A DNA stretch of 64,000 bases from Brachyspira suanatina. GTDB taxonomy: Bacteria > Spirochaetota > Brachyspiria > Brachyspirales > Brachyspiraceae. The notes under the pieces were generated by a model, which saw only the letters and a program-made list of their open reading frames with translations, was not told the origin of the DNA and searched no databases. Positions 1-64,000 of this stretch are shown in pieces. The first letter of the stretch is position 1. Every line of letters starts with the position of its first letter. The stretch covers positions 1 through 64,000 of the forward strand of contig NZ_CVLB01000003.1 of NCBI RefSeq assembly GCF_001049755.1, given 5' to 3'. Position numbers and translations under genes: made by a program.

Positions 1-1
1 G

Positions 2-484
2 CTATTTGAATATTTAAAATTAAGAAAATCTATATTAAAGCAAAGAAATAAAATACATAATATGCTATTTATTAAAACAAACGGCGAGCCTTTGAATATA
101 AATACTATAAGCACAATAATGCATTTCATTTCTAAAAAGACAAATACAAAAGTTACATGTCATTCATTAAGAAGAGGCTTTGCAACCGACATGGCAGAAA
201 ACGGAACTGACATTTATGTTATATCAAAAATGCTAGGACATCAAAATATAAATACAACCGTGTCAAGATATATTTATGTTTTGGCTGGTATGATAAAAGA
301 AGCTATGGAAAATCATCCGTTTGCTAAGTTTGAATATGGTACGAAAAAAGACTTTACTAATTCGGACAAAAATATAAAAAGCGATGAGGTGATTGCAATA
401 AAAAATATGTTTGAAGATTTAACAAACAAGATGAATGACATTATAAATCATCTGCCGAGAGAAACGGATATTAAAAAGGCTTGA
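2..484 (+). CDS. Tyrosine recombinase/integrase, C-terminal part (cut by the left edge)
   Basis: The reading frame is open to the left edge, so this is the 3' part of a longer gene; the internal ATG at 62 is probably not the start. The catalytic C-terminal domain of a phage-integrase-type tyrosine recombinase is visible: a HSLRRGFATDM segment (the HxxR box), then LGHQNINTTVSRY, which carries the conserved LGH histidine and the tyrosine nucleophile. The family cuts and rejoins DNA at attachment sites through a 3'-phosphotyrosine intermediate. After the catalytic tyrosine come about 60 hydrophilic residues without recognisable motifs. The N-terminal arm-binding domain lies outside the window. 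A tandem repeat with inverted elements begins 15 bases after the stop and could be its substrate, but that is inference. Whether it serves a prophage, an integrative element or a cassette system cannot be told. Confidence 0.85.
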   Translation, partial: LFEYLKLRKSILKQRNKIHNMLFIKTNGEPLNINTISTIMHFISKKTNTKVTCHSLRRGFATDMAENGTDIYVISKMLGHQNINTTVSRYIYVLAGMIKEAMENHPFAKFEYGTKKDFTNSDKNIKSDEVIAIKNMFEDLTNKMNDIINHLPRETDIKKA

Positions 485-498
485 AGTGTGGTACATCG

Positions 499-648
499 TG
501 CAAATTGCATTATGTGCAACACATCAATTTGCAGTGCAGACTGCATATTGCATTATGTAAAACACTGCATTTTGATGTGTGGACTGCAAATTGTATTATG
601 TGCAACACTGCATTTTGCAGTATGCTACCCTGCAAAATGCAGTATGAA
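499..648. repeat. 43-bp tandem repeat (3 units plus a partial unit) with a terminal inverted repeat
   Basis: Three consecutive units begin at 499, 542 and 585. The first two are 43 bases and the third about 46; each starts TGCAWATTGYATTATGT and continues to an ACACTGCATTTTG-like core. A partial fourth unit starts at 631. The last unit carries a perfect 14-bp inverted repeat: ACTGCATTTTGCAG at 607-620 and its complement at 630-643, nine bases apart. The stretch sits directly behind a recombinase gene and is more G+C-rich than its surroundings. A TTG-started 75-codon frame across it (481-708) is only translated repeat. Confidence 0.8.
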
Positions 649-708
649 TTTAAAGATAATTTAAAGACTTTTAAATTTAAAAAAAGAATAAGAGTTAATA
701 TATTTTAG

Positions 709-923
709 TTTATTTAGAAATAACCTGAAAAGTTAAATCAGTTTTTGAAAACTGTTACGATAACATAATGCAAATATTGCCTTCAAGTCTTTAATAGAAT
801 AGCTTTATTTAACGCACAGAGGCTTTATACAAGGCTTTTTTTATTTAGGTATACATTTATATATACTTTACTAAAAAACACCGCTTAAGGCAGTATTTTA
901 ATTTTAAAAAAAATGTTTTTTTG
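709..923. other. Intergenic stretch, nothing recognisable
   Basis: AT-rich DNA between the tandem repeat and the promoter at 924. No open frame with a ribosome site and no clear inverted repeat. The two GGCTTT words near 830 are direct, not inverted, so I do not call a terminator. Confidence 0.4.
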
Positions 924-951
924 TTGACTTTAAAATATTTTTGTGTATATT
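924..951 (+). promoter_or_regulatory. Sigma-70-type promoter of the small locus at 960-1290
   Basis: TTGACT at 924-929 and TATATT at 946-951 with a 16-base spacer. Transcription would start near 958. The RNA would begin with a leader containing AAGGT...ACCTT (about 989-1007), then an AAAAGGA ribosome site just before the ATG at 1027. Confidence 0.5.
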
Positions 952-1026
952 AGTTAATGCGATATAAAATTAAGAATGCCAATCAAAAAAGGTGTGAGAA
1001 ACCTTTAGGCATAAAAAGGATATGGA

Positions 1027-1290
1027 ATGAAAAAGCAAATAGTAATATTATGCTCTGGTATGTTGTATACTTTGAGCAAGTTTAGAAATAGTTCTTTAAT
1101 AGCTAGAAATACGGTACAAGTAAGTAAAAGCTTTTTTCTCAATATTCTTTTACCTTGTATTTTATATCGCAATAAAAATATACTTGTACCGTTTTTCATA
1201 AATCTCAAATTCGTTGAAATTATTATTTTTTTTAAAATAATACTTAGATTTAATAAAAACAGCTATTTATTTAAATATGTAAAGTATTAA
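1027..1290 (+). CDS. Possible small protein of 87 residues, or a structured RNA
   Basis: A promoter (924-951) and an AAAAGGA ribosome site ending about six bases before the ATG support expression. The predicted product begins MKKQIVILCSG and is hydrophobic and phenylalanine/isoleucine-rich towards its end, without a family I recognise. A 12-bp perfect inverted repeat (1111-1122 and 1181-1192) lies inside the frame and constrains the sequence, so the locus could be a structured RNA whose frame is incidental. A reading frame on the other strand (1005-1208) overlaps it because of the same inverted repeat. Weak call. Confidence 0.3.
   Translation: MKKQIVILCSGMLYTLSKFRNSSLIARNTVQVSKSFFLNILLPCILYRNKNILVPFFINLKFVEIIIFFKIILRFNKNSYLFKYVKY
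1111..1192. repeat. Inverted repeat with two competing pairings
   Basis: ACGGTACAAGTA at 1111-1122 is perfectly complementary to TACTTGTACCGT at 1181-1192, and the match extends outward to 16 of 17 bases. The same left arm (TACAAGTAAGTAAAAG, 1115-1130) can also pair with CTTTTACCTTGTA at 1147-1159, giving a shorter hairpin that excludes the long one. Such mutually exclusive hairpins occur in attenuators; here this is only a structural observation. Confidence 0.55.
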
Positions 1291-1369
1291 TTTAAATTTT
1301 TTATAGAATTATTAATTTTTTATTTTTTTTATTCAATAAATGTTTAAATTATACAAAATAATATTTTTA

Positions 1370-2455
1370 TTATAATTCAGGCAAATACCAAGTTATCCCT
1401 GTAGTAGATTCAAAGTATATAGGTATAGAAGAAGTCTGTCTTGAATTACCATTATTAATGTCCATTTCAAAATACCATTCAATATCTTGAACGGGAGTAA
1501 TATAAAGTTCTGCATAAGCTCCCCAATATAAATTATGCTGTACTTTATAATATTTACTATCAGTTTTATATTTTCCTTTATAAACGGCATTGTATCCTAA
1601 AGAAGGTTCAACATAAAGAGATAGCATATCACTGTTAGCAGTTAATCCTAATACAGCAGCAGCAGTTACATTATAAGGATTTTTTTCCCATTTATTTTCT
1701 TTTTTACTATAAGTAGTATTTACAAGAGATTCTCCTGCTCTAACCATTACATCACTGCTGGCTAAAGCTGTATTATATGAAACTTTAATAAAAGGATTAA
1801 TATTTACATTTCCAATTGTGCGGTTTAAGAAATATAGTCTAGTTTCAAAACCAAATGATTGAGCAAACATATCAAAATTATTTTTAACATTTTTATAACC
1901 TGACTGTCCATATTTTATGTATAATCTTACTTGATTGAATACATCTATTTCTGTATAGTATCTTATTTGTATATCTGTGCTTATTCCTAAATAGTCTTTA
2001 TATTGACTGATAGTATATTTTCCGAAAGGATCTTTTGATGCAGCTATTTGTATAGGTATTGCTATTCTTAAATTATTATTTAAAGCATTGACCATAAGTA
2101 CAGGAGTATGAACGCCTAAAGTGCTGTTATAATATGTAAAATTATATCCTAAGCCAATGCCGAAAATATCAGAAGTGTATCCTATTCCCATAGAAACAGT
2201 AGCATCTAATCCTAAATTATCTGTTTCACCTGAAATTATACTTCCCAATGATGTTACGGCATCTTGAGTTATAAGTCCGAAAGTACCTTTAATAGTATTG
2301 TTTCCAAGTACAAATCCTAATTGATCCATTCTGGCTCTTAATTGATTTCCAGCTGTAAGAAAATCAATCCAATCATCCTGATCGCCATACATACCAAAAA
2401 CAGATGTACTTGCCATAGCCAACAAAGCAATAGCAGTCAATAAAATTTTTTTCAT
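1370..2455 (-). CDS. Variable surface protein, Vsp family (361 aa)
   Basis: Secreted outer-membrane protein of the Brachyspira Vsp family, whose members form abundant roughly 39-kDa surface proteins. The first 21 residues are a signal peptide (MKKILLTAIALLAMAST..., ending at SVFG). They are followed by the family block WIDFLTAGNQLRARMDQLGF and ended by the conserved FESTTGITWYLP tail. Glycine/tyrosine-rich alternating stretches fit a beta-barrel. Start supported by AGGAGAGGAAA just before the ATG. It is the most diverged of the three copies here (TAGNQL for THGNQF, extra lysine-rich loop near residue 250) and its codons look less uniform than those of the plus-strand copy. Transcribed in the same direction as the next vsp gene but separated from it by a terminator and a 400-base gap, so probably expressed on its own. 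Confidence 0.92.
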   Translation of the reverse strand: MKKILLTAIALLAMASTSVFGMYGDQDDWIDFLTAGNQLRARMDQLGFVLGNNTIKGTFGLITQDAVTSLGSIISGETDNLGLDATVSMGIGYTSDIFGIGLGYNFTYYNSTLGVHTPVLMVNALNNNLRIAIPIQIAASKDPFGKYTISQYKDYLGISTDIQIRYYTEIDVFNQVRLYIKYGQSGYKNVKNNFDMFAQSFGFETRLYFLNRTIGNVNINPFIKVSYNTALASSDVMVRAGESLVNTTYSKKENKWEKNPYNVTAAAVLGLTANSDMLSLYVEPSLGYNAVYKGKYKTDSKYYKVQHNLYWGAYAELYITPVQDIEWYFEMDINNGNSRQTSSIPIYFESTTGITWYLPEL

Positions 2456-2799
2456 TTTCCTCTCCTAAAATATAAAAAATTATTCTCTTCTATATATAAT
2501 AATTATTATATAATAAAATTATAAAATGTACACTTACTATAAATAAAAATATAATTATCTTGACAAATTTACTATACTTTTATAAAAAATTTAAACAATA
2601 AAAGGTGATATCTTAATGATAGATTAATATGTTTTTAAATTATTAATTTGCTTATTATAATTATATTTATTAAATTATCATAGATAAATAAATTTAAAAA
2701 TCTGCTATTTTCTATATACAAAATAATATATATCAGTTTTAAAACTTTTTTATTTTTCTTCTATTATTTATATAGATTAAATATATAAGTTATATAAAT
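2456..2799. other. Upstream region of the first vsp gene, no clear promoter
   Basis: About 340 bases of very AT-rich DNA in front of the minus-strand vsp gene at 1370-2455. Apart from its AGGAG ribosome site I see only a weak minus-strand TTGTCA (near 2558) with a poor -10. The loop motifs found upstream of the other two vsp genes (AAAGATCCTCT, AGATTGCTT) are absent, so this gene does not share their control region. Confidence 0.4.
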
Positions 2800-2835
2800 A
2801 ATAAAAAAGAGGCTGACTTATTAAAGGTCAGCCTC
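2800..2835 (-). terminator. Rho-independent terminator of the second vsp gene
   Basis: GAGGCTGAC at 2809-2817 pairs perfectly with GTCAGCCTC at 2827-2835. On the minus strand the hairpin is followed by a run of T (2800-2808). It lies 26 bases after the stop of the gene at 2861-3955. Confidence 0.85.
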
Positions 2836-2860
2836 ATTAATTTTCTTAATTAACTTTTAA

Positions 2861-3955
2861 TTAATTGAAAGAAGGTAAATACCAAGTTATACCTGTAGTA
2901 GTTTCAAAGTATACAGGAACAGAAACAGGTGTAGTATAGCTATTACCGCTGTTATTAACATCCATCTCGAAGTACCATTCAAGATCTTGAACAGGTCTTA
3001 CATAAAGTTCTGCATAAGCACCCCAAGATAATTTATGAGTAGAAGTTGATTCTATACCTTTTTTCTGATAACCTGTAAGAGTATAACCTAAAGAAGGCTC
3101 AACATAAAGAGATACTACATCACTGTTAGCTGTGATTCCAAGTATAGGTTTGATGCTAAATTCATAAGGACTTACATCATATATATCTGATTGTTTTGAA
3201 TTATTATCTATGAAGTCATTATTCTTATATGAATATTCAGCTGTATAGTTTTTAGCAGCAGAACCTTTAAGAGCAGTATGATATTCAATTCTAACAAAAG
3301 GATTGATAGTTACATTTCCAACAGGAGTATTTAAGAAGTATAATCTTAATTGGAAACCTAAGCTTTCAGAAACTCCTTTAAAGCTTCCAGTATCAACTGT
3401 ATTATTTCTATAATATACATAGAATCTTATAGCATTGAAAGCATCTATACCAGTATAGTATCTTAACTGTATATTGTCAAAAGCAACGCCAGTATATTTG
3501 AAATTATTGATTTTTGTACCATTTTGTTTATCTGTAACAGCTACTTGTATAGGTATAGATAATCTTAAATTGTTATTTAAGAAATTCATAGTTAATACAG
3601 GAGTATGAACTTGAATATCTTTATTTATATAAGTGAAGTTGTATCCTACACCTATTCCAAATACATCAGAAGTGTAACCTATACCAGCAGAAAGAGTAGA
3701 GTTCAAAGAAGTACCGCTTCCTGTATCAGATAGTATGTTTCCCCAGTTACCTAAGTTAATAGTATTAGCTCTGAAACCAACAGTACCTTTAATAGTACCA
3801 TTACCTAAAACGAAACCTAATTGGTCCATTCTAGCTCTAAACTGATTACCATGAGTAAGGAAATCGATCCAAGAATCGCCTCTTCCATACATACCGAAAG
3901 CAGATGCACTAACTACAGTTAATATAGCCATAGCTGTCAATAAAACTTTTTTCAT
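2861..3955 (-). CDS. Variable surface protein, Vsp family (364 aa)
   Basis: Second Vsp paralogue: signal peptide of about 20 residues (MKKVLLTAMAILTVVSASA), then WIDFLTHGNQFRARMDQLGF and the closing FETTTGITWYLPSFN. Compared with the plus-strand copy, conserved scaffold segments (LRYYTGIDAFNAIR, FLNTPVGNVTINPF, EPSLGY, LSWGAYAELYVRPVQDLEWYFEMD) alternate with variable segments. This is the pattern expected for conserved barrel strands and variable surface loops. AGGAGAAAAACA precedes the ATG. Its predicted promoter (4048-4076, minus strand) would start the message near 4041, placing a perfect 12-bp hairpin (3991-4028) in the 5' leader. Family assignment is firm; the exact vsp letter is not assignable here. 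Confidence 0.95.
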   Translation of the reverse strand: MKKVLLTAMAILTVVSASAFGMYGRGDSWIDFLTHGNQFRARMDQLGFVLGNGTIKGTVGFRANTINLGNWGNILSDTGSGTSLNSTLSAGIGYTSDVFGIGVGYNFTYINKDIQVHTPVLTMNFLNNNLRLSIPIQVAVTDKQNGTKINNFKYTGVAFDNIQLRYYTGIDAFNAIRFYVYYRNNTVDTGSFKGVSESLGFQLRLYFLNTPVGNVTINPFVRIEYHTALKGSAAKNYTAEYSYKNNDFIDNNSKQSDIYDVSPYEFSIKPILGITANSDVVSLYVEPSLGYTLTGYQKKGIESTSTHKLSWGAYAELYVRPVQDLEWYFEMDVNNSGNSYTTPVSVPVYFETTTGITWYLPSFN

Positions 3956-3990
3956 TGTTTTTCTCCTAATTTTTTTATAATCTTTTGACA

Positions 3991-4041
3991 GTGTCTATTG
4001 AGAGATTGCTTAAAAACTCAATAGACACCTAAAGATCCTCT
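3991..4041. promoter_or_regulatory. Stem-loop in the leader of the minus-strand vsp gene, with loop motifs
   Basis: GTGTCTATTGAG at 3991-4002 pairs perfectly with CTCAATAGACAC at 4017-4028. The 14-base loop contains AGATTGCTT (4003-4011). Immediately beyond is AAAGATCCTCT at 4031-4041. Both motifs recur, on the same strand and in the same order, in the array in front of the plus-strand vsp gene. Read in the direction of the minus-strand message, the RNA would begin with AGAGGATCTTT, followed by the hairpin, about 36 bases before the ATG. Confidence 0.7.
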
Positions 4042-4047
4042 GCATTT

Positions 4048-4076
4048 CATTATAGTGAAAAGTTATAAAATGTCAA
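4048..4076 (-). promoter_or_regulatory. Consensus promoter of the minus-strand vsp gene
   Basis: On the minus strand, TTGACA (4071-4076) and TATAAT (4048-4053) are both perfect consensus hexamers with a 17-base spacer. This predicts a start near 4041 and a leader of about 85 bases. The strength fits an abundant surface protein. Confidence 0.75.
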
Positions 4077-4169
4077 TACGTATGTATAGAATTATATAAA
4101 AAAATCACCATTAAAGAACATATTTACATATTTTTTTCATAAAAAATAATAATTTTATTTATATTAGTG

Positions 4170-4198
4170 TTGACTTTTTTATGTAAATTCATTAGAAT
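4170..4198 (+). promoter_or_regulatory. Promoter of the plus-strand vsp gene
   Basis: TTGACT at 4170-4175 and TAGAAT at 4193-4198, spacer 17. Start predicted near 4205, giving an unusually long leader of about 330 bases before the ATG at 4535. A second TTGACA at 4299-4304 has only a weak -10 (TAATTT near 4322). Confidence 0.6.
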
Positions 4199-4205
4199 AA
4201 AAGTG

Positions 4206-4510
4206 TTGGTAAGATATAGACATTAAAAAAAGATTGCTTATAATGTCTATAACCAATATTAGGAACAATAAAGATCCTCTAAATCCTTATTATTCCAATT
4301 GACACATTAGTAAAAACAGCATAATTTTTCCATTTAAATATCTGTTTTTACGGAGAATAAAGATCCTCTAAATCTTATTATTCTCACTGATTTTTTATAA
4401 TCCGTTAGAATTATATAGATGTTCTAACGCATCTGGAAACAATAAAGATCCTCTGTCTTTGTTGTTTCCTAAAATTATTTTGGAGTTACTACTTACAATG
4501 AGTATTAACT
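4206..4510 (+). promoter_or_regulatory. Structured leader of the plus-strand vsp gene: six stem-loops with repeated loop motifs
   Basis: Six inverted repeats follow each other. (1) 4215-4225 with 4241-4251, extended by TTGGT/ACCAA at 4206-4210/4252-4256; loop holds AGATTGCTT (4231-4239). (2) 4262-4271 with 4287-4296, one mismatch; AAAGATCCTCT at 4270-4280. (3) GTAAAAACAG 4310-4319 with 4342-4351. (4) GAGAATAA 4353-4360 with 4378-4385; AAAGATCCTCT at 4359-4369. (5) CGTTAGAA 4403-4410 with 4422-4429. (6) 4435-4447 with 4457-4469, 13 pairs including one G.U; AAAGATCCTCT at 4444-4454. A last 9-of-10-bp hairpin (4484-4493 with 4501-4510) sits just before the ribosome site. The stems differ in sequence while the loop motif is kept, as expected for protein- or RNA-binding hairpins. 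Function unknown. Confidence 0.75.
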
Positions 4511-4534
4511 ATATAAAATTTTAGGAGAAAAACA

Positions 4535-5692
4535 ATGAAAAAAGTTTTATTGACAGCTATGGCATTATTGACTATAGCTAGTGCATCTGCTTTCGGTATG
4601 TATGGCGACAGAGATTCTTGGATCGACTTCCTTACTCATGGTAATCAGTTCAGAGCTAGAATGGATCAATTAGGTTTCGTTTTAGGTAACGGTACTATTA
4701 AAGGTACTTTCGGTTTTAGATCTCAAGCTATTGGAACAGCATTAGGTAATATCATTTCAGGTAATACTGGAAATGTAGATTTAAAAACTACTATTTCTGC
4801 TGGTATAGGTTATACTTCTGAGCCTTTCGGTATTGGCGTAGGTTATAACTACACTTATGTAAATCCTAGATTAGGCGTTCATACTCCTGTACTTATGATC
4901 AATGCTTTAAACAACAACTTAAGAATAGCAGTTCCTGTTCAAATAGCTGTAAGTCATGATCCTTTCAATGATTCTGCTAAATTCCCTTATTCATCATCTA
5001 CAAAAGATTATATGGGTATAAGCACTGATATACAATTAAGATACTATACTGGTATAGATGCTTTCAATGCTATAAGAGTATACTTCAAATACGGACAAGC
5101 TGGATTTAAAACAGCTAACGGAGCTAGTGAGTATTTTGCTCAGTCATTAGGTTTTGAAGCTAGATTCTATTTCTTGAATACTCCTGTTGGAAACGTAACT
5201 ATCAATCCTTTCATCAAAGTTGTTTATAACACAGCTTTAAAAGGTGTAAGTAGAACTGTAAGAGCTGGAGAAGCTGTACAAAATACTGTTTCTGGTTATG
5301 ATCCTAATTCTAAATTAGATGCATTTGCTGGTAGAAACATTGATAAAGATTTCAAATGGGATTCAAATCCTTATGATGTAAAAGCTCAGGCTGTATTAGG
5401 TATCACTGCTAACAGCGATGTAGTATCTCTTTATGTTGAGCCTTCTTTAGGTTATCAAGCTACATATTTAGGAAAACACACATCTGCAGATCCAGATTTA
5501 AATATAGATTCTAAAGTACAACATAGCTTAGCTTGGGGTGCTTATGCAGAACTTTATGTAAGACCTGTTCAAGATCTTGAATGGTACTTCGATATGGATG
5601 TTAATAATGGCGGTACAAGACAACCATCTAATATCCCTGTATACTTTGAAACTACTACAGGTATAACTTGGTATTTACCTGCTTTCAATTAA
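4535..5692 (+). CDS. Variable surface protein, Vsp family (385 aa), probably the highly expressed copy
   Basis: Third Vsp paralogue and the longest. Signal peptide MKKVLLTAMALLTIASASAFG, then WIDFLTHGNQFRARMDQLGF, alternating glycine-rich strand-like segments, and FETTTGITWYLPAFN at the end. Extra loop residues lie around 250-275 (DPNSKLDAFAGRN) and 320-335. Codon choice is strongly biased (GGT, GCT, TTC, AAC used far more than in neighbouring genes), which usually marks high expression. TTTTAGGAGAAAAACA precedes the ATG. The gene has a roughly 330-base leader of consecutive stem-loops, so control after transcription initiation is plausible. Ended by a terminator at 5721-5755. Localisation to the outer membrane follows from the family; no function beyond a surface antigen is known to me. 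Confidence 0.95.
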   Translation: MKKVLLTAMALLTIASASAFGMYGDRDSWIDFLTHGNQFRARMDQLGFVLGNGTIKGTFGFRSQAIGTALGNIISGNTGNVDLKTTISAGIGYTSEPFGIGVGYNYTYVNPRLGVHTPVLMINALNNNLRIAVPVQIAVSHDPFNDSAKFPYSSSTKDYMGISTDIQLRYYTGIDAFNAIRVYFKYGQAGFKTANGASEYFAQSLGFEARFYFLNTPVGNVTINPFIKVVYNTALKGVSRTVRAGEAVQNTVSGYDPNSKLDAFAGRNIDKDFKWDSNPYDVKAQAVLGITANSDVVSLYVEPSLGYQATYLGKHTSADPDLNIDSKVQHSLAWGAYAELYVRPVQDLEWYFDMDVNNGGTRQPSNIPVYFETTTGITWYLPAFN

Positions 5693-5720
5693 TTAGAAGT
5701 TAATTAATACAGATCAATGA

Positions 5721-5755
5721 GAGGCTGGCTTTAATAAAGTCAGTCTCTTTTTATT
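5721..5755 (+). terminator. Terminator of the plus-strand vsp gene
   Basis: AGAGGCTGGCTT at 5721-5732 pairs with AAGTCAGTCTCT at 5738-5749 (12 pairs, two G.U), followed by a T-rich tail. It resembles the terminator of the minus-strand vsp gene at 2800-2835, consistent with gene duplication including the end. Confidence 0.85.
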
Positions 5756-5868
5756 AATTTAGTATTCATTAAAAATATTTGTTTAATATAAATGGGAATC
5801 CAAACTATAAAAAATATTATGATATACTTTTATAAAGTCTAATTACACTAAATATCATGTGTAAAAAA

Positions 5869-8028
5869 CTAGAATATTTTATAGCTTTCTACATATATTC
5901 TAGCATCTTCGCTTCCATTAAAACGATTAACCTTTAATTTATAAATAATATCTATATAATTAGAAGACAGTAATTTTTGAGCTTCTTCATCACTTTTATC
6001 CCACATAATGGCATTGACTTTTTTATTATCCTGCAATAACTCAAGTCTTAAATGTGTCTTATTATTTTTTTTCATTTTATTTATGCTGTTCACTTTTACA
6101 TTTTTAGACATAAATAAAGGCTCCTCATTACCGAATCCGTAAGGCTCAAACATTTCCAATAATCTTGCAAACTTTATATCTATATCTTTAAAACTAATTT
6201 CCAAATCAAATACATCATCTTTTTTTTCAGTTTGGAAATTCTGACTCGATGCATACTTTATTATCTTACTTTGAAACTTATCAAAATTATCAGTATTTAA
6301 AGTAAATCCGGCAGCATTCTTATGTCCTCCGAATTTAGTTAAATAAATATTGGCATACTCAAGCATATCTCTGGCATTATCATCTCCCCTACTCCTTATA
6401 CTGCCTATGCAAATACCGTCTTCGCTCTCATGCATAATTACAGCTGTTTTACCATATTCGCTTAATACCTTTCCTGCAATGAGTCCTGTAAGCCCCTGCT
6501 CTATCTTTTTACTTTTGACAACTATAATAGGAAGTTTCAAACAGCTATTAGTCTTTATATATTCATTTACAATACTGAAATTAGACTCTGTCAAAGATTT
6601 TCTAGTCTCATTCATATTATAAACTTCATTTGATAGGCTCAAAGCTTCCTCTTTTATCTCGCATGTAAGAAGTTTCAAAGCTGTTTCAGGGCTTCCCATT
6701 CTTCCTGCCGCATTTATAAAAGGAGCAAGTCTCCAGCTTATAGCCTGAGTATCTATCTTTGTATTCAGTAAATTGATTCTCTCAAGTATTATATTGTATC
6801 TTATATGACTAGGCTTTTCTAATTCCTTCAATGCACATTTCACATAAGCCCTATTTTCTTCTATAAGAGGAACAACATCAGCAACACTTCCAAATAATAC
6901 AAGTATAGACTTTTTCTTTATATAACTCTGAAGCTGTTTCTGACTTATATAAAATAGTCTTCTGAATATTTCCATTTTTATAATTAAATCTCTATAGGCT
7001 ATATCATCATATCTATAAATATTAACATTAAGAGCCAAAGCAAAATCATCCAAAGTCTTTGTAGTTTTTACATTAACATTACCATATTTAGCACCTAATT
7101 GAAGAAGGTCATATACATTGTCATATTCAGGCAAATATATCTCATACCTTTCATAAAAATTAAGAAGTTTCTTTAATCTCTCCTCTCCTCCTGTAAGCAC
7201 CAATACACAGCCGTCGCCCTCAAACATATAAGTAGCAAGCTCTTCAAGCACCTCATCTTCACTCATAAGCTCATCATAATAATCAGCATATATTGATTTA
7301 TAGCAATTATTATCATTAATAAGCTCAAACCCGAACACCTCATCGCTTATAACAAAATTAGTAGCCTTCAAAGCCCTTATTCTTTTTAATACATTTTTTG
7401 ACTTATCAATATCATAATCCAATACTATTATATCCTTATTATATAACTTAGTATAAGAAAATACGAAAGCCTGCATAAGCTTAAAAGCAACCGCACAGCC
7501 TGAAAAGTTCTTTGATACAAAACCTGTATTTGAAATTTTAGGATTAAATACAGCATAAGCATTCGGAAGTATTTCCGGTATATCATGGTGATCAGTTACT
7601 ATAATATCTATTGATAAATCCCTTGCAAACTCTACTTCTTCAGCATTAGATATTCCGCAGTCCACTGTTATAATAAGGGTTACTCCTGAATTAGCATATT
7701 CCTCTATAACTGCCTTAGAAAGTCCGTATCCTGTTGTATGATTGGGTACAAATGCTTCAACATTCTTTGTAACTACTTTCAATGTATTATATATAATAGA
7801 TGCTGCTGTTATACCGTCTGCATCTTTATCACCGTATACTAATATCTTCTCATCATTTTCTATGGCTTCTTTTATTCTGTCTACAAATACATTAACATCT
7901 CTTATATTAAAAGGATTAGATAATGAATATATATCCTGAAAAAAGAAATCATAAATATCTTCTTTGGAAGTTATGCCTCTTAATTTTAAAAGCTCTAATA
8001 TTGTTGTATTTAAGTTATTTATATCCAT
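5869..8028 (-). CDS. recJ: RecJ single-stranded-DNA exonuclease, with an internal insertion (719 aa)
   Basis: 5'-to-3' single-strand exonuclease used in recombination and mismatch repair. DHH-family motifs are in order: DKDADG at 67-72, DCG at 123-125, the DHH triad at 146-148, NPK at 162-164, then SVADVVPL near 381-388, INAAGRMG near 438-446, and the DHHA1 motif GHKNAAGF near 577. The C-terminal OB-like domain ends the protein. It is about 140 residues longer than the common 570-580-residue form. The extra material is a roughly 180-residue block (about 195-375) between the DHH half and the SVADVVPL segment, lysine/aspartate-rich and without a motif I know. It looks like an insertion, not a frame fusion. 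Single gene; starts at an ATG shortly before an AT-rich divergent region shared with the TPR gene. Confidence 0.93.
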   Translation of the reverse strand: MDINNLNTTILELLKLRGITSKEDIYDFFFQDIYSLSNPFNIRDVNVFVDRIKEAIENDEKILVYGDKDADGITAASIIYNTLKVVTKNVEAFVPNHTTGYGLSKAVIEEYANSGVTLIITVDCGISNAEEVEFARDLSIDIIVTDHHDIPEILPNAYAVFNPKISNTGFVSKNFSGCAVAFKLMQAFVFSYTKLYNKDIIVLDYDIDKSKNVLKRIRALKATNFVISDEVFGFELINDNNCYKSIYADYYDELMSEDEVLEELATYMFEGDGCVLVLTGGEERLKKLLNFYERYEIYLPEYDNVYDLLQLGAKYGNVNVKTTKTLDDFALALNVNIYRYDDIAYRDLIIKMEIFRRLFYISQKQLQSYIKKKSILVLFGSVADVVPLIEENRAYVKCALKELEKPSHIRYNIILERINLLNTKIDTQAISWRLAPFINAAGRMGSPETALKLLTCEIKEEALSLSNEVYNMNETRKSLTESNFSIVNEYIKTNSCLKLPIIVVKSKKIEQGLTGLIAGKVLSEYGKTAVIMHESEDGICIGSIRSRGDDNARDMLEYANIYLTKFGGHKNAAGFTLNTDNFDKFQSKIIKYASSQNFQTEKKDDVFDLEISFKDIDIKFARLLEMFEPYGFGNEEPLFMSKNVKVNSINKMKKNNKTHLRLELLQDNKKVNAIMWDKSDEEAQKLLSSNYIDIIYKLKVNRFNGSEDARIYVESYKIF

Positions 8029-8203
8029 AATTTGTCTTTATCACTTATTTAATAATAAAAAAAATAATATATTCTAATATCCTAAAATAGTATATTTTAT
8101 TTATGATATTCTTTCAAGTGGTATATATTTTGCTATATTTATAATTGAGTTTTTTCGATATTAATATATCATAAAATAATAATATAATATAAGGTTTTAA
8201 TTT

Positions 8204-9382
8204 ATGGCTGAAAAAGATATTAAAAACTTTTTTAATAAAGCTTATGATGCTTTTAAAAGTAAAAATTATAAATTAGCAATAGAATACTTTTCTGAAGTTA
8301 TAAAACTAGATTCAACCATTTACGAAGCATACTATAACAGAGCAAATGCTAAGGCAAATATAAATGATGAAGATTCATATAAAAGTGCTGTAGAAGATTA
8401 TACTTGGACTATAAAATTAAATGATAAATTTGCAGCTGCATATTATAACAGAGGAATAATGAACAGAAGTTTGGGAAATATAGAAGAAGCTTTAAAAGAT
8501 TTTGATAAAGCAATAGAACTTAATTATAATCTTGAAGAGGCTTATTATGTAAGAGCAAATACAAAAGCAAGCTCTAAAGATTATAAAGGTTCTATAGAAG
8601 ATTATAACAAAGCTATTGAAGTTTATCCGCATTTCGCTGATGCATATTATAACAGAGCATTGTCAAAAAATGCATTGGGTGAATATAAAGAAGCTATAAA
8701 AGATTATGACAAAGCCATAGAATATAATTCTCATTTCATTGATGCATACAATAACAGAGGAAATGTAAAAGAAAAGCTCGGTAATTATAATGAGGCTATA
8801 GATGATTATACAAATGCTATTCATATTAACAGAGAATTTGCAGATGGATACTTCAACAGAGCAAATGCTAAGTTTCATATAAAAGATTATAAAGGTGCTG
8901 TAGAAGACTTTGATGAATTAATAAAAATAAATCCTAAATATACAAAGGCGTATTTAAACAGAGGTATAATTGCTATGACTATGGAAGCATATCAGGAGGC
9001 TATTAAAGACTTTGATAAAGTTATAGAATTAGATACAAACATTGCCGATGCATATTACAATAAAGCGGTTGCTCTTAATCATTTGGGTATATATGATGAG
9101 GCTATACTTTATTATGATCAGGCTATAAAATTAAATCCGAATTATTCTGAAAGCTATTTCAACCGAGGAATATCCAAATCAAAAACTGCCTATATGAAAA
9201 AAGAAAAAATAAATGAAGATGAATATAATAAATTAGTTAAAGAATCAGAAGATGATTTTGATAAAGCTTATGATTTAGCTAATGAACATATAAAGCATAT
9301 AATATCAGAGGGGCTTAAAAAATTGGCTTTTCTTAATATGGAAGCTGCTGACAATTTTTGTAAGAAGCATGATATAAAATAA
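8204..9382 (+). CDS. TPR-repeat protein (392 aa)
   Basis: Built almost entirely of 34-residue tetratricopeptide repeats (about nine between residues 5 and 330), each with the AYYNRG/A...G..KEAIKDYDKAIEL pattern. No signal peptide or membrane segment, so a cytoplasmic protein-interaction scaffold is likely. The last 60 residues are helical and repeat-free. Brachyspira genomes carry many such TPR proteins; no partner can be inferred from the neighbours (recJ on the other strand and a repeat-filled gap). Confidence 0.88.
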   Translation: MAEKDIKNFFNKAYDAFKSKNYKLAIEYFSEVIKLDSTIYEAYYNRANAKANINDEDSYKSAVEDYTWTIKLNDKFAAAYYNRGIMNRSLGNIEEALKDFDKAIELNYNLEEAYYVRANTKASSKDYKGSIEDYNKAIEVYPHFADAYYNRALSKNALGEYKEAIKDYDKAIEYNSHFIDAYNNRGNVKEKLGNYNEAIDDYTNAIHINREFADGYFNRANAKFHIKDYKGAVEDFDELIKINPKYTKAYLNRGIIAMTMEAYQEAIKDFDKVIELDTNIADAYYNKAVALNHLGIYDEAILYYDQAIKLNPNYSESYFNRGISKSKTAYMKKEKINEDEYNKLVKESEDDFDKAYDLANEHIKHIISEGLKKLAFLNMEAADNFCKKHDIK

Positions 9383-9435
9383 GAAATATATTTTTCTATT
9401 ATTGGGCGGTAATCAGACAACAAATTTAAAAAAAT

Positions 9436-9571
9436 CTTGGGTGGGTAGCTGTAAATTATAATTTGGCAATAATAAAAAATAATAGTTTTGATGGCAGATT
9501 GAAACTATAAATATAAAGGGTGGGCAAATGTAATTTAGGTTTTAAAATTTAATTACATACCCCGCCCTTTA
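9436..9571. repeat. Dispersed intergenic repeat, copy A
   Basis: Begins CTTGGGTGGGTAGCTGTAAA and ends TTACATACCCCGCCCTTTAT. The second half is an imperfect hairpin: AAAGGGTGGGCAAATGTAATT near 9517-9537 faces AATTACATACCCCGCCCTTT near 9551-9570. The same layout recurs at 32178-32312 with the two hairpin arms exchanged, and in more diverged form at 25455, 49164 and 61078. A short inverted remnant of the element start (CGCCCAAGCTTTATTT) lies at 9642-9657. The rest of the 330-base gap is AT-rich and holds no frame. Confidence 0.65.
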
Positions 9572-9675
9572 TTCTTTAATACTATAGTTTGAAATTTTTA
9601 ATTTATCTATTTTTTAAAGCCTGATTATAAAATATAAAACTCGCCCAAGCTTTATTTAAGTTAAAAAAATATTAA

Positions 9676-9703
9676 CCTACTGCAATTTATATTTTGCAGT
9701 AGG
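9676..9703 (-). terminator. Terminator of the RNA-repair operon
   Basis: CCTACTGCAA (9676-9685) pairs perfectly with TTGCAGTAGG (9694-9703). On the minus strand it is followed by a T-rich run (9664-9670) and lies 12 bases after the stop of the ligase gene. Confidence 0.75.
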
Positions 9704-9714
9704 AATATTAAAAA

Positions 9715-12018
9715 TTACTTACCTAATTCTTTTAAAACTTCATTAAAGGCTTCTACAACTTCTGACACTTCTAAACTTCTCCACTCTTTTAATTTATTTT
9801 CTCTTTTGTATTTTAAGAATATTTTATTTCCTGTAAAAATAACATGATTATTAGGATAATGAATATTTAAAGAATAACTAAGCCTATTCAAACGCATTGA
9901 TTCTGATCTTAATGCCTTTTTGATAATATAAAAAGGACATTTTACTTTTACCATAAAGCCATTTGCATCCTCAAATACCACTCCCTCATAATCTATACTA
10001 AAATCATCAACATATTTATGAAGCATTAGTACTACATATTTATTATATTCATCTTTTGAAATATCATCTTTAGGAGCTTCAAATATTTCTATTCTTTCCT
10101 TTACTTGAAATTGCTCTGTTATATCTTTACTTGATAATTCTTCATAAGAAAGTTTTCTGAAACTCTCCTCATTGTATATCACATCAAGTAAAATCAAAAA
10201 TGATTCATTATAAACTATAGGGTGTGCTGAATCTTTTAAATGTATACATTCAAAAACAAATGTAGTATTATTTTTATTGCAATATTCTTTTATAAAATTT
10301 TTATTTTCTTCAGTGAGTAAACTTTCTGCCCAAGAAGCCATAGTTGTTCCTATTGAACTTTTGGTTGCATATATAAGTTCATCTCTTGTTTTATCTAAAA
10401 ACACTAAAAACAAATATCCATTATATTTTTTATAAACACTCACAGGAAACTTTATATTATTTTGCAAGGCTTTTAATTTTGTTTCTTTAACTTCATCATA
10501 ATTAAAGAATTTATCATAACTTCTTCCTGCTATTTCATTTGTTTCATTGTATCTGTATAATCCTCTAGCTTTGATAGTTTGTTCATTCCATAATCTTTTA
10601 TAGAATACTCTGTCTGAAAAATTAGTGGAATAAACTGTATCATAATATTTATGACGAACAAGTTCGCTGTCAGTTTTTTCTTTGCCAAATAAGTTTTCTA
10701 TTTCTCTGTCATTTTTATAACTTTCAATAGACATGTCTTTTAAATTAAGAATTATTAAATCCTCTCCATATTCCACAGAATTTTCTATACAATAGGCATT
10801 ATCATTTATTTTGCATAGATTATCTTCCAATTCTTCTTGAAGCACATTTCTATGTCCGAATATCTGAATAATATCTGAATGATTATTTTTAAATTTATTT
10901 CCTACTTCTATATAAGATTTATAACTGTTATCATCTTCACTATATCCATAAGTTACAATACCATTCAAAAGTGATGCTGGAATATGCTCATACATTTTAT
11001 CTACACCTGAATGATTAATAAAAAATTTCTTTCCTTTAAAAGTGAAAAAATAATAAAGTCTGAACTTCTTATAAAAATTTCTTATTCTCTTTTTATAATT
11101 ATTTAATTCGCTTTCATTAAGTATTTTTTCTTCTACAAGATTATCACTATCATCTTTTACTTGTTTAGTTATAGTAAATGCTTTTTTTATTTCTTTGTAT
11201 GTTGTTTTATAAAATTCCTGACTTGTAACTTTTATATCATTGGCAAAGAAATTTATATTTACATCATGATTTCCTTCAGTAAAATAAACATTATTTCCTA
11301 TATCATTATTAAGAAAATAATCAAGTAATTCTTTTGACTTTGAGCCTCTATCTATTAAATCGCCTACAAATATATAAGCTGTTTTTTTATCCTGAAAATA
11401 ATTTTCTTTCTCTAAAAATTTTCTAAACACATCATACTCACCATGCAAATCAGGTATCACTTTTATATTATCATACTTTTCAAATTCTGTTTCATTAAGA
11501 TAAAAGCTATCCCATTTACAAGCCTCAAGCAATGCAGTTTCCGCACTATCATAATCTGAAGCTCTAAAAATATTAGCACCGCTCAATTTGAAATTTTTCA
11601 TACGCATAAAAAAGTCTTGTATAACTTCTTCCGCTATATTACCGCCTATTTTTCTTTTTCTAACATTTTCAATGCATTCTTTAAGCGATAAATGATCAAA
11701 TAAAACAGCTATAATTCTATATCCGTATTTTTTGGCAAGCTCTGTAATACTATTAAGATTAAAAAGCCCTGTACTATCTAATATGGTAAATTGACCTAAT
11801 CTAAATCTATTTTCTAATATGCTTAATATTAAATTATTCCAAATATAAGCATTGTCTTTTTCAGAAATAGAAAGCCCATTATATCCGTCTGGAAAAACAC
11901 CTGAATATAATATTCTTAAATTATCAGAACTTACGCTATAATAATCAATATTAGTTTTCTTTATAGTATAACTTTTGCCGCTTCCTTGAGGTCCTACTGT
12001 CAATATCAATACTTTCAT
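9715..12018 (-). CDS. Trifunctional RNA repair enzyme: polynucleotide kinase, phosphatase and RNA ligase (767 aa)
   Basis: Three catalytic modules in the order kinase-phosphatase-ligase. Kinase: P-loop GPQGSGKS at 9-16, SSDNLR at 30-35, RKRK near 120. Metallophosphoesterase: DLHGEYD at 190-196, GDLIDRG at 219-225, GNHD at 249-252, NHSG at 335-338, GH at 388-389. RNA ligase: RG near 485, KFFN near 503, nucleotidyl lysine in KYNG at 531-534, FVFECI at 587-592, EGVVF at 678-682, VKVKC at 690-694. This is the architecture of bacterial Pnkp, which heals broken RNA ends. The ligase motifs (ARG, DKFFN, KxNG) look closer to T4 Rnl1/fungal Trl1 ligases, so sealing on its own seems possible. No Hen1 methyltransferase gene is nearby. 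It follows the Nudix gene after 26 bases and shares its terminator, suggesting one operon. Confidence 0.85.
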   Translation of the reverse strand: MKVLILTVGPQGSGKSYTIKKTNIDYYSVSSDNLRILYSGVFPDGYNGLSISEKDNAYIWNNLILSILENRFRLGQFTILDSTGLFNLNSITELAKKYGYRIIAVLFDHLSLKECIENVRKRKIGGNIAEEVIQDFFMRMKNFKLSGANIFRASDYDSAETALLEACKWDSFYLNETEFEKYDNIKVIPDLHGEYDVFRKFLEKENYFQDKKTAYIFVGDLIDRGSKSKELLDYFLNNDIGNNVYFTEGNHDVNINFFANDIKVTSQEFYKTTYKEIKKAFTITKQVKDDSDNLVEEKILNESELNNYKKRIRNFYKKFRLYYFFTFKGKKFFINHSGVDKMYEHIPASLLNGIVTYGYSEDDNSYKSYIEVGNKFKNNHSDIIQIFGHRNVLQEELEDNLCKINDNAYCIENSVEYGEDLIILNLKDMSIESYKNDREIENLFGKEKTDSELVRHKYYDTVYSTNFSDRVFYKRLWNEQTIKARGLYRYNETNEIAGRSYDKFFNYDEVKETKLKALQNNIKFPVSVYKKYNGYLFLVFLDKTRDELIYATKSSIGTTMASWAESLLTEENKNFIKEYCNKNNTTFVFECIHLKDSAHPIVYNESFLILLDVIYNEESFRKLSYEELSSKDITEQFQVKERIEIFEAPKDDISKDEYNKYVVLMLHKYVDDFSIDYEGVVFEDANGFMVKVKCPFYIIKKALRSESMRLNRLSYSLNIHYPNNHVIFTGNKIFLKYKRENKLKEWRSLEVSEVVEAFNEVLKELGK

Positions 12019-12044
12019 TATAATTCCTAATTTACTTGATATGC

Positions 12045-12551
12045 TTACTTATTATTTAATTTATCATAAATATCATAGAAATATCTTATAGAAGAAATTA
12101 TCTCTCCGCTTTTACACATCTCTAAATATTTTTCTCTATTTACTATCATAGCATCACTGACTTCATTTTCCTGCAAAACTAAATCCTCAATATTAACATC
12201 TCTTCTAAACATATAAGAATCTACTATTGTATTTGAAAACTCAAGTACAAAAGAAGTTAAAAATACTGCCTCATCTTTTTTGAATGATAATCCAATTTCT
12301 TCTTCAAGCTCTCTTAAAGCTCCGTCAGAGCTATCCTCTCCGGCTAATATAGAACCTTCTGTGCATTCCCACATGTCAGGACATACTTTTTTACTCTTAT
12401 GTCTTTTTGTGATTATAACTTCATCTTTACTATTAACTACCCAAGCATGTATAACTATATGATAATCATTTTTATTTAACGGTATTCCTCTCTGATGAAA
12501 TCTTCCTGTTTTATTTTTATTAATATCATATATATCCCAAATCTCTTTCAT
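12045..12551 (-). CDS. Nudix hydrolase (168 aa)
   Basis: A perfect Nudix box starts with GSILAGE and ends with RELEEEIGL (about residues 66-88), fitting G-x5-E-x7-REUxEExGU. The N-terminus (MKEIWDIYDINKNKTGRF, then HIVIHAWVVN) matches the Nudix branch that includes isopentenyl-diphosphate isomerase-like and YfcD-like proteins. The substrate would be a nucleoside-diphosphate-linked compound, not determinable here. It is the first gene of a two-gene operon with the RNA-repair enzyme. Whether it acts on an intermediate of repair, such as capped or damaged nucleotides, is speculation. The length is normal for the family. Confidence 0.88.
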   Translation of the reverse strand: MKEIWDIYDINKNKTGRFHQRGIPLNKNDYHIVIHAWVVNSKDEVIITKRHKSKKVCPDMWECTEGSILAGEDSSDGALRELEEEIGLSFKKDEAVFLTSFVLEFSNTIVDSYMFRRDVNIEDLVLQENEVSDAMIVNREKYLEMCKSGEIISSIRYFYDIYDKLNNK

Positions 12552-12581
12552 AAACTTTTACCAAACTTTTCAAATATATTT

Positions 12582-12629
12582 AACAATAAAAAAAGCCTCC
12601 TTAAAAGGATGCTGCTTTTTAAGGGGGCT
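12582..12629 (-). terminator. Terminator of the D-aminopeptidase gene
   Basis: AGCCTCCTTAAAA (12594-12606) pairs with TTTTAAGGGGGCT (12617-12629) with one wobble, followed on the minus strand by seven or more T (from 12593 down). It separates the aminopeptidase gene from the Nudix gene. Confidence 0.85.
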
Positions 12630-12663
12630 TTCATAAGTTATCGGATTGCTATATTATATTATT

Positions 12664-13470
12664 TTATAATATAAATTTCAAGGCTCTTAGTATTTCATAA
12701 TAGTCATTATTTTCAAAAATTACCGTAGTATCATTAATTTTTTTAGCTCCGGGGTAAAATGATACTTTATGAGCATAGCCATGTTCCTTATAACATACCT
12801 CTAATTTGAAATTATTAGGCAATTTTAATAATTTACCCTTAAAATCCTGACTCAAAGCCTCTTTAGTTTTCTCTTTAATCATCTTAACCATTAAATTAGG
12901 TGAATAATTGATAGTAGAATAACCTATACCCTCTTTAACTGGAAGAGTTACCAAATTAGGGTGATTAGGCTGCATATTTTGTGCAACTTCGCATAATCCC
13001 TTATCGCCTGACAAAAATATTGTAGGTACTTTTCTATAAGCTGCCGCATAACTAAAAAACATAAACTCGCTTGCCAAAACTTCATTAAGCTTTACATAAA
13101 CATTTCTAGTGTTCATAGTATGTGAAAGCGGATTATTTCCTATAGAAGCTGCATTATGATATCCAATAAACATTACAGCATCAAAGCTCTCATCAATACC
13201 TTCTACCATAGAATAAGGATCTCCGCTCCATCTTCTATGTATTTTCACGCATTCAGGCAAAGCAGTTTGATCTATATTCATAGCAGAGTCATGTGCATCT
13301 TTTACAAATATTTCTTTTGCTCCTGCATCAATAGCTCCCTCACATGCTGCATTAACTTCTTTAGTCATTTGAAGTGTATGCTCTTTATAAGTTAAACTTC
13401 CTGCATCAGTATCAGGCCATTGTGTAGTTGTGGTAATTCCTTCGATATCCGCACTAATAAAAACTTTCAT
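12664..13470 (-). CDS. DppA-like M55 D-aminopeptidase (268 aa)
   Basis: Zinc-dependent aminopeptidase of family M55 (DppA of Bacillus subtilis), which cuts D-alanine-containing dipeptides and so may recycle peptidoglycan peptides. The family signature SADIEGITTTTQW at residues 6-18 holds the metal-binding Asp and Glu. Further conserved segments are VKDAHDSAMN (about 56-65), FIGYHNA (about 101-107), and LSGDKGLCEVA (about 153-163). Length fits the family. No signal peptide, so cytoplasmic. No oligopeptide transporter is adjacent, unlike in the dpp operon. Confidence 0.9.
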   Translation of the reverse strand: MKVFISADIEGITTTTQWPDTDAGSLTYKEHTLQMTKEVNAACEGAIDAGAKEIFVKDAHDSAMNIDQTALPECVKIHRRWSGDPYSMVEGIDESFDAVMFIGYHNAASIGNNPLSHTMNTRNVYVKLNEVLASEFMFFSYAAAYRKVPTIFLSGDKGLCEVAQNMQPNHPNLVTLPVKEGIGYSTINYSPNLMVKMIKEKTKEALSQDFKGKLLKLPNNFKLEVCYKEHGYAHKVSFYPGAKKINDTTVIFENNDYYEILRALKFIL

Positions 13471-13734
13471 AATAATTCCTCTAATATTTAAAAATTATTT
13501 TAATGATTAAAAACTATATTATATTTTTTATTTTATTCAATATGTTAATCATTGATTTTTTTATTGTTTTACAGCTTTCAATATACTAACTATAAAAGGT
13601 TTCATTTTTATTTATATGATGTAGAATATATTTTATTAGTAGTTTATAAAACAATTAAATAAATTTCAAAATTTATACAACCATATTAGTAATTTATTAT
13701 TTTTTATAGTTTATTTAATACAAGGATATAATAT

Positions 13735-15447
13735 ATGAAAAACAATATAAATGAACTTATAGAAAAAGATGAGAATTTTGACATAAGTAAAATATCTATG
13801 TCTGCTTTATATGTCCAACTTATAAATGTACTATTACATAAGAGAATAGAAGGAGATAATAAAGTTACCTCTTTTTATCTAAATAGTGTTATTTTATTTT
13901 CATCAAGGAATTATAGAAAATTAATAAAATTGTGTCATAAAGTTTTATGTTTAAATAAGCAAAAAAAAATTAATTTAAGTATAATGGAAGAAGAATATTT
14001 TTATGGATATATACTTACATCATATTTATATACTGGTCAGTATAAAAAATGTATAAAATATGGGCATAGATTCTTAAATATATTAAATAATGAAAAAAAT
14101 AAAATTGTTTTTTTACAGGATAAAATGGCTTATTTTCAAATAGGACTGTCAAATCTATATTTGAAAAATTATTATGAAAGTATAAAGTATTTTGATAAAG
14201 TTATTGAATTAATGAAATTTGATAAAGAAGTTGAAAATATGATTATAGGAAACTTTGCAATACCTAATTACAATTATGCTTATCGATGCAAAGGTATGGC
14301 ATATTTAAAAATAGGAGACTATATAAAAGCTATAGATAACTTTAATGAAGATATAAAAATTAATGGTAATAGCGGTGTTGTTTATTATTATAAAGGAATA
14401 GCTTATTTCTACATAAAAAAATATGATAAATCAATTGCAGAATATCAAAAATCTATTAAATATTATAGTAATAATTTTGATAATAAAATATTTGTTTACA
14501 ATGCTTTAATCAGAACATTAATAAAATGTAATAAGTATGATGATATAATTAAATTGCATAAAAGCATATGTAAAAATATATTAAATACAAAAGTTACATT
14601 AAAGTATACCTTTAATTTCTTTACGTTATTTACACTAATATTTGATACAATAAAGAATATATCAATAGATCAAGAAGTTATAAATAAATTAATAAATACT
14701 AATTTTGAAAATCAAAAATCATACTTTCAAAAATCAAATTTATATAATTATACCAAAGTTAATAAAGATACATTAAGAAATATATTAAATAGTCAATTAT
14801 GGCTTAGCAATTCAAAAACTTTTAATGATCCTATTGACCCATATATAAAGAAAAATACATATAACAAATTAAATGATTATATATTAGAAAAAATAAAAGT
14901 TGCTTGTTTAACTACACAAAATGATAATACTTTAATGTGGAGTCATTATGCTGATAAACATCAAGGTATTTGTGTAGAGTATGACATAAGAAAAATTATA
15001 AATAAAAAAAATATAGTAATAAAAAGAATTAATTATAGCAATAAAATGAATATTGATGATTTTTTCATTAATTATTATAAGAGTATTTTACAAAACATAA
15101 ACATTGAAATAGATAATTATTCAATAAATAATATTACAGATTTATTTACAGTAAAATCTAGAGAATGGAAGTATGAAGATGAATATCGTATACTGTTTTA
15201 TGATAAAGAAAATAAAAATACCAATGGAACACTTATTAATTTGCCAATAAAAAGTATTTGTTTCGGTATACAGACATCAAAAGAAGATAAAAAACTTGTA
15301 TACAATTTAGTTGAATACATAAATGAAAATAACAGAAATAAAAACGGTAAAAAGTATGAAAGAATTAAATTATATTATGCTGAACTTGATGATAATGAAC
15401 TTTTTAAGATTAATATCAAGCCTTATAAACATAAAAATAATAGTTAA
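13735..15447 (+). CDS. TPR repeats fused to a DUF2971 domain (570 aa)
   Basis: Residues 1-310 are helical with TPR-like repeats (clear units around 140-250, such as AIDNFNEDIKING and GIAYFYIKKYDKSIAEYQKSI). The C-terminal 220 residues form a DUF2971 domain: YNYTKVNKDTLRNIL, SNSKTFNDPIDPY, KVACLTTQNDN, LMWSHYADKHQGICVEYDI and EWKYEDEYRILFYD. DUF2971 proteins are uncharacterised; some sit in defence-type gene neighbourhoods, so an abortive-infection role is only a guess. The start has AAGGATATAAT in front. The coding sequence is extremely A-rich (Lys, Asn, Ile) and contains a nine-A run at 13961-13969. Its domain closely matches the minus-strand gene at 19489 and a broken copy at 19186, so this is a locally duplicated family. 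Confidence 0.82.
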   Translation: MKNNINELIEKDENFDISKISMSALYVQLINVLLHKRIEGDNKVTSFYLNSVILFSSRNYRKLIKLCHKVLCLNKQKKINLSIMEEEYFYGYILTSYLYTGQYKKCIKYGHRFLNILNNEKNKIVFLQDKMAYFQIGLSNLYLKNYYESIKYFDKVIELMKFDKEVENMIIGNFAIPNYNYAYRCKGMAYLKIGDYIKAIDNFNEDIKINGNSGVVYYYKGIAYFYIKKYDKSIAEYQKSIKYYSNNFDNKIFVYNALIRTLIKCNKYDDIIKLHKSICKNILNTKVTLKYTFNFFTLFTLIFDTIKNISIDQEVINKLINTNFENQKSYFQKSNLYNYTKVNKDTLRNILNSQLWLSNSKTFNDPIDPYIKKNTYNKLNDYILEKIKVACLTTQNDNTLMWSHYADKHQGICVEYDIRKIINKKNIVIKRINYSNKMNIDDFFINYYKSILQNINIEIDNYSINNITDLFTVKSREWKYEDEYRILFYDKENKNTNGTLINLPIKSICFGIQTSKEDKKLVYNLVEYINENNRNKNGKKYERIKLYYAELDDNELFKINIKPYKHKNNS

Positions 15448-15451
15448 TATA

Positions 15452-16657
15452 TTAAAGAGTTTTATTTATATATTTACTGTCTATATCATCTATCATCTTG
15501 TTAAATTTTTCTTTAAGCAAAGCCCTTCTTTTCTTCTGCCACATAGTGTATATAGCTATAATGTAGCATATTAAAGATACTGTCATCATAAACAAAAATC
15601 CAACAAAATATGAGAAATTAGAAGCCAAATACCCCATTACAAAAGGTATGAATAAAGCAGCAACACCTGTCAAAGCCTCATTAACAGCAACATTTCTAGG
15701 AGCATTATCCTGGTCCGCCAAAGCATAATAAAGACCAAAGAAATAACCGAAACCGCTTACAAAACCCAAAAACATAAACGCTATTAAAAATAACCAGAAA
15801 TTCCTAGTGAATGTTATTAAAAGCAAAGCCGCAGGAGTAAGAAGACCTACTATAGTAAATACTCTCTTTTTCTCCAAAAATCTCAAACAAAAAGCAGATG
15901 ATAAAGAACCTACAGCCATAAAAGCTGATAAACTTCCTACCAATAATGAAGAATCTGCCTCAGAAAAACCAATTACCTTTATTCCATAATCGAGAAACAT
16001 AAATCTTAAAGTATGCAGTACCATAGCCCCTACAAATATTACAAGCCAGCCTATATGCACTTTATATCTAGGAGCACGCATAAAAGGTATATTCCATTTT
16101 ATCTTTTTGTTGTTAGCCTTAAATCTCAAATGTCTTGAAAGATAAAATAGTATAAACATTATTACACTTACTACTATAACGAAGTAAAAACCTAATTTAT
16201 AATCAAATTTATATATAAGCCCTGTAACTGTAGGACCAACAGCAAAACCTAAAGACCAAGAAAATATAAATAAAGCCCCGCTTAATGTAACAGGCAAATC
16301 TTTTGAAACTACATCTAATGAAGATTGAAAGCATACAAAAAATATAGTAGCACAGCATCCGTATAAAAATGAATAAAATAAAGACATTTCAGGCGGAAGA
16401 AATATCAAACAAGCAACCGCAATGATAAGCTGAAGTATAGCTTCAACATATATTAAATTTGTATAATATTTCTTTTGTATTTTGATGCGTGAGAAAGTGC
16501 CGGCAGTAAGCATCATACCCATACCATAAGAAACCCCAAGCAATGATACAAAAAAAGGACTAGCTCCTGATATAGAAGCATTTATAACTAAAACCGTACT
16601 GAATATGCTTGAGCATAAATAAAGAAGAAACGGCATAGAATACACCAATATAGTCAT
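15452..16657 (-). CDS. Major facilitator superfamily transporter (401 aa)
   Basis: About twelve hydrophobic segments spread over the whole length, with the MFS-like cytoplasmic loop between helices 2 and 3 (GTFSRIKIQKKYYTN) and a central basic loop (RHLRFKANNKKIKWN). No substrate-specific motif is recognisable. The protein ends in a short basic tail. TAGGAA lies before the ATG. It converges with the TPR-DUF2971 gene, with only four bases between the stops and no separate terminator visible. Confidence 0.85.
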   Translation of the reverse strand: MTILVYSMPFLLYLCSSIFSTVLVINASISGASPFFVSLLGVSYGMGMMLTAGTFSRIKIQKKYYTNLIYVEAILQLIIAVACLIFLPPEMSLFYSFLYGCCATIFFVCFQSSLDVVSKDLPVTLSGALFIFSWSLGFAVGPTVTGLIYKFDYKLGFYFVIVVSVIMFILFYLSRHLRFKANNKKIKWNIPFMRAPRYKVHIGWLVIFVGAMVLHTLRFMFLDYGIKVIGFSEADSSLLVGSLSAFMAVGSLSSAFCLRFLEKKRVFTIVGLLTPAALLLITFTRNFWLFLIAFMFLGFVSGFGYFFGLYYALADQDNAPRNVAVNEALTGVAALFIPFVMGYLASNFSYFVGFLFMMTVSLICYIIAIYTMWQKKRRALLKEKFNKMIDDIDSKYINKTL

Positions 16658-16936
16658 TATTATTTATTCCTAACAATATATTATTTTAATGATGAAGTAT
16701 TATATATATTATTTATAAAAAATGTATATCATTTTACAATTTTTTTATTTTTTTGATTAATTATTTTTATTTTCAGATAATAACTTATATTATCACCATT
16801 TAATAAAAAATAAAATTACACAATGTATTGATTTATATTGATTAATTTTATAAAATACTCCTAATTATATTTGATAATTCAATAAATAAAATAATTTGAC
16901 CGATAATAAATTAAATTAATTATTAGGCTTTTAACT

Positions 16937-17362
16937 ATGTATAAAATTTGTTATGCATCCATAATAATCATGCTGCTCATTACATCATGTAATGATAAAA
17001 AATTGGAGAGTAAACAATACAGATTAAACATAGAAGAAACAAATGAAGTAATAGATATAAAAAGCAGAAGCTTTGATGGAATAAGCTTAATAAAAAACAG
17101 TTCATTTACAGCGTATCCAAATATAACAATAAATGAACTTTTATCACCTTTTAGCTCTGTAGAATGGCAGGACTTTATATCTGAAGATGATTATAACCGT
17201 TATATAGATATAGTAGCAAGATATGATACTAATGAATATATAATACAGTTTCAAGTAACAGATCAGTACAGATGGGAATTGTATGCATTTGAAATAAATA
17301 AAACACCATATACTATAGATATAGTAGCAAATGAATTATATAAATTATATACAAATAAATAA
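16937..17362 (+). CDS. Putative lipoprotein (141 aa)
   Basis: The N-terminus MYKICYASIIIMLLITSCND is a lipoprotein signal peptide with lipobox LITSC (Cys18). The mature part is hydrophilic and of unknown family. It ends shortly before a two-way terminator shared with the convergent lipoprotein gene at 17442. The ribosome site is weak, but the frame, signal peptide and terminator support a real gene. Confidence 0.7.
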   Translation: MYKICYASIIIMLLITSCNDKKLESKQYRLNIEETNEVIDIKSRSFDGISLIKNSSFTAYPNITINELLSPFSSVEWQDFISEDDYNRYIDIVARYDTNEYIIQFQVTDQYRWELYAFEINKTPYTIDIVANELYKLYTNK

Positions 17363-17385
17363 AGAATCATTTCAAATATAATAAA

Positions 17386-17411
17386 AAAAGCTGACTAAAA
17401 AATCAGCTTTT
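17386..17411. terminator. Two-way terminator between convergent lipoprotein genes
   Basis: AAAAGCTGA (17386-17394) pairs with TCAGCTTTT (17403-17411), with A-runs before and T-runs after, so it can stop transcription from either side. Confidence 0.85.
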
Positions 17412-17441
17412 TTATTATCAAATATTTAATTCTAATTTAAA

Positions 17442-17972
17442 TTAATTAAATGCTAAAGATATGCTTCCTCTTTTTATATCTATAGGACCTGCTATATTTC
17501 TAGATAATTTAATTTGAATAGATAAACTTCTATCTATATCATTACCTGTAGTCCAATCATTTTTCTGAGGCTCAAATATTCCTACAATAGTTCCTGTTCC
17601 TGATCTTTTACCTAAGAATACTTTTACATCATAATATGTAACAACTATACCTCTTGAACCATTAACTGTTTCTTCTGTAACTTTTAAAGGTGCTACAAGA
17701 GATGAGCTTTTTATTTCTGCATCTGTCATATTTTCAACATCTTTTCCACCTATAACATAATAAACTTTATCATTTATTTCTACAGCCTGAACCTCTTTAT
17801 CAGCTCCATAAACTGTAACTTTTCTTTTTGGTGTATCTTCTCTAGTTATAGTTTCTTCTTTTTTATCTTCATTATTATCAGCCGCATTATCTTTAACAAC
17901 AGTATTTTTTGTAGTCTCGCAACTTATCATTACAATGATTAAACCAACAGCTATTAAAACTTTTTTTAACAT
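17442..17972 (-). CDS. Putative lipoprotein (176 aa)
   Basis: MLKKVLIAVGLIIVMISCE is a lipoprotein signal with lipobox MISC (Cys18). A charged spacer rich in Asp, Glu and Lys (residues 20-50) follows, then about 120 residues predicted as beta-strands (VTVYGADKEVQAVEINDKVYYV, shown only by its start and end residues V50-V71), without a known domain. A strong GGAGG ribosome site precedes the ATG. Likely anchored in a membrane and facing the periplasm or the surface. Function unknown. Confidence 0.75.
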   Translation of the reverse strand: MLKKVLIAVGLIIVMISCETTKNTVVKDNAADNNEDKKEETITREDTPKRKVTVYGADKEVQAVEINDKVYYVIGGKDVENMTDAEIKSSSLVAPLKVTEETVNGSRGIVVTYYDVKVFLGKRSGTGTIVGIFEPQKNDWTTGNDIDRSLSIQIKLSRNIAGPIDIKRGSISLAFN

Positions 17973-18068
17973 CCATACCTCCGCAAATCATCCAATATAA
18001 AATTTTCTATTATATATAACTATCGGAAATTATTTTAGTAATATTAAAATAATTTTTACATATTATAC

Positions 18069-18096
18069 TTGAATAATGTCATAATAGATCTATACT
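18069..18096 (+). promoter_or_regulatory. Promoter of the aldo/keto reductase gene
   Basis: TTGAAT at 18069-18074 and TATACT at 18091-18096 with a 16-base spacer, 41 bases before the ATG. Confidence 0.5.
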
Positions 18097-18137
18097 TATA
18101 AATATAGAACTAATTACTTAGGCTAAAAGGATAAAAA

Positions 18138-19124
18138 ATGGATATTTCTGAAAACAGATACGACAGTATGATATACAACAGATGCGGAAAAAGCGGTTTG
18201 AAATTACCTATTGTATCTTTAGGACTTTGGCATAATTTCGGTGCTAACTGCGATTATGATAATATGAAAGATATGATAAAAACTGCTTTTGACAATGGAA
18301 TCACACATTTTGACCTAGCTAATAATTATGGCCCTCCTTATGGTTCTGCTGAAATTAGTATGGGTAAAATATTAAATGACGGGCTTAATAAATACAGAGA
18401 TGAACTTATAATAAGCACTAAAGCCGGTTACGATATGTGGCCAGGGCCTTACGGAGATTTTGGAAGCAAAAAATATTTAATAGCTAGCATAAATCAAAGT
18501 TTAAAAAGATTAAATCTTGAATATGTTGATATATTCTATCATCATAGAATGGATCCTGAAACACCACTTGAGGAAACTCTTGAAGCATTGACTAGAATAG
18601 TAAAGAGCGGAAAAGCTTTATATGTTGGGCTTTCAAATTATGACGGCCCTACAATGGAAAGAGCTTCTAAATTATTATATATGGCAAATGTACCATTCAT
18701 TATTAATCAGAACAGATATTCTATATTTGACAGAACTATAGAAAATAACGGATTAAAATTAAAAGCTAAAAAATTAGGAAAAGGAATAATAGCTTACAGT
18801 CCATTAGCACAAGGGTTATTAACTGATAAATATTTGAATGGCATACCAAGCGACAGCAGAATGGCAGCAGACGGAAGATATTTAAAGCAAGATGCTCTAA
18901 GCAGAAAGAAATTAGAAAAAATAGGCGAACTAAACAAATTAGCTAATCAAAGAGGCGAAAGTTTGGCTCAAATGGCATTAAGATGGGTTTTGAAAGATGA
19001 AGAAGTAACAAGCGTATTAATAGGAGCTTCAAGACCTAGCCAGATTATAGAGAATTTGAAAATCATTAACAAGAATAATTTCTCCGATGAGGAATTAAGA
19101 AAGATTGATGATATTAGTTTATAA
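18138..19124 (+). CDS. Aldo/keto reductase, YghZ (L-glyceraldehyde-3-phosphate reductase) type (328 aa)
   Basis: NADPH-dependent reductase with the aldo/keto reductase (beta/alpha)8 barrel. Landmarks: GLWHNFG near residue 30, FDLANNYGPPYGSAE (catalytic Asp and Tyr) near 55-70, STKAGYDMWPGP (catalytic Lys) near 93-104, the FYHHRMD strand near 134-140, VGLSNYDGP and the C-terminal cofactor site SVLIGASRPSQI. The GPPYGSAE and KAGYDMWPGPYG signatures are those of the YghZ subgroup that reduces L-glyceraldehyde 3-phosphate and methylglyoxal. Substrate remains inferred. Monocistronic. Confidence 0.9.
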   Translation: MDISENRYDSMIYNRCGKSGLKLPIVSLGLWHNFGANCDYDNMKDMIKTAFDNGITHFDLANNYGPPYGSAEISMGKILNDGLNKYRDELIISTKAGYDMWPGPYGDFGSKKYLIASINQSLKRLNLEYVDIFYHHRMDPETPLEETLEALTRIVKSGKALYVGLSNYDGPTMERASKLLYMANVPFIINQNRYSIFDRTIENNGLKLKAKKLGKGIIAYSPLAQGLLTDKYLNGIPSDSRMAADGRYLKQDALSRKKLEKIGELNKLANQRGESLAQMALRWVLKDEEVTSVLIGASRPSQIIENLKIINKNNFSDEELRKIDDISL

Positions 19125-19185
19125 TATCAATTCCTAAAAATAATTTTTGTCAGCAAGTTTTATAATAAAAAATTTGCTGACAACT

Positions 19186-19275
19186 TTAATCATTTTTCTT
19201 TTCATGCTTATAAGGCTTAATATTAATCTTAAAAAGCTCATTATCATCTAGTTCGTAAAACAGTTTTAAAATATT
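19186..19275 (-). pseudogene. Remnant of a TPR-DUF2971 gene (last ~28 codons)
   Basis: Translating the minus strand gives LKLFYELDDNELF...INIKPYKHEKKND and a stop, the C-terminal end of the DUF2971 proteins at 13735 and 19489. Two in-frame TAA codons lie just upstream, so nothing longer survives. Bases 19211-19254 are identical to 19511-19554 at the end of the intact gene, exactly 300 bases away. It is a leftover of a duplication or an incomplete gene replacement. Confidence 0.8.
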
Positions 19276-19382
19276 TTATTATATAAAAATAAAAATTAAA
19301 TCTTTTGTAGTTAGTATATTATTAAAATTTGATAAAGTTCAAAGTATACAGCAGAAAAATAATTATAACTAATAAATTATTT

Positions 19383-19447
19383 GTGGGGACTAGCCCCCAC
19401 ACCCCCAGTTCTTTTTGTGACCAAAAGAACCAAAAAGACTGCATTTT
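19383..19447. repeat. C-rich double-hairpin intergenic element
   Basis: TGTGGGG near 19382 and CCCCCACA near 19394 form a G+C-rich hairpin (arms around ACTAG). It is followed by a CCCCC run and a second hairpin, GTTCTTTT near 19410 with AAAAGAAC near 19424. In this AT-rich genome it stands out strongly. The second half resembles the CAACTTTT...AAAAGTTG hairpin at 61191-61213, suggesting a dispersed family. The rest of the 19276-19488 gap is AT-rich with no gene. Confidence 0.6.
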
Positions 19448-19488
19448 TATAAATATTAATATCTTAAAATATAGATAAATTAAAATTA

Positions 19489-20895
19489 TTACTTAATTTT
19501 TTCATGTTTGTAAGGCTTAATATTAATCTTAAAAAGCTCATTATCATCTAGTTCCGCCTGATACAATTTAACTATATCATTATTATAATCAAGTCTTTTT
19601 TCATTTATAGAATTTACGATATTATATATAAGTTCTTTATCATCATCTGAAGTTTTTACACCGAAACAAATACTTTTTATTGGTAAATTAATAAGTGTTC
19701 CATTTGGATTTTTATTTTCTTCATCATAAAAAAGTATGCGGTACTCGTCTTCATATTTCCACTCTTTAGATTTTACTGTAAATATATCTGTTATATTATC
19801 TATTGATTTATTATTCCCTAATATAACATTGTCATCATAAAATATATTTGATTTTGACATATTTTTATGATAATTTATTTTTTGCAATATAGTAAAATTT
19901 ATATTAAATATATTATCAATATTGTATTCAATACAAATACCTTTATGTTTATCAGCATAATGGCTCCACATTAAAGTATTATCATTATGTGTAGTTAAAC
20001 AGGCGACTTTTATTTTCTCTAATAAATAATTATAAAGTTGACTAGAACTTTCTTTTTTATTGTTTCTTATGTAAGGATCAACAGGATCATTAAATTCTTT
20101 TGTATTACTGCACCATAAAGTATTATTTAATATACTTCTTAAAGTATCTTTATTAACTTTTGTATAATGATATAAAGTACTATTTTTTATGTCATATTTT
20201 TTTATTTTATTATTAAAATCAACTAAAATTATATCATTTATAATTTCTATAAATTTATTTTTATCATAATTATTAATTATATATGATATATTATTATATA
20301 TAGATGATAATTCATTAAATATAATAAAAGTATATTTTATTTTACCATACTTCTTTATATTATTAATTACAATTTTCATATCATTATATGAATCAATTAT
20401 TTCTTTTTCATCATATTTTGATTTTATAAGTAATTCTATTTTTTTTACATACATCGTTAATTTATTATATGGATATTTGCAGCATTTTATAGCAAGATTA
20501 TAATTATTAAGTGCTTCATTATAATTTCTATAATGTTGTTCTATTAATCCTATATAATAATATGCTTCTGAAAAATCTTTATTTTTATTTATAACATCTT
20601 TTAAATATTTCATAGATAATTTATATTTATTAGCTTTGAGATAAGATAATGCAGTAAATAAATAAGTATAAAAATATTTTGTATTTTGAGAATTACTAAA
20701 TTTTTTTATGATTTCTAAAAAGTACATAATAGCTTTTTTATATCTTTTTAATTTAAAAATAGCAAATGCTTTATAAAAAAATATTTCTATATTATTATTA
20801 TTTAAATATTTATTACAAATTTTAATAGCTTTTTTATATTTTCTTTCATCAATTAAATTTTCTATTTCTTTAATAATATTTTCTTTATCATTCAT
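19489..20895 (-). CDS. TPR repeats fused to a DUF2971 domain (468 aa)
   Basis: Same architecture as the gene at 13735 but with a shorter repeat region. Residues 1-240 hold TPR-like helices (for example KAIMYFLEIIKKF, YYYIGLIEQHYRNYNEALNNYNLAIKC, given here only as landmarks near 55 and 110). Residues 245-468 are DUF2971: LYHYTKVNKDTLRSILNN, SNTKEFNDPVDPY, KVACLTTHNDN, LMWSHYADKHKGICIEYNI, EWKYEDEYRILFYD. The domain is much more similar to the 13735 copy than the repeats are, so the N-termini evolve faster, as expected if they choose a partner. No signal peptide. Very A-rich codon use. The function is unknown; possible defence effector by analogy with DUF2971 contexts. Confidence 0.82.
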   Translation of the reverse strand: MNDKENIIKEIENLIDERKYKKAIKICNKYLNNNNIEIFFYKAFAIFKLKRYKKAIMYFLEIIKKFSNSQNTKYFYTYLFTALSYLKANKYKLSMKYLKDVINKNKDFSEAYYYIGLIEQHYRNYNEALNNYNLAIKCCKYPYNKLTMYVKKIELLIKSKYDEKEIIDSYNDMKIVINNIKKYGKIKYTFIIFNELSSIYNNISYIINNYDKNKFIEIINDIILVDFNNKIKKYDIKNSTLYHYTKVNKDTLRSILNNTLWCSNTKEFNDPVDPYIRNNKKESSSQLYNYLLEKIKVACLTTHNDNTLMWSHYADKHKGICIEYNIDNIFNINFTILQKINYHKNMSKSNIFYDDNVILGNNKSIDNITDIFTVKSKEWKYEDEYRILFYDEENKNPNGTLINLPIKSICFGVKTSDDDKELIYNIVNSINEKRLDYNNDIVKLYQAELDDNELFKINIKPYKHEKIK

Positions 20896-20988
20896 AATTA
20901 TATCCTAAACACTAAACAGTATATTTTATAGTAAAAATAATTTGTTTTTTTGCTTTGTTTTTAACGAAAAAAGTTGATAAAAACAAAA

Positions 20989-23718
20989 TCATAAATTATC
21001 AATATATTTCTCATACATTTTGAATAGGAATTTAATTCTATCACTTTCATTTTTTAATTCATTTTTCTTAACGCCGTACGCCTTGTCAACTTCTAAATCT
21101 AACTTATTGTGTGCATCAATTAAAGCCTTAGACATAGTCAAAGGGTCATAAAGATCAGCAAGCGAAGAATCAGGAAACATAGCCCTAGCACTAAGCACAC
21201 CCTTAGCCCTAATCTCTATGCTGGTTTTAATTTCTTCGGATATATTTAAAGGCCAAGGAAAATTATTGTATACTATATCTTTAGAATATCTGTAATCACT
21301 CTTAAGCCTACCGCAAACATATTTAACCCAAACCATATGCATAATTGATGTAAGCACCCCGAAATGATAAAGATCGGCATTTTGAACTATAAGACAAGAA
21401 TCACCAGCTATAGTATTTTTATCCATAAAACCTATAGGAATATATTTTCTCCTTTCAGAAGAAACTCTAGGTATTAAAATATAATCATCTTTTGGCTGTC
21501 TTATTTCCCCAAATAAATACGGAGTGTTTGCAAGTTTAACTGTTGCCTCTCTTGTAGAGCTTAATCTGTACTGTTTTACTTTTTCTACTCTTTCCATTAC
21601 TAAAGGCATTTTTTTTAATTCTGCAGGTGAAATATTTTCAAGCCATAAACAATATCTTTTTTTATTATTTATATATTCTTCACTTCCTATAAATCTTTTT
21701 ATATATTTTTCTGCATTTGGCTCTTTTTTTATAAATTCTTCTTTTTCTTCATTTTTAAAGAAAAAATTACCATTATCATTAGGCATACTTCCAAATACCA
21801 TTTTTGGTACTTTACATATTGATTCTTTTCTGCTTACTACAAAAATATTTTCAAAATCTATTAAATAAGGATTAATATTTTCTGCTATTATTTCATGAGG
21901 CTCGCCTTTTATATCCTCATAGTCAAAAAGTCTTTTCTTATCAATATTAAAATTGGCAAACCCTATTATTACGCAGTAAACATGTGCCTTGCCTTTGGCT
22001 TCATTATTCCATTCAAAAGTTCTATGGGCAAAATGTATATGCACTCCGCATTCTTTTATAAGGTTCTCCCATAATATACTAACCTGTGTACCCTGTGTTA
22101 TAGAGTTGGTTGAAACAAAAGCGGCTTTTATTTTTGTACCCTTTATAAGTTCGGCTGACTTTTTATACCAAGCACTTACATAGTCTAAATCGCCGTATCC
22201 TTTCATATTATTAAATACTTTTTTCATCTCCTCGCTTTGTTCTTTGCTTTTCATTCTAGCACCTACGAAAGGAGGATTGCCGAGTATATACGAAAGTTCT
22301 TTTACATCTATTATATTTTTCCAATCAATTATTAAAGCATTTTCATTTTTTATAACTGCAGATTTTTTTAATGGTATTCTTTCAAAAGCCCTTCCGAACT
22401 TTATAGAAAGTTTTAAATTCATTAAATGATCCATAAGCCATAAAGCCACTTCAGCAATTTTTGCTGGGAATTCATTTATTTCTATACCGTAAAAATTATC
22501 AACATCTATTAAAGATAAATTTGAAATGTCTATAGATAGTATTCCGTCTTGTAAATCTTCTTTATGAATCTCTGTTAATATATCTATTTCTAATTGTCTT
22601 ATTTCTCTATATGCTATAATTAAGAAGTTACCGCATCCGCATGCAGGGTCTAAAAATTTTAATTTTGATATTTTTTGATGAAACTCTCTTAATTTATTTT
22701 TGTTTGTCTTTATTTTTTCAAATTCTTCTCTTAATTCATCTAAAAATAAAGCACTTATAGTTTTCATTATATTGTTTTCACTTGTATAATGCTCTCCAAA
22801 ACTTCTTCTCTTTTCTTTATCAGCAACACATTGAAAAAGCGAACCAAATATTGCAGGTGATATATTACTCCAATCAAAATAACAGCATTCAAGCAAAGCA
22901 TTTCTCATATCCTTATCAAATGAAGGTATTCTCACAGTATTTTCAAATAAAGAACCATTGATATAAGGAAACTCTTTTAATGTTTCATCTAAATTTGTCT
23001 GTCTATCTTCTATTTTTGTATCAAGTACTTCAAATAATTGATGAAGCCATATTCCTGTATCGCTTCCGTCTTCTTTTGTTTTATCTTCTATTAAATATTT
23101 AAAATCTTCATTTTTAAATATTCCTGTATCATCAGCAAATAAACAGAAAAGCACCCTTACTAAAAATAATTCTAAATCATGCTGTTTATAATTATTTTTG
23201 GCAAGTTTATCATATAACTTTCCCATAAGTTCTGAAGCCTTTATATTGGCAGGCTCTAAATCTTTATAAACTCTTTTCTGATATCCTGCTATAAAACCGA
23301 ATAATTTTATATTTTTATAAAAATCTTTAAACTCAAACTTGTATTCTTGATTTTCATCTAAATCAAAAAGTTCAAAATTATTAAAGTCAGAAACTAATAT
23401 ATATCTTGGAAGTTCGCCTTCTTTTAATCCTTCAAAATATTCAAATGCCTGTGTTTTCGCTTCATCTAAATTTTTTCCTAATGATTTATGCTCAACTATT
23501 AAAACACCTTTCCAAAATAAATCTATAAATCCTTGTCTGTTATTTAATTTTTTCACAGGTTCTTCAAAACTTGCAACCCTTCTTCTGCTTAATCCAAAAA
23601 CTTCAAAAAACTCATTATAAAAAGTTTGCTTTTCTGCATTCTCTCTTTTTTCATTCTGCCATTTCTTTTGAAAATCTAAAGCCCTATTTTTTATTTCATT
23701 CCAAGATAAATTAGCCAT
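20989..23718 (-). CDS. Type IIL (MmeI-like) fused restriction endonuclease and DNA methyltransferase (909 aa)
   Basis: Single-polypeptide restriction-modification enzyme. The N-terminal nuclease has D66, then E76 and K78 in IVEHK, the same spacing as the D-x9-E-x-K site of MmeI. A helical linker follows. The N6-adenine methyltransferase carries DPACGCG (357-363, SAM binding) and GNPPF (480-484, catalytic NPPF). The last 300 residues hold the target-recognition part (IPRVSSERRKYIPIGF, YSKDIVYNNFPWPL). Length fits the family (about 900-950). Enzymes of this type cut at a fixed distance outside an asymmetric site and methylate one strand; the recognised sequence cannot be read from the protein. 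No separate specificity or methylase gene is needed. Ends 94 bases before the TPR-DUF2971 gene. Confidence 0.9.
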   Translation of the reverse strand: MANLSWNEIKNRALDFQKKWQNEKRENAEKQTFYNEFFEVFGLSRRRVASFEEPVKKLNNRQGFIDLFWKGVLIVEHKSLGKNLDEAKTQAFEYFEGLKEGELPRYILVSDFNNFELFDLDENQEYKFEFKDFYKNIKLFGFIAGYQKRVYKDLEPANIKASELMGKLYDKLAKNNYKQHDLELFLVRVLFCLFADDTGIFKNEDFKYLIEDKTKEDGSDTGIWLHQLFEVLDTKIEDRQTNLDETLKEFPYINGSLFENTVRIPSFDKDMRNALLECCYFDWSNISPAIFGSLFQCVADKEKRRSFGEHYTSENNIMKTISALFLDELREEFEKIKTNKNKLREFHQKISKLKFLDPACGCGNFLIIAYREIRQLEIDILTEIHKEDLQDGILSIDISNLSLIDVDNFYGIEINEFPAKIAEVALWLMDHLMNLKLSIKFGRAFERIPLKKSAVIKNENALIIDWKNIIDVKELSYILGNPPFVGARMKSKEQSEEMKKVFNNMKGYGDLDYVSAWYKKSAELIKGTKIKAAFVSTNSITQGTQVSILWENLIKECGVHIHFAHRTFEWNNEAKGKAHVYCVIIGFANFNIDKKRLFDYEDIKGEPHEIIAENINPYLIDFENIFVVSRKESICKVPKMVFGSMPNDNGNFFFKNEEKEEFIKKEPNAEKYIKRFIGSEEYINNKKRYCLWLENISPAELKKMPLVMERVEKVKQYRLSSTREATVKLANTPYLFGEIRQPKDDYILIPRVSSERRKYIPIGFMDKNTIAGDSCLIVQNADLYHFGVLTSIMHMVWVKYVCGRLKSDYRYSKDIVYNNFPWPLNISEEIKTSIEIRAKGVLSARAMFPDSSLADLYDPLTMSKALIDAHNKLDLEVDKAYGVKKNELKNESDRIKFLFKMYEKYIDNL

Positions 23719-23793
23719 AAATATAAACTCCTAATATATTTTTACATTATAACATATTTTTATAAAAACTTAAAAATATAAAAAACAAAAATA

Positions 23794-23821
23794 AGGGACT
23801 AATAAATTTTTATTAGTCCCT
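23794..23821 (-). terminator. Terminator of serS
   Basis: AGGGACTAATAAA (23794-23806) pairs perfectly with TTTATTAGTCCCT (23809-23821). On the minus strand a T-rich tail follows. It separates serS from the MmeI-like gene downstream. Confidence 0.85.
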
Positions 23822-23862
23822 ATTTTATCAATATTATATTAAAAACTATTTATCTAACAACA

Positions 23863-25143
23863 TTAATTAGTCTTTTCTATCTTATCAAATCCTGTAAACG
23901 GTCTTAAAGCATCTGGTATGATAACACTTCCGTCTGCCTGCTGATAATTTTCAAGTATGGCAATCCAAGTTCTTCCAACAGCAATACCTGAACCGTTTAA
24001 TGTATGTACTAATTCTGTTTTGCCGTTTCTTCTAGTTCTCATCTGCATTCTTCTTGCCTGATAATCCCAACAGTTACTTACACTTGAAATCTCTCTGTAC
24101 ATGTTTTGTGAAGGAAGCCAAACTTCTATATCAAAAGTTTTATAAGCAGCATTTCCTATATCTCCGGAAGAAAGAACTACTACTCTGTATGGAAGTTCTA
24201 ATGCCTGTAAAATACTTTCTGCATCTTTAAGCATTTTTTCATGTTCTTCTTTAGATTTATCAGCTGCACATATTTTTACTAACTCTACTTTGTCGAATTG
24301 ATGCTGTCTTATTAAGCCTCTCATATCACGTCCGTAAGAACCAGCTTCAGAACGGAAACAAGGTGTATAAGCAGTACAATATAAAGGAAGCATGTTCTCT
24401 GGTATAATTTCTTCTCTGTATATATTTGTAAGAGGAACTTCTGCTGTAGGTATAAGGTATAAAGCAGGATCATCTGTAGTTTTAAATAAATCCTCTTCAA
24501 ATTTTGGAAGCTGACCAGTACCTGTCATAGTTCTGCCATTAACAAGTATAGGAGGTACATATTCTGTATAACCATGCTCTGAAGTGTGTTTCTTTAACAT
24601 GAAGTTAATCAAAGCTCTTTCCAATGCTGCACCTTTTCCTTTCATAAGTGAGAAACGAGTTCTTGACATTCTAACAGCTCTTTCTATATCAAGAATATCT
24701 AAACCCATAGCTATATCAACATGGTCTTTTACTTCAAAATCAAATTTACGAGGCTCTCCCCATCTTATGATTTCTTTATTTGCTTTTTCATCATCTCCGT
24801 CTGGTACATCTTCAGAAAGCATATTAGGCAAATAAAGTATTTCATTATTAACAGCCTCTTCCAACTGCGACAACTTCTCTTCTTTTTTATTTAAGGATTC
24901 TGTGAAGTTTTTCATTTCTTCTTTTATTTTTTCTGCCTCTTCTTTATTTCCGGCTTTCATGCATTCGCCGATTTTTTTTGAAGATTCATTTTTTTTAGCT
25001 CTATCCTGCTCTACTTCTTTCAATAAATCTAGTCTTTCATGTTCTAATGATTTTAACTTGTCTAAAGATACTTTGCTTCTTCTCTTTCTCAAGTTATCTT
25101 CTACTAATTCAATATTTTCTCTTATTAATTTTACATCTATCAT
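23863..25143 (-). CDS. serS: Seryl-tRNA synthetase (426 aa)
   Basis: Class II aminoacyl-tRNA synthetase charging tRNA-Ser (and tRNA-Sec where present). The N-terminal antiparallel coiled-coil arm spans about residues 30-105. The catalytic domain shows TGTGQLPKFEEDLF, TAEVPLTN, motif 2 FRSEAGSYGRDMRGLIRQHQF and motif 3 GSGIAVGRTWIAILENYQ (core residues only). Length is typical. The start follows AAGGATTTT. No T-box leader is visible in the upstream gap. Confidence 0.97.
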   Translation of the reverse strand: MIDVKLIRENIELVEDNLRKRRSKVSLDKLKSLEHERLDLLKEVEQDRAKKNESSKKIGECMKAGNKEEAEKIKEEMKNFTESLNKKEEKLSQLEEAVNNEILYLPNMLSEDVPDGDDEKANKEIIRWGEPRKFDFEVKDHVDIAMGLDILDIERAVRMSRTRFSLMKGKGAALERALINFMLKKHTSEHGYTEYVPPILVNGRTMTGTGQLPKFEEDLFKTTDDPALYLIPTAEVPLTNIYREEIIPENMLPLYCTAYTPCFRSEAGSYGRDMRGLIRQHQFDKVELVKICAADKSKEEHEKMLKDAESILQALELPYRVVVLSSGDIGNAAYKTFDIEVWLPSQNMYREISSVSNCWDYQARRMQMRTRRNGKTELVHTLNGSGIAVGRTWIAILENYQQADGSVIIPDALRPFTGFDKIEKTN

Positions 25144-25225
25144 AATAAAAATCCTTAAATAAAATTTGTATTAAATTATACAGCTTTTTTAAAAATAGTA
25201 AATTGTATTTTATTAAATTTTATTC

Positions 25226-25556
25226 TCACCTCCCCCACCCTCTAGTCTTGATAATTTTTATTAGAATATTTTGTTTTTAGTATATTTGTTAATCTCATTA
25301 GAAATTTCAGCACCCACCCAAGTTTTTTTAATTTTCAGCTTATACACCCGCACGCAGAGTAAAACTATTAATATAAATAAGTTATTAATCAAAATCAAAT
25401 TATATATAAAAATACGCTCACCGTGCGGTTAATAGGCTTTAAATCTAATAACCACTTGGGCTGGCATGCTTTTTCTGAATTGGCTTTAAATATGAATAAA
25501 GCTCTTAATTGTAAATAAAGTTAACAAAAATAAGGGGCGGGATTTGTAATAAAAAT
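25226..25556. repeat. Composite of dispersed intergenic repeats, copy B
   Basis: Three pieces fill the gap between serS and the alcohol dehydrogenase promoter. 25226-25322 is an inverted copy of the G-rich element (ends CACCCACCCAAG). 25345-25432 is the short inverted-repeat element: CCGCACGCAGAG near 25348 and ACCGTGCGGTT near 25420. 25455-25556 is a direct copy that starts CTTGGGCTGGC and ends AGGGGCGGGATTTGTAAT. No coding frame is present. Confidence 0.6.
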
Positions 25557-25578
25557 TCAAAAATATGTATATTGCCTA

Positions 25579-25609
25579 TTGACATTGGAGTACACTTCAA
25601 TGTTATAAT
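25579..25609 (+). promoter_or_regulatory. MerR-type promoter with a 19-base spacer and a central dyad
   Basis: TTGACA at 25579-25584 and TATAAT at 25604-25609 are both perfect consensus hexamers but stand 19 bases apart, two too many for unaided RNA polymerase. Between them lies the dyad ATTGGAGT-AC-ACTTCAAT (25584-25601). This is the classic layout of promoters twisted open by MerR-family activators. The regulator is not encoded in this window. Confidence 0.75.
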
Positions 25610-25638
25610 AATGCCATATTTATAAAAAGGAGCTATTT

Positions 25639-26727
25639 ATGTTACTTGATAAAAACTTAGAAGAAGCTAATTCAGGTCAGAGAATAAATGCTAAAGGTTA
25701 TGCCGTACATAGCAAAACAGATACTTTTAAACCATTTGAATTTTCAAGACATTCTATGGGAGATAATGATATATTAATAGAAATAATGTATGCCGGAATA
25801 TGCCATAGCGATATACACTCAGCAAGAAGCGAATGGCATGAAGGAATATACCCTATGGTTCCGGGACATGAAATTGCAGGAAAGGTTGTAGCAGTAGGAA
25901 AAAATGTTACTAAGTTTAAAGTAGGAGATTATGCTGGTGTTGGATGTATGGTAAACTCATGCGGAGAATGCGAAGCATGCAAAAGAAGCCATGAACAATT
26001 CTGCGAAAGAGGTCAGACTGTATTAACCTATGACTGTAAAGACCATTTTCATGATAATGAACCTACTTACGGAGGATATTCTAATAATATAGTAGTAAGC
26101 GAGAAATTTGCTATTACTGTACCAAAAGATGCCCCAATGGAAAAAGTAGCACCATTACTATGTGCAGGAATTACAACTTATTCTCCTTTGAAATTCTCAG
26201 GAGTAAAAGAAGGAGATATAGTAGGCGTTGCAGGTTTCGGAGGACTTGGCTCTATGGCTGTAAAATATGCTGTTAATATGGGTGCTCAAGTTTATGTATT
26301 TGCTAGAAATGATAAGAAGAAAAAAGAAGCTTTGGAAATGGGAGCAAAAGATTTATTTACTTCTACAAAAGATGTTCCTGTACGTTTCGATTTAATCATA
26401 TCTACAATTCCTACAGGTTATGATGTTAACAATTATGTTGATCTATTGAAATACGGCGGAGAAATGGCTATAGTAGGACTTCCTCCAGCAGAATTGAAAC
26501 AAAGCATAGATTTGGCAAGATTAATATTCTCAGGTGGAAAAAAAGTTTATGGTTCTATGATAGGCGGTATTAAAGAAACTCAAGAGATGTTGGATTTCTC
26601 ATTAGAACATAAAATATACCCTGAAACTGAAATTATCGCAGCAAATCAAATTGATGAAGCGTATCAAAAACTTACAACAGGTCAGGCAAAATTCAGATAT
26701 GTAATTGATATGAAAACTCTTCAATAA
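25639..26727 (+). CDS. Zinc-dependent alcohol dehydrogenase, YahK/cinnamyl-type (362 aa)
   Basis: Medium-chain NAD(P)-dependent dehydrogenase. Catalytic zinc ligands lie in AGICHSDIHSA and PGHEIAG; the structural-zinc lobe is CGECEACKRSHEQFC (four Cys); the cofactor fold is GVAGFGGLGSMAVKYA. The sequence matches the aldehyde-reductase branch (YahK, AdhC-like) that reduces diverse aldehydes with NADPH. AAGGAG precedes the ATG. Control by a MerR-type promoter suggests induction by an electrophile or aldehyde, which fits a detoxification role; this is inference. Monocistronic with its own terminator at 26766-26798. Confidence 0.9.
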   Translation: MLLDKNLEEANSGQRINAKGYAVHSKTDTFKPFEFSRHSMGDNDILIEIMYAGICHSDIHSARSEWHEGIYPMVPGHEIAGKVVAVGKNVTKFKVGDYAGVGCMVNSCGECEACKRSHEQFCERGQTVLTYDCKDHFHDNEPTYGGYSNNIVVSEKFAITVPKDAPMEKVAPLLCAGITTYSPLKFSGVKEGDIVGVAGFGGLGSMAVKYAVNMGAQVYVFARNDKKKKEALEMGAKDLFTSTKDVPVRFDLIISTIPTGYDVNNYVDLLKYGGEMAIVGLPPAELKQSIDLARLIFSGGKKVYGSMIGGIKETQEMLDFSLEHKIYPETEIIAANQIDEAYQKLTTGQAKFRYVIDMKTLQ

Positions 26728-26765
26728 GTAAAAAAATTTTTGTTCATAATATTCTTTATAAATTT

Positions 26766-26798
26766 GAGGCAGCATTAAGAATATGCTGTCTCTTTTTA
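26766..26798 (+). terminator. Terminator of the alcohol dehydrogenase gene
   Basis: GAGGCAGCAT (26766-26775) pairs with ATGCTGTCTC (26783-26792), one G.U, followed by five T. Confidence 0.85.
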
Positions 26799-26857
26799 TT
26801 GTAAATGATATAATAAATAAATTATTGATTAGTATTAATATAAAAAAGGATTATTAT

Positions 26858-27679
26858 ATGACTGCCGATTATCATGTACATACAGAGTTTAGCGACGATT
26901 CTAATTATCCATTAGAAGAAGTTATAAAAGATGCTATAAAACTAAATATAGATGATATTTGTATTACCGATCATGTGGATTATGGCATAAAAAAAGATTG
27001 GTACGAAATTGAAATAAGAGATGAAAAAACTATATCAAATGTCAATTATCCAAAGTATGTAGAAGATATAAAAAGAATGAAAGAAATATACGGAAATAAA
27101 ATTAATATAAAAACAGGACTTGAATGCGGCATACAAACTCATACTATAGATAAATATGAAGCGCTTTTAAAAAAATACGATTTCGATTTTATTATATTTT
27201 CAGTTCATCAAGTAAATGATAAAGAATTCTGGACTCAGGATTTTCAAAGAAACAAAACTCAAAAAGAATACAATGAAGCCTATTATGAAGAAATGCTAAA
27301 TGTTGTAAAAATGTTTACAAATTATTCAGTGCTTGGGCATTTAGATTTGATTATACGATACGATAAAAAAGGTGTTTACCCTTTTAAAAAAGTAAAACCG
27401 ATTATAGAAGATATATTAAAAATAGTTATAAAAGATGGTAAAGGAATAGAATTTAATACTTCATATCATAGATACGGTTTGAAAGATACTACGCCTTCCA
27501 TAGATATATTAAATCTGTACCATAAATTGGGTGGAAATATTATCACTATAGGAAGCGACAGTCATCAGCCTAGTCATTTGGGATTTCACATAAATGAAGC
27601 AAAAGAAATTTTAAAAGACATAGGATTTAAACAATTCTGCACTTATGATAAAATGATTCCATATTTTCATAATCTTTAA
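26858..27679 (+). CDS. PHP-domain phosphatase, histidinol-phosphatase (HisK/HisJ) type (273 aa)
   Basis: I place the start at the ATG at 26858, after AAAAAGGA, instead of at an in-frame codon 75 bases upstream that lies inside the previous terminator. The protein then begins MTADYHVHTEFSDDS, the first PHP metal motif (HxH). Further motifs are ITDHVDYG, GLECGIQ, SVHQV, GHLDLIIRYD and SDSHQPSHLG, together giving the trinuclear metal site. The PHP family includes histidinol-phosphate phosphatase of the HisK type; no other histidine gene is nearby, so another phosphate ester may be the substrate. Confidence 0.88.
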   Translation: MTADYHVHTEFSDDSNYPLEEVIKDAIKLNIDDICITDHVDYGIKKDWYEIEIRDEKTISNVNYPKYVEDIKRMKEIYGNKINIKTGLECGIQTHTIDKYEALLKKYDFDFIIFSVHQVNDKEFWTQDFQRNKTQKEYNEAYYEEMLNVVKMFTNYSVLGHLDLIIRYDKKGVYPFKKVKPIIEDILKIVIKDGKGIEFNTSYHRYGLKDTTPSIDILNLYHKLGGNIITIGSDSHQPSHLGFHINEAKEILKDIGFKQFCTYDKMIPYFHNL

Positions 27680-27691
27680 AGTATATAAATA

Positions 27692-27719
27692 TTGACAGGC
27701 AAAAAATATCGGTTATAAT
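27692..27719 (+). promoter_or_regulatory. Promoter of the small gene at 27743
   Basis: TTGACA at 27692-27697 and TATAAT at 27714-27719, spacer 16. Both hexamers are perfect. It lies 23 bases before the ATG, so the leader is very short. Confidence 0.65.
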
Positions 27720-27742
27720 AAAATCAGGTTTATGGAGGTTGT

Positions 27743-28126
27743 ATGATATTAGACGAAGTAAAAAAATATTTTGATTTGGTTGAATATTCTGAATTAAGAG
27801 CCCTTTATGAAGATGATTTTCAATTTGAAGTTTTAAAAAATGAAAAAGAATTGGAAAATCATATATACGATTTAGACAATGATGAAAAAGAAAGAATCAG
27901 AAATGCTGTGTCAAATGAATTAAAAAATAACAATGAAATAGTTTTTTATACTTCAGAAAGTGCCGGAGAAGTATATTCAAGTGTTGAAGACTTTTTGGTT
28001 TATCTTCTTAATGAAATTTTATATCAGAAATTATTAATAAAAAGCGAAAGAAAAACATTATCCAATAACTTTATGGAATTAGAAATAAGTATAAAAAAAT
28101 TGCTTATACTAATTTGGACTAGATAA
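27743..28126 (+). CDS. Hypothetical acidic protein (127 aa)
   Basis: A strong GGAGGT ribosome site five bases before the ATG and a consensus promoter show a real gene. The protein is acidic and helix-rich (KYFDLVEYSELRALYEDDF, then NEKELENHIYDLDNDEKE), without signal peptide or membrane segment. I recognise no family. It ends 18 bases before the lipoprotein gene, so the two may be cotranscribed. Confidence 0.65.
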   Translation: MILDEVKKYFDLVEYSELRALYEDDFQFEVLKNEKELENHIYDLDNDEKERIRNAVSNELKNNNEIVFYTSESAGEVYSSVEDFLVYLLNEILYQKLLIKSERKTLSNNFMELEISIKKLLILIWTR

Positions 28127-28144
28127 AAAATATATAAGTTAATT

Positions 28145-28819
28145 ATGAGGTTTATGATTATGAAGAAAGTTTATATTTTATTATTTTTAAATTTTATTTT
28201 TATTTCTTGTTTTGCTCCATCAAAATCATATTTTAATGTTGTATCAGCAAATAAAGAAAATGATAGTATAAAAGTAATAGTAGAAGCTAAAAAGTCAGGC
28301 AGACAATCAGAAAATATATTTTTAGTTTCTCAATTTTTAAATGATGATGATGTAATAGTTAATACTTCTATGTCGCAAATAGGTCCTATGATGTTTGATA
28401 AAGGAAAATATGAATTTAATGTTCCTCTTCCTACAAATAGTTTCACTAAATACACAAATTTCATTGATGAAATTGAGCCTGAAACAGCCCAAAGAACGGT
28501 AAATAACAGAGGTTATGGAAGCAGTTTCTTTACATATATGATGCTTATGAATATGATGGACGATAGAAGACCAACATATTATGATGATTATGGTAAAAGA
28601 AGAACTATTAATAGAGATTATTATGATGATAAATATAATAATAGAACTTCAACAAGAAGAAGCATATTCAATAATTCAAGATCTACAACTAAAAAAACAA
28701 CAGTAAATAACAATAATAGTTCTACTACTAAAAGAAGAACATTATTCAAACCTAGCTCAGGAAGCTCTACAAGAAAACAATCTACTTTCAGAAGATCTTC
28801 TACTAGGAGAAGAAGATAA
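28145..28819 (+). CDS. Lipoprotein with an arginine/serine/threonine-rich tail (about 220 aa)
   Basis: The better start is probably the ATG at 28160 (MKKVYILLFLNFIFISC), giving a lipoprotein signal with lipobox FISC. Residues 25-110 form a soluble domain of unknown type. The last 90 residues are low-complexity: tyrosine/aspartate-rich first, then dense in Arg, Ser, Thr, Lys and Asn, ending in STRRRR. Such a strongly basic tail on a lipoprotein could bind peptidoglycan, nucleic acid or lipopolysaccharide-like polyanions; this is a guess from charge alone. Confidence 0.7.
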   Translation: MRFMIMKKVYILLFLNFIFISCFAPSKSYFNVVSANKENDSIKVIVEAKKSGRQSENIFLVSQFLNDDDVIVNTSMSQIGPMMFDKGKYEFNVPLPTNSFTKYTNFIDEIEPETAQRTVNNRGYGSSFFTYMMLMNMMDDRRPTYYDDYGKRRTINRDYYDDKYNNRTSTRRSIFNNSRSTTKKTTVNNNNSSTTKRRTLFKPSSGSSTRKQSTFRRSSTRRRR

Positions 28820-28977
28820 TATCAGTAATTTATGTTTTATACTATAAAATATTAAATTTTTATAAATAATACATTTTTGATATTGACTTTATTTTTTAAG
28901 AATATAAGATTACTAATTAGTTTTTAATAGAAAACATATATTCCGTTTTTATAACTTATAATCATATAGGAAATTGT

Positions 28978-29121
28978 ATGAAATTACCGCAATTTGATTC
29001 ATATTATCAAATATCTGTATTTGATATTATTGCAGTAAAGCGTCATTTATTTCTATCTCTTATTGAGAATATGATTAAGTCTAATAAACATAATCTTTTG
29101 CATTATGTTTATCTTTTTTGA
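28978..29121 (+). CDS. Possible small protein of 47 residues
   Basis: In the 450-base gap before the first MATE gene, an ATG at 28978 after TAGGAAATTG opens 47 codons (begins MKLPQFDSYYQ, ends LLHYVYLF). No homologue known to me. Plausible but unproven. The rest of 28820-29269 is AT-rich with no other signal. Confidence 0.3.
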   Translation: MKLPQFDSYYQISVFDIIAVKRHLFLSLIENMIKSNKHNLLHYVYLF

Positions 29122-29281
29122 ATGCTTTTATACTTTTTAAACTTTTTTCTATAAACAATGCAATAATAAAAAAGTTATTAATAGGTTTTGAAAATAATAT
29201 GTTTCAAGCCTCATTTTTATGAAAACATTATGATAAAATAAAAACACTATGAATTATAAAAACTTATGAATGAGGACAATC

Positions 29282-30667
29282 ATGGAAAGAGATAAGATGT
29301 TGGAGCTTACTGAGGGTAATGTAAGCAGAGGACTTATAAACTTAGTTATACCTATGATATTAGGAAACCTTTTAAATATTGCATATAATATAGTTGATAC
29401 TATTTGGATTGGTCAGATGATAGGCCCTAAAGGACTTGGTGCTATTGCTGTTAGTTTCCCTATAATATTAATACTTATGGCTATAGCTTCAGGCGTTACA
29501 GTAGCATCCAATATTTTAATAGGGCAGTATTTCGGTGCTAATGATAAAGATTCTGTAATATATGTTTCAAGAGTTTCAACTACTATAAGTTTGATCACTG
29601 CTTTAGCTTTGGCTATTATAGGATATATATTTGCCCCTGCTATGATGAGATTTTTAAATACTGCAGATAGTATAATGGAATATTCTGTTAGCTATTTCAG
29701 AATAAGCATGATAGGTTTTCCATTTATGTTTTATTATTTTTTGGTGTCTGCTCTGCTTAGAGGAATTGGAGATACTGTAAGACCTTTGATATTTTTAGCT
29801 ATTTCTTCTGTATTAAATTTAATATTAGATCCTCTTATGATAAAAGGAATAGGGCCTTTTCCTGCTATGGGACTTGATGGTGCCGCTTATGCAACAGCTT
29901 TCTCACAATTTGTTTCAGTTGCCGTATCTATGATATATTTAAAAATGAAAAACAGTATTGTAAAAGCTAATCCTTTTGATTTGGCTTTCGATCTTAATAT
30001 AACTAAGTTAATGTTTAGGATAGGGCTTCCATTTGCTGCTATGCAATTAATAGTATCTGTAAGCTGGTTATTTTTAAATAGACTTATAAACACTTACGGA
30101 GAAGCTGCTTCTGCATCTGTTGCTGTATCTATGAGAGTGGATTCTTTATCATTTCTTCCGCTTTTAGCATTATCTGCTGGTATTGCCACTATGACAGCTC
30201 AAAATATTGGAGCAGGAAAAATGGAGAGAGTAAAGGAAATATTTAAAGCCGGAATGATACTTTCTGTAGGAATATCTGCATTTATGGCTATTTTTTCTGT
30301 ATTGTTTCCTGAGATTATTGTAAGAATGTTTACTAAAGATATGAGTGTTTTGAAATATACTAAAAGCTATATTTATGTTGTTATGCCTTCTATAGTAATG
30401 CTTGCTGTAATGTTTACTGCTAATGGTGTTATTAATGGAGCTGGAAAAACTTTTATGCTTATGCTATTTGCTTTTTGTGCACATATAATAATCAGAGTGC
30501 CTCTTGCATATATGATATCTCCTCAAATGGAATTATGGGGAATTTGGACTGCTATGGCTGTAAGCAACTTCTTTAGTATGAGTTTAAGTTTATTATATTA
30601 CTTCTCCAACAAATGGAAAAAAGATGCAAATATTGCCTCTCATTCCGCAGCTGAACATAATTTATAA
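29282..30667 (+). CDS. MATE-family efflux transporter, first of a tandem pair (461 aa)
   Basis: Multidrug and toxic-compound extrusion transporter with twelve hydrophobic segments. Typical features are LVIPMILGNLLNIAYNIVDTIWIGQ in helix 1 (landmark residues only), GQYFGANDKD and LLRGIGDTVRPL. I chose the ATG at 29282, five bases after GAGGA, over the in-frame ATG at 29270. Exporters of this kind use a sodium or proton gradient; the substrate is unknown. About 65-70% similar by eye to the next gene, which follows after 83 bases, so a local duplication. Confidence 0.9.
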   Translation: MERDKMLELTEGNVSRGLINLVIPMILGNLLNIAYNIVDTIWIGQMIGPKGLGAIAVSFPIILILMAIASGVTVASNILIGQYFGANDKDSVIYVSRVSTTISLITALALAIIGYIFAPAMMRFLNTADSIMEYSVSYFRISMIGFPFMFYYFLVSALLRGIGDTVRPLIFLAISSVLNLILDPLMIKGIGPFPAMGLDGAAYATAFSQFVSVAVSMIYLKMKNSIVKANPFDLAFDLNITKLMFRIGLPFAAMQLIVSVSWLFLNRLINTYGEAASASVAVSMRVDSLSFLPLLALSAGIATMTAQNIGAGKMERVKEIFKAGMILSVGISAFMAIFSVLFPEIIVRMFTKDMSVLKYTKSYIYVVMPSIVMLAVMFTANGVINGAGKTFMLMLFAFCAHIIIRVPLAYMISPQMELWGIWTAMAVSNFFSMSLSLLYYFSNKWKKDANIASHSAAEHNL

Positions 30668-30756
30668 ATACTAAAACTTATTGACTTTTATATATCTTCT
30701 ATATAGAATTACTGAATTATTTTATATAAAATAAAAATAATTTAGGTAAATTGATA

Positions 30757-32145
30757 ATGGCAAAAGAAGAAAAATTATTAGATTTAACAGAATGTAATGT
30801 AGCTAAAGGGCTTTTAATATTAGTTATCCCCATGGTTTTGGGAAACTTATTAAATGTGGCATACTCTACAGTTGATGCCATTTGGATAGGACAGATTGTA
30901 GGTTCTAAAGGACTTGCAGCTGTTTCAATAAGTTTTCCTCTTACAATGGTTATTACAGCTATAGCATCAGGAATAGCAACTGCTGTTAATGTTTTAATAG
31001 GGCAGTATTTCGGTGCTAATGATAAAGAATATGTAACATATATTTCTAAAGTTTCAACTACTGTAAGTTTAATAACTGCTTTAACATTAGCTATATTAGG
31101 ATACGTATTTGCACCTAATCTAATGGTATTTTTAAATACTGCTGATAGTATAATGGAAGATGCTGTAAGTTATTTTAGAATAAGTATGATTGGTTTTCCA
31201 TTTGTATTTTATTATACTTTCGTTTCTGCTTTGCTTAGAGGTATAGGAGATACTGTAAGGCCTTTAATATTTTTGATAATATCTTCTGTGATAAATATAA
31301 TATTAGATCCTATTTTAATAAAAGGAATAGGACCAATTCCGGCTATGGGTGTAGAAGGCGCCGCTTATGCCACAGTATTTGCACAAGCCATATCTGTAAT
31401 AGTAAGTATGATTTACTTAAAAGCAAAAAACAGTATTGTAAGGGCTAATCCGCTTAATTTCACATTTGATTTAAACATAACAAAATTAATAATAAAAATA
31501 GGTTTGCCTTTCACTCTTATGCAGCTGATATCTTCTATAAGCTGGCTATTTTTAAATAAAGTTATTAATTCTTATGGAGAATTAGCTTCAGCATCTTTTG
31601 CTGTAGCTGCTAGAATAGATGCTTTATCATTCGTACCGCTTTCTGCTATTCTTTCAGGTGTAGGAACTATGGCTGCTCAGAATATTGGTGCTGATAAAAT
31701 GTATAGAATAAAAGAGATATTTAGTACAGGATTAAAAATTTCTTTAGCTATAGCATTGATTATGACTGCATTATGTATGCTGTTTCCAGAGTTTATCATA
31801 AAAATATTTGTACAAGATGATAATATAATGCCGTATATGAAAAGTTATATATATGCCGGTGTGCCTTCAACAATATTAGTTGCCATTATATTTTCAGCAA
31901 ATGGTATTATTAATGCTTCCGGAAAAACTTTTGTAATTATGCTGTTTACTTTATTTACTCATTTTCTAGTAAGAATTCCTGTTGTTTATTTATTATCTCC
32001 AAAAATAGGTTTATGGGGAGTGTGGATTTCTATGTCTGTTAGTAACTTCTTCAATATGGTTTTCCATTTAGTTTATTATTATTCAAATAAATGGCAAAAG
32101 AATGCTAATCTCACATTGAATTCTCCTTCTAAAGATGATAATTAA
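30757..32145 (+). CDS. MATE-family efflux transporter, second of a tandem pair (462 aa)
   Basis: Paralogue of the preceding gene: LVIPMVLGNLLNVAYSTVDAIW near the N-terminus (landmark), GQYFGANDKE, LLRGIGDTVRPLIF, NGIINASGKTF. The start used is the ATG at 30757; an in-frame TTG six bases earlier is less likely. Twelve membrane segments. Same predicted role as its neighbour, possibly with another substrate, since the most variable parts are the second-half helices. No dedicated regulator is adjacent. Confidence 0.9.
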   Translation: MAKEEKLLDLTECNVAKGLLILVIPMVLGNLLNVAYSTVDAIWIGQIVGSKGLAAVSISFPLTMVITAIASGIATAVNVLIGQYFGANDKEYVTYISKVSTTVSLITALTLAILGYVFAPNLMVFLNTADSIMEDAVSYFRISMIGFPFVFYYTFVSALLRGIGDTVRPLIFLIISSVINIILDPILIKGIGPIPAMGVEGAAYATVFAQAISVIVSMIYLKAKNSIVRANPLNFTFDLNITKLIIKIGLPFTLMQLISSISWLFLNKVINSYGELASASFAVAARIDALSFVPLSAILSGVGTMAAQNIGADKMYRIKEIFSTGLKISLAIALIMTALCMLFPEFIIKIFVQDDNIMPYMKSYIYAGVPSTILVAIIFSANGIINASGKTFVIMLFTLFTHFLVRIPVVYLLSPKIGLWGVWISMSVSNFFNMVFHLVYYYSNKWQKNANLTLNSPSKDDN

Positions 32146-32177
32146 AGCATTAAAATAAATTCTAAATTTAAATAAAG

Positions 32178-32312
32178 CTTGGGCGGGTGCTAATAAATTT
32201 TAATTTGGCTTTAAATATAAATAACACTAAACTTTAAAATAAAGCTGTAAATTTTAAAGGTCGGGGTATGTGAATAAAGTTTTAAAAATTAATTACACTT
32301 GCCCACCCTTTA
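32178..32312. repeat. Dispersed intergenic repeat, copy C
   Basis: Starts CTTGGGCGGGTGCTAATAAA and ends TTACACTTGCCCACCCTTTA. Its hairpin arms are those of copy A (9436-9571) in exchanged order: the GTCGGGGTATGTGAAT-like arm first and the ATTACACTTGCCCACC arm last. Thus the terminal stem was inverted between the two copies. Confidence 0.65.
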
Positions 32313-32415
32313 TACTTTTTACATCGTTAAGTCATTTCTAGATTATTTTTCTTTTTTGTTTTAAACTGTTATTTTAGCTGATCACCCATGATTTTTTTTA
32401 AAATTTTTATGTACT

Positions 32416-32501
32416 AACCGCACGCAGAGCAGAATTTAAAATATATGCTGATTGATAATTACAATTTAAATTATATAAAAAAACTTATTCAGCGTGCGTT
32501 A
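32416..32501. repeat. CGCACGC/GCGTGCG inverted-repeat element
   Basis: AACCGCACGCAGAGC at 32416-32430 and CAGCGTGCGTTAA at 32490-32502 face each other (core 7 bp perfect) across about 65 AT-rich bases. Equivalent elements lie at 25345-25432 and 49055-49141, with a half copy at 61039-61055. At 25345 and 49055, and for the half copy, the G-rich dispersed repeat is within about 50 bases; here a weak inverted remnant of it is at 32370-32400. Confidence 0.55.
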
Positions 32502-32507
32502 AATAAA

Positions 32508-33626
32508 CTATATCTCAGTTATAACTACATCTGCAGAAATACCATGTTTGCCTTTTAAAGATTGATAAGCTGCAGATGCACCTGTAGGCACATATATAGT
32601 TTTTAAAATAGTACCTTTAAAAGTATTATCTCCATTTATTGAAGGAGGATTAGCTGACAAAAATGTTATGCTTGTTAATGACTCACAGGTAGAAAAAACA
32701 AGATCTCCAATGCTTATAACATTAGCAGGTATTGTAATAGTTGTTAATTTTCTACAATATCCAAAAGCAGAGTCCCCTATAGTTGTTAATTTTGGATTTG
32801 CACCTTCAAACACAATACTTTCAGCACCGCTGCATGCATAAAAAGCTAAATCCTCTATAGAGGTAACAGACTCTGGTATAGTTATAGTTTTTAATCCAGA
32901 ACAGCTAGCAAAAGCAGATTTAGGTATAACACTTAAATTTTTAGATAATTTCATGCTTTGTAATTGCCTGCATGCCTCAAATGCCTCTTTTCCTATACTT
33001 GTTACAGAATCAGGCATATCAATACTTTCTATAGCAGAAATTTCAAAAGCATAATCATTTATAGTTTTTAATCCATTAGGTAAATTAATATTTTTTACTT
33101 TTGTATTATAAAAAATACTGCCTCCTATTTCTATTAAACTTTTAGGCATATTTACTTCTGTCAAAACTTTGCAATTAAAGAATACTTCGTTTCCCAAAAT
33201 AGCTATATAATCAGGAAGAATAACTTTTGCTATATTATAATTGTCAAGAGAAGTATTTACTAATATATAATCAGGAAGTTTATTATTTTGAAATTGCACA
33301 TTTTCAAATGACACTATTATATCTTTAATGTCTTTAATCTCATTTATTATAGTACCAAGAGTGCTAGATTTATCATAATATTTTGTAGAAGTACCTTTAA
33401 ATATTACTTTATATTCGCCTTTATCATTATAATATTTTTCTAATGATTCCCTTATATTTTTAGCAGTAGCAGTGTCTATTTCTATACCATATTTATTTAA
33501 TTCTTCTTCAGTTATTGGTGGTTCAGTGGTATTTCCGTTATTATCAATATTATTAGGAGATGTTACTGATCCTCTGCATGATAAAAAAATCATAAAAGCT
33601 AAAATTATTAATATTATTTTTCTCAT
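32508..33626 (-). CDS. BspA-like leucine-rich-repeat lipoprotein (372 aa)
   Basis: MRKIILIILAFMIFLSC is a lipoprotein signal (Cys17). After a short linker (residues 20-110) come about ten LRR_5 (BspA/TpLRR-type) repeats of 20-23 residues with the pattern IGDSAFGYCRKLTTITIPANV. The repeat is typical of surface proteins of Treponema, Tannerella and Trichomonas that bind host proteins or other bacteria. The C-terminus (IYVPTGASAAYQSLKGKHG) is the usual cap. The surface location is inferred from family and lipid anchor. Stop lies at the edge of an inverted-repeat element. Confidence 0.9.
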   Translation of the reverse strand: MRKIILIILAFMIFLSCRGSVTSPNNIDNNGNTTEPPITEEELNKYGIEIDTATAKNIRESLEKYYNDKGEYKVIFKGTSTKYYDKSSTLGTIINEIKDIKDIIVSFENVQFQNNKLPDYILVNTSLDNYNIAKVILPDYIAILGNEVFFNCKVLTEVNMPKSLIEIGGSIFYNTKVKNINLPNGLKTINDYAFEISAIESIDMPDSVTSIGKEAFEACRQLQSMKLSKNLSVIPKSAFASCSGLKTITIPESVTSIEDLAFYACSGAESIVFEGANPKLTTIGDSAFGYCRKLTTITIPANVISIGDLVFSTCESLTSITFLSANPPSINGDNTFKGTILKTIYVPTGASAAYQSLKGKHGISADVVITEI

Positions 33627-33766
33627 ATTTAACCCTTATTATTTAATTATAACAAATAATAAATTTATTTTAAAAAATATTAATATATATCATATTATTT
33701 TAATCTGATAAAAACTGAATTAGTTATTGAAAATAAAATTTATAATATTAAGTATTAAATAATTGA

Positions 33767-34543
33767 TTATATAACCATTCCAAATCCATAATCTTTTAAT
33801 ATATTAATGCTTTTTTCTGAAAATAAATAATTAATAAAATCTCTTGCCTCTTTTTCTTTCAAAGATTTTTTAAGTACAGCAATACTATAAACTATATCTG
33901 TATGAGTTTTAGGCTCAGCAGCTATTTGTAAATCATTATTATTATTAAGTATAGCTTCTGTTATATAAACTATTCCGCAGTCTATTTTATCATTTTTTAC
34001 CAAATCAATTACTTCTTTAGTATCCTTACCATATATAATTTTATCTGAAATCATATCATATATATCAAATTTTTTTAATATTTCCTCTGTATATTGTCCT
34101 ATAGAAGAGGTCATTGATTCTCCAACGGCTATCTTCGTTACATAATCATTAGTTAAATCCCAAAAAGAGTCAAGATATATATTTGAATTTTTTGGCACAA
34201 CTAATACTATATCATTTTTAAGTACATTTGTTATACTATCATTATATAATAAATCTATACTTTTTAATATATTCATTTCTCTAGCAGAGGCTGAAAAATA
34301 TAAATCAGAATAAGCTCCGGATTGTATCTGTTTTCTTAACCTTCCAGATGAATCAAATGTACAGCCTATTCTTTTACCTGTTTCTTTTTCATAATTAGTG
34401 CATATTTCAATTAATGGATTCATTAAGCTAGCAGAAGCAAATATAATAATATCATCTTTTTCTTCTTTATTTTTCAAACATGAGAATAAAAATATTGATA
34501 TAACAATAAAGTATAAAATTACTTTTAATTTATTTGTTTTCAT
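33767..34543 (-). CDS. modA: Molybdate-type ABC transporter substrate-binding lipoprotein, ModA-like (258 aa)
   Basis: Start placed at the second methionine (34543, MKTNKLKVIL), which has GGAAA upstream, four codons after an in-frame ATG. The signal is followed by lipobox FSC. ModA-family landmarks: IFASASLMNPL near the N-terminus, FDSSGRLRKQIQSGAYSDLYFSAS, VLVVPKNSN, and IVYITEAI near residue 195. It should bind molybdate or tungstate in the periplasm for an ABC importer. The permease (modB) and ATPase (modC) genes are not adjacent, so the assignment rests on the family; a related oxyanion is possible. Confidence 0.85.
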   Translation of the reverse strand: MKTNKLKVILYFIVISIFLFSCLKNKEEKDDIIIFASASLMNPLIEICTNYEKETGKRIGCTFDSSGRLRKQIQSGAYSDLYFSASAREMNILKSIDLLYNDSITNVLKNDIVLVVPKNSNIYLDSFWDLTNDYVTKIAVGESMTSSIGQYTEEILKKFDIYDMISDKIIYGKDTKEVIDLVKNDKIDCGIVYITEAILNNNNDLQIAAEPKTHTDIVYSIAVLKKSLKEKEARDFINYLFSEKSINILKDYGFGMVI

Positions 34544-34744
34544 AAATATTTCCAATATATGATGTACAAATTTATTTTTTAATTATATATAATTTATAGA
34601 ATTAGTCTATATTTGTATGAGATTTTTTCATATTAAAGTTATAAAAACAGAATTTGTTTTAAGATATATCAAAATAAATAATAGAATTTTGTAAATATTA
34701 TGGTGGAAGCGGGGACATATGTATAGCTATTTATTGTTAGATAT

Positions 34745-34804
34745 TCATACTTCTGTAGATTTACTTCCATATCCCCCATCTTCCAGAATCATATTATCAT
34801 GCAT
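34745..34804 (-). CDS. Possible 19-residue peptide with a strong ribosome site
   Basis: On the minus strand TTTTTGGAGGTAAAT precedes an ATG at 34804; the frame reads MHDNMILEDGGYGSKSTEV and stops at 34745. GGAGGT is a better ribosome site than most genes here have. It lies between rarA and modA in the same direction and could be a leader peptide or the stump of a decayed gene. The plus-strand frame across it (34719-34940) is probably a shadow. Confidence 0.3.
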   Translation of the reverse strand: MHDNMILEDGGYGSKSTEV

Positions 34805-34950
34805 ATTTACCTCCAAAAAAGATAAAGAGAACTTTAAATTTAAAGGAAGCGAGCCACATAATATGGAACATATAATAATAAATAGCATGAACATCTATTT
34901 TTATTATAATAATAAGATAAAACAGATTTACTTTATTTAAGTAAAATGAA

Positions 34951-36258
34951 TCATATATGCTTTATAATCCACTCATACCTTTTTTTTAGCTCTCTTTCTT
35001 CGCCTATATCTACAGGTTCATAATATTCTTTTTTTATGCCATGCTCTAAATAATCCTGCTTTACTATATGATAAGGATAATCATGAGGATATTTATATTC
35101 TTCATTACTTTTTTTATCGAATGTTGCTGAATGATTATCTCTTAAATAGTTCGGAATGGAATATAATTCTCCGTTTCTTATATCTCTAATAGCTTTATTT
35201 ATGGCATTGTAAGCGGAATTTGATTTAGGACATAATGCTAAATAAATAGTAACCTCAGCTAAAGGTATTCTTCCTTCAGGCATACCTATAAAGTCAACAA
35301 TGCTCAGAAGAGAAGAAGCAATATTCATAGCATTAGGCTCGGCAAGCCCTATATCTTCAGAAGCTAATATACATAAACGTCTTGCTATATACCTAGGGTC
35401 TTCTCCAGATTCAAGCATTCTAGCCAAATAGTAAATGGCAGCATTAGGATCGCTTCCTCTTACACTCTTTATAAATGCACTTATAGTGTTGTAATGCTCA
35501 TCTTCATCGAAAGTTATAGACTGCTTGCTTGTAACATCTCTTACAATTTCTTCTGTAATAGTGAGTTTTTCTTTAGTTTCGTCGATTTGAGTTGCCAAGT
35601 ATGATGCTTCAAGATATGTGAAAGCCTTTCTTACATCGCCATGAGAATAACGTACTATTAAATTAACAGCCTCGTCTTCAACAGCCACATCATCTTCACC
35701 GAGTCCTCTTTTATCTGTAATAGCTTTTAATACAGCTTCCCTTATATCATTATCATCAAGATTCCTAAACTCAAAAAGCATTATACGAGAAAGAAGGGCA
35801 TTATTAAGATAGAAATAAGGATTTAATGTTGTGCTTCCTATAAGTATAACAGATCCGTTTTCAACTGCAGGAAGTAAAGCATCTTGCTGACTCTTATTGA
35901 ATCTATGTATCTCATCTATAAATAGTATAGTCTTTTTTCTGTTTTCTAAATTCTTTTCGGCTTTTTTTATAGCTTCTCTTATTTCAGAAACATTTGAAAG
36001 TACAGCATTGAGTTTTATATATTCGCTTTTAGTTTTTTTAGCTATAATTGATGCAACAGTTGATTTTCCTACTCCAGGAGGGCCAAAGAAAACCATAGAC
36101 GTAATTTTATCATTATCTATCATTTTCCTTAGAGTTTTATTTTTGTCTAATATATGATGCTGACCAAAAACTTCTTCTATAGTGAGAGGACGCATTCTTT
36201 CAGCCATAGGTCTGAAATTATTAATGTCCTCTTCAAAATCAAACATTGAGTTTTTCAA
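34951..36258 (-). CDS. rarA: RarA/MgsA replication-associated recombination ATPase (435 aa)
   Basis: Clamp-loader-like AAA+ ATPase acting at stalled replication forks (RarA in E. coli, Mgs1/WRNIP1 in eukaryotes). Walker A GPPGVGKS at 59-66, Walker B ILFIDEIHR at 111-119, sensor 1 LIGSTTLNPYF, arginine finger in LLSRIMLFEF, sensor 2 HGDVRKAFTYLE, and the C-terminal tetramerisation domain (LARMLESGEDPRYIARRL, APSSEDIGL-type segment). Length is normal. The gene before it in the same direction overlaps its start by 20 bases, so translation is coupled. Confidence 0.95.
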   Translation of the reverse strand: MKNSMFDFEEDINNFRPMAERMRPLTIEEVFGQHHILDKNKTLRKMIDNDKITSMVFFGPPGVGKSTVASIIAKKTKSEYIKLNAVLSNVSEIREAIKKAEKNLENRKKTILFIDEIHRFNKSQQDALLPAVENGSVILIGSTTLNPYFYLNNALLSRIMLFEFRNLDDNDIREAVLKAITDKRGLGEDDVAVEDEAVNLIVRYSHGDVRKAFTYLEASYLATQIDETKEKLTITEEIVRDVTSKQSITFDEDEHYNTISAFIKSVRGSDPNAAIYYLARMLESGEDPRYIARRLCILASEDIGLAEPNAMNIASSLLSIVDFIGMPEGRIPLAEVTIYLALCPKSNSAYNAINKAIRDIRNGELYSIPNYLRDNHSATFDKKSNEEYKYPHDYPYHIVKQDYLEHGIKKEYYEPVDIGEERELKKRYEWIIKHI

Positions 36259-37231
36259 TATGTTCCTCTACAAGCGGTATATAATTCATAATATTTTCTA
36301 TTCTTTCTTTGATTTCGTATTCAAGCAAATCGGCTATTGATATATAATCCTCATTAGCAAAAGCATCTAAAACATTATTCATCATTTCATTAAAATCGTT
36401 TATAGCATCTGTAAGAGTTACAGAATTTAAAGAAATTTGAGAATAATCTATTGAATAAATAGAAGCCACATTTGAAAGTATGCTGAATGCATAACTTACT
36501 ATACGTGAGAATTTCTCCGCATATATAAAAGCCTCTTTATCATTTCCTGATTGAAGTTTATTAACTATAGAATCAAGTATATCCAATATTAGAGGAAGAA
36601 ATTTAGGAAGACTTCCTACTTTATATAAAGCATTACTTCCAGTGATATTTCCCGCAAAAAGGAATATTGTATTTATTTTAGCTTCTTCTATTACTGTGTA
36701 CATAGTAGGAAGCATTTTTTCAGTTAAGAAAGGCTTAAACTCATTATTAAAAAACTCATTGAATTTATCTATATTATCTGATGCATTGTTAAATTTTTCT
36801 AACTTCACTTCAAGCATTTTTAATATATGAATGATTCCATAAGAATCCAAACTCATATTAAAAAGGAATATAGTTCTAGGTATAGAATCTAATACCCAAT
36901 ACATACCGTCTTTCAAATCTTCTATATCTTTAGCAGTAACTGAAACAGTATTTGATACTTTTTCTATATACTCAACAATAGACATAATAGAATACAAAGA
37001 ATATTCTGCCTGACTTAATGCTTCAACTTCTATTTTCTGTATATTTTCTACCGGTATAGTTTCATATTCTTCATCTATATAAGGCTGCATTTCTTTATTA
37101 TCTATAATGATTTTATTTATTAAAAAGTCATTAGAATTGCACCATTCTTCTATGGGTTTTAATACTTCATAAGCATTAGTTTCATTTTCAAGCATTACTG
37201 ATAATTCTTTGCCGTTAATAAAAATATTCAT
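36239..37231 (-). CDS. Conserved-looking protein of unknown function, coupled to rarA (330 aa)
   Basis: The N-terminal 75 residues look like a small beta-rich domain (MNIFINGKELSVML..., INKIIIDNKEMQPYI); the rest is helical and acidic with no motif I know. No signal peptide or membrane helix. Its stop lies 20 bases inside rarA, so the two are cotranscribed and probably translationally coupled. This suggests a shared cellular context (replication forks or cell cycle), but nothing in the sequence shows enzymatic activity. Confidence 0.75.
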   Translation of the reverse strand: MNIFINGKELSVMLENETNAYEVLKPIEEWCNSNDFLINKIIIDNKEMQPYIDEEYETIPVENIQKIEVEALSQAEYSLYSIMSIVEYIEKVSNTVSVTAKDIEDLKDGMYWVLDSIPRTIFLFNMSLDSYGIIHILKMLEVKLEKFNNASDNIDKFNEFFNNEFKPFLTEKMLPTMYTVIEEAKINTIFLFAGNITGSNALYKVGSLPKFLPLILDILDSIVNKLQSGNDKEAFIYAEKFSRIVSYAFSILSNVASIYSIDYSQISLNSVTLTDAINDFNEMMNNVLDAFANEDYISIADLLEYEIKERIENIMNYIPLVEEHIEKLNV

Positions 37232-37452
37232 AATTTTCGCACCATAATTTATATTTAAAAATTCTATATCATCGATAATATTCGGATTTTATCAATCATT
37301 AATGATTACTTTTTAATTATTAATTAAATTAAAAATATCTAAATTTTTTTTAGAAAAAATGTAAAAATATAAAAAAATTTATTGACTATGTAAAAATAAT
37401 TATTAAATTCAAAGCGTTGATAATTTTTTCATAAAATATATGGAGTATATGG

Positions 37453-39303
37453 ATGAGTAAATTTAATAGTTTGGCGGTAAAAGTTCCTGTAATTCTTTGT
37501 ATTGTTACCACTATATTGATAACAGTAATGCTTATTATTTCGCTTACAATAGCAGAAAACGGAATATCTAAAAGCAGATTCGAAGGTTTTGAAACAACAG
37601 TAATGGGTTATGCTTCAGTATTTGATGCTTGGTTTAGAACTCAATCTTATATACTTGAAACTTATGCCTCTGTTCCAATAATAGTAGAACAGGTGTCTAA
37701 TCCTAATGAAAATAGTTTAACAACATTAACTTCAACTTTAAGAACATTCAGAGAAAAAAATGCCTGTGCTATACATGTAGGAATAGTTGATAGAAATGGT
37801 ATTATAATAGCAGACAGCGATTACCCTAAATGGATAGGAACTAAATTCACAGACAGAAACATAAATGTTTGGAATAAACTTCATAATAAAGAATATGGAT
37901 ATGGCAGCGTAAGCTATGGAAATGGTCTTGCTCCTTCAGTAGTTAATGGTGAATTATCATTTATTTTTGCTGCTCCTATAAAATATGAGAATAGAGAAAT
38001 AGGTTATTTATATACTGTTTTTAACTGGAAAGAATTTTATAAAAATTATATAGAAGGCATAAAATTAGGAGATACAGGCGGACTAGATGTAATAGGTCCT
38101 AACATGAAAGTTCTTATGAATACTGATTATAATAAAGTTAATACAGATGCTCCTCAAGTTTATAAAGAAGTATTTGATAAAAAATTATCAAAAGGAGTTG
38201 TTGAATATACTGCTAATAATCATAAGATGATGGGGTCATATACAAAAATGAAATATGTACCTTGGATAACTTCTATGACTATGACTTCAGAAGAAATATT
38301 CGCTGAAAGCAGAAAAGCTATATTAAGCGGAATAGTTTTGGGAATTATTACAATAGTAGCAATAGCAATATTCATTAATATATTTATAAGGTCTATAACA
38401 AAACCTTTATCTTTAGTAGTAGATGAAGCTCAAAAGATAGAAAGAGGCGATTTAACAGAATTCACAGGAAAAATAAAACCTAGAAAAGATGAAATTGGAA
38501 TACTGGCAGATAGCTTTGCTAATATGAGACATAAATTAGTTGAAACTATAAAAGAAGTTAATGATGCTTCTATATGTATAATGAATGCTTCAGAAAAATT
38601 AGCTAAAGGTAATATGGAATTATCAAGAAGAACAGAAGCTCAGTCAGCTAGTTTGCAGCAGACAGCAGCTTCTATGGAACAGATGGCTTCTACTATAAAA
38701 TCATCTACTGAATACTCTATAACAGGAAATAATATGATGATATCTTCAAAATCTTCTATAGATGAAGCAGGTGATATCATTATACAAACTACAAAAAATA
38801 TAGAAGAAGTATATGATGCTAGTACAAAAATAAAAAATATTACTAAAATAATAGAAGATATAGCATTCCAAACTAATATATTAGCATTGAATGCATCTGT
38901 AGAAGCAGCAAGAGCTGGAGATCAGGGAAAAGGTTTTGCTGTTGTAGCAAGCGAGGTAAGAAATCTTGCTCAAACTACTCAGTCATCAGTAAAAGATATC
39001 ACAGACTTAGTAGAAAATGCTTATGATAAAATTAATAAAGCAACTGAAACAGCTCATCATTCTCAGGAAATATTTGCAGATTTAAGATCAAAAATCGATG
39101 AAACTGCTAATATAATGAGAGGAATAAGTTCAGCGGCAGTGGAACAGCAGTCAGGCGTGGAGCAGGTTAATAGAGCGGTATCCGAAATGGACGGAGCCAC
39201 TCAAATGAATAATGCTTTAGTTAATGATGCAGAAAATGCTTCAAAAGACTTAGTTGCTCAGGCCAATTCATTACAGCAAGCTATGAAGTTTTTCAAACTA
39301 TAA
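37453..39303 (+). CDS. Methyl-accepting chemotaxis protein (616 aa)
   Basis: Chemoreceptor with an N-terminal membrane helix (11-34), a roughly 250-residue periplasmic double-Cache-like sensor (SVPIIVEQV, GIVDRNGIIIADSD, GDTGGLDVIGPNMKVLMN), a second membrane helix (about 290-313), a HAMP linker and the long coiled-coil signalling domain. The tip sequence ALNASVEAARAGDQGKGFAV (about 478-497) binds CheA/CheW. TGGAG lies before the ATG; TTGACT (37382-37387) and TAAATT (37404-37409) form a possible promoter. The C-terminus lacks the NWETF pentapeptide that tethers CheR in some receptors. Ligand unknown. Confidence 0.93.
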   Translation: MSKFNSLAVKVPVILCIVTTILITVMLIISLTIAENGISKSRFEGFETTVMGYASVFDAWFRTQSYILETYASVPIIVEQVSNPNENSLTTLTSTLRTFREKNACAIHVGIVDRNGIIIADSDYPKWIGTKFTDRNINVWNKLHNKEYGYGSVSYGNGLAPSVVNGELSFIFAAPIKYENREIGYLYTVFNWKEFYKNYIEGIKLGDTGGLDVIGPNMKVLMNTDYNKVNTDAPQVYKEVFDKKLSKGVVEYTANNHKMMGSYTKMKYVPWITSMTMTSEEIFAESRKAILSGIVLGIITIVAIAIFINIFIRSITKPLSLVVDEAQKIERGDLTEFTGKIKPRKDEIGILADSFANMRHKLVETIKEVNDASICIMNASEKLAKGNMELSRRTEAQSASLQQTAASMEQMASTIKSSTEYSITGNNMMISSKSSIDEAGDIIIQTTKNIEEVYDASTKIKNITKIIEDIAFQTNILALNASVEAARAGDQGKGFAVVASEVRNLAQTTQSSVKDITDLVENAYDKINKATETAHHSQEIFADLRSKIDETANIMRGISSAAVEQQSGVEQVNRAVSEMDGATQMNNALVNDAENASKDLVAQANSLQQAMKFFKL

Positions 39304-39318
39304 ATAATAAATAATTAA

Positions 39319-39350
39319 AAAAGCACATATATAAAAATATATGTGCTTTT
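39319..39350. terminator. Two-way terminator between the chemoreceptor and TPR genes
   Basis: AAAAGCACATAT (39319-39330) pairs perfectly with ATATGTGCTTTT (39339-39350); A-rich before and T-rich after. Confidence 0.85.
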
Positions 39351-39354
39351 TTGT

Positions 39355-41103
39355 TTATAAATTATTTTCTATTATTTTCATCAATATAAAATAAAGTTCT
39401 ATATCTTTCTTTTTATAATAATAATGCATAGTATTTAATATACTCTCAGATGTATAGCTGAATAATTCATCTATATCATCTATTATCTTTTTGGCATATT
39501 CTATTTCTGAATCATTTATAATATCAAAATTTGTTATAATATTTCTTACTGTCGTTATTTTATCAGAATTATCAAAATTATCTTTTACAGCATTATTAAT
39601 AATATTTTTATATGATAAAAAATTATCTTTATTGAAATCATTAAAATCTATATAACTTTTTTTTTCTGTATTAGATGAATATAAATTGTATAAATCATTC
39701 TTTTCTATATCTTGAAACAAAAGATTAATAAAATGATCAATATCAGTTTTTTTAGAATAAATTTCTTCGTTATTTGATATTTCTTCCTTTTGATAAATAT
39801 TTTCTGTTTCATTATAAACAATTATATTTTCAAGATCATTATACTTTTTTGAATACCTATTATCATATATATTTATATTCTTTATAAGTTTTTTATATTT
39901 AGTCATATAATTATTATATTTTTCTTTTTTTCCTGCTTTTAAATACAATTCAGATATTAATTTATAGGCATCTGCATCATCATCTTTAAGTTCTATAGAT
40001 CTTTTCAAATTAAATAAAGCTTTTTTATAATTACCCAATCTAAAATAACAATCTCCAAGCCATAATAAAACTAAATAATTTTCTTCATTATTATCATTTA
40101 AATTTAAAGACTTTTCAAAATATTTTACTGCATCTTCGTATTCACTGTCCACATAATTGATATAGCCTATCCAATAATATGCTAAATAGTTATTTTCATT
40201 ACTATATTTTTCATTTATTTCTATAGATTCAAGTAAATAATGCACAGCATTTTTATAGCTTTCAAGCTTTGCATAGCAAATACCAAGATATAAATAATTT
40301 AAATATTCATCATTTTGAGAATCTGTAAGTTTAATAAAGCAATCAAGCTCCTCATCAATATCATTATTATCCAAAGCAATATTTCTTGCTTTTTCAAAAC
40401 ATTCATTTGATAAATCATTTTCATCTATAACTTTATACAGTAATCCCAAGGCAAACCAATTATCAAAATCATTATCTTTTAATTTCACAGATTCACTTAA
40501 ATGCTCCAGGGCTTTATCATATACCTGCATTATAAAATATGTATTACCTAAATAATATCTGCTTAAATAATCATTATCCTTTAAATTTACAGATTTATTT
40601 AAATACATAATAGCTTTATCATAATTTTTTAATTGAATATGACAATACCCTATATATCCGTATACTAAATAATCTTCTGAACCTAAAGACATAGACAAAT
40701 ACATTAAGGCTGTATTATAATCATTATCATTTACTGCTATTTTAGAATATGTTATTCCAAGCCATAAAGTGTAATATTTATTGTTATTATCCAGATTGTA
40801 GGCTTCTTTAAAATATTCTAATGCCTCTTTATATACTCTCAAAGAATAGTAGCATCTTCCTATATAATATTTATATATAGCTTTATTGGTACTGAATTTT
40901 TCTAATGAAGAAGCCTTTATAAAATGCATCATAGATATATCATATTTTTTTAATCTATAACAGCAATATCCAGCTTTAAACATTGCCTCTATATTATTAG
41001 GATTTATTAATAAAATATCATTGCATAAGGAAAATGCATTATTATAGTTCTTATTTTTTATATGTTCATCTACTTCATGCAGATATTTATTAATATTTTC
41101 CAT
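39355..41103 (-). CDS. TPR-repeat protein (582 aa)
   Basis: Residues 1-400 are about twelve tetratricopeptide repeats (for example YYIGRCYYSLRVYKEALEYF, LWLGDCYFRLGNYKKALFNL). The C-terminal 180 residues are acidic and repeat-free. No export signal. AAGGAGCTT precedes the ATG. Cytoplasmic scaffold by family; no partner suggested. Its C-terminal domain differs from that of the TPR gene at 45843. Confidence 0.88.
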   Translation of the reverse strand: MENINKYLHEVDEHIKNKNYNNAFSLCNDILLINPNNIEAMFKAGYCCYRLKKYDISMMHFIKASSLEKFSTNKAIYKYYIGRCYYSLRVYKEALEYFKEAYNLDNNNKYYTLWLGITYSKIAVNDNDYNTALMYLSMSLGSEDYLVYGYIGYCHIQLKNYDKAIMYLNKSVNLKDNDYLSRYYLGNTYFIMQVYDKALEHLSESVKLKDNDFDNWFALGLLYKVIDENDLSNECFEKARNIALDNNDIDEELDCFIKLTDSQNDEYLNYLYLGICYAKLESYKNAVHYLLESIEINEKYSNENNYLAYYWIGYINYVDSEYEDAVKYFEKSLNLNDNNEENYLVLLWLGDCYFRLGNYKKALFNLKRSIELKDDDADAYKLISELYLKAGKKEKYNNYMTKYKKLIKNINIYDNRYSKKYNDLENIIVYNETENIYQKEEISNNEEIYSKKTDIDHFINLLFQDIEKNDLYNLYSSNTEKKSYIDFNDFNKDNFLSYKNIINNAVKDNFDNSDKITTVRNIITNFDIINDSEIEYAKKIIDDIDELFSYTSESILNTMHYYYKKKDIELYFILMKIIENNL

Positions 41104-41288
41104 AAGCTCCTTTTACACTATTAGTGATATATTATAAATCATATTTAATAAATTTGAAACTACTTGTAAATAATTATATACACATTATTATAAAAAATTG
41201 TTTTATTTTAATATATATAAAAATAGTTGTTTTTATAGCTTAAAAACAATAATAATATACAAAAAATTTTTGAAAAAAGGATAATTAA

Positions 41289-41906
41289 ATGTATAATATA
41301 AACTTTGATATACAAAGCACTAAAGAAAATTATTTTGAAAGTGAAACTACTGCATATATTAATCCTCCTAAAAAAATCCCTTTCTTTTTAAAACTGCCTA
41401 TGTGGATAGCAAAAAAGAAAGTTAAAAAAGATTTACTCCTTCCAAAGATTTTAGCTTGGAATCCTAAAACTGCAATAAGTTCTGGGATAATGGAAGCCTT
41501 AATAACTCATGATGATAAAGAAGTACATAAAAGACTTTTAAAACTCATAAGGATACAGATTTCAATAGATGTAGCATGTCCGTTTTGTATAGACATGAAC
41601 AGCTTTGAATATGATAAAGAAAATGTAACTGATGAAGAAATAAAATATTTACAAAATAAAGATATAGATTCCTGCCCTACTCTATCAAACAAAGAGAAAA
41701 CAGCTTTAAAATATATTTCAGCCATAACAAAAACGCCTGTAATAATATCCGAAGAATTAATCACAGAAATAAAAAAAGAGTATTCAGAGCGTGCCATATT
41801 AATACTAGCTTCCACTGCTGCACAGGTTAATTATTGGGCAAGGCTTATAAGAGGGTTAGGAGTTCCTACTGCTGGGTTTACTAATATATGTAAGATTAAT
41901 AAATAA
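41289..41906 (+). CDS. AhpD-like (carboxymuconolactone-decarboxylase family) protein (205 aa)
   Basis: CMD-family helical protein with the redox pair C97-P-F-C100 (CPFCIDMNSFEY), as in AhpD-type peroxidase partners. The conserved helix after the CxxC contains the M..F instead of the usual H of AhpD's EaCxxC-H proton relay, so classical AhpD activity is doubtful and a general alkylhydroperoxidase-related role is safer. AAAAAGG before the ATG. The N-terminal 40 residues (PPKKIPFFLKLPMWIAKKK) form a basic, amphipathic extension. Confidence 0.75.
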   Translation: MYNINFDIQSTKENYFESETTAYINPPKKIPFFLKLPMWIAKKKVKKDLLLPKILAWNPKTAISSGIMEALITHDDKEVHKRLLKLIRIQISIDVACPFCIDMNSFEYDKENVTDEEIKYLQNKDIDSCPTLSNKEKTALKYISAITKTPVIISEELITEIKKEYSERAILILASTAAQVNYWARLIRGLGVPTAGFTNICKINK

Positions 41907-41918
41907 AGCATAAAAATA

Positions 41919-41947
41919 TTGACTGCAAATTAGAAATTTACTATACT
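41919..41947 (+). promoter_or_regulatory. Promoter of the DUF262 operon
   Basis: TTGACT at 41919-41924 and TATACT at 41942-41947, spacer 17. It lies 29 bases before the ATG and just after the AhpD-like gene, so the DUF262 genes have their own promoter. Confidence 0.65.
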
Positions 41948-41975
41948 TAACATATTATATAAAAGGTTTTTATAT

Positions 41976-43457
41976 ATGAGTATTCATGTAAATATATTAA
42001 CTCTAAAAGAATTATTAGAAAAACAATTGGTTATTCCTGAATACCAAAGATTTTATGTATGGGATAAAGAAAATGTTGATGATCTTTTAAATGACTTAAA
42101 AGATTTTTTCCTAAATAATGAGAATGAAGAATATTATTTAGGAACAGTAATTCTTCATAATGATAAAACAAATAAAAAATACAATATTATAGATGGTCAG
42201 CAGCGTATCTTAACTTTATTAATAATACTATATGTTTTTGAACAACAAGAATATAATATTGAAGGAAAATTTAATAATAAAATAACCATGCAAAACATAA
42301 GAAATAATTATAAATATGTAAAAGAATATTTAGATAATAATCAAAATAATAAAATTACTTTACTAAACAATATTATATTTACAGAAATAGAAACTGACTC
42401 AGAAGATGAGGCTTTTATATTTTTTGATACGCAAAATGGGAGAGGCGTTACATTAGATGCAATAGATTATTTGAAATCATATCATTTAAGAGCTATAAAA
42501 GATGATGATTATAGAGATATTATTGCTGAAGATTGGGATCAAAATAATAGATATAACAAAAATAAAAAACATAATAATTTAAATATTTTATTTAACGAAA
42601 TACTATGGAAAGCTAGAAGATGGACAGGACGCAATATACATTATGAAAATATAAAAGAAATAAAAAGAGAATTTGAAAAAAATACTAAACATAATGATAA
42701 TGATCAATGTTTATATTATACAAATATTGAAAATATTATGTATATTGATAAAAATATTACTAAAGATATTAATTCCTTAGTATTTAATATTCAAGAAAAA
42801 AACATTAAAATTAAAGATAAAAAATATTATCCATTTAAAATACGTCAGCCAATTATGGAAGGTATTAACTTTTTTCTATATACAAATAAATATAATGAGA
42901 TATATAAATATTTATTTTACAATGATGAAATATCAGATGAATATGAAATTAAAAAATTTAATAAATTATATACAGATATATATAAAACAAATATAAGTAA
43001 ATATTTAAAATCTTTATTTGAACTGCTTTGTGTTGTTTATTATGATAAATATGGAGAAAAAGATTTATTTAAATTCGCTTTATATTGCGATTATTTAATA
43101 GGAAATTATCGTATATTAAAAGCTAGAATATCAAAAGAAACTATAATTAAAATATTAAAATTTGACATAGAAGAAAAAGAAACAGATAATTTATTAGATA
43201 TTATACAGATGTCATTTGAGGCAGATGAAATTATAAAATTCATAGACAAAATCACTCCTAAAATAAAAGAAAATATAGATATAAAAAAATCAGGAGTAAT
43301 TTCTAAATATATTATCAGCTATTCAAATTTTATTAAAGATAAAGGTATAGATATAAACATAACATGGATGAAAGATAAAAAAAATATAAAATATAAAATG
43401 AATAAATTAAAAGATAGAAAAAATAGTATATTAGAAATAATTTCCAAAGGACAATGA
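41976..43457 (+). CDS. DUF262 (GmrS-like) protein, first gene of a two-gene defence-type system (493 aa)
   Basis: N-terminal DUF262 domain with IPEYQRFYVW at 20-29 and IIDGQQR at 71-77, the ParB/sulfiredoxin-like NTPase fold of GmrSD-type modification-dependent restriction enzymes. The long helical remainder has no recognisable DUF1524 nuclease motif. The next gene begins one base after its stop and has the same N-terminal domain plus a nuclease domain, so the pair very probably acts together. Highly A-rich coding sequence, unlike scpB or mnmG, consistent with foreign origin. The target (modified phage DNA is typical for the family) is inferred. Confidence 0.85.
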   Translation: MSIHVNILTLKELLEKQLVIPEYQRFYVWDKENVDDLLNDLKDFFLNNENEEYYLGTVILHNDKTNKKYNIIDGQQRILTLLIILYVFEQQEYNIEGKFNNKITMQNIRNNYKYVKEYLDNNQNNKITLLNNIIFTEIETDSEDEAFIFFDTQNGRGVTLDAIDYLKSYHLRAIKDDDYRDIIAEDWDQNNRYNKNKKHNNLNILFNEILWKARRWTGRNIHYENIKEIKREFEKNTKHNDNDQCLYYTNIENIMYIDKNITKDINSLVFNIQEKNIKIKDKKYYPFKIRQPIMEGINFFLYTNKYNEIYKYLFYNDEISDEYEIKKFNKLYTDIYKTNISKYLKSLFELLCVVYYDKYGEKDLFKFALYCDYLIGNYRILKARISKETIIKILKFDIEEKETDNLLDIIQMSFEADEIIKFIDKITPKIKENIDIKKSGVISKYIISYSNFIKDKGIDINITWMKDKKNIKYKMNKLKDRKNSILEIISKGQ

Positions 43458-43458
43458 T

Positions 43459-45516
43459 ATGAGTAATCAAGTTGCAGCAGATACATTTAGTTTAAATAAA
43501 ATAATAGATGAAGAAATGTATTTTAGTATACCAAATTATCAAAGAAACTATGTATGGAAAGAAGAGCAAATAAGAAAACTTTTAGAAGATATAGAAAATG
43601 CCATTATAAATAATAATAATGAATATTATATAGGTTCATTAATTGTATTTTATAGAAAAGATGACAATAGATATGACTTGGTAGACGGACAGCAGCGTTT
43701 TACTACAATATGCTTACTTTTAATTCAGATAAAAAAAATTATTGATAACAATGAATTTGTATTAAAGTTTTTAGATAAAAATAAAAAAGAAAGATTAATT
43801 TTTAGAGCTAGGAAATTTGCTAACCTTTTTAATGAAGAAAATCAAAACTCAGATTTTTATATAGCAAATAAAGAAATAAATCATTTTCTGAATAGGATTA
43901 ATTCTGATAAAAGCATAATAACATTAAATAGTTTTATAGAATATATTGCTAAAAATTTAACTTTTGTAATTAATAAAATGCCAAATAAAAATCAGATGTA
44001 TATAAATAAATTATTTGAAACATTTAATAATAGAGGTAGACAATTAAAACAGCATGAAATATTAAAATCTTATTTGCTGTCAAAAGTAAAAAATAGGAAT
44101 ATCTATTCTATAATATGGGAATCATGTTCCATAATGGATAACTATATTGAAAAAAATTTAAAAGATATATTAAAATTAGATAATAAAACACTGCAAACAT
44201 TAGTTAATGCTAATGACAGAGGAAAGGCTGATGAGAAAGATGTAGGCGTATCAGAAAATATTGAAGAATATTTGAAATCTATAATAAAGGAAACAGAAAA
44301 TCAAGATAATTTAAAAAGTAAAAGAGGACTTGATTTTTATGACATTTTAAATTTAAAAAGGAATTCTGATTTTGAAGATTTAGATAATCAATTTGAAAAT
44401 GATTTATATAATGATTCAGAAAGTAATTATGAAGCACCAAAGATAAGAAGTATAATAAGTTTTCCAATGCTTTTATTACATACTTTAAGAATTTTTTTAA
44501 TAGAAAATAAAATAGCAAAAACAGTAGATGTAAAAGAAAAAGAGCTCATCAATATATTCAAACATATTTTTGATGATGATAATATATCTAAAAAGACATC
44601 CTATTTTTTTAAGCTTTTATGGAAAATAAGAGTTCTATTTGATAAATATGTTATTAAATTTGTGTCAGATAATGAAGATGGAGAAGTATTATCTATATGT
44701 AATATTATTTATAGAAAAAATAGTAGGAGTATAGAAAGAAGGATAGATAAAAATAATAAAGCTTTATCTATGCTTCAAAGTATATTATACTACACTCAGG
44801 AATCAATAACGCAGTATTGGCTTACTCCTTTTTTATATCAATGTATAAAAATGAATGATGCAAATGAGTTATATGAATATTTAAAAAGAATGGATAATAT
44901 ATTAAATTTTTATGAAATTGAAACATCAAAAACTTTAAGTGAAAAAACTATTGAAATATCCGCTATTGATGATATATATAGTTATTACCATAACAATCCC
45001 GTAAATATAGTAGAGAAATTAGAAGCGGAATTACAAAATTTAAATTATTACGGATGCAGTAGGTATTGGTTTTATAAATTAGAATTTATTTTATGGTATA
45101 ATTATTATAATAATATAGATTCTAATATTTTTAATCAAAATGATGAAAATATTAATAAAAAAATAAAAGAGATATTAAATAAATTTAGAATTACTTCTAA
45201 AAATTCTATAGAACATGTATATCCTCAAAATGATACACAAGTATCAAACAATTATAAATGGTCTGATGAAACAAAAGAAGAATGTTTAAATAGTTTTGGA
45301 AATTTAGTTCTTATTAGTGGAAGTTTAAATTCAGAATTAAATAATAAATCATATAAATTTGCTATATTAGAAGATAAACTTGAAAAAGGAGATGTACAGT
45401 CATTAAAATCATTATTGATATTAAAAAACAATAAATGGGATGAAAATGCATGTAAGGAACATTTAAACAAAGTTATCGAATTATATAAAGAGTATTATGA
45501 AAAATATACAAAATGA
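43459..45516 (+). CDS. DUF262-DUF1524 (GmrSD-like) nuclease, second gene of the pair (685 aa)
   Basis: N-terminal DUF262: IPNYQRNYVW at 24-33, LVDGQQRFTT at 74-83, FNNRGRQL near 190. C-terminal DUF1524 HNH-like nuclease: IEHVYPQND with H586, then NSFGNLVLISGSLNSELNNK (landmark), the usual GNL...N...K arrangement. So this protein carries the cutting activity, while the upstream partner lacks it. In the GmrSD family the DUF262 part hydrolyses NTP to drive cleavage of glucosylated-cytosine DNA; a similar family member is SspE of phosphorothioate systems. The start overlaps nothing (one-base gap) and has AAGGACA upstream. Translation of the following YggU-like gene overlaps its end by four bases. 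Confidence 0.88.
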   Translation: MSNQVAADTFSLNKIIDEEMYFSIPNYQRNYVWKEEQIRKLLEDIENAIINNNNEYYIGSLIVFYRKDDNRYDLVDGQQRFTTICLLLIQIKKIIDNNEFVLKFLDKNKKERLIFRARKFANLFNEENQNSDFYIANKEINHFLNRINSDKSIITLNSFIEYIAKNLTFVINKMPNKNQMYINKLFETFNNRGRQLKQHEILKSYLLSKVKNRNIYSIIWESCSIMDNYIEKNLKDILKLDNKTLQTLVNANDRGKADEKDVGVSENIEEYLKSIIKETENQDNLKSKRGLDFYDILNLKRNSDFEDLDNQFENDLYNDSESNYEAPKIRSIISFPMLLLHTLRIFLIENKIAKTVDVKEKELINIFKHIFDDDNISKKTSYFFKLLWKIRVLFDKYVIKFVSDNEDGEVLSICNIIYRKNSRSIERRIDKNNKALSMLQSILYYTQESITQYWLTPFLYQCIKMNDANELYEYLKRMDNILNFYEIETSKTLSEKTIEISAIDDIYSYYHNNPVNIVEKLEAELQNLNYYGCSRYWFYKLEFILWYNYYNNIDSNIFNQNDENINKKIKEILNKFRITSKNSIEHVYPQNDTQVSNNYKWSDETKEECLNSFGNLVLISGSLNSELNNKSYKFAILEDKLEKGDVQSLKSLLILKNNKWDENACKEHLNKVIELYKEYYEKYTK

Positions 45517-45767
45517 TGAACATAGAAGTTAAAGTAACAGCGGGAGCTAAATCCAACAGTTTTAAATTTGAGAATGGGGCCTATTCCATTCGCATTATGG
45601 CTAAGGCTATAGACGGCAAAGCTAATAAGGCTATAATTGATTTTTTGGCTGATGAGCTTAATATCAAAAAAAGAGATATTGAAATATTAAAGGGTGAGAA
45701 AAACAGCAAAAAACTTATCTCTATTAATATCAATGATGATGATTTAAAAAAGTATTTTAATAAATAA
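45513..45767 (+). CDS. YggU/UPF0235 (DUF167) family protein (84 aa)
   Basis: Small widespread protein of unknown function with the DUF167 fold: VKVTAGAKSNSFKF, IRIMAKAIDGKANKAIIDFLA and the RDIEILKGEKNSKKLI segment. Length typical (80-100). The ATG overlaps the stop of the DUF1524 gene by four bases (ATGA), so it is cotranslated with the DUF262 pair, though the family normally sits beside cell-division genes. Either a chance insertion of the pair upstream of it, or a shared transcript. Confidence 0.88.
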   Translation: MMNIEVKVTAGAKSNSFKFENGAYSIRIMAKAIDGKANKAIIDFLADELNIKKRDIEILKGEKNSKKLISININDDDLKKYFNK

Positions 45768-45784
45768 AAAATTGCATTTTAATG

Positions 45785-45814
45785 TTGACATAATATACAT
45801 ATTCATTGTAAAAT
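45785..45814 (+). promoter_or_regulatory. Promoter of the large TPR gene
   Basis: TTGACA at 45785-45790 and TAAAAT at 45809-45814, spacer 18, 29 bases before the ATG. Confidence 0.55.
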
Positions 45815-45842
45815 AATTACAATAATTGTATACGGGGTTTTT

Positions 45843-48140
45843 ATGTACAATACAAAGATGGAAAATCTTTTAAATGAAGTTTCATACAGACTTAATAATG
45901 AAGATTATCATCAGACTCTTGAAATATTAGATGTTATATTAAAAAAAGTTCCTAAAAATTATAGAGCAAATCTATATAAAGGACAGGTATGCGTTGAGCT
46001 TAAAGAGTATGAAGATGCTGTAAGATATTTTGAAGAAGCTAAAAAAGTAGATATAAAAACTTTTAAATCTTATAATCTTCTTGGTATAAGTTATCATGCT
46101 ATAAAACAGTATGACAAAGCTATAGAATGTTTCAATGAAACTTTAAAAATCACCCCTAATTCTTTTAAAGCATATAATCTGCTTGGAATAAGTTATTTTG
46201 AAAAAAAAGATTATACTAATGCTATAGAAAATTTTAATAAAGCTATAGAAATTAATCCTAAATATGATAAGGCCTTTAATAATTTAGCTTTATTCTATTA
46301 TAAAAATAAAAAATATAATGAAGCAATAGAATTTTTTGAACATTCAAAATCTTTAGATGAAAGAGTTTTTAAAGCTTATGATATGCTTGGAATGAGCTAT
46401 TATAATATTAATAATTATGAAAAGGCAATAGAATGCTTTACTAAATTCCTTCAGTATAATGGTAAGTCATGCAAAATAGCTAATACTTTAGGAGCAGTAT
46501 ACTCATTCTTAAAAGATTATGATAATGCAATAAAATATTTCAATATAGCTATAGATATTAATCCTAAATATGCTAATGCTTATAATAATTTAGCTTTAGT
46601 TTATTTCAATAGAAAGATGTTCGATAAGGCGGCACTTTATTTTGATAAGGCTAAAAAATTAGATATTAATACTTTTACCGATTATAATAAATTAGGAATA
46701 AGCTATTATTCTAAAAAATATTATTATGAAGCTATAGAATGTTTTGAAAGAGTGATAGAAAAAAATCCAAATGCTTATAAGGCTTATAACTTTATAGGTA
46801 TATGCTACTCATCTAATGAAGAATATGATAAAGCTATAAACTACTTCAATAAATCTATAGAAATTAATGACAGATATTATAAGGCTTATAATAATTTGGC
46901 ACTAGCCTATTATAATTTAAAAGATTATAATAATGCAATAGAGAATTTCAATAAAGCAATAGATATCAATAATAATAATGCAGATTCATATAACGGAATA
47001 GGTTTATCATACTACAATTTAGGAGAAAAAGAAAAATCATTAATTTATTTAAACAGGGCATTAGAGCTTAATCCTTCTTACAGCAATTCTTACGAAATAT
47101 TATTTAATATATATTTTGATTTAGAAGAATATGATAATGCTTTGAGTATTGCAGATAGAATTATAGAAGCAAATCCTAATTCATTTAAACATTATGATAA
47201 ATTACTTTCAATATGTTTTGATAATAAAGATTATAATAAAGTTATAGAATATGCATTAAGAACTGATAAAAGAGATGATGATATTTATAATATGCTGGCT
47301 CAGTCATACTATAGAATAAAAGATTATGATAATGCCTCTATATATTATAATAAATTAATAGAAAATAAAAAATCATCTTTCGAGCTTTATAATAATTTGG
47401 CTGTTATATATTATTTGAAAAAAGATTATGATTCACTTATTGATACTTACAATAGATATATAGATAATTTCGATTTAAGAGAAGATAATTTTGCAAGCTA
47501 CAATATATTTTTATTATCATATACTTTATTGAAAGTAAATATAATAAAATATAATGACTTTTTAGACTTATTTGAAAAATCTTTAAATAAAACTATAGAG
47601 TTCCATAATATACATAATAATAATAATTATTGCACTCTATACAAAAATATTAATTATAATACAGACACTCTTAAATTATTATTAGATAAAAAAACAGAAA
47701 CAGAAAATATATTTAATATTTTAGAAAAAACTATGGAGGCTGGAAAACTAACAGCAATAAAACCTGTTATAGAACATTTTAATAATGATTTCGCTTCATT
47801 TAGTTCATCTATTAATAATTTAGATGATAATAATAGCATATGCATAGAGTATGAAGCTTCAGATTCAATTATAATTAAAACAAAAAATTATAGTGAAGCA
47901 GAGAATATTTATGGAAAAACGGCTAAGTTTATCACTAAAGAAGATAATATTCATTATGACACTTTACTTTCTATATTCAGCTATAATTCTGGAAATGATG
48001 ATTACAGAGCAATTTTAAATAACAATAACATAAAAATAAAAAGTATATACTTCCCTAAAAACTTTGATGATTCCAATATAGAAATTATAAGAAGAATAAT
48101 CAATGATGAAAGTATTAAACTATGCAAAGAAAATAATTAA
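45843..48140 (+). CDS. Large TPR-repeat protein (765 aa)
   Basis: About fifteen tetratricopeptide repeats fill residues 1-540 (LLGISYHAIKQYDKAIECFN, NLALAYYNLKDYNNAIENFNKAIDINN and so on), several nearly identical over 20-25 residues at protein level. Residues 560-765 form a separate C-terminal domain with alternating strands and helices (ICIEYEASDSIIIKTKN, YDTLLSIFSYNSGNDDYRAI), unrelated to known motifs. No signal peptide. Likely a cytoplasmic scaffold with an effector-like end; function unknown. Confidence 0.88.
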   Translation: MYNTKMENLLNEVSYRLNNEDYHQTLEILDVILKKVPKNYRANLYKGQVCVELKEYEDAVRYFEEAKKVDIKTFKSYNLLGISYHAIKQYDKAIECFNETLKITPNSFKAYNLLGISYFEKKDYTNAIENFNKAIEINPKYDKAFNNLALFYYKNKKYNEAIEFFEHSKSLDERVFKAYDMLGMSYYNINNYEKAIECFTKFLQYNGKSCKIANTLGAVYSFLKDYDNAIKYFNIAIDINPKYANAYNNLALVYFNRKMFDKAALYFDKAKKLDINTFTDYNKLGISYYSKKYYYEAIECFERVIEKNPNAYKAYNFIGICYSSNEEYDKAINYFNKSIEINDRYYKAYNNLALAYYNLKDYNNAIENFNKAIDINNNNADSYNGIGLSYYNLGEKEKSLIYLNRALELNPSYSNSYEILFNIYFDLEEYDNALSIADRIIEANPNSFKHYDKLLSICFDNKDYNKVIEYALRTDKRDDDIYNMLAQSYYRIKDYDNASIYYNKLIENKKSSFELYNNLAVIYYLKKDYDSLIDTYNRYIDNFDLREDNFASYNIFLLSYTLLKVNIIKYNDFLDLFEKSLNKTIEFHNIHNNNNYCTLYKNINYNTDTLKLLLDKKTETENIFNILEKTMEAGKLTAIKPVIEHFNNDFASFSSSINNLDDNNSICIEYEASDSIIIKTKNYSEAENIYGKTAKFITKEDNIHYDTLLSIFSYNSGNDDYRAILNNNNIKIKSIYFPKNFDDSNIEIIRRIINDESIKLCKENN

Positions 48141-48279
48141 TAATTGAAAATAAATTTATTTTCCCATAAAAATATATACACAAAATTATGTCTAAACGAT
48201 TGAAAAAAGTTTTTAATATGCTATAATCTGAATATATTAAAAAATAAAAAGGAAGTTATTTTTTAGGGATATAAATATT

Positions 48280-48951
48280 ATGGATGAAATGATTGAAACA
48301 AGCGGTGCTCTTTTGGAGAATGAAATTTCAGAAAAGAATTCTGAAAATAATGCAGATACTCAGGCGGTAAATACTGAAAATAAAAACGCTTTAGAGATAG
48401 ACGATTCTATACTTGCAAATGAAGAAGAACTTGAAAAGATTATGGAAGCTATCATATATGTTGAGGGCAATGTTCCAATAAGCAGATTAAGAACACTCTT
48501 CAAATGCGAAAATTCTGATATAAGAACTCATATAGAAAATATTAATAATAGATACAGAAATGCTAAAAGTGCTATAGAGATACTTGAAGTAGGAGATTCT
48601 ATACTTATGACTATAATACCTTCTACATTCGGTACTTTATCAGCAATATATGACAAAAAAAGAAAGAAAAAAATATCAAAAGCAATGCTTCAGACTCTTT
48701 CTATAATAGCATATAAACAGCCTTTAACTAAAGCTGAGATTGATGATATAAGACAAAGCGACAGCGGTTATCATTTAAGAGCTTTAATGGAAGATGGTTT
48801 CATTGCTTGGAAAGGAAGAAAGGATTATTTAGATAAAAGACAAACTTATGGTACTACTGATAAATTCTTAATGCATTTTGGTATAAATAGTTTAGATGAT
48901 CTTCCAAAATTAAGAGAGCTTAAAGATTTGGAATTCAATAAAGATGAATAA
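48280..48951 (+). CDS. scpB: Segregation and condensation protein B, ScpB (223 aa)
   Basis: Part of the SMC-ScpA-ScpB chromosome condensation complex. ScpB landmarks are EKIMEAIIYVEGNVPISRLR at the first winged helix, AMLQTLSIIAYKQPLTKAEID at the second, and RGYHLRAL-like SDSGYHLRALMEDGFI with GRKDYLDKRQTYGTTDKFL. The first 45 residues are an acidic, low-complexity extension not found in compact ScpB proteins. The usual partner scpA is not adjacent here. A terminator follows at 48998. Confidence 0.93.
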   Translation: MDEMIETSGALLENEISEKNSENNADTQAVNTENKNALEIDDSILANEEELEKIMEAIIYVEGNVPISRLRTLFKCENSDIRTHIENINNRYRNAKSAIEILEVGDSILMTIIPSTFGTLSAIYDKKRKKKISKAMLQTLSIIAYKQPLTKAEIDDIRQSDSGYHLRALMEDGFIAWKGRKDYLDKRQTYGTTDKFLMHFGINSLDDLPKLRELKDLEFNKDE

Positions 48952-48997
48952 TCAATAAAATAGAAAATAATTGAGAATAAAATATTAATAAATGATT

Positions 48998-49030
48998 AGG
49001 CTTTGCTTTATAAGAGTGAAGCCTTTATTT
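48998..49030 (+). terminator. Probable terminator of scpB
   Basis: AGGCTT (48998-49003) and AAGCCT (49019-49024), with partial pairing inside, followed by TTTATTTTTG. Confidence 0.6.
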
Positions 49031-49054
49031 TTGTATTTTTTAATAAAATTTATT

Positions 49055-49270
49055 CAACGCACGATGAGCTGATTTTTATTTATCATTAATATTATAATTC
49101 AAATATATCTTATATTTAAAATATTATTCTGAGTGCGGTAAGTACACTATAAATTAAAAAAATACTGGGTGGGAAGATATAAATCTAATTAAGCAACAAG
49201 AAAATATAAAGTAAAAATTACAAATTAAAGTTATAAGCCTATAGGGCGGAAAATGTAATTAAAAATTTAA
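49055..49270. repeat. Dispersed intergenic repeats, copy D
   Basis: 49055-49141 is the short inverted-repeat element: AACGCACGATGAGC near 49056 facing CTGAGTGCGGTAA near 49129. 49164-49270 is a diverged copy of the G-rich element, starting ACTGGGTGGGAAG and ending AGGGCGGAAAATGTAATT. No coding frame. Confidence 0.5.
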
Positions 49271-49299
49271 ATACACTGTCAATTAAAAAATTTTATATA

Positions 49300-50046
49300 C
49301 TAATCATTATTTCTGCCAAAAGATACACCTATATAAAACATAAATGATAAAGAAGATAATTGATAATTCTTTATTAAAGTTTTATCAATTATTTTTATAT
49401 TATCAGTATTATAGGGCATTGAAAAATCATAAAGTATATAAGCTCCGTATAAAAAAGCTAATTTTTCGGTGATATAAGAAAGTCCGTCAAAGTTTATTTT
49501 TACATAAGGAGATACAGGAACTTTATATATTGTTTTTATAGTATCAAAATTCCAACTTTTTTTATCCTGATACATTAAAGAGCCTTCAAAAAATCCTTCT
49601 TTTTTATCTTTATCAATTTGAGCATATAAAGGTATTTTTATTCCAGCACCTATTCCTAATGAAAAATTATTAAAATTGATTTTAGGATTAAAGCCAATTA
49701 AAATATTATGAAATGTTAAAGTTTCTGTAACTTTAAAATAATTATATGAATCAGCATAAGGATATTCATAAGTTATAATATTAGCATTTAAATAATATCC
49801 CAATTCAAAAAGAAAACTTATAGAGCTTATAGATATATTTTTATTCAATACCAAATTATAACCAAGCTGAGTAATTACTCCAAACTCTCCTCCCAAATTT
49901 CCTTTTATACTTTCATAAGTATGACTAGAACGATTTAATGTTATAGACGCAAAACTCCCATTGATACCAAAAGGGATAAATGCATTTACTTCAAATTTAG
50001 CAAATAAAGTTATATTCACAATTAAAAAAATAATTACTGCTTTCAT
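49300..50046 (-). CDS. Outer-membrane beta-barrel-like protein, Brachyspira paralogue family (248 aa)
   Basis: A 16-residue signal peptide (MKAVIIFLIVNITLFA), then alternating strand-like segments starting KFEVNAFIPFGINGSFASI, a LGIGAGIKIPLYA segment mid-way, a PVSPYVKINFDGLSYI segment near 180 and the tail SFMFYIGVSFGRNND. The same layout (FxxFIPxG start, GxGxKxPxG middle, GVSFG end) recurs in three genes at 61495-63914 and a partial one at the right edge. An outer-membrane barrel of unknown function is the best reading. The lipoprotein gene at 50233 lies upstream in the same direction. Confidence 0.7.
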   Translation of the reverse strand: MKAVIIFLIVNITLFAKFEVNAFIPFGINGSFASITLNRSSHTYESIKGNLGGEFGVITQLGYNLVLNKNISISSISFLFELGYYLNANIITYEYPYADSYNYFKVTETLTFHNILIGFNPKINFNNFSLGIGAGIKIPLYAQIDKDKKEGFFEGSLMYQDKKSWNFDTIKTIYKVPVSPYVKINFDGLSYITEKLAFLYGAYILYDFSMPYNTDNIKIIDKTLIKNYQLSSLSFMFYIGVSFGRNND

Positions 50047-50051
50047 ATTAT

Positions 50052-50183
50052 TGTTAAATAAAAATTGTTCGCTTAAAATCTATAGTAAATAAATTTCTAT
50101 AAGCCTATAATTTTATAGTTATTGCTAATAAAAATTGTTCACTTATAACCATATGGCATTCGAGGCTAACAATTTTTATTTAA
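50052..50183. repeat. Three copies of an AATAAAAATTGTT word forming a terminator-like hairpin
   Basis: AATAAAAATTGTTCGCTTA begins at 50053 and AATAAAAATTGTTCACTTA at 50127, direct repeats. AACAATTTTTATT at 50168-50180 is the exact complement and pairs with 50127-50139 (13 bp perfect). On the minus strand the hairpin lies 50 bases after the stop of the lipoprotein gene and may end its transcript, although the stem itself is A+T-rich. Confidence 0.55.
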
Positions 50184-50232
50184 TCCTCCTTAATTATTTA
50201 ATTTAAAAAATTATTCTGCATCTTTATCAAAA

Positions 50233-50802
50233 TTAATAAACTGGTATTATACCATTTGCCTGAAGCGAAGAATATATAAGTATTGTAAGGATAACAACTT
50301 TATAATTATAATTTTCTTTATCTGATAAATAGCTGTAAGTTTTAATGCTGTTCATTAAGCTGTCTAAATCTGTTCCCAAATCTATTATTACAGTATTACT
50401 TCCATTAACTTGTTTGTCAAAAGTTAATGTTAATTGACTACCGTTTATACTTACATTATTAATTCTAAAATTACCTGTTAACCAAATATCTCTATAAGAA
50501 GCATAAAGTATATAGTCTATATTTTTATAATCATTTCCGTTAAAATTTATAGTAAATAGATCATTTTTTATATATAAATCGTATGATGTACTAGTACCCA
50601 ATTCTAAACACCATATATTTGTAAAATCATCGGAAAAATCTTTTAATTTAAATTGCATTGTAGAAGTTACATTTTGGGAAATATATCCATTTTCTACATA
50701 CTGAACTTCAACATCTCTTTCATTAGAGTCTAGTATTTTTACATTACTGCAAGAAGTCATAAAGAGCATTAAAAAAGCTATTAATAATATATTTTTAATC
50801 AT
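50233..50802 (-). CDS. Putative lipoprotein (189 aa)
   Basis: MIKNILLIAFLMLFMTSCS is a lipoprotein signal with lipobox MTSC (Cys18). The mature part is beta-rich (VEVQYVENGYISQNV, LKDFSDDFTNIWCLELG) without a known domain. Its first 75 coding bases are nearly identical to the start of the small gene at 61267, so the signal-peptide segment has been copied. The barrel gene at 49300 follows downstream. Confidence 0.75.
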   Translation of the reverse strand: MIKNILLIAFLMLFMTSCSNVKILDSNERDVEVQYVENGYISQNVTSTMQFKLKDFSDDFTNIWCLELGTSTSYDLYIKNDLFTINFNGNDYKNIDYILYASYRDIWLTGNFRINNVSINGSQLTLTFDKQVNGSNTVIIDLGTDLDSLMNSIKTYSYLSDKENYNYKVVILTILIYSSLQANGIIPVY

Positions 50803-51101
50803 AAAAAACCTTAAAATATATATTTTTTTATATTATAAAATAATAAAATACTGACATTATGTAATTTATATACTATTTCAGCAAATAATGCAAAATAAAT
50901 GAATATAATAAAAAAGATATTATTAATATAATTTTTTGCTAGTATAAATAGTATTATAAACCAAACTTACTATAAAAGTTTTTTAATTATTAGTTTAATT
51001 ATATAAAAATAACTTATTAAAATATACCTTTACAATATACTATTTTTAATATATCATCTTTAGTAATTATAAAACAATCAATAAAATAGAGAGAAATCCT
51101 A

Positions 51102-52955
51102 ATGAATAATAATAAATACGATGTTATAGTAGTAGGTGCAGGACATGCCGGAATAGAAGCAGCACTATCATCTGCAAGACTAGGAATGAAAACTCTAATT
51201 ATATCTATTAATTTGGATACTATAGGACAAATGTCATGCAATCCTTCCATAGGAGGAGTAGCTAAGGGTACAATAGTTAAAGAGATTGATGCACTCGGCG
51301 GAGAGATGGGAATTTTAATAGATAAAACTATGATGCAGTTTAGAATGCTTAACAGAAGTAAAGGTAAAGCTGTATGGGCACCAAGAGCTCAAGCAGATAA
51401 ATATGCATATAAAGAAGAAGCAGCTAAAACATTATATGCACAAAATAATCTCACACTTCATCAAGATATAGTAACAGAAATAATTACAGAAAATAATGTA
51501 CTTAAAGGTATTAGAACAGAAAGAGGCAGAGAGTATGAATGCCAAGCAGTTATACTAACAACAGGAACATTTTTAAACGGACTTATTCATATAGGTCAAT
51601 ATCAAAAACAAGCTGGAAGAATCGGAGAGCTGCCTGCAATAGGATTATCTGATAGTTTAAGAAGTTTAGGACTTGAGGTTGGAAGATTAAAAACAGGAAC
51701 ACCAGCAAGAGTTGATTATTATTCTATTAACTTTGATATATTAGAAATGCAGAAAGGTGATGATGAAATAACACCATTCTCTTTTTTAGATGAAAGAATT
51801 GATATAATTCAGGAGCCTTGCTATATAACTTATACAGACGCAAATATTCATAAAATCATTCAGGATAATATACATTTGTCTCCAATGTACAGCGGAGTTA
51901 TAACAGGTATAGGTCCAAGATACTGCCCAAGCATTGAGGATAAGGTTGTAAGATTTGCAGATAAACCAAGACATCAATTACATTTAGAGAGAGAAAGCTA
52001 CAGAACTAATGAAGTTTATATAAACGGATTTTCTTCAAGTTTGCCGGAAGAAGTACAAATAAAAATGATAAGATCATTGAAAGGACTTGAGGAAGTAAGA
52101 ATATTAAAACCAGCTTATGCAGTAGAATATGATTATGTGAACCCTATAGAATTAAAGCCTACACTTGAAACTAAAAAAATAGAAGGCTTATTTCTAGCAG
52201 GACAAATTAACGGCACAAGCGGATACGAAGAAGCTGCATGTCAGGGACTTATGGCAGGAATAAATGCAAGTTTAAAAATTAAAAAAGAAGCTCCATTAAT
52301 ATTAAAAAGAAGCGACGGATATATAGGCGTTTTAATCGATGATTTAACAACTAAAGGAACTAAAGAGCCTCATAGAATGTTCACTTCACAGGCAGAACAT
52401 AGAATGCTTTTAAGACAAGATAATGCCGATGAAAGATTAACAGAACTTTCTTATAATATAGGGCTTGCAAGCAAAGAAAGACTAGACAAGGTAAGAGATA
52501 AAAAACAGAAAACTCAAATACTTGTGGAATATTTAAATAAACGCACGCTCACACAAAAGGAAACAGAAGATTTAGGATTCACAAAAGAGGCTAAAGAGTA
52601 CCGTACTATGAGTTTGGCCTCTATAATAAAGCGTCCTGAATGCGGTATTGAAATGCTTAAACATTTAATAGACGGCGATTATAATAAAAATGTTTTGGAG
52701 AATGCAGAAATTGCTATTAAATATGAAGGCTATATTGCAAGATATTTAAATGAAATAAAAGACATTGAAAAATACGAAAACATGCTTATACCTGAAGATT
52801 TTGACTACTCTACTTTAAAAAGCGTTAAGATTGATGCTATTAATAAATTGAAACAGTACAAGCCTTATAATATATCACAGGCTTTGAGAATACCTGAAGT
52901 AGATAAATCAGTTGTGCATATACTAATACTTGCACTTACTAATAAGAAAAAATAA
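51102..52955 (+). CDS. mnmG: tRNA uridine-5-carboxymethylaminomethyl modification enzyme MnmG (617 aa)
   Basis: FAD-dependent GidA/MnmG, which with MnmE modifies U34 of several tRNAs. FAD motif GAGHAG at 12-17; conserved [12 protein letters not shown] near 47-58, [57 protein letters not shown] and [16 protein letters not shown]; the C-terminal helical domain ends [20 protein letters not shown]. Length is typical. Its usual partner mnmE is not in the window. Monocistronic, with a decayed gene downstream. Confidence 0.97.
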
Positions 52956-53079
52956 TTTATTATATTGTCATGCTATTTTATTAATTATGAAAACATGTAT
53001 ATTATACTAAATAAATATATATTGAAAAATTTAATATTGTTATTACTATTTTCATGATTTTTTATATAGTAAAATATAA

Positions 53080-53831
53080 TTATAAAGAACAATTACGAGA
53101 AAAACTTATATATTTTTATTCATTATTTTCATGTTCATTGTTTCATACAGTAATAAAATAATTAATTTCAATGTAAATAATTTTAACACTGGAAAAGTAA
53201 TATATGTTTGGCTTAATGAATGTCTTTTAGAATCTACATCTCATATATTTTCTAAATAGATTAGCGATTCAATACTTAAATCACTAAAATCAAGTTCAAT
53301 ATTATTCTTTATACTCTTGGTAGTTTAAATATCAAATAGGATGTAGTGATAGTAATATATTTGTAAGACCTATGGATTAGGCAAGTTATACACCTGTATT
53401 AATGTTTATGAAATAGATTTATACTAAAACAGGAGAAAACTTTAATATTTATAAAGAAATAGCACATTCTGATTCTTCATTAAAAAGTGAACAAAGACTT
53501 ATGAATATTTTATCAAAATATGGTTTTGGAAATGATATGAATACTGTTTTGCTTGATTGGATAGAAGGAGTAAATAAATGTGAAGTTCAATGAATAACGA
53601 TAGCCTTATAGATCCAACTGATCGAAACTTTAATATTAATTGAAAATACCTTTATTGCCTAAGTCATTAGTAGTTTATAGCACTGCTAATAATAATGCAA
53701 GAGTGATTGCTTCAGCAGCATAGATTGTAGATCTTACTTTAAATAAAGCTACTAACTTTAACTCTTCTATTAAATATCAAAGGTATAGTTTAACATACAG
53801 AACATTTCATATAGATAAAGTAATTGATTAA
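53080..53831 (+). pseudogene. Decayed gene after mnmG
   Basis: A 1,080-base gap without a long frame still shows coding texture on the plus strand, split by stops and frame changes. Pieces include INFNVNNFNTGKVIYVWLNE (from about 53160), YKEIAHSDSSLKSEQRL and YGFGNDMNTVLLDWIEGVNK (about 53450-53580), and LTYRTFHIDKVID ending at 53829-53831. At least six stop codons interrupt it. The parts read like a secreted or surface protein, but I cannot name the family. Confidence 0.55.
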
Positions 53832-53951
53832 TGAGATATATACATAATAAAAAATAAAATCGAATTGTTATTATAAATGGCAGTCTGATTTTTTATAGTA
53901 AAAAAATAATATAATAATTAAAATTTTATTAATTAACATAATATTTTTTAA

Positions 53952-53980
53952 TTGACAAAACCTTATATATATAATAGTAT
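53952..53980 (+). promoter_or_regulatory. Promoter of mraY
   Basis: TTGACA at 53952-53957 and TAGTAT at 53975-53980 with a 17-base spacer, about 50 bases before the ATG. Confidence 0.55.
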
Positions 53981-54031
53981 ATTTAAAATAAATATTTAAC
54001 TTTTTTAATTATATAAAGGTTGTAAATAATT

Positions 54032-55183
54032 ATGTTGTATCAAATTTTTTACCCACTAAGAGAATCATTTTTTGGTTTTAACCTATTTAGATATATTACA
54101 TTCAGAACTGCAGGTGCTGTAGCTACTGCATTGATATTAGTACTTTTATTCGCCCCTAATATCATAGAGAAATTAAGGAAATTAAATTTCGGACAAGTAG
54201 TAAGAGATGATGGCCCTGAAACACATTTAGTAAAAACAGGTACACCTACTATGGGAGGTATATTTATAGTAGGAAGCATATTGATCAGCGTACTATTATG
54301 GGCTGAATTAGATAATTTAAAAATAATACTCCTCACTTTATCATTGGTAATACTTTCAATAGCAGGTTTCTTAGATGATTTTCTAAAAATAAAATATAAA
54401 AACTCAAAAGGGCTACCTGGAAAATACAAAATATTTTTTCAAACTTTTGTAGGAATTATAATAGGGGTTTATTTATACTATTTTGATAAATCAACTTTTT
54501 TAATGACATTTGAACTAAATCAAGGCATAGGAGTATTGGAAGCTGTAAAAGTGGCTCAAGTTCCTTCTTCAACAATATTCCTTCCATTTGCAAGTACAAT
54601 ATATATAGACTTAAAAATCTTATATATACCATTTGCTACATTTGTAGTAGTGAGTATGAGTAATGCTGTAAATTTAACTGATGGACTTGACGGACTTGCT
54701 ATAGGACTTTTAATAATAATGTCTATGGCTTTGGCTGTTCTCTCTTATGTATCAGGAAACTCATTAATAGCAACTTATTTAAAAATACCTTTCATATCAG
54801 ATGCAGGAGAGGTTACAGTTTTTGTAGGTGCTTTAATAGGTGCAGGTTTAGGATTCTTATGGTTTAATGCTCACCCTGCTCAGGTATTTATGGGGGATGT
54901 TGGAAGTTTATCTTTAGGCGGAGTTTTGGGGATTATAGCCTTATTCATAAAACATGAATTGCTTCTTGTTATAATAGGTGCCGTTTATGTGGCAGAGGCT
55001 TTAAGTGTAGTTTTACAAGTATTTTCTTATAAATTCTTTAATAAAAAACGTATATTCAAAATGGCTCCTTTACATCACCATTTTGAGAAATCGGGCTGGA
55101 AAGAAACTCAGGTGGTATTTAGATTCTATATTATAGGAATAATAATGGCTCTTATTGGTATAGCTACACTTAAAATAAGATAA
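54032..55183 (+). CDS. mraY: Phospho-N-acetylmuramoyl-pentapeptide transferase MraY (383 aa)
   Basis: Membrane enzyme that makes lipid I of peptidoglycan. About ten hydrophobic segments with MraY signatures: KTGTPTMGG near residue 67, FLDDFLK near 114, NLTDGLDGLAIG near 213, FMGDVGSLSLGG near 288, and APLHHHFEKSGW near 346. Length a little above the usual 320-360 because of an extended loop around 165-190. It stands alone, away from a mur cluster, with its own promoter. Confidence 0.97.
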   Translation: MLYQIFYPLRESFFGFNLFRYITFRTAGAVATALILVLLFAPNIIEKLRKLNFGQVVRDDGPETHLVKTGTPTMGGIFIVGSILISVLLWAELDNLKIILLTLSLVILSIAGFLDDFLKIKYKNSKGLPGKYKIFFQTFVGIIIGVYLYYFDKSTFLMTFELNQGIGVLEAVKVAQVPSSTIFLPFASTIYIDLKILYIPFATFVVVSMSNAVNLTDGLDGLAIGLLIIMSMALAVLSYVSGNSLIATYLKIPFISDAGEVTVFVGALIGAGLGFLWFNAHPAQVFMGDVGSLSLGGVLGIIALFIKHELLLVIIGAVYVAEALSVVLQVFSYKFFNKKRIFKMAPLHHHFEKSGWKETQVVFRFYIIGIIMALIGIATLKIR

Positions 55184-55460
55184 TTATATATAATTAAAAC
55201 ATAGCGATTGGCAATTTGTTTTAGACTAACATAACAATAAAACAAAAATTATTCCGAACTAGGATAAATATTTTAAATAACAAATAAATATTTTTTTATC
55301 AATAACATAAAAATTTTGACTGTTTTTCAAATTAACCGAAATCGGACAAACATTTTGAAAAACTATGTAATAATTTTTTATTAAATAATTTGATTTATTT
55401 TTAATAATTGTTATATTTATAATACGGGTAGGGTGTAAATATAATTTAGGAAAAATAATT

Positions 55461-56072
55461 ATGGAAGGAAAATTAATAGTATTAGAAGGTATTGATGGTT
55501 CAGGAAAATCAAGCATTGGTATGATGCTCACTGATGCTTTGAATAGTATTGGAATAAAATCCATATATACTTTTGAACCGACTCATGCTTATTATGGTTC
55601 TAAATTAAGAGAAAGTATGCTCTCTAAAGATTTAAAACCTGAAGAGGAATTATCATTATTTATAGCCGATAGAAAAGAACATATAAAACATATGATAAGA
55701 CCTGCTATTAATGACGGATATGTAATAGTATTAGACAGATATATGTATTCATCTATAGCATATCAGGGTGCTAAAGGAATTGATAAAGAATACATATACA
55801 ATCTGCATAAAGATTTTATATTAGAAGCTGATTTAGTATTTATATTACATCTTAATATAGAAACTGCTTTAAACAGAATCATGGAAAAAAGAGGATTCGT
55901 AGATAGATTTGAAAACAAGCATTATTTAGAAGAGGTTGATAAAATATTCTCATCTTTTAATGCGCCATACATACATCATATAGATGCATCTAGAGATCAA
56001 AAATCAATCTGCGATGAAATTTTAAATACTATAAAAGAATCTAAAATACTTCCTCTAGATTCTCTTCTATAA
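55461..56072 (+). CDS. tmk: Thymidylate kinase (203 aa)
   Basis: Phosphorylates dTMP to dTDP. P-loop EGIDGSGKSS at 9-18, the DR(Y/H) motif DRYMYSSIAYQGA near 95-107, and a LID region with RIMEKRGFVDRFE. Length typical. The ribosome site is weak (TTAGGAAAAATAATT before the ATG). Its last 32 bases overlap the end of ssb on the other strand. Confidence 0.95.
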   Translation: MEGKLIVLEGIDGSGKSSIGMMLTDALNSIGIKSIYTFEPTHAYYGSKLRESMLSKDLKPEEELSLFIADRKEHIKHMIRPAINDGYVIVLDRYMYSSIAYQGAKGIDKEYIYNLHKDFILEADLVFILHLNIETALNRIMEKRGFVDRFENKHYLEEVDKIFSSFNAPYIHHIDASRDQKSICDEILNTIKESKILPLDSLL

Positions 56073-56457
56073 AATCTGATACTATTTGATTATTGGCAGT
56101 TTTTGTATAAGAAGTATTTCCTATAGATTTCTTGTCTAAATTTTTTATATCCAATGCTAGTATATAAATATCATTTTTTTTAGTACCGTCTTTTGCAGTA
56201 TAAATATTTTGTCTTAATTCTCCGCTTACAAGTACATGTCTTCCTTTAAATAAACTAACTGCTGCCTTATCAGCATTATATCCCCAAGTAACTAAATCAA
56301 AGAAATATACTTCCTTTTGCAAAGTTCCGTTTGTATAATAGAATTTGTTATTAGCTATAGAAAATTTGCATAGAGATTTTCCGCTTTTAGTTTTCATATA
56401 AGTTGGATCTTTTGTTAATCTTCCTTCTATTACTATAATATTAGCATTTCCTGACAT
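56041..56457 (-). CDS. ssb: Single-stranded-DNA-binding protein (138 aa)
   Basis: OB-fold SSB: NIIVIEGRLTKDPTYMKTKSG, FSIANNK, VYFFDLVTWG and a VLVSGELRQNIYTAKDG segment. The C-terminus is FIEENLEEVF, an acidic tip ending in Phe like the DDDIPF docking peptide of bacterial SSB but not identical to it. No other replication gene is beside it. Converges on tmk with a 32-base tail overlap, so the two messages are partly complementary. Confidence 0.9.
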   Translation of the reverse strand: MSGNANIIVIEGRLTKDPTYMKTKSGKSLCKFSIANNKFYYTNGTLQKEVYFFDLVTWGYNADKAAVSLFKGRHVLVSGELRQNIYTAKDGTKKNDIYILALDIKNLDKKSIGNTSYTKTANNQIVSDFIEENLEEVF

Positions 56458-56542
56458 ATAAAAACTCCTATTAATTTATTGTCTTTATGCTAATAGTTAA
56501 ACAAATTTTTTTATCAATTTGAGCCTAATTTTAATAAAAAAA

Positions 56543-57592
56543 TTATAAAAATAAATAATATAAAGGAGAATCTTCTTTGACATAAGGTTTTAATTCTTCA
56601 AATGTAAAACTTATCTCTGTTATTCCTACTGTATATGGAGATATATCATTAGCCTGCCATACAAAATTTATAGAATTAGGAAGTATTCTAAAAGATGAGC
56701 TTTCCAATGTTATAGAATTAAATTCATAATAGTCTTCTTTGGCAGAACCAGTTTTTAATATTTTATCTCTCATTAATGATATTAGATCAGCATTATTAAA
56801 GTCTAATATTAAATCTCTTATAGTGATAAGGTTAGAACTTTCTAATGAAAATACTTCCTGAATATTTGCCTTTGCTGCATGATCACCGCCAGTATACATA
56901 GATGAATAATTATCAAGTGCTATTACCCTATTATCTATATATCCCACATTAACAGTATTATCTATTTCATAAGTGGTATTGCTATCACCTACATATAAAA
57001 GTCCTTTCCATTCATTATAATAATTATCACATTCTTCTTTAACATAATTAATAGATGATTCCATATCAACAGAATTCATATCGCTGCTTTTACTGAATAA
57101 AAGTAAAGTTCTATGATAAGAGAATATAGAATTACTTATGCTTTCATTTTTATAATAATCAACTATATCAGCATAATATACAGGGAGATTTCTATTTAAT
57201 GAAAACTCCATATCTTTAACTTCCTCTGATTCTTCATATCTTATTTCAGCACTCAATACTATATCATCGCTTAAATTACCAACTATAGAAGCATGCATAT
57301 TATTGTTTTCATCAACTTCTTGTAAATTCAATTTCTTATTATTAATAGTACCTGTAATCACTGATTTTTTATTTTTCGTATAATAATAACCGCTTACTTT
57401 TTTATTTTTTTCATTTACATAAAGATACATATCGGCCTTTTCTCCGGATATGCTACCTTCAAGCAAATAGAATTTAGACTCTTGTATTTCAGAACTATTT
57501 TTATTTTTTTCTGATGAACTATTTTGATTATTATTCTTACATGAAATAAACAACATAATAAGAATAAATACATACAAAGACTTCTTAAACAT
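56543..57592 (-). CDS. Lipoprotein with a DUF4163/DUF3298-type (RsiV-like) C-terminus (349 aa)
   Basis: MFKKSLYVFILIMLFISC is a lipoprotein signal (Cys18), followed by a serine/asparagine/lysine-rich linker. Residues about 190-349 show the DUF3298 pattern (YSSMYTGGDHAAKANIQEVF, TIRDLILDF, FTFEELKPYV). This domain occurs in RsiV anti-sigma factors and in peptidoglycan deacetylase-like proteins that bind cell-wall sugars or lysozyme. Here there is no adjacent sigma factor, so a surface lipoprotein is the safest description. Confidence 0.75.
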   Translation of the reverse strand: MFKKSLYVFILIMLFISCKNNNQNSSSEKNKNSSEIQESKFYLLEGSISGEKADMYLYVNEKNKKVSGYYYTKNKKSVITGTINNKKLNLQEVDENNNMHASIVGNLSDDIVLSAEIRYEESEEVKDMEFSLNRNLPVYYADIVDYYKNESISNSIFSYHRTLLLFSKSSDMNSVDMESSINYVKEECDNYYNEWKGLLYVGDSNTTYEIDNTVNVGYIDNRVIALDNYSSMYTGGDHAAKANIQEVFSLESSNLITIRDLILDFNNADLISLMRDKILKTGSAKEDYYEFNSITLESSSFRILPNSINFVWQANDISPYTVGITEISFTFEELKPYVKEDSPLYYLFL

Positions 57593-57754
57593 ATATACTC
57601 ACCCTTAATTTTTTACTATCATACTATAAGTTAATATATAAATTAATGCCAATAAATCAATACAAATCATCAAAATTATTATAAATAATTGACTTTTTAT
57701 AAAATTAATAATATCATTGATTAACTATAAATTTCTTAAAAAAGAGGCTTAAAT

Positions 57755-58651
57755 ATGGAAAAAGTGCAAATAGAAAATGTTGAACTTACATTATCACATC
57801 CGGATAATTTGAATATAAAATGGACAGGACAGAATGATTTAGTAAGACAGATAATGGCTTCTTGGCATTTAATTTCAGAAGATGATATACCTCTAAACCC
57901 TAGAATCGTAGGAAAACCGGGGGCTGGAAAAACTACTCTTTCATATTATGTAGGAAAAGAGCTTCTTAATAGAGATGTTTATATTTTTCAATGCACTGTA
58001 GATACAAGACCGGAAGACCTTATAATTATTCCTGTAATATCTGAAAACAATAAAATAAGCTATCATGCTTCTAGTTTGGTTACTGCTATGATAAAAGGTG
58101 GTGTAGCTATATTAGATGAAGGAAACAGAATGAGTGAGAAAACTTGGGCTTCGCTTGCTCCGCTTCTTGATGACAGAAGATATGTAGAAAGCGTAATAGC
58201 TGGAATAAAAATTAAAGCTCATCCTGATTTCAGAGTAATAGTAACTATGAATGATGATGCCAGCACTTTTGAGCTTCCTGAATATATTCATTCACGTTTA
58301 CAGCCTACAATAGAACTTCCATTTCCTGATGTTAAAGAAGAGTATGATATATTGAAAATGAATCTTCCTTTTGCTGATGATGAGATATTAAAAATCACTG
58401 TAGGATTCTTACAAAAATCACATATTAATAATGCTTCTTTTTCTGTAAGAGATGGTATTAATATGGCTAGATATGCTATGAAACTATATAAAAGCAATAT
58501 TGCATCAAGCAGAGATACAGCATTTTTAATAGCATTAAAATCCGTACTTGGTACTGAAGGGCTTAGAATATTAAGTCTTAATATGGACGATAGAGATAAT
58601 AAAGATCATAGAAGAAATATGGATGATGATGACAGCACTAGTATATACTAA
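57755..58651 (+). CDS. MoxR-type AAA+ ATPase (298 aa)
   Basis: Walker A GKPGAGKT at 53-60, Walker B GVAILDEGNRM near 115-125, sensor 1 IVTMNDD near 168-174 and the arginine-finger region SRLQPTIELPFPD. MoxR ATPases act as chaperone-like assembly factors, usually with a VWA-domain partner encoded next door; none is here. The CTVDTRPEDLI pore-loop segment fits the CbbQ/MoxR branch. The last 15 residues are Asp/Arg-rich. Monocistronic. Confidence 0.88.
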   Translation: MEKVQIENVELTLSHPDNLNIKWTGQNDLVRQIMASWHLISEDDIPLNPRIVGKPGAGKTTLSYYVGKELLNRDVYIFQCTVDTRPEDLIIIPVISENNKISYHASSLVTAMIKGGVAILDEGNRMSEKTWASLAPLLDDRRYVESVIAGIKIKAHPDFRVIVTMNDDASTFELPEYIHSRLQPTIELPFPDVKEEYDILKMNLPFADDEILKITVGFLQKSHINNASFSVRDGINMARYAMKLYKSNIASSRDTAFLIALKSVLGTEGLRILSLNMDDRDNKDHRRNMDDDDSTSIY

Positions 58652-58675
58652 AAATTTTTAAGTTTGTCAACTATT

Positions 58676-58719
58676 CGCCTATACCCATTGGGTACGCTTC
58701 GCGGAGGCAACCCGCACTG
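58676..58719. repeat. G+C-rich island, probably a dispersed repeat
   Basis: CGCCTATACCCATTGGGTACGC and its continuation to CCCGCACTG form a 44-base island of far higher G+C content than the surrounding AT-rich gap, with the palindromic core ACCCATTGGGT (58684-58694). It is flanked by similar words GTCAACTATT (58669) and AGTCAACTG (58748). No frame. The rest of 58652-58917 holds nothing clear. Confidence 0.45.
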
Positions 58720-58917
58720 TATTTCTTAATATCACAAATAGTCAACTGTAGGTGCAGCTGATTACTCATTATTGTACAAAAATTAATAAGCTATATTACA
58801 GATAAAACATATTTACCAATATTAGATAATATTTGATATTATAAAAAATAATAGTTTATATTCATAAAAAAGCAAAAATTGACAAATATAGTTGTTATAG
58901 TTGTTTAGGTATATTAT

Positions 58918-58954
58918 AATCATATAATGCATTTCTTATATGCACTATATGATT
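58918..58954 (-). terminator. Probable terminator of the second chemoreceptor
   Basis: AATCATATAATGCAT (58918-58932) pairs with ATGCACTATATGATT (58940-58954), one mismatch, 13 bases after the chemoreceptor stop. The stem is A+T-rich and the T-run on the minus strand is short, so termination may be leaky. Confidence 0.6.
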
Positions 58955-58967
58955 ATTTGTTTTGCTG

Positions 58968-60770
58968 TTATCCTATTTTATGTAATTTAAAATATTCTAA
59001 TTCTGAATAAACGCTTTCTGTATTATTAGAAACTTCTCTTCCTAAAATAGCACTGTTATGTACTAGATTAGCATTTTCCTGAGTGATATTATTTAATTCA
59101 TTCATAGCAAGTGCAATTTCTTTTACGCTTCCTTCTTCTTCTGAAACAGCATTATATAGATTAGTTAAAACTTCTGAAACTTCATTTGCTGAAGATTCTA
59201 TATTTAAAAGTATTTCTAAAGAATGTTTAACAGATTCATCTCCTGTTTCTATTTTAGCAACTGTATTTTCTATTATAGTAGTAATTTTTCCAGCAGCATC
59301 ATTAACATTTTGAGCAAGCGAACGTATTTCTGTAGCAACAACTGCAAAACCTTTTCCTTGATCCCCTGCCCTAGCCGCTTCTACAGCTGCATTTAAAGCA
59401 AGTATATTTGTCTGAAATGCTATAGACTGTATAAGCTTTATTATATCCGATATCTCTTTACTAGATTCTGATATATCAATCATATTATTTGAAATTTGTG
59501 TTACTGCCTCAACTCCAAGCTTTGTAGAATCCGCTACTTTATTACTCATCTCTTTTACATCATTAGTATGCTTTGATGTTTCCGATATAGAAGAAAACAA
59601 ATTTTCTATAGCACCGCTTACTTGTTCTATAGCTGCTGCCTGCGAAGATGTTCTATCCGATAAATTATCTATACCATTTGATATTTGCCCGCTTGAATTA
59701 TTAATAGAAGCTATATTCATTTTTATTTCTGATACTATAGATGATATTTTGTTTTGCATATCATTAACAGAATTAACTAAATGTCCGGACTCATCTTTTA
59801 ATGCTAAATCTTCTTTATTAAATACGCTATTAAAATTACCTTCTTTCATTAAGTCTATAATCTTTATTGTATTCTTTAACGGCTTTACTATTTTATAAAC
59901 TAGAAATCCTTCAAGGAATAAAAGAATAACCATCACAACAAATACCACAAGCATTAAAATCATAAATTGATTATTTAATTCGCTGGCATCTCCTTTGAAT
60001 ATTAATATCCATGGAGCATTATCCGTTTTTTGTATAGCATACCATTGATTGCCTACAATTTTCACTTCTCCTATATGCGATATTAGATTGCCTTTGAAAG
60101 AAGTAAAAAGAGGATCTGTAAATAAATTCTTATTTTCCTCTAAAACATAATCGCTATTTTCATGAGTCATATATATTCCGTTAGGCGATACTATATAAAA
60201 ACTTTCATCAAAATTTTCTTTTATATCTTTCATGATGCTATTCATATCAGCAAAGTCTATAGCAAATACTCCTTTTAATTTTCCATTTGTATATATAGCC
60301 TTACTAAATGTAACTGTAAGTTCATTAACAGCAAAGTCTATGTATGGATCGCTTATTGCTATATCATTTGTAGCTACGGCATCTTTATACCATGGTCTTG
60401 AAGTTTGATTATATGTACGCGGATATTCTTCTAAAGTATTTATATATACTCCGCCTTCTGAATATGGTACAGTATCACCAAAATACATGTTTAAATAACC
60501 TGATCCTGTTTTTTGAACATTGGTTATAAAATTTCCGAATGTTTCTAAATCTGGATTAGCTTCTAAATTATTAACTATTAAATTAACTGTGTTTTTTATT
60601 TCCTTTACATAAGCTTCTGTTTCATTTTTTGAGTTTAAAGTTTGAAAGTATTTTTCTTTTAGGAATTTTGATTTATATATTGGTTTGTATATAAATAATA
60701 TTGCTAAAAATGCTGCAAAAAGAAATACAGAAAAAATACTCAAAAACTTGAACATTAATCCTCTTTTCAT
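58968..60770 (-). CDS. Methyl-accepting chemotaxis protein (600 aa)
   Basis: The start is the ATG at 60770, eight bases after GGAGAAA (MKRGLMFKFLSIF), instead of a GTG four codons earlier. Membrane helix 1 at about 7-29, a periplasmic double-Cache sensor (PYSEGGVYINTLEEYPRTYNQTSRPWYKDA landmark near 100-130; IDFADMNSIM near 175), membrane helix 2 at about 267-291, HAMP, then the signalling coiled coil with ALNAAVEAARAGDQGKGFAV near 456-475. The RPWYKDA segment is typical of dCache_1 sensors that often bind amino acids; the actual ligand is unknown. Confidence 0.93.
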   Translation of the reverse strand: MKRGLMFKFLSIFSVFLFAAFLAILFIYKPIYKSKFLKEKYFQTLNSKNETEAYVKEIKNTVNLIVNNLEANPDLETFGNFITNVQKTGSGYLNMYFGDTVPYSEGGVYINTLEEYPRTYNQTSRPWYKDAVATNDIAISDPYIDFAVNELTVTFSKAIYTNGKLKGVFAIDFADMNSIMKDIKENFDESFYIVSPNGIYMTHENSDYVLEENKNLFTDPLFTSFKGNLISHIGEVKIVGNQWYAIQKTDNAPWILIFKGDASELNNQFMILMLVVFVVMVILLFLEGFLVYKIVKPLKNTIKIIDLMKEGNFNSVFNKEDLALKDESGHLVNSVNDMQNKISSIVSEIKMNIASINNSSGQISNGIDNLSDRTSSQAAAIEQVSGAIENLFSSISETSKHTNDVKEMSNKVADSTKLGVEAVTQISNNMIDISESSKEISDIIKLIQSIAFQTNILALNAAVEAARAGDQGKGFAVVATEIRSLAQNVNDAAGKITTIIENTVAKIETGDESVKHSLEILLNIESSANEVSEVLTNLYNAVSEEEGSVKEIALAMNELNNITQENANLVHNSAILGREVSNNTESVYSELEYFKLHKIG

Positions 60771-60782
60771 TAATTTCTCCAC

Positions 60783-61077
60783 AATTTACTTTTATTATAT
60801 TTTTACAAGGTTAAATATAAAAAAGATTTTAAAAAATATTTAAAAAAATACAAAATTTTTTAGAAGAAAAATAAAAAAAAATTTAATTTTTGTGTAATTT
60901 TCAAAAAATCTATATAATATAGTCTATAAATTAGTTATATTATATGATATTTATTGATTTTAATGGTACGTACGGAGAGATAAACTAAAATATTAATTAA
61001 TTTATTATTCAAATTTTTATTACATCAATAATTTAGTTAATTGTGCGTTGAGTAAAGCAAAAAAAATTTAATTACCG
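60783..61077. other. Intergenic gap before the dispersed repeat
   Basis: AT-rich stretch upstream of the chemoreceptor. A long poly-A-rich segment lies at 60820-60890. The half copy TTGTGCGTTGAGTAAAGC of the CGCACGC element is at 61039-61057. No gene. Confidence 0.35.
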
Positions 61078-61213
61078 CTTGGTGGGCTAAAATTTATAAT
61101 TAAGCTATAAATATAATTAATATAAAAATTAAAAATGAATCAGTAAATTTTAAATGGCGGGGTATGTAATTAATTTTTATCAACTTTTCCAGTGGCAAAA
61201 GTTGCAAAAACAC
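61078..61213. repeat. Dispersed intergenic repeat, copy E, plus a second hairpin
   Basis: 61078-61180 begins CTTGGTGGGCTAAAATTTAT and ends GGCGGGGTATGTAATTAATT, matching copies A and C at both ends. It is followed by a hairpin CAACTTTT (61191-61198) and AAAAGTTG (61206-61213), like the second half of the element at 19383-19447. Confidence 0.6.
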
Positions 61214-61266
61214 ATTTTACAATTTAAAATACATTTTAAAAATATGTTATAATATTTTTATATTTT

Positions 61267-61461
61267 CTAAACTATGCTATTATTCTTCAATTCTAAAGAT
61301 TTTTTATAATCTTTAATTACCTCTTCATATTGGCATAAATTAAATTTACTAACACTTCTATTATTATAAATAGAACTATTATTAGGCTCTAGTATTTTTA
61401 TATTACTGCAAGAAGTCATAAAGAGCATTAAAAATGCTATTAATAATATATTTCTAATCAT
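61267..61461 (-). pseudogene. Chimeric mini-gene: lipoprotein signal joined to a TPR fragment (64 aa)
   Basis: The first 25 codons (MIRNILLIAFLMLFMTSCSN) nearly repeat the start of the lipoprotein gene at 50233. The remaining 35 residues (YNNRSVSKFNLCQYEEVIKD) are one tetratricopeptide repeat of the kind in this genome's TPR proteins. It looks like a deletion or recombination product. It could be expressed as a tiny lipoprotein, but with a single repeat it is probably a remnant. Confidence 0.65.
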
Positions 61462-61494
61462 AAAAAATTCCTACAATTATATTTCTATTATAAA

Positions 61495-62316
61495 TTAGTA
61501 ACCGTATTTCACTTTAGCATGAGTTTTTCCGAAAGAAAGACCAAATATAATACCAGCACTTACATTATTATAGCTTAGAGATCCGAATACGGGAGCCTGT
61601 GTAAAGCTAGCATTAGCATAATCTTTTAAATACTTACTGCTGTTAAGATATTCTGTATTATAATTCATACCAAAATCATAAGAAGCATAAAGTCCGTACA
61701 TAATAGATACTTTTTCCGTAAGCATATAATAGAAGTCTATACTATATTTTAAATAACCTATAACAGGAGTTTTGAATAAATTTCTTATATCTCCGTATCC
61801 GTATGCATCTTTGCCGTATAGTATAGATTCATCTGTAAAAGCACTATTATTTAAAACATTTCCTCCGAAAGGAGTTTTTACGCCTCCTGCTAATGTAACA
61901 GAGTAGTAAAGGTTTATTAATGATGAATAAAAATATAATTTTAATGCAAGTCCTGTATTTAATGTATGAAGCAGAGTTGTTTCAGATGTTATTCCCATAA
62001 CTGAGTGTACATAAGATATTGATACAGGAGCCATATAATAGCCTATATCAAGCATTAAACTTAAACTTTCTATTATAGGATTTTTAAATTCAAAATTATA
62101 ACCGCCTCCAATTAAAATACCTGTTTCTGCTGCAGATCTATCATAGAATTTTTTAAATGAATTTTCTACATAATCTTTATTTTTTACTGTGCTGTTAATA
62201 TAAGTTAAACTAACGCCAAATGGAATATATACATTAAATTCCACACCAGCAAAAAGTTTATTACTATTAAAAAAAGATAAGGCAAATAATAAAATATATA
62301 AAAAAACTCTTTTCAT
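61495..62316 (-). CDS. Outer-membrane beta-barrel-like protein, tandem cluster copy 1 (273 aa)
   Basis: Signal peptide of about 23 residues, then FNVYIPFGVSLTYINS, GGGYNFEF, LMLDIGYYMAPVSISYVHS, LAGGVKTPFGGNV (about 157-169), IGYLKYSIDFYYMLTEKVS, and the end GIIFGLSFGKTHAK. Its layout equals the genes at 62340 and 63147 and, less closely, 49300. Strand-like repeats and export signal suggest an outer-membrane barrel. Function unknown. The three genes are 3-23 bases apart, so one operon. Confidence 0.72.
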   Translation of the reverse strand: MKRVFLYILLFALSFFNSNKLFAGVEFNVYIPFGVSLTYINSTVKNKDYVENSFKKFYDRSAAETGILIGGGYNFEFKNPIIESLSLMLDIGYYMAPVSISYVHSVMGITSETTLLHTLNTGLALKLYFYSSLINLYYSVTLAGGVKTPFGGNVLNNSAFTDESILYGKDAYGYGDIRNLFKTPVIGYLKYSIDFYYMLTEKVSIMYGLYASYDFGMNYNTEYLNSSKYLKDYANASFTQAPVFGSLSYNNVSAGIIFGLSFGKTHAKVKYGY

Positions 62317-62339
62317 TTTTATTTATCCATTTTTTATTA

Positions 62340-63143
62340 TTAATTTTGCAGTTTAGGATTAACTCTTCCAAAAGAAGCCCCTAATACAACACCAACACCC
62401 AAAGATGAAGAATTAAGCTTATTATAATATTCTGTATACTGAACATTATTAGCAGATGAAACTTCCTCATTCAATTTATATACATTATAATTCATACCTA
62501 TACTATAAGATATATACATTCCTATATTAAGAGCTATGTTATCATGTACAAAGAAAAAACTTTCCAATGTAAGTTTAATATAAGGTATGACTCTGCTGTC
62601 ATAAAGTGCTTTTATATAATTAAGATTTCCTTTATTATTTTGAGTAAGTGGATTGTTTAATTTTGATTCTATATTATCAAATGTATATGATATAGGTATT
62701 TTTACTCCTCCTCCCAATCCTATAGCAAAATTATTACCCAAATAAAATTTCTGAATACCGCCTATATTAATAGTATGAAATATTATAGTAGATTTTACTT
62801 CATCATTTCCAAATATATTTTGATTATAATTAATAGCCATAGGATACATATAATAGCCGAAATCTATCATAGTGCTTGTGCTTTTTAATACGCTATTTTC
62901 CAATTTAAAATTATATCCAAGCTGAGCTAAAACTCCTATTTCAAATGAAATGCCTGATTTTAATGATGATATTGGTATCAAAAGCGAAGGTGTTTGTACA
63001 AAATTATTTTCATTAATAGAGGCATTCAAAAAGTTATAACTTCCTCCTATAGGAATAGATAAATTGAAATCTATAAAATCAACAGCAAATAAAGAAAAAA
63101 CCTTTATAATTAAAATAATAATAATATTTTTTATAATTCTCAT
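62340..63143 (-). CDS. Outer-membrane beta-barrel-like protein, tandem cluster copy 2 (267 aa)
   Basis: Signal peptide with core IIKNIIIILIIKVFSLFA, then FNLSIPIGGSYNFLNAS, GVLAQLGYNFKLEN, MIDFGYYMYPMAINYN, IGLGGGVKIPISYTF (about 145-159), IPYIKLTLESFFFVHDNIA and the tail GVVLGASFGRVNPK. Compared with copy 1, the loop between KIPIS and IPYIK is different in length and sequence, which is where surface exposure would be expected. Cotranscribed with its neighbours. Confidence 0.72.
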   Translation of the reverse strand: MRIIKNIIIILIIKVFSLFAVDFIDFNLSIPIGGSYNFLNASINENNFVQTPSLLIPISSLKSGISFEIGVLAQLGYNFKLENSVLKSTSTMIDFGYYMYPMAINYNQNIFGNDEVKSTIIFHTINIGGIQKFYLGNNFAIGLGGGVKIPISYTFDNIESKLNNPLTQNNKGNLNYIKALYDSRVIPYIKLTLESFFFVHDNIALNIGMYISYSIGMNYNVYKLNEEVSSANNVQYTEYYNKLNSSSLGVGVVLGASFGRVNPKLQN

Positions 63144-63146
63144 AAA

Positions 63147-63914
63147 TTAATACCCATTATCCCTTATAGCAAAACCTAAAGATACACCAACAGAAAAACT
63201 AGAAACTTCCAATCTATCGATAACTTTAGAATTAATTCCGCTTATACTTGTAAAATAATCATTGATATAATCAGTATTGTATTTGAAAGCAAAGTCATAA
63301 TTAAAATAAAGCCCCGCCATAAATGATACATTTTTAGTTAGATGATAATATAGATTAATATCAATTTTTATATACGGTATAACAACACTTTTAAATACAT
63401 TTTTTATATCATTAAAATTATATTCTTCTTTTCCTGTTAGAACTGATTCGTCAGTAGCAGCAAGCTGATTTATAATATATCCTCCGAAAGGAGTTTTTAT
63501 TCCTCCGCCTATACCTATGGAATAAGATAAATTATAATTAGTTAAATTATTGATTATTTTTACTGAGGCTCCTGTATTAAGAGTATGAAGAAATGTAACT
63601 TCATAGAATCTTCCTAATGTATAATTATCATACTTCATTGGTAAATTAACTTGCATATATCCTATACTGCCTAATATACTTATGCTGTTAATATATTTAT
63701 TATCAAATTTAAAATTATATCCTATTTCAGAAATTACACCTGTGCTAAAATATATATCTGTAGAAATTTCATTGAAATAATTTTGACTATATATTTTTTT
63801 ATTTACTATTGATATAGTTTCGTAAATTGGTACAAATAAAGAAAAGTCTATTCCAGCAAAAACATTATTATAAAAAATCAAAATAAGTATAATGTATTTT
63901 AAATATTTTCTCAT
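63147..63914 (-). CDS. Outer-membrane beta-barrel-like protein, tandem cluster copy 3 (255 aa)
   Basis: Signal peptide (MRKYLKYIILILIFYNNVFA), then FSLFVPIYETISIVN, GVISEIGYNFKFDN, ILGSIGYMQVNLPMKY, IGIGGGIKTPFGGYI (about 143-157), LAATDESVLTGKEEYNF (also in copy 1), IPYIKIDINLYYHL and GVSLGFAIRDNGY. It is closest to copy 1. The stop is three bases before the start region of copy 2. Confidence 0.72.
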   Translation of the reverse strand: MRKYLKYIILILIFYNNVFAGIDFSLFVPIYETISIVNKKIYSQNYFNEISTDIYFSTGVISEIGYNFKFDNKYINSISILGSIGYMQVNLPMKYDNYTLGRFYEVTFLHTLNTGASVKIINNLTNYNLSYSIGIGGGIKTPFGGYIINQLAATDESVLTGKEEYNFNDIKNVFKSVVIPYIKIDINLYYHLTKNVSFMAGLYFNYDFAFKYNTDYINDYFTSISGINSKVIDRLEVSSFSVGVSLGFAIRDNGY

Positions 63915-63935
63915 AAAATAATAACCTTAAGTTAA

Positions 63936-64000
63936 TCATTCAATTCTTTTTATATCATTGCTTCCTTTTCTTCCAATGGAAACACCTATAGTTAATCCTG
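63936..64000 (-). CDS. C-terminal end of a further barrel paralogue (cut by the right edge)
   Basis: The minus strand read from the edge gives GLTIGVSIGRKGSNDIKRIE and a stop at 63936-63938. GLTIGVSIGR matches the tail of the neighbouring barrel genes (GVSFGR, GVSLG), so the tandem cluster continues to the right beyond this window. Confidence 0.7.
   Translation of the reverse strand, partial: GLTIGVSIGRKGSNDIKRIE

Follow-up and report, generated by a model that had tools for sequence, protein, structure and literature searches.

The window, that is, the entire 64,000-nt stretch of Brachyspira suanatina DNA analyzed here, contains two divergently oriented variable surface protein (vsp) genes whose products both exceed the curated cut-off for the Serpulina_VSP family, PF05540 (402 and 359 bits vs 22.9). 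The rightward gene is preceded by an array of hairpins at positions 4206-4510 that was confirmed by examination of the sequence and, by cross-genome searches, found to be conserved across Brachyspira species. The array is part of the approximately 330-nt 5' leader of this gene (hereafter leader A). The neighboring, divergent vsp gene has a leader of its own, 86 nt long and located 200 bases from the array (leader B). The features of both leaders are collected in Table 1.

Table 1. Predicted and observed features of leaders A and B and of the adjoining genes (window coordinates).
Feature	Position	Strand	Basis or comment
Vsp gene behind leader B, 364 aa	2861..3955	-	PF05540, E = 4e-107
Leader B, 86 nt; predicted 5' end at AGAGGATCTTT	3956..4041	-	Fold z = -4.0; one copy per genome in 13 genomes
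B block GATTATAAAAAA, directly 5' of the Shine-Dalgarno sequence AGGAG (3963-3967)	3971..3982	-	A-B complementarity
Long B hairpin; loop AAGCAATCT (4003-4011), complement of the H1 loop	3991..4028	-	Fold
AGAGGATCTTT, predicted B 5' end; complement of the H2, H4 and H6 loops	4031..4041	-	Motif scan, cross-species comparison
Promoter of the B-leader vsp gene (TTGACA-16-TATAAT)	4049..4076	-	12/12 consensus, perfect sigma-70-type
Predicted promoter of the A-leader vsp gene (TTGACT-17-TAGAAT)	4170..4198	+	Consensus scan, 10/12; kept in 13 species
H1; loop AGATTGCTT (4231-4239), complement of the B hairpin loop	4202..4260	+	Outer stem wholly different between clades, still paired
Leader A, about 330 nt; start inferred about 7 nt past the -10 box	4205..4534	+	Fold z = -7.1; one full copy per genome in 13 genomes
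H2; loop AAAGATCCTCT (4270-4280), complement of the B 5' end	4262..4296	+	Motif invariant in aligned species
H3; motif-free spacer hairpin	4310..4351	+	Both-side changes in 4/9 pairs; 72/72 cells paired
H4; loop AAAGATCCTCT (4359-4369)	4353..4385	+	Invariant
Third complementary block TTTTTTATAATC; exact complement of the B block at 3971-3982(-)	4391..4402	+	Changed in step with B in G000 and G007; could alternatively pair in cis with the ribosome-binding-site region of A
H5	4403..4429	+	Fold
H6; loop AAAGATCCTCT (4444-4454)	4435..4469	+	Covarying stem; loop motif decayed in 5 species
H7; just 5' of the ribosome-binding site	4484..4510	+	Covarying pairs; recurs in other vsp leaders
Vsp gene behind leader A, 385 aa	4535..5692	+	PF05540 Serpulina_VSP, E = 4e-120

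Folding of leader A yielded seven hairpins, H1 to H7, in agreement with the initial annotation of this DNA, which had reported at least six inverted repeats within about 300 bases. The predicted energy of the segment 4200-4534 is -84.6 kcal/mol, compared to -49.7 +/- 4.9 kcal/mol for dinucleotide shuffles. The loop motifs described in that annotation, an 11-mer, AAAGATCCTCT, at 4270, 4359 and 4444, and AGATTGCTT at 4231, were recovered in the motif scan of the window, and a promoter-like sequence is present where it had been placed. The scan also produced two copies that had been missed, one more AAAGATCCTCT (the fourth, at 4031) and one more AGATTGCTT (the second, at 4003), which are located just beyond the array, upstream of the divergent vsp gene. 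The four copies of AAAGATCCTCT in the 64-kb window compare with 0.12 expected; there are five copies in the whole 3.26-Mb genome, and the reversed control gave no matches. Because the copies at 4031 and 4003 belong to the leader of the divergent gene, the transcript of that gene carries their complements.

At the level of the messages, leader A displays AGAUUGCUU in the H1 loop and AAAGAUCCUCU in the loops of H2, H4 and, often, H6, with a U-rich block, UUUUUUAUARUC, after H4. The B message consists, in order, of AGAGGAUCUUU at the predicted 5' end, the hairpin with the loop AAGCAAUCU, and GAYUAUAAAAAA just before the Shine-Dalgarno sequence; the assignment of the 5' end rests on the position of AGAGGATCTTT, which begins about 7-8 bases past the -10 box in every species. 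In the single-strand ensemble, the H1 and B loops are mostly unpaired, AAAGAUCCUCU in H2, H4 and H6 is partly so (0.4-0.6), and AGAGGAUCUUU is partly engaged in cis pairing within B. A small upstream ORF in B (AGAGGATCTTTATG...) was considered and dropped: G000 and G007 lack its ATG, and G002 and G008 have it in a different frame. Comparison of the leader with Rfam 15 gave no family above the gathering threshold, the best matches being far below it, and a nucleotide-level plasmid search gave no match.

The structure of leader A is maintained in evolution. In the alignment, 98.1% of the cells pair, and changes on both sides of a pair occur in 17 cells vs 5.0 +/- 2.5 in shuffled alignments; when the partners are slid by 1-3 columns, pairing falls to 43-53%. 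The covarying stems are H1, H6, H7 and, in the hand alignment, H3, which was misaligned by sequence (the values in Table 1 come from hand alignment of eight species). The claim that the stems change in sequence yet continue to pair thus stands for H1, H3, H6 and H7; it does not extend to H2 and H4, which hardly vary and, accordingly, neither support nor refute pairing. The U-rich block of A can also pair in cis with the A ribosome-binding-site region (helix 4), with all cells paired; this helix is unproven because it shows almost no variation. Stem covariation and conservation of the loop motif in related genomes, the lack of which had been named in advance as grounds for dismissing the array, are both present and, together with the PF05540 match of the downstream gene, bear out the view that the array belongs to an extended, structured leader at the 5' end of a vsp message.

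When 26 Brachyspira genomes were searched with patterns, proteins and covariance models, the full A leader was detected, one per genome, in 13 (E-values from 6e-12 to 1e-19) and the B leader, also one per genome, in 13 (2e-18 to 2e-24). Both leaders are present in 11 genomes (G000, G002, G004-G010, G016 and G025); G015 and G023 have B without A, and G019 and G021 have A without B. Some of the single-leader genomes are broken assemblies (the G023 contig ends just past the neighboring vsp gene), but G021, which retains A, has no more than a 3' remnant of the syntenic B gene and appears to be a case of genuine loss of the 5' portion. In the recJ tree, all carriers of A or B belong to one clade, and the deeper-branching genomes have neither leader. 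The two leaders are about 412 kb apart in G010, about 259 kb apart in G016, and on separate contigs in G008, so that nothing depends on their adjacency.

The two leaders are complementary to one another. B carries exact reverse complements of both A loop motifs, namely, AGAGGAUCUUU at the 5' end and AAGCAAUCU in the hairpin loop. The loops of H2, H4 and H6 and the B 5' end form exact complements of 12 to 14 nt in every two-leader genome except G007, in which B reads AGAGGATATTT, with one mismatch to an unchanged A; H1 and the B loop are complementary over 8-10 nt in all 11 genomes with both leaders. The conserved 8-mers of A and B have 8 antisense words in common, compared to 0.17 expected and a maximum of 2 in 2000 shuffles. 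Among 98 within-genome pairs of vsp leaders, repeated stretches of complementarity, 10 nt or longer, were confined to A-B pairs, so that a general rule of mutual pairing among vsp leaders was rejected. Exact motif matches outside the vsp leaders were likewise rejected as further members: the remaining AAAGATCCTCT matches that were inspected have no hairpin context and resemble coding sequences of unrelated genes. The A-B cofold binding energy is moderately better than that of shuffles (z from -2.5 to -4.4).

A third complementary block links the two leaders, with TTTTTTATA(G/A)TC just after H4 in A facing GA(C/T)TATAAAAAA just before the Shine-Dalgarno sequence in B. In G000 and G007, which are sisters in the tree, ATAGTC in A is replaced by ATAATC together with replacement of GACTAT by GATTAT in B, and the other eight genomes with both blocks have ATAGTC in A and GACTAT in B; in G025, B also reads GATTAT, and the A block is deleted. 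The G-to-A change weakens the possible cis pairing of this block within A but preserves pairing with B. This is the sole clean case of compensation in trans and a single event that does not amount to a statistical series. In G008, G010 and G016, where the B loop is altered, A has gained a lineage-specific 10- to 11-nt complement to the altered loop.

These observations bear on the purpose of the array. The initial annotation had regarded the loops as possible devices for RNA-level control acting at multiple sites, which our comparison supports as the likely purpose, and had suggested an RNA-binding protein as one candidate ligand. The possibility that the A loops are bound by such a protein, or by an independent small RNA, the complement in B being a chance occurrence or a decoy, is consistent with the invariance and repetition of the loops, as is typical of protein sites; we nevertheless consider it very improbable, given that it does not explain why a second leader should carry three distinct, conserved blocks of complementarity, and that the genomes yielded no further copy of the motif within a hairpin. 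The exact complements of the loops are found in a second vsp leader of the same genome, and, with this partner at hand, the resemblance of CCUCU to an anti-ribosome-site (anti-Shine-Dalgarno) sequence becomes superfluous.

Pairing of the A and B messages is, on the strength of the sequence comparison, strongly implied, and in one large group of Brachyspira each message is likely to bind the other and to control its output. Binding in cells, as well as its direction and effect on expression, we infer from the same comparison. Specifically, we propose, with a probability of about 0.7, that A and B mRNAs bind in trans through loop-loop and loop-to-5'-end contacts that couple two interchangeable antigen slots, with A favored as the leader acting on B. 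Several observations weigh against this proposal: the mismatch in B of G007, the decay of the H6 loop in five species, the four genomes with a single partner, the moderate cofold z, the partial accessibility of AAAGAUCCUCU and the partial cis closure of AGAGGAUCUUU. Furthermore, the main motifs do not vary, a pattern that could also arise if they were conserved on other grounds.

Under the proposed scheme, the B loop would kiss the H1 loop, and the B 5' end would pair with any one of the H2, H4 and H6 loops. H1 and H2 are antiparallel and colinear with the B loop and the B 5' end, and the same holds for block 3 and H6 with respect to B block 3 and the B 5' end; either arrangement would tie up the B leader. 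The U-rich block of A would clamp the sequence beside the B Shine-Dalgarno sequence and hinder ribosome entry on B, the duplex at the B 5' end would alter the access of 5'-end-dependent RNases, and B binding would pull the U-rich block off its cis partner at the ribosome-binding site of A. The output of the two vsp slots would be tied together, whichever antigen gene fills them. Both RNase III and RNase J are encoded in the genome, with the RNase J homolog scoring above its cut-off. A search for Hfq gave no match in this genome and did produce matches in control genomes, so the pairing would have to be Hfq-independent. The terminator scan found no terminator-like site, and each of the two leaders precedes an open vsp gene; the U6 tract that follows H4 was considered as an intrinsic terminator and found no support in that scan.

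Repression of B by A is ranked first because block 3 faces the B ribosome-binding site. The same pairing could have the opposite outcome if the A loops shielded the B 5' end from RNase J and so stabilized the B mRNA, in the manner of RoxS-yflS. In every species, the complementary 11-mer is located at the predicted extreme 5' end of B, 7-8 nt past the -10 box, and the RNase J homolog along with the Bacillus subtilis precedent (PMC5419742) fits this option, which we rank second; it appears unlikely, in as much as it accounts neither for block 3 beside the B ribosome-binding site nor for the loop-loop kiss, and depends on a 5' end that is predicted. Ranked third is action of B on A, whereby binding of the B leader to the A hairpins would expose or block the A ribosome-binding site, A being a multi-site receiver. 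The presence of 2-4 receptor loops in A per one B is in line with such an arrangement, and the cis pairing of the U-rich block with the A ribosome-binding-site region implies that B binding would switch A; nevertheless, the near-invariance of the cis helix leaves it unproven, there is no sign of a released short B RNA, and no terminator-like site was found in the scan, so that we view this direction, too, as rather unlikely.

The favored A-B pairing resembles several known systems, although in none of RNAIII-coa, LhrC, SreA-prfA and RoxS are both partners leaders of paralogous antigen mRNAs. As in the pairing of Staphylococcus aureus RNAIII with coa mRNA, there would be a Shine-Dalgarno duplex, a loop-loop kiss and control of a surface or virulence protein (PMC2837412); the regulation of coa involves RNase III (PMC2837412). 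RNAIII is a dedicated regulatory RNA, whereas A and B both appear to be leaders of paralogous antigen mRNAs; complementary motifs displayed in hairpin loops, as in RNAIII-type kissing, are found here in the mostly unpaired H1 and B loops and, in part, in H2, H4 and H6. In the Listeria LhrC family, similarly to A, a C-rich motif is repeated in the loops and linkers of one RNA and binds surface-protein mRNAs (reviewed in PMC8079631), but the LhrCs act as free small RNAs on several targets by means of UCCC motifs, whereas A and B would rely on an 11-mer and one partner per genome. The Listeria SreA riboswitch, acting on the prfA leader, is a 5' leader RNA that pairs in trans with the leader of another mRNA (PMC8079631), as A would with B; it does so as a terminated riboswitch fragment, whereas neither terminator nor ligand was seen for A or B. 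RoxS of Bacillus pairs with the very 5' end of yflS mRNA (PMC5419742), as A would with B, and here, too, an RNase J is encoded whose access could be blocked; RoxS itself is a small RNA. Long conserved complementarity to another mRNA, as in trans-acting, base-pairing leader RNAs of the SreA or irvA type, is apparent for A and B. In Streptococcus mutans, irvA and gbpC reportedly provide a case of mRNA-mRNA regulation of a surface protein in trans, which A-B would resemble except that those genes are unrelated and do not have paired leaders of one family.

If two antigen slots are linked directly at the mRNA level, this would represent antigen regulation that needs neither a DNA switch nor Hfq, and A and B are a rare case in which both partners of a putative trans RNA interaction can be traced across about a dozen species. 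We know of no described mechanism behind the differential expression of Vsp/Bhmp39. Such expression has been reported (Witchell 2006 and McCaman 2003, as cited in PMC5415613 and PMC2897892). It has been proposed to aid immune evasion. Our literature search returned no earlier description of the A-B leader pair; Witchell 2006 and McCaman 2003, which are outside that search, might mention upstream repeats.

The leaders and the genes behind them have different histories. In the protein tree, the A- and B-leader genes (L270-L289) intermix: the A genes of G000 and G007 cluster with the B gene of G007, and the A gene of G002 with the B gene of G002. The leaders thus appear to resemble fixed addresses whose contents, the coding sequences, can be exchanged and are shuffled between species; that the leaders stay distinct while the coding sequences are exchanged argues that selection acts on the leaders. 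One can envisage a two-slot, RNA-run antigen system in which fixed complementary leaders receive antigen genes swapped in by recombination, with coupled or reciprocal expression through mRNA-mRNA kissing; we put this broader scheme forward tentatively, as possible but doubtful. Shuffling of the vsp coding sequences, the inverted orientation of the B segment compared with G007 and a tyrosine recombinase fragment at 62-484 could also be taken to indicate that the motifs are DNA sites, recognized by a transcription factor or used for site-specific inversion of vsp cassettes, the opposite orientation of A and B reflecting inverted sites. The chances of this appear slim, considering that the motifs are in hairpins with covarying stems (H1 and H6) and are kept when A and B are far apart. 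Inversion sites at the motifs were rejected given that the sole joint seen, at 4129-4156, is about 75-115 bases from the nearest motifs, with both leaders intact alongside.

Several additional features of vsp leaders and of this region were noted. An H7-type hairpin (GUUA-UGCC...GGUA-UAAC) before the ribosome-binding site recurs in the array-less vsp leaders L093, L106, L127, L129 and L147. A degenerate, shortened A-like leader (AAAGATACTCT) precedes a second vsp gene in G009 (L082, G009:C2:258300-259100), and the A array is shorter by about 85-90 nt in L088 (G025) and L098 (G010), apparently via recombination between the repeated hairpins. In a clade without A and B, a different vsp leader (L127, L129, L141 and L147) contains a candidate conserved hairpin starting with AGCTATGAGTA... 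behind a TTGACA promoter. The tyrosine recombinase (PF00589) at the contig start, beside the vsp cluster, consists of the C-terminal part, the N-terminal part being missing. The segment inverted relative to G007 spans 1217-4156 and includes two vsp genes; its left joint is near the contig start, and 1217-2523 is 96.6% identical in reverse.
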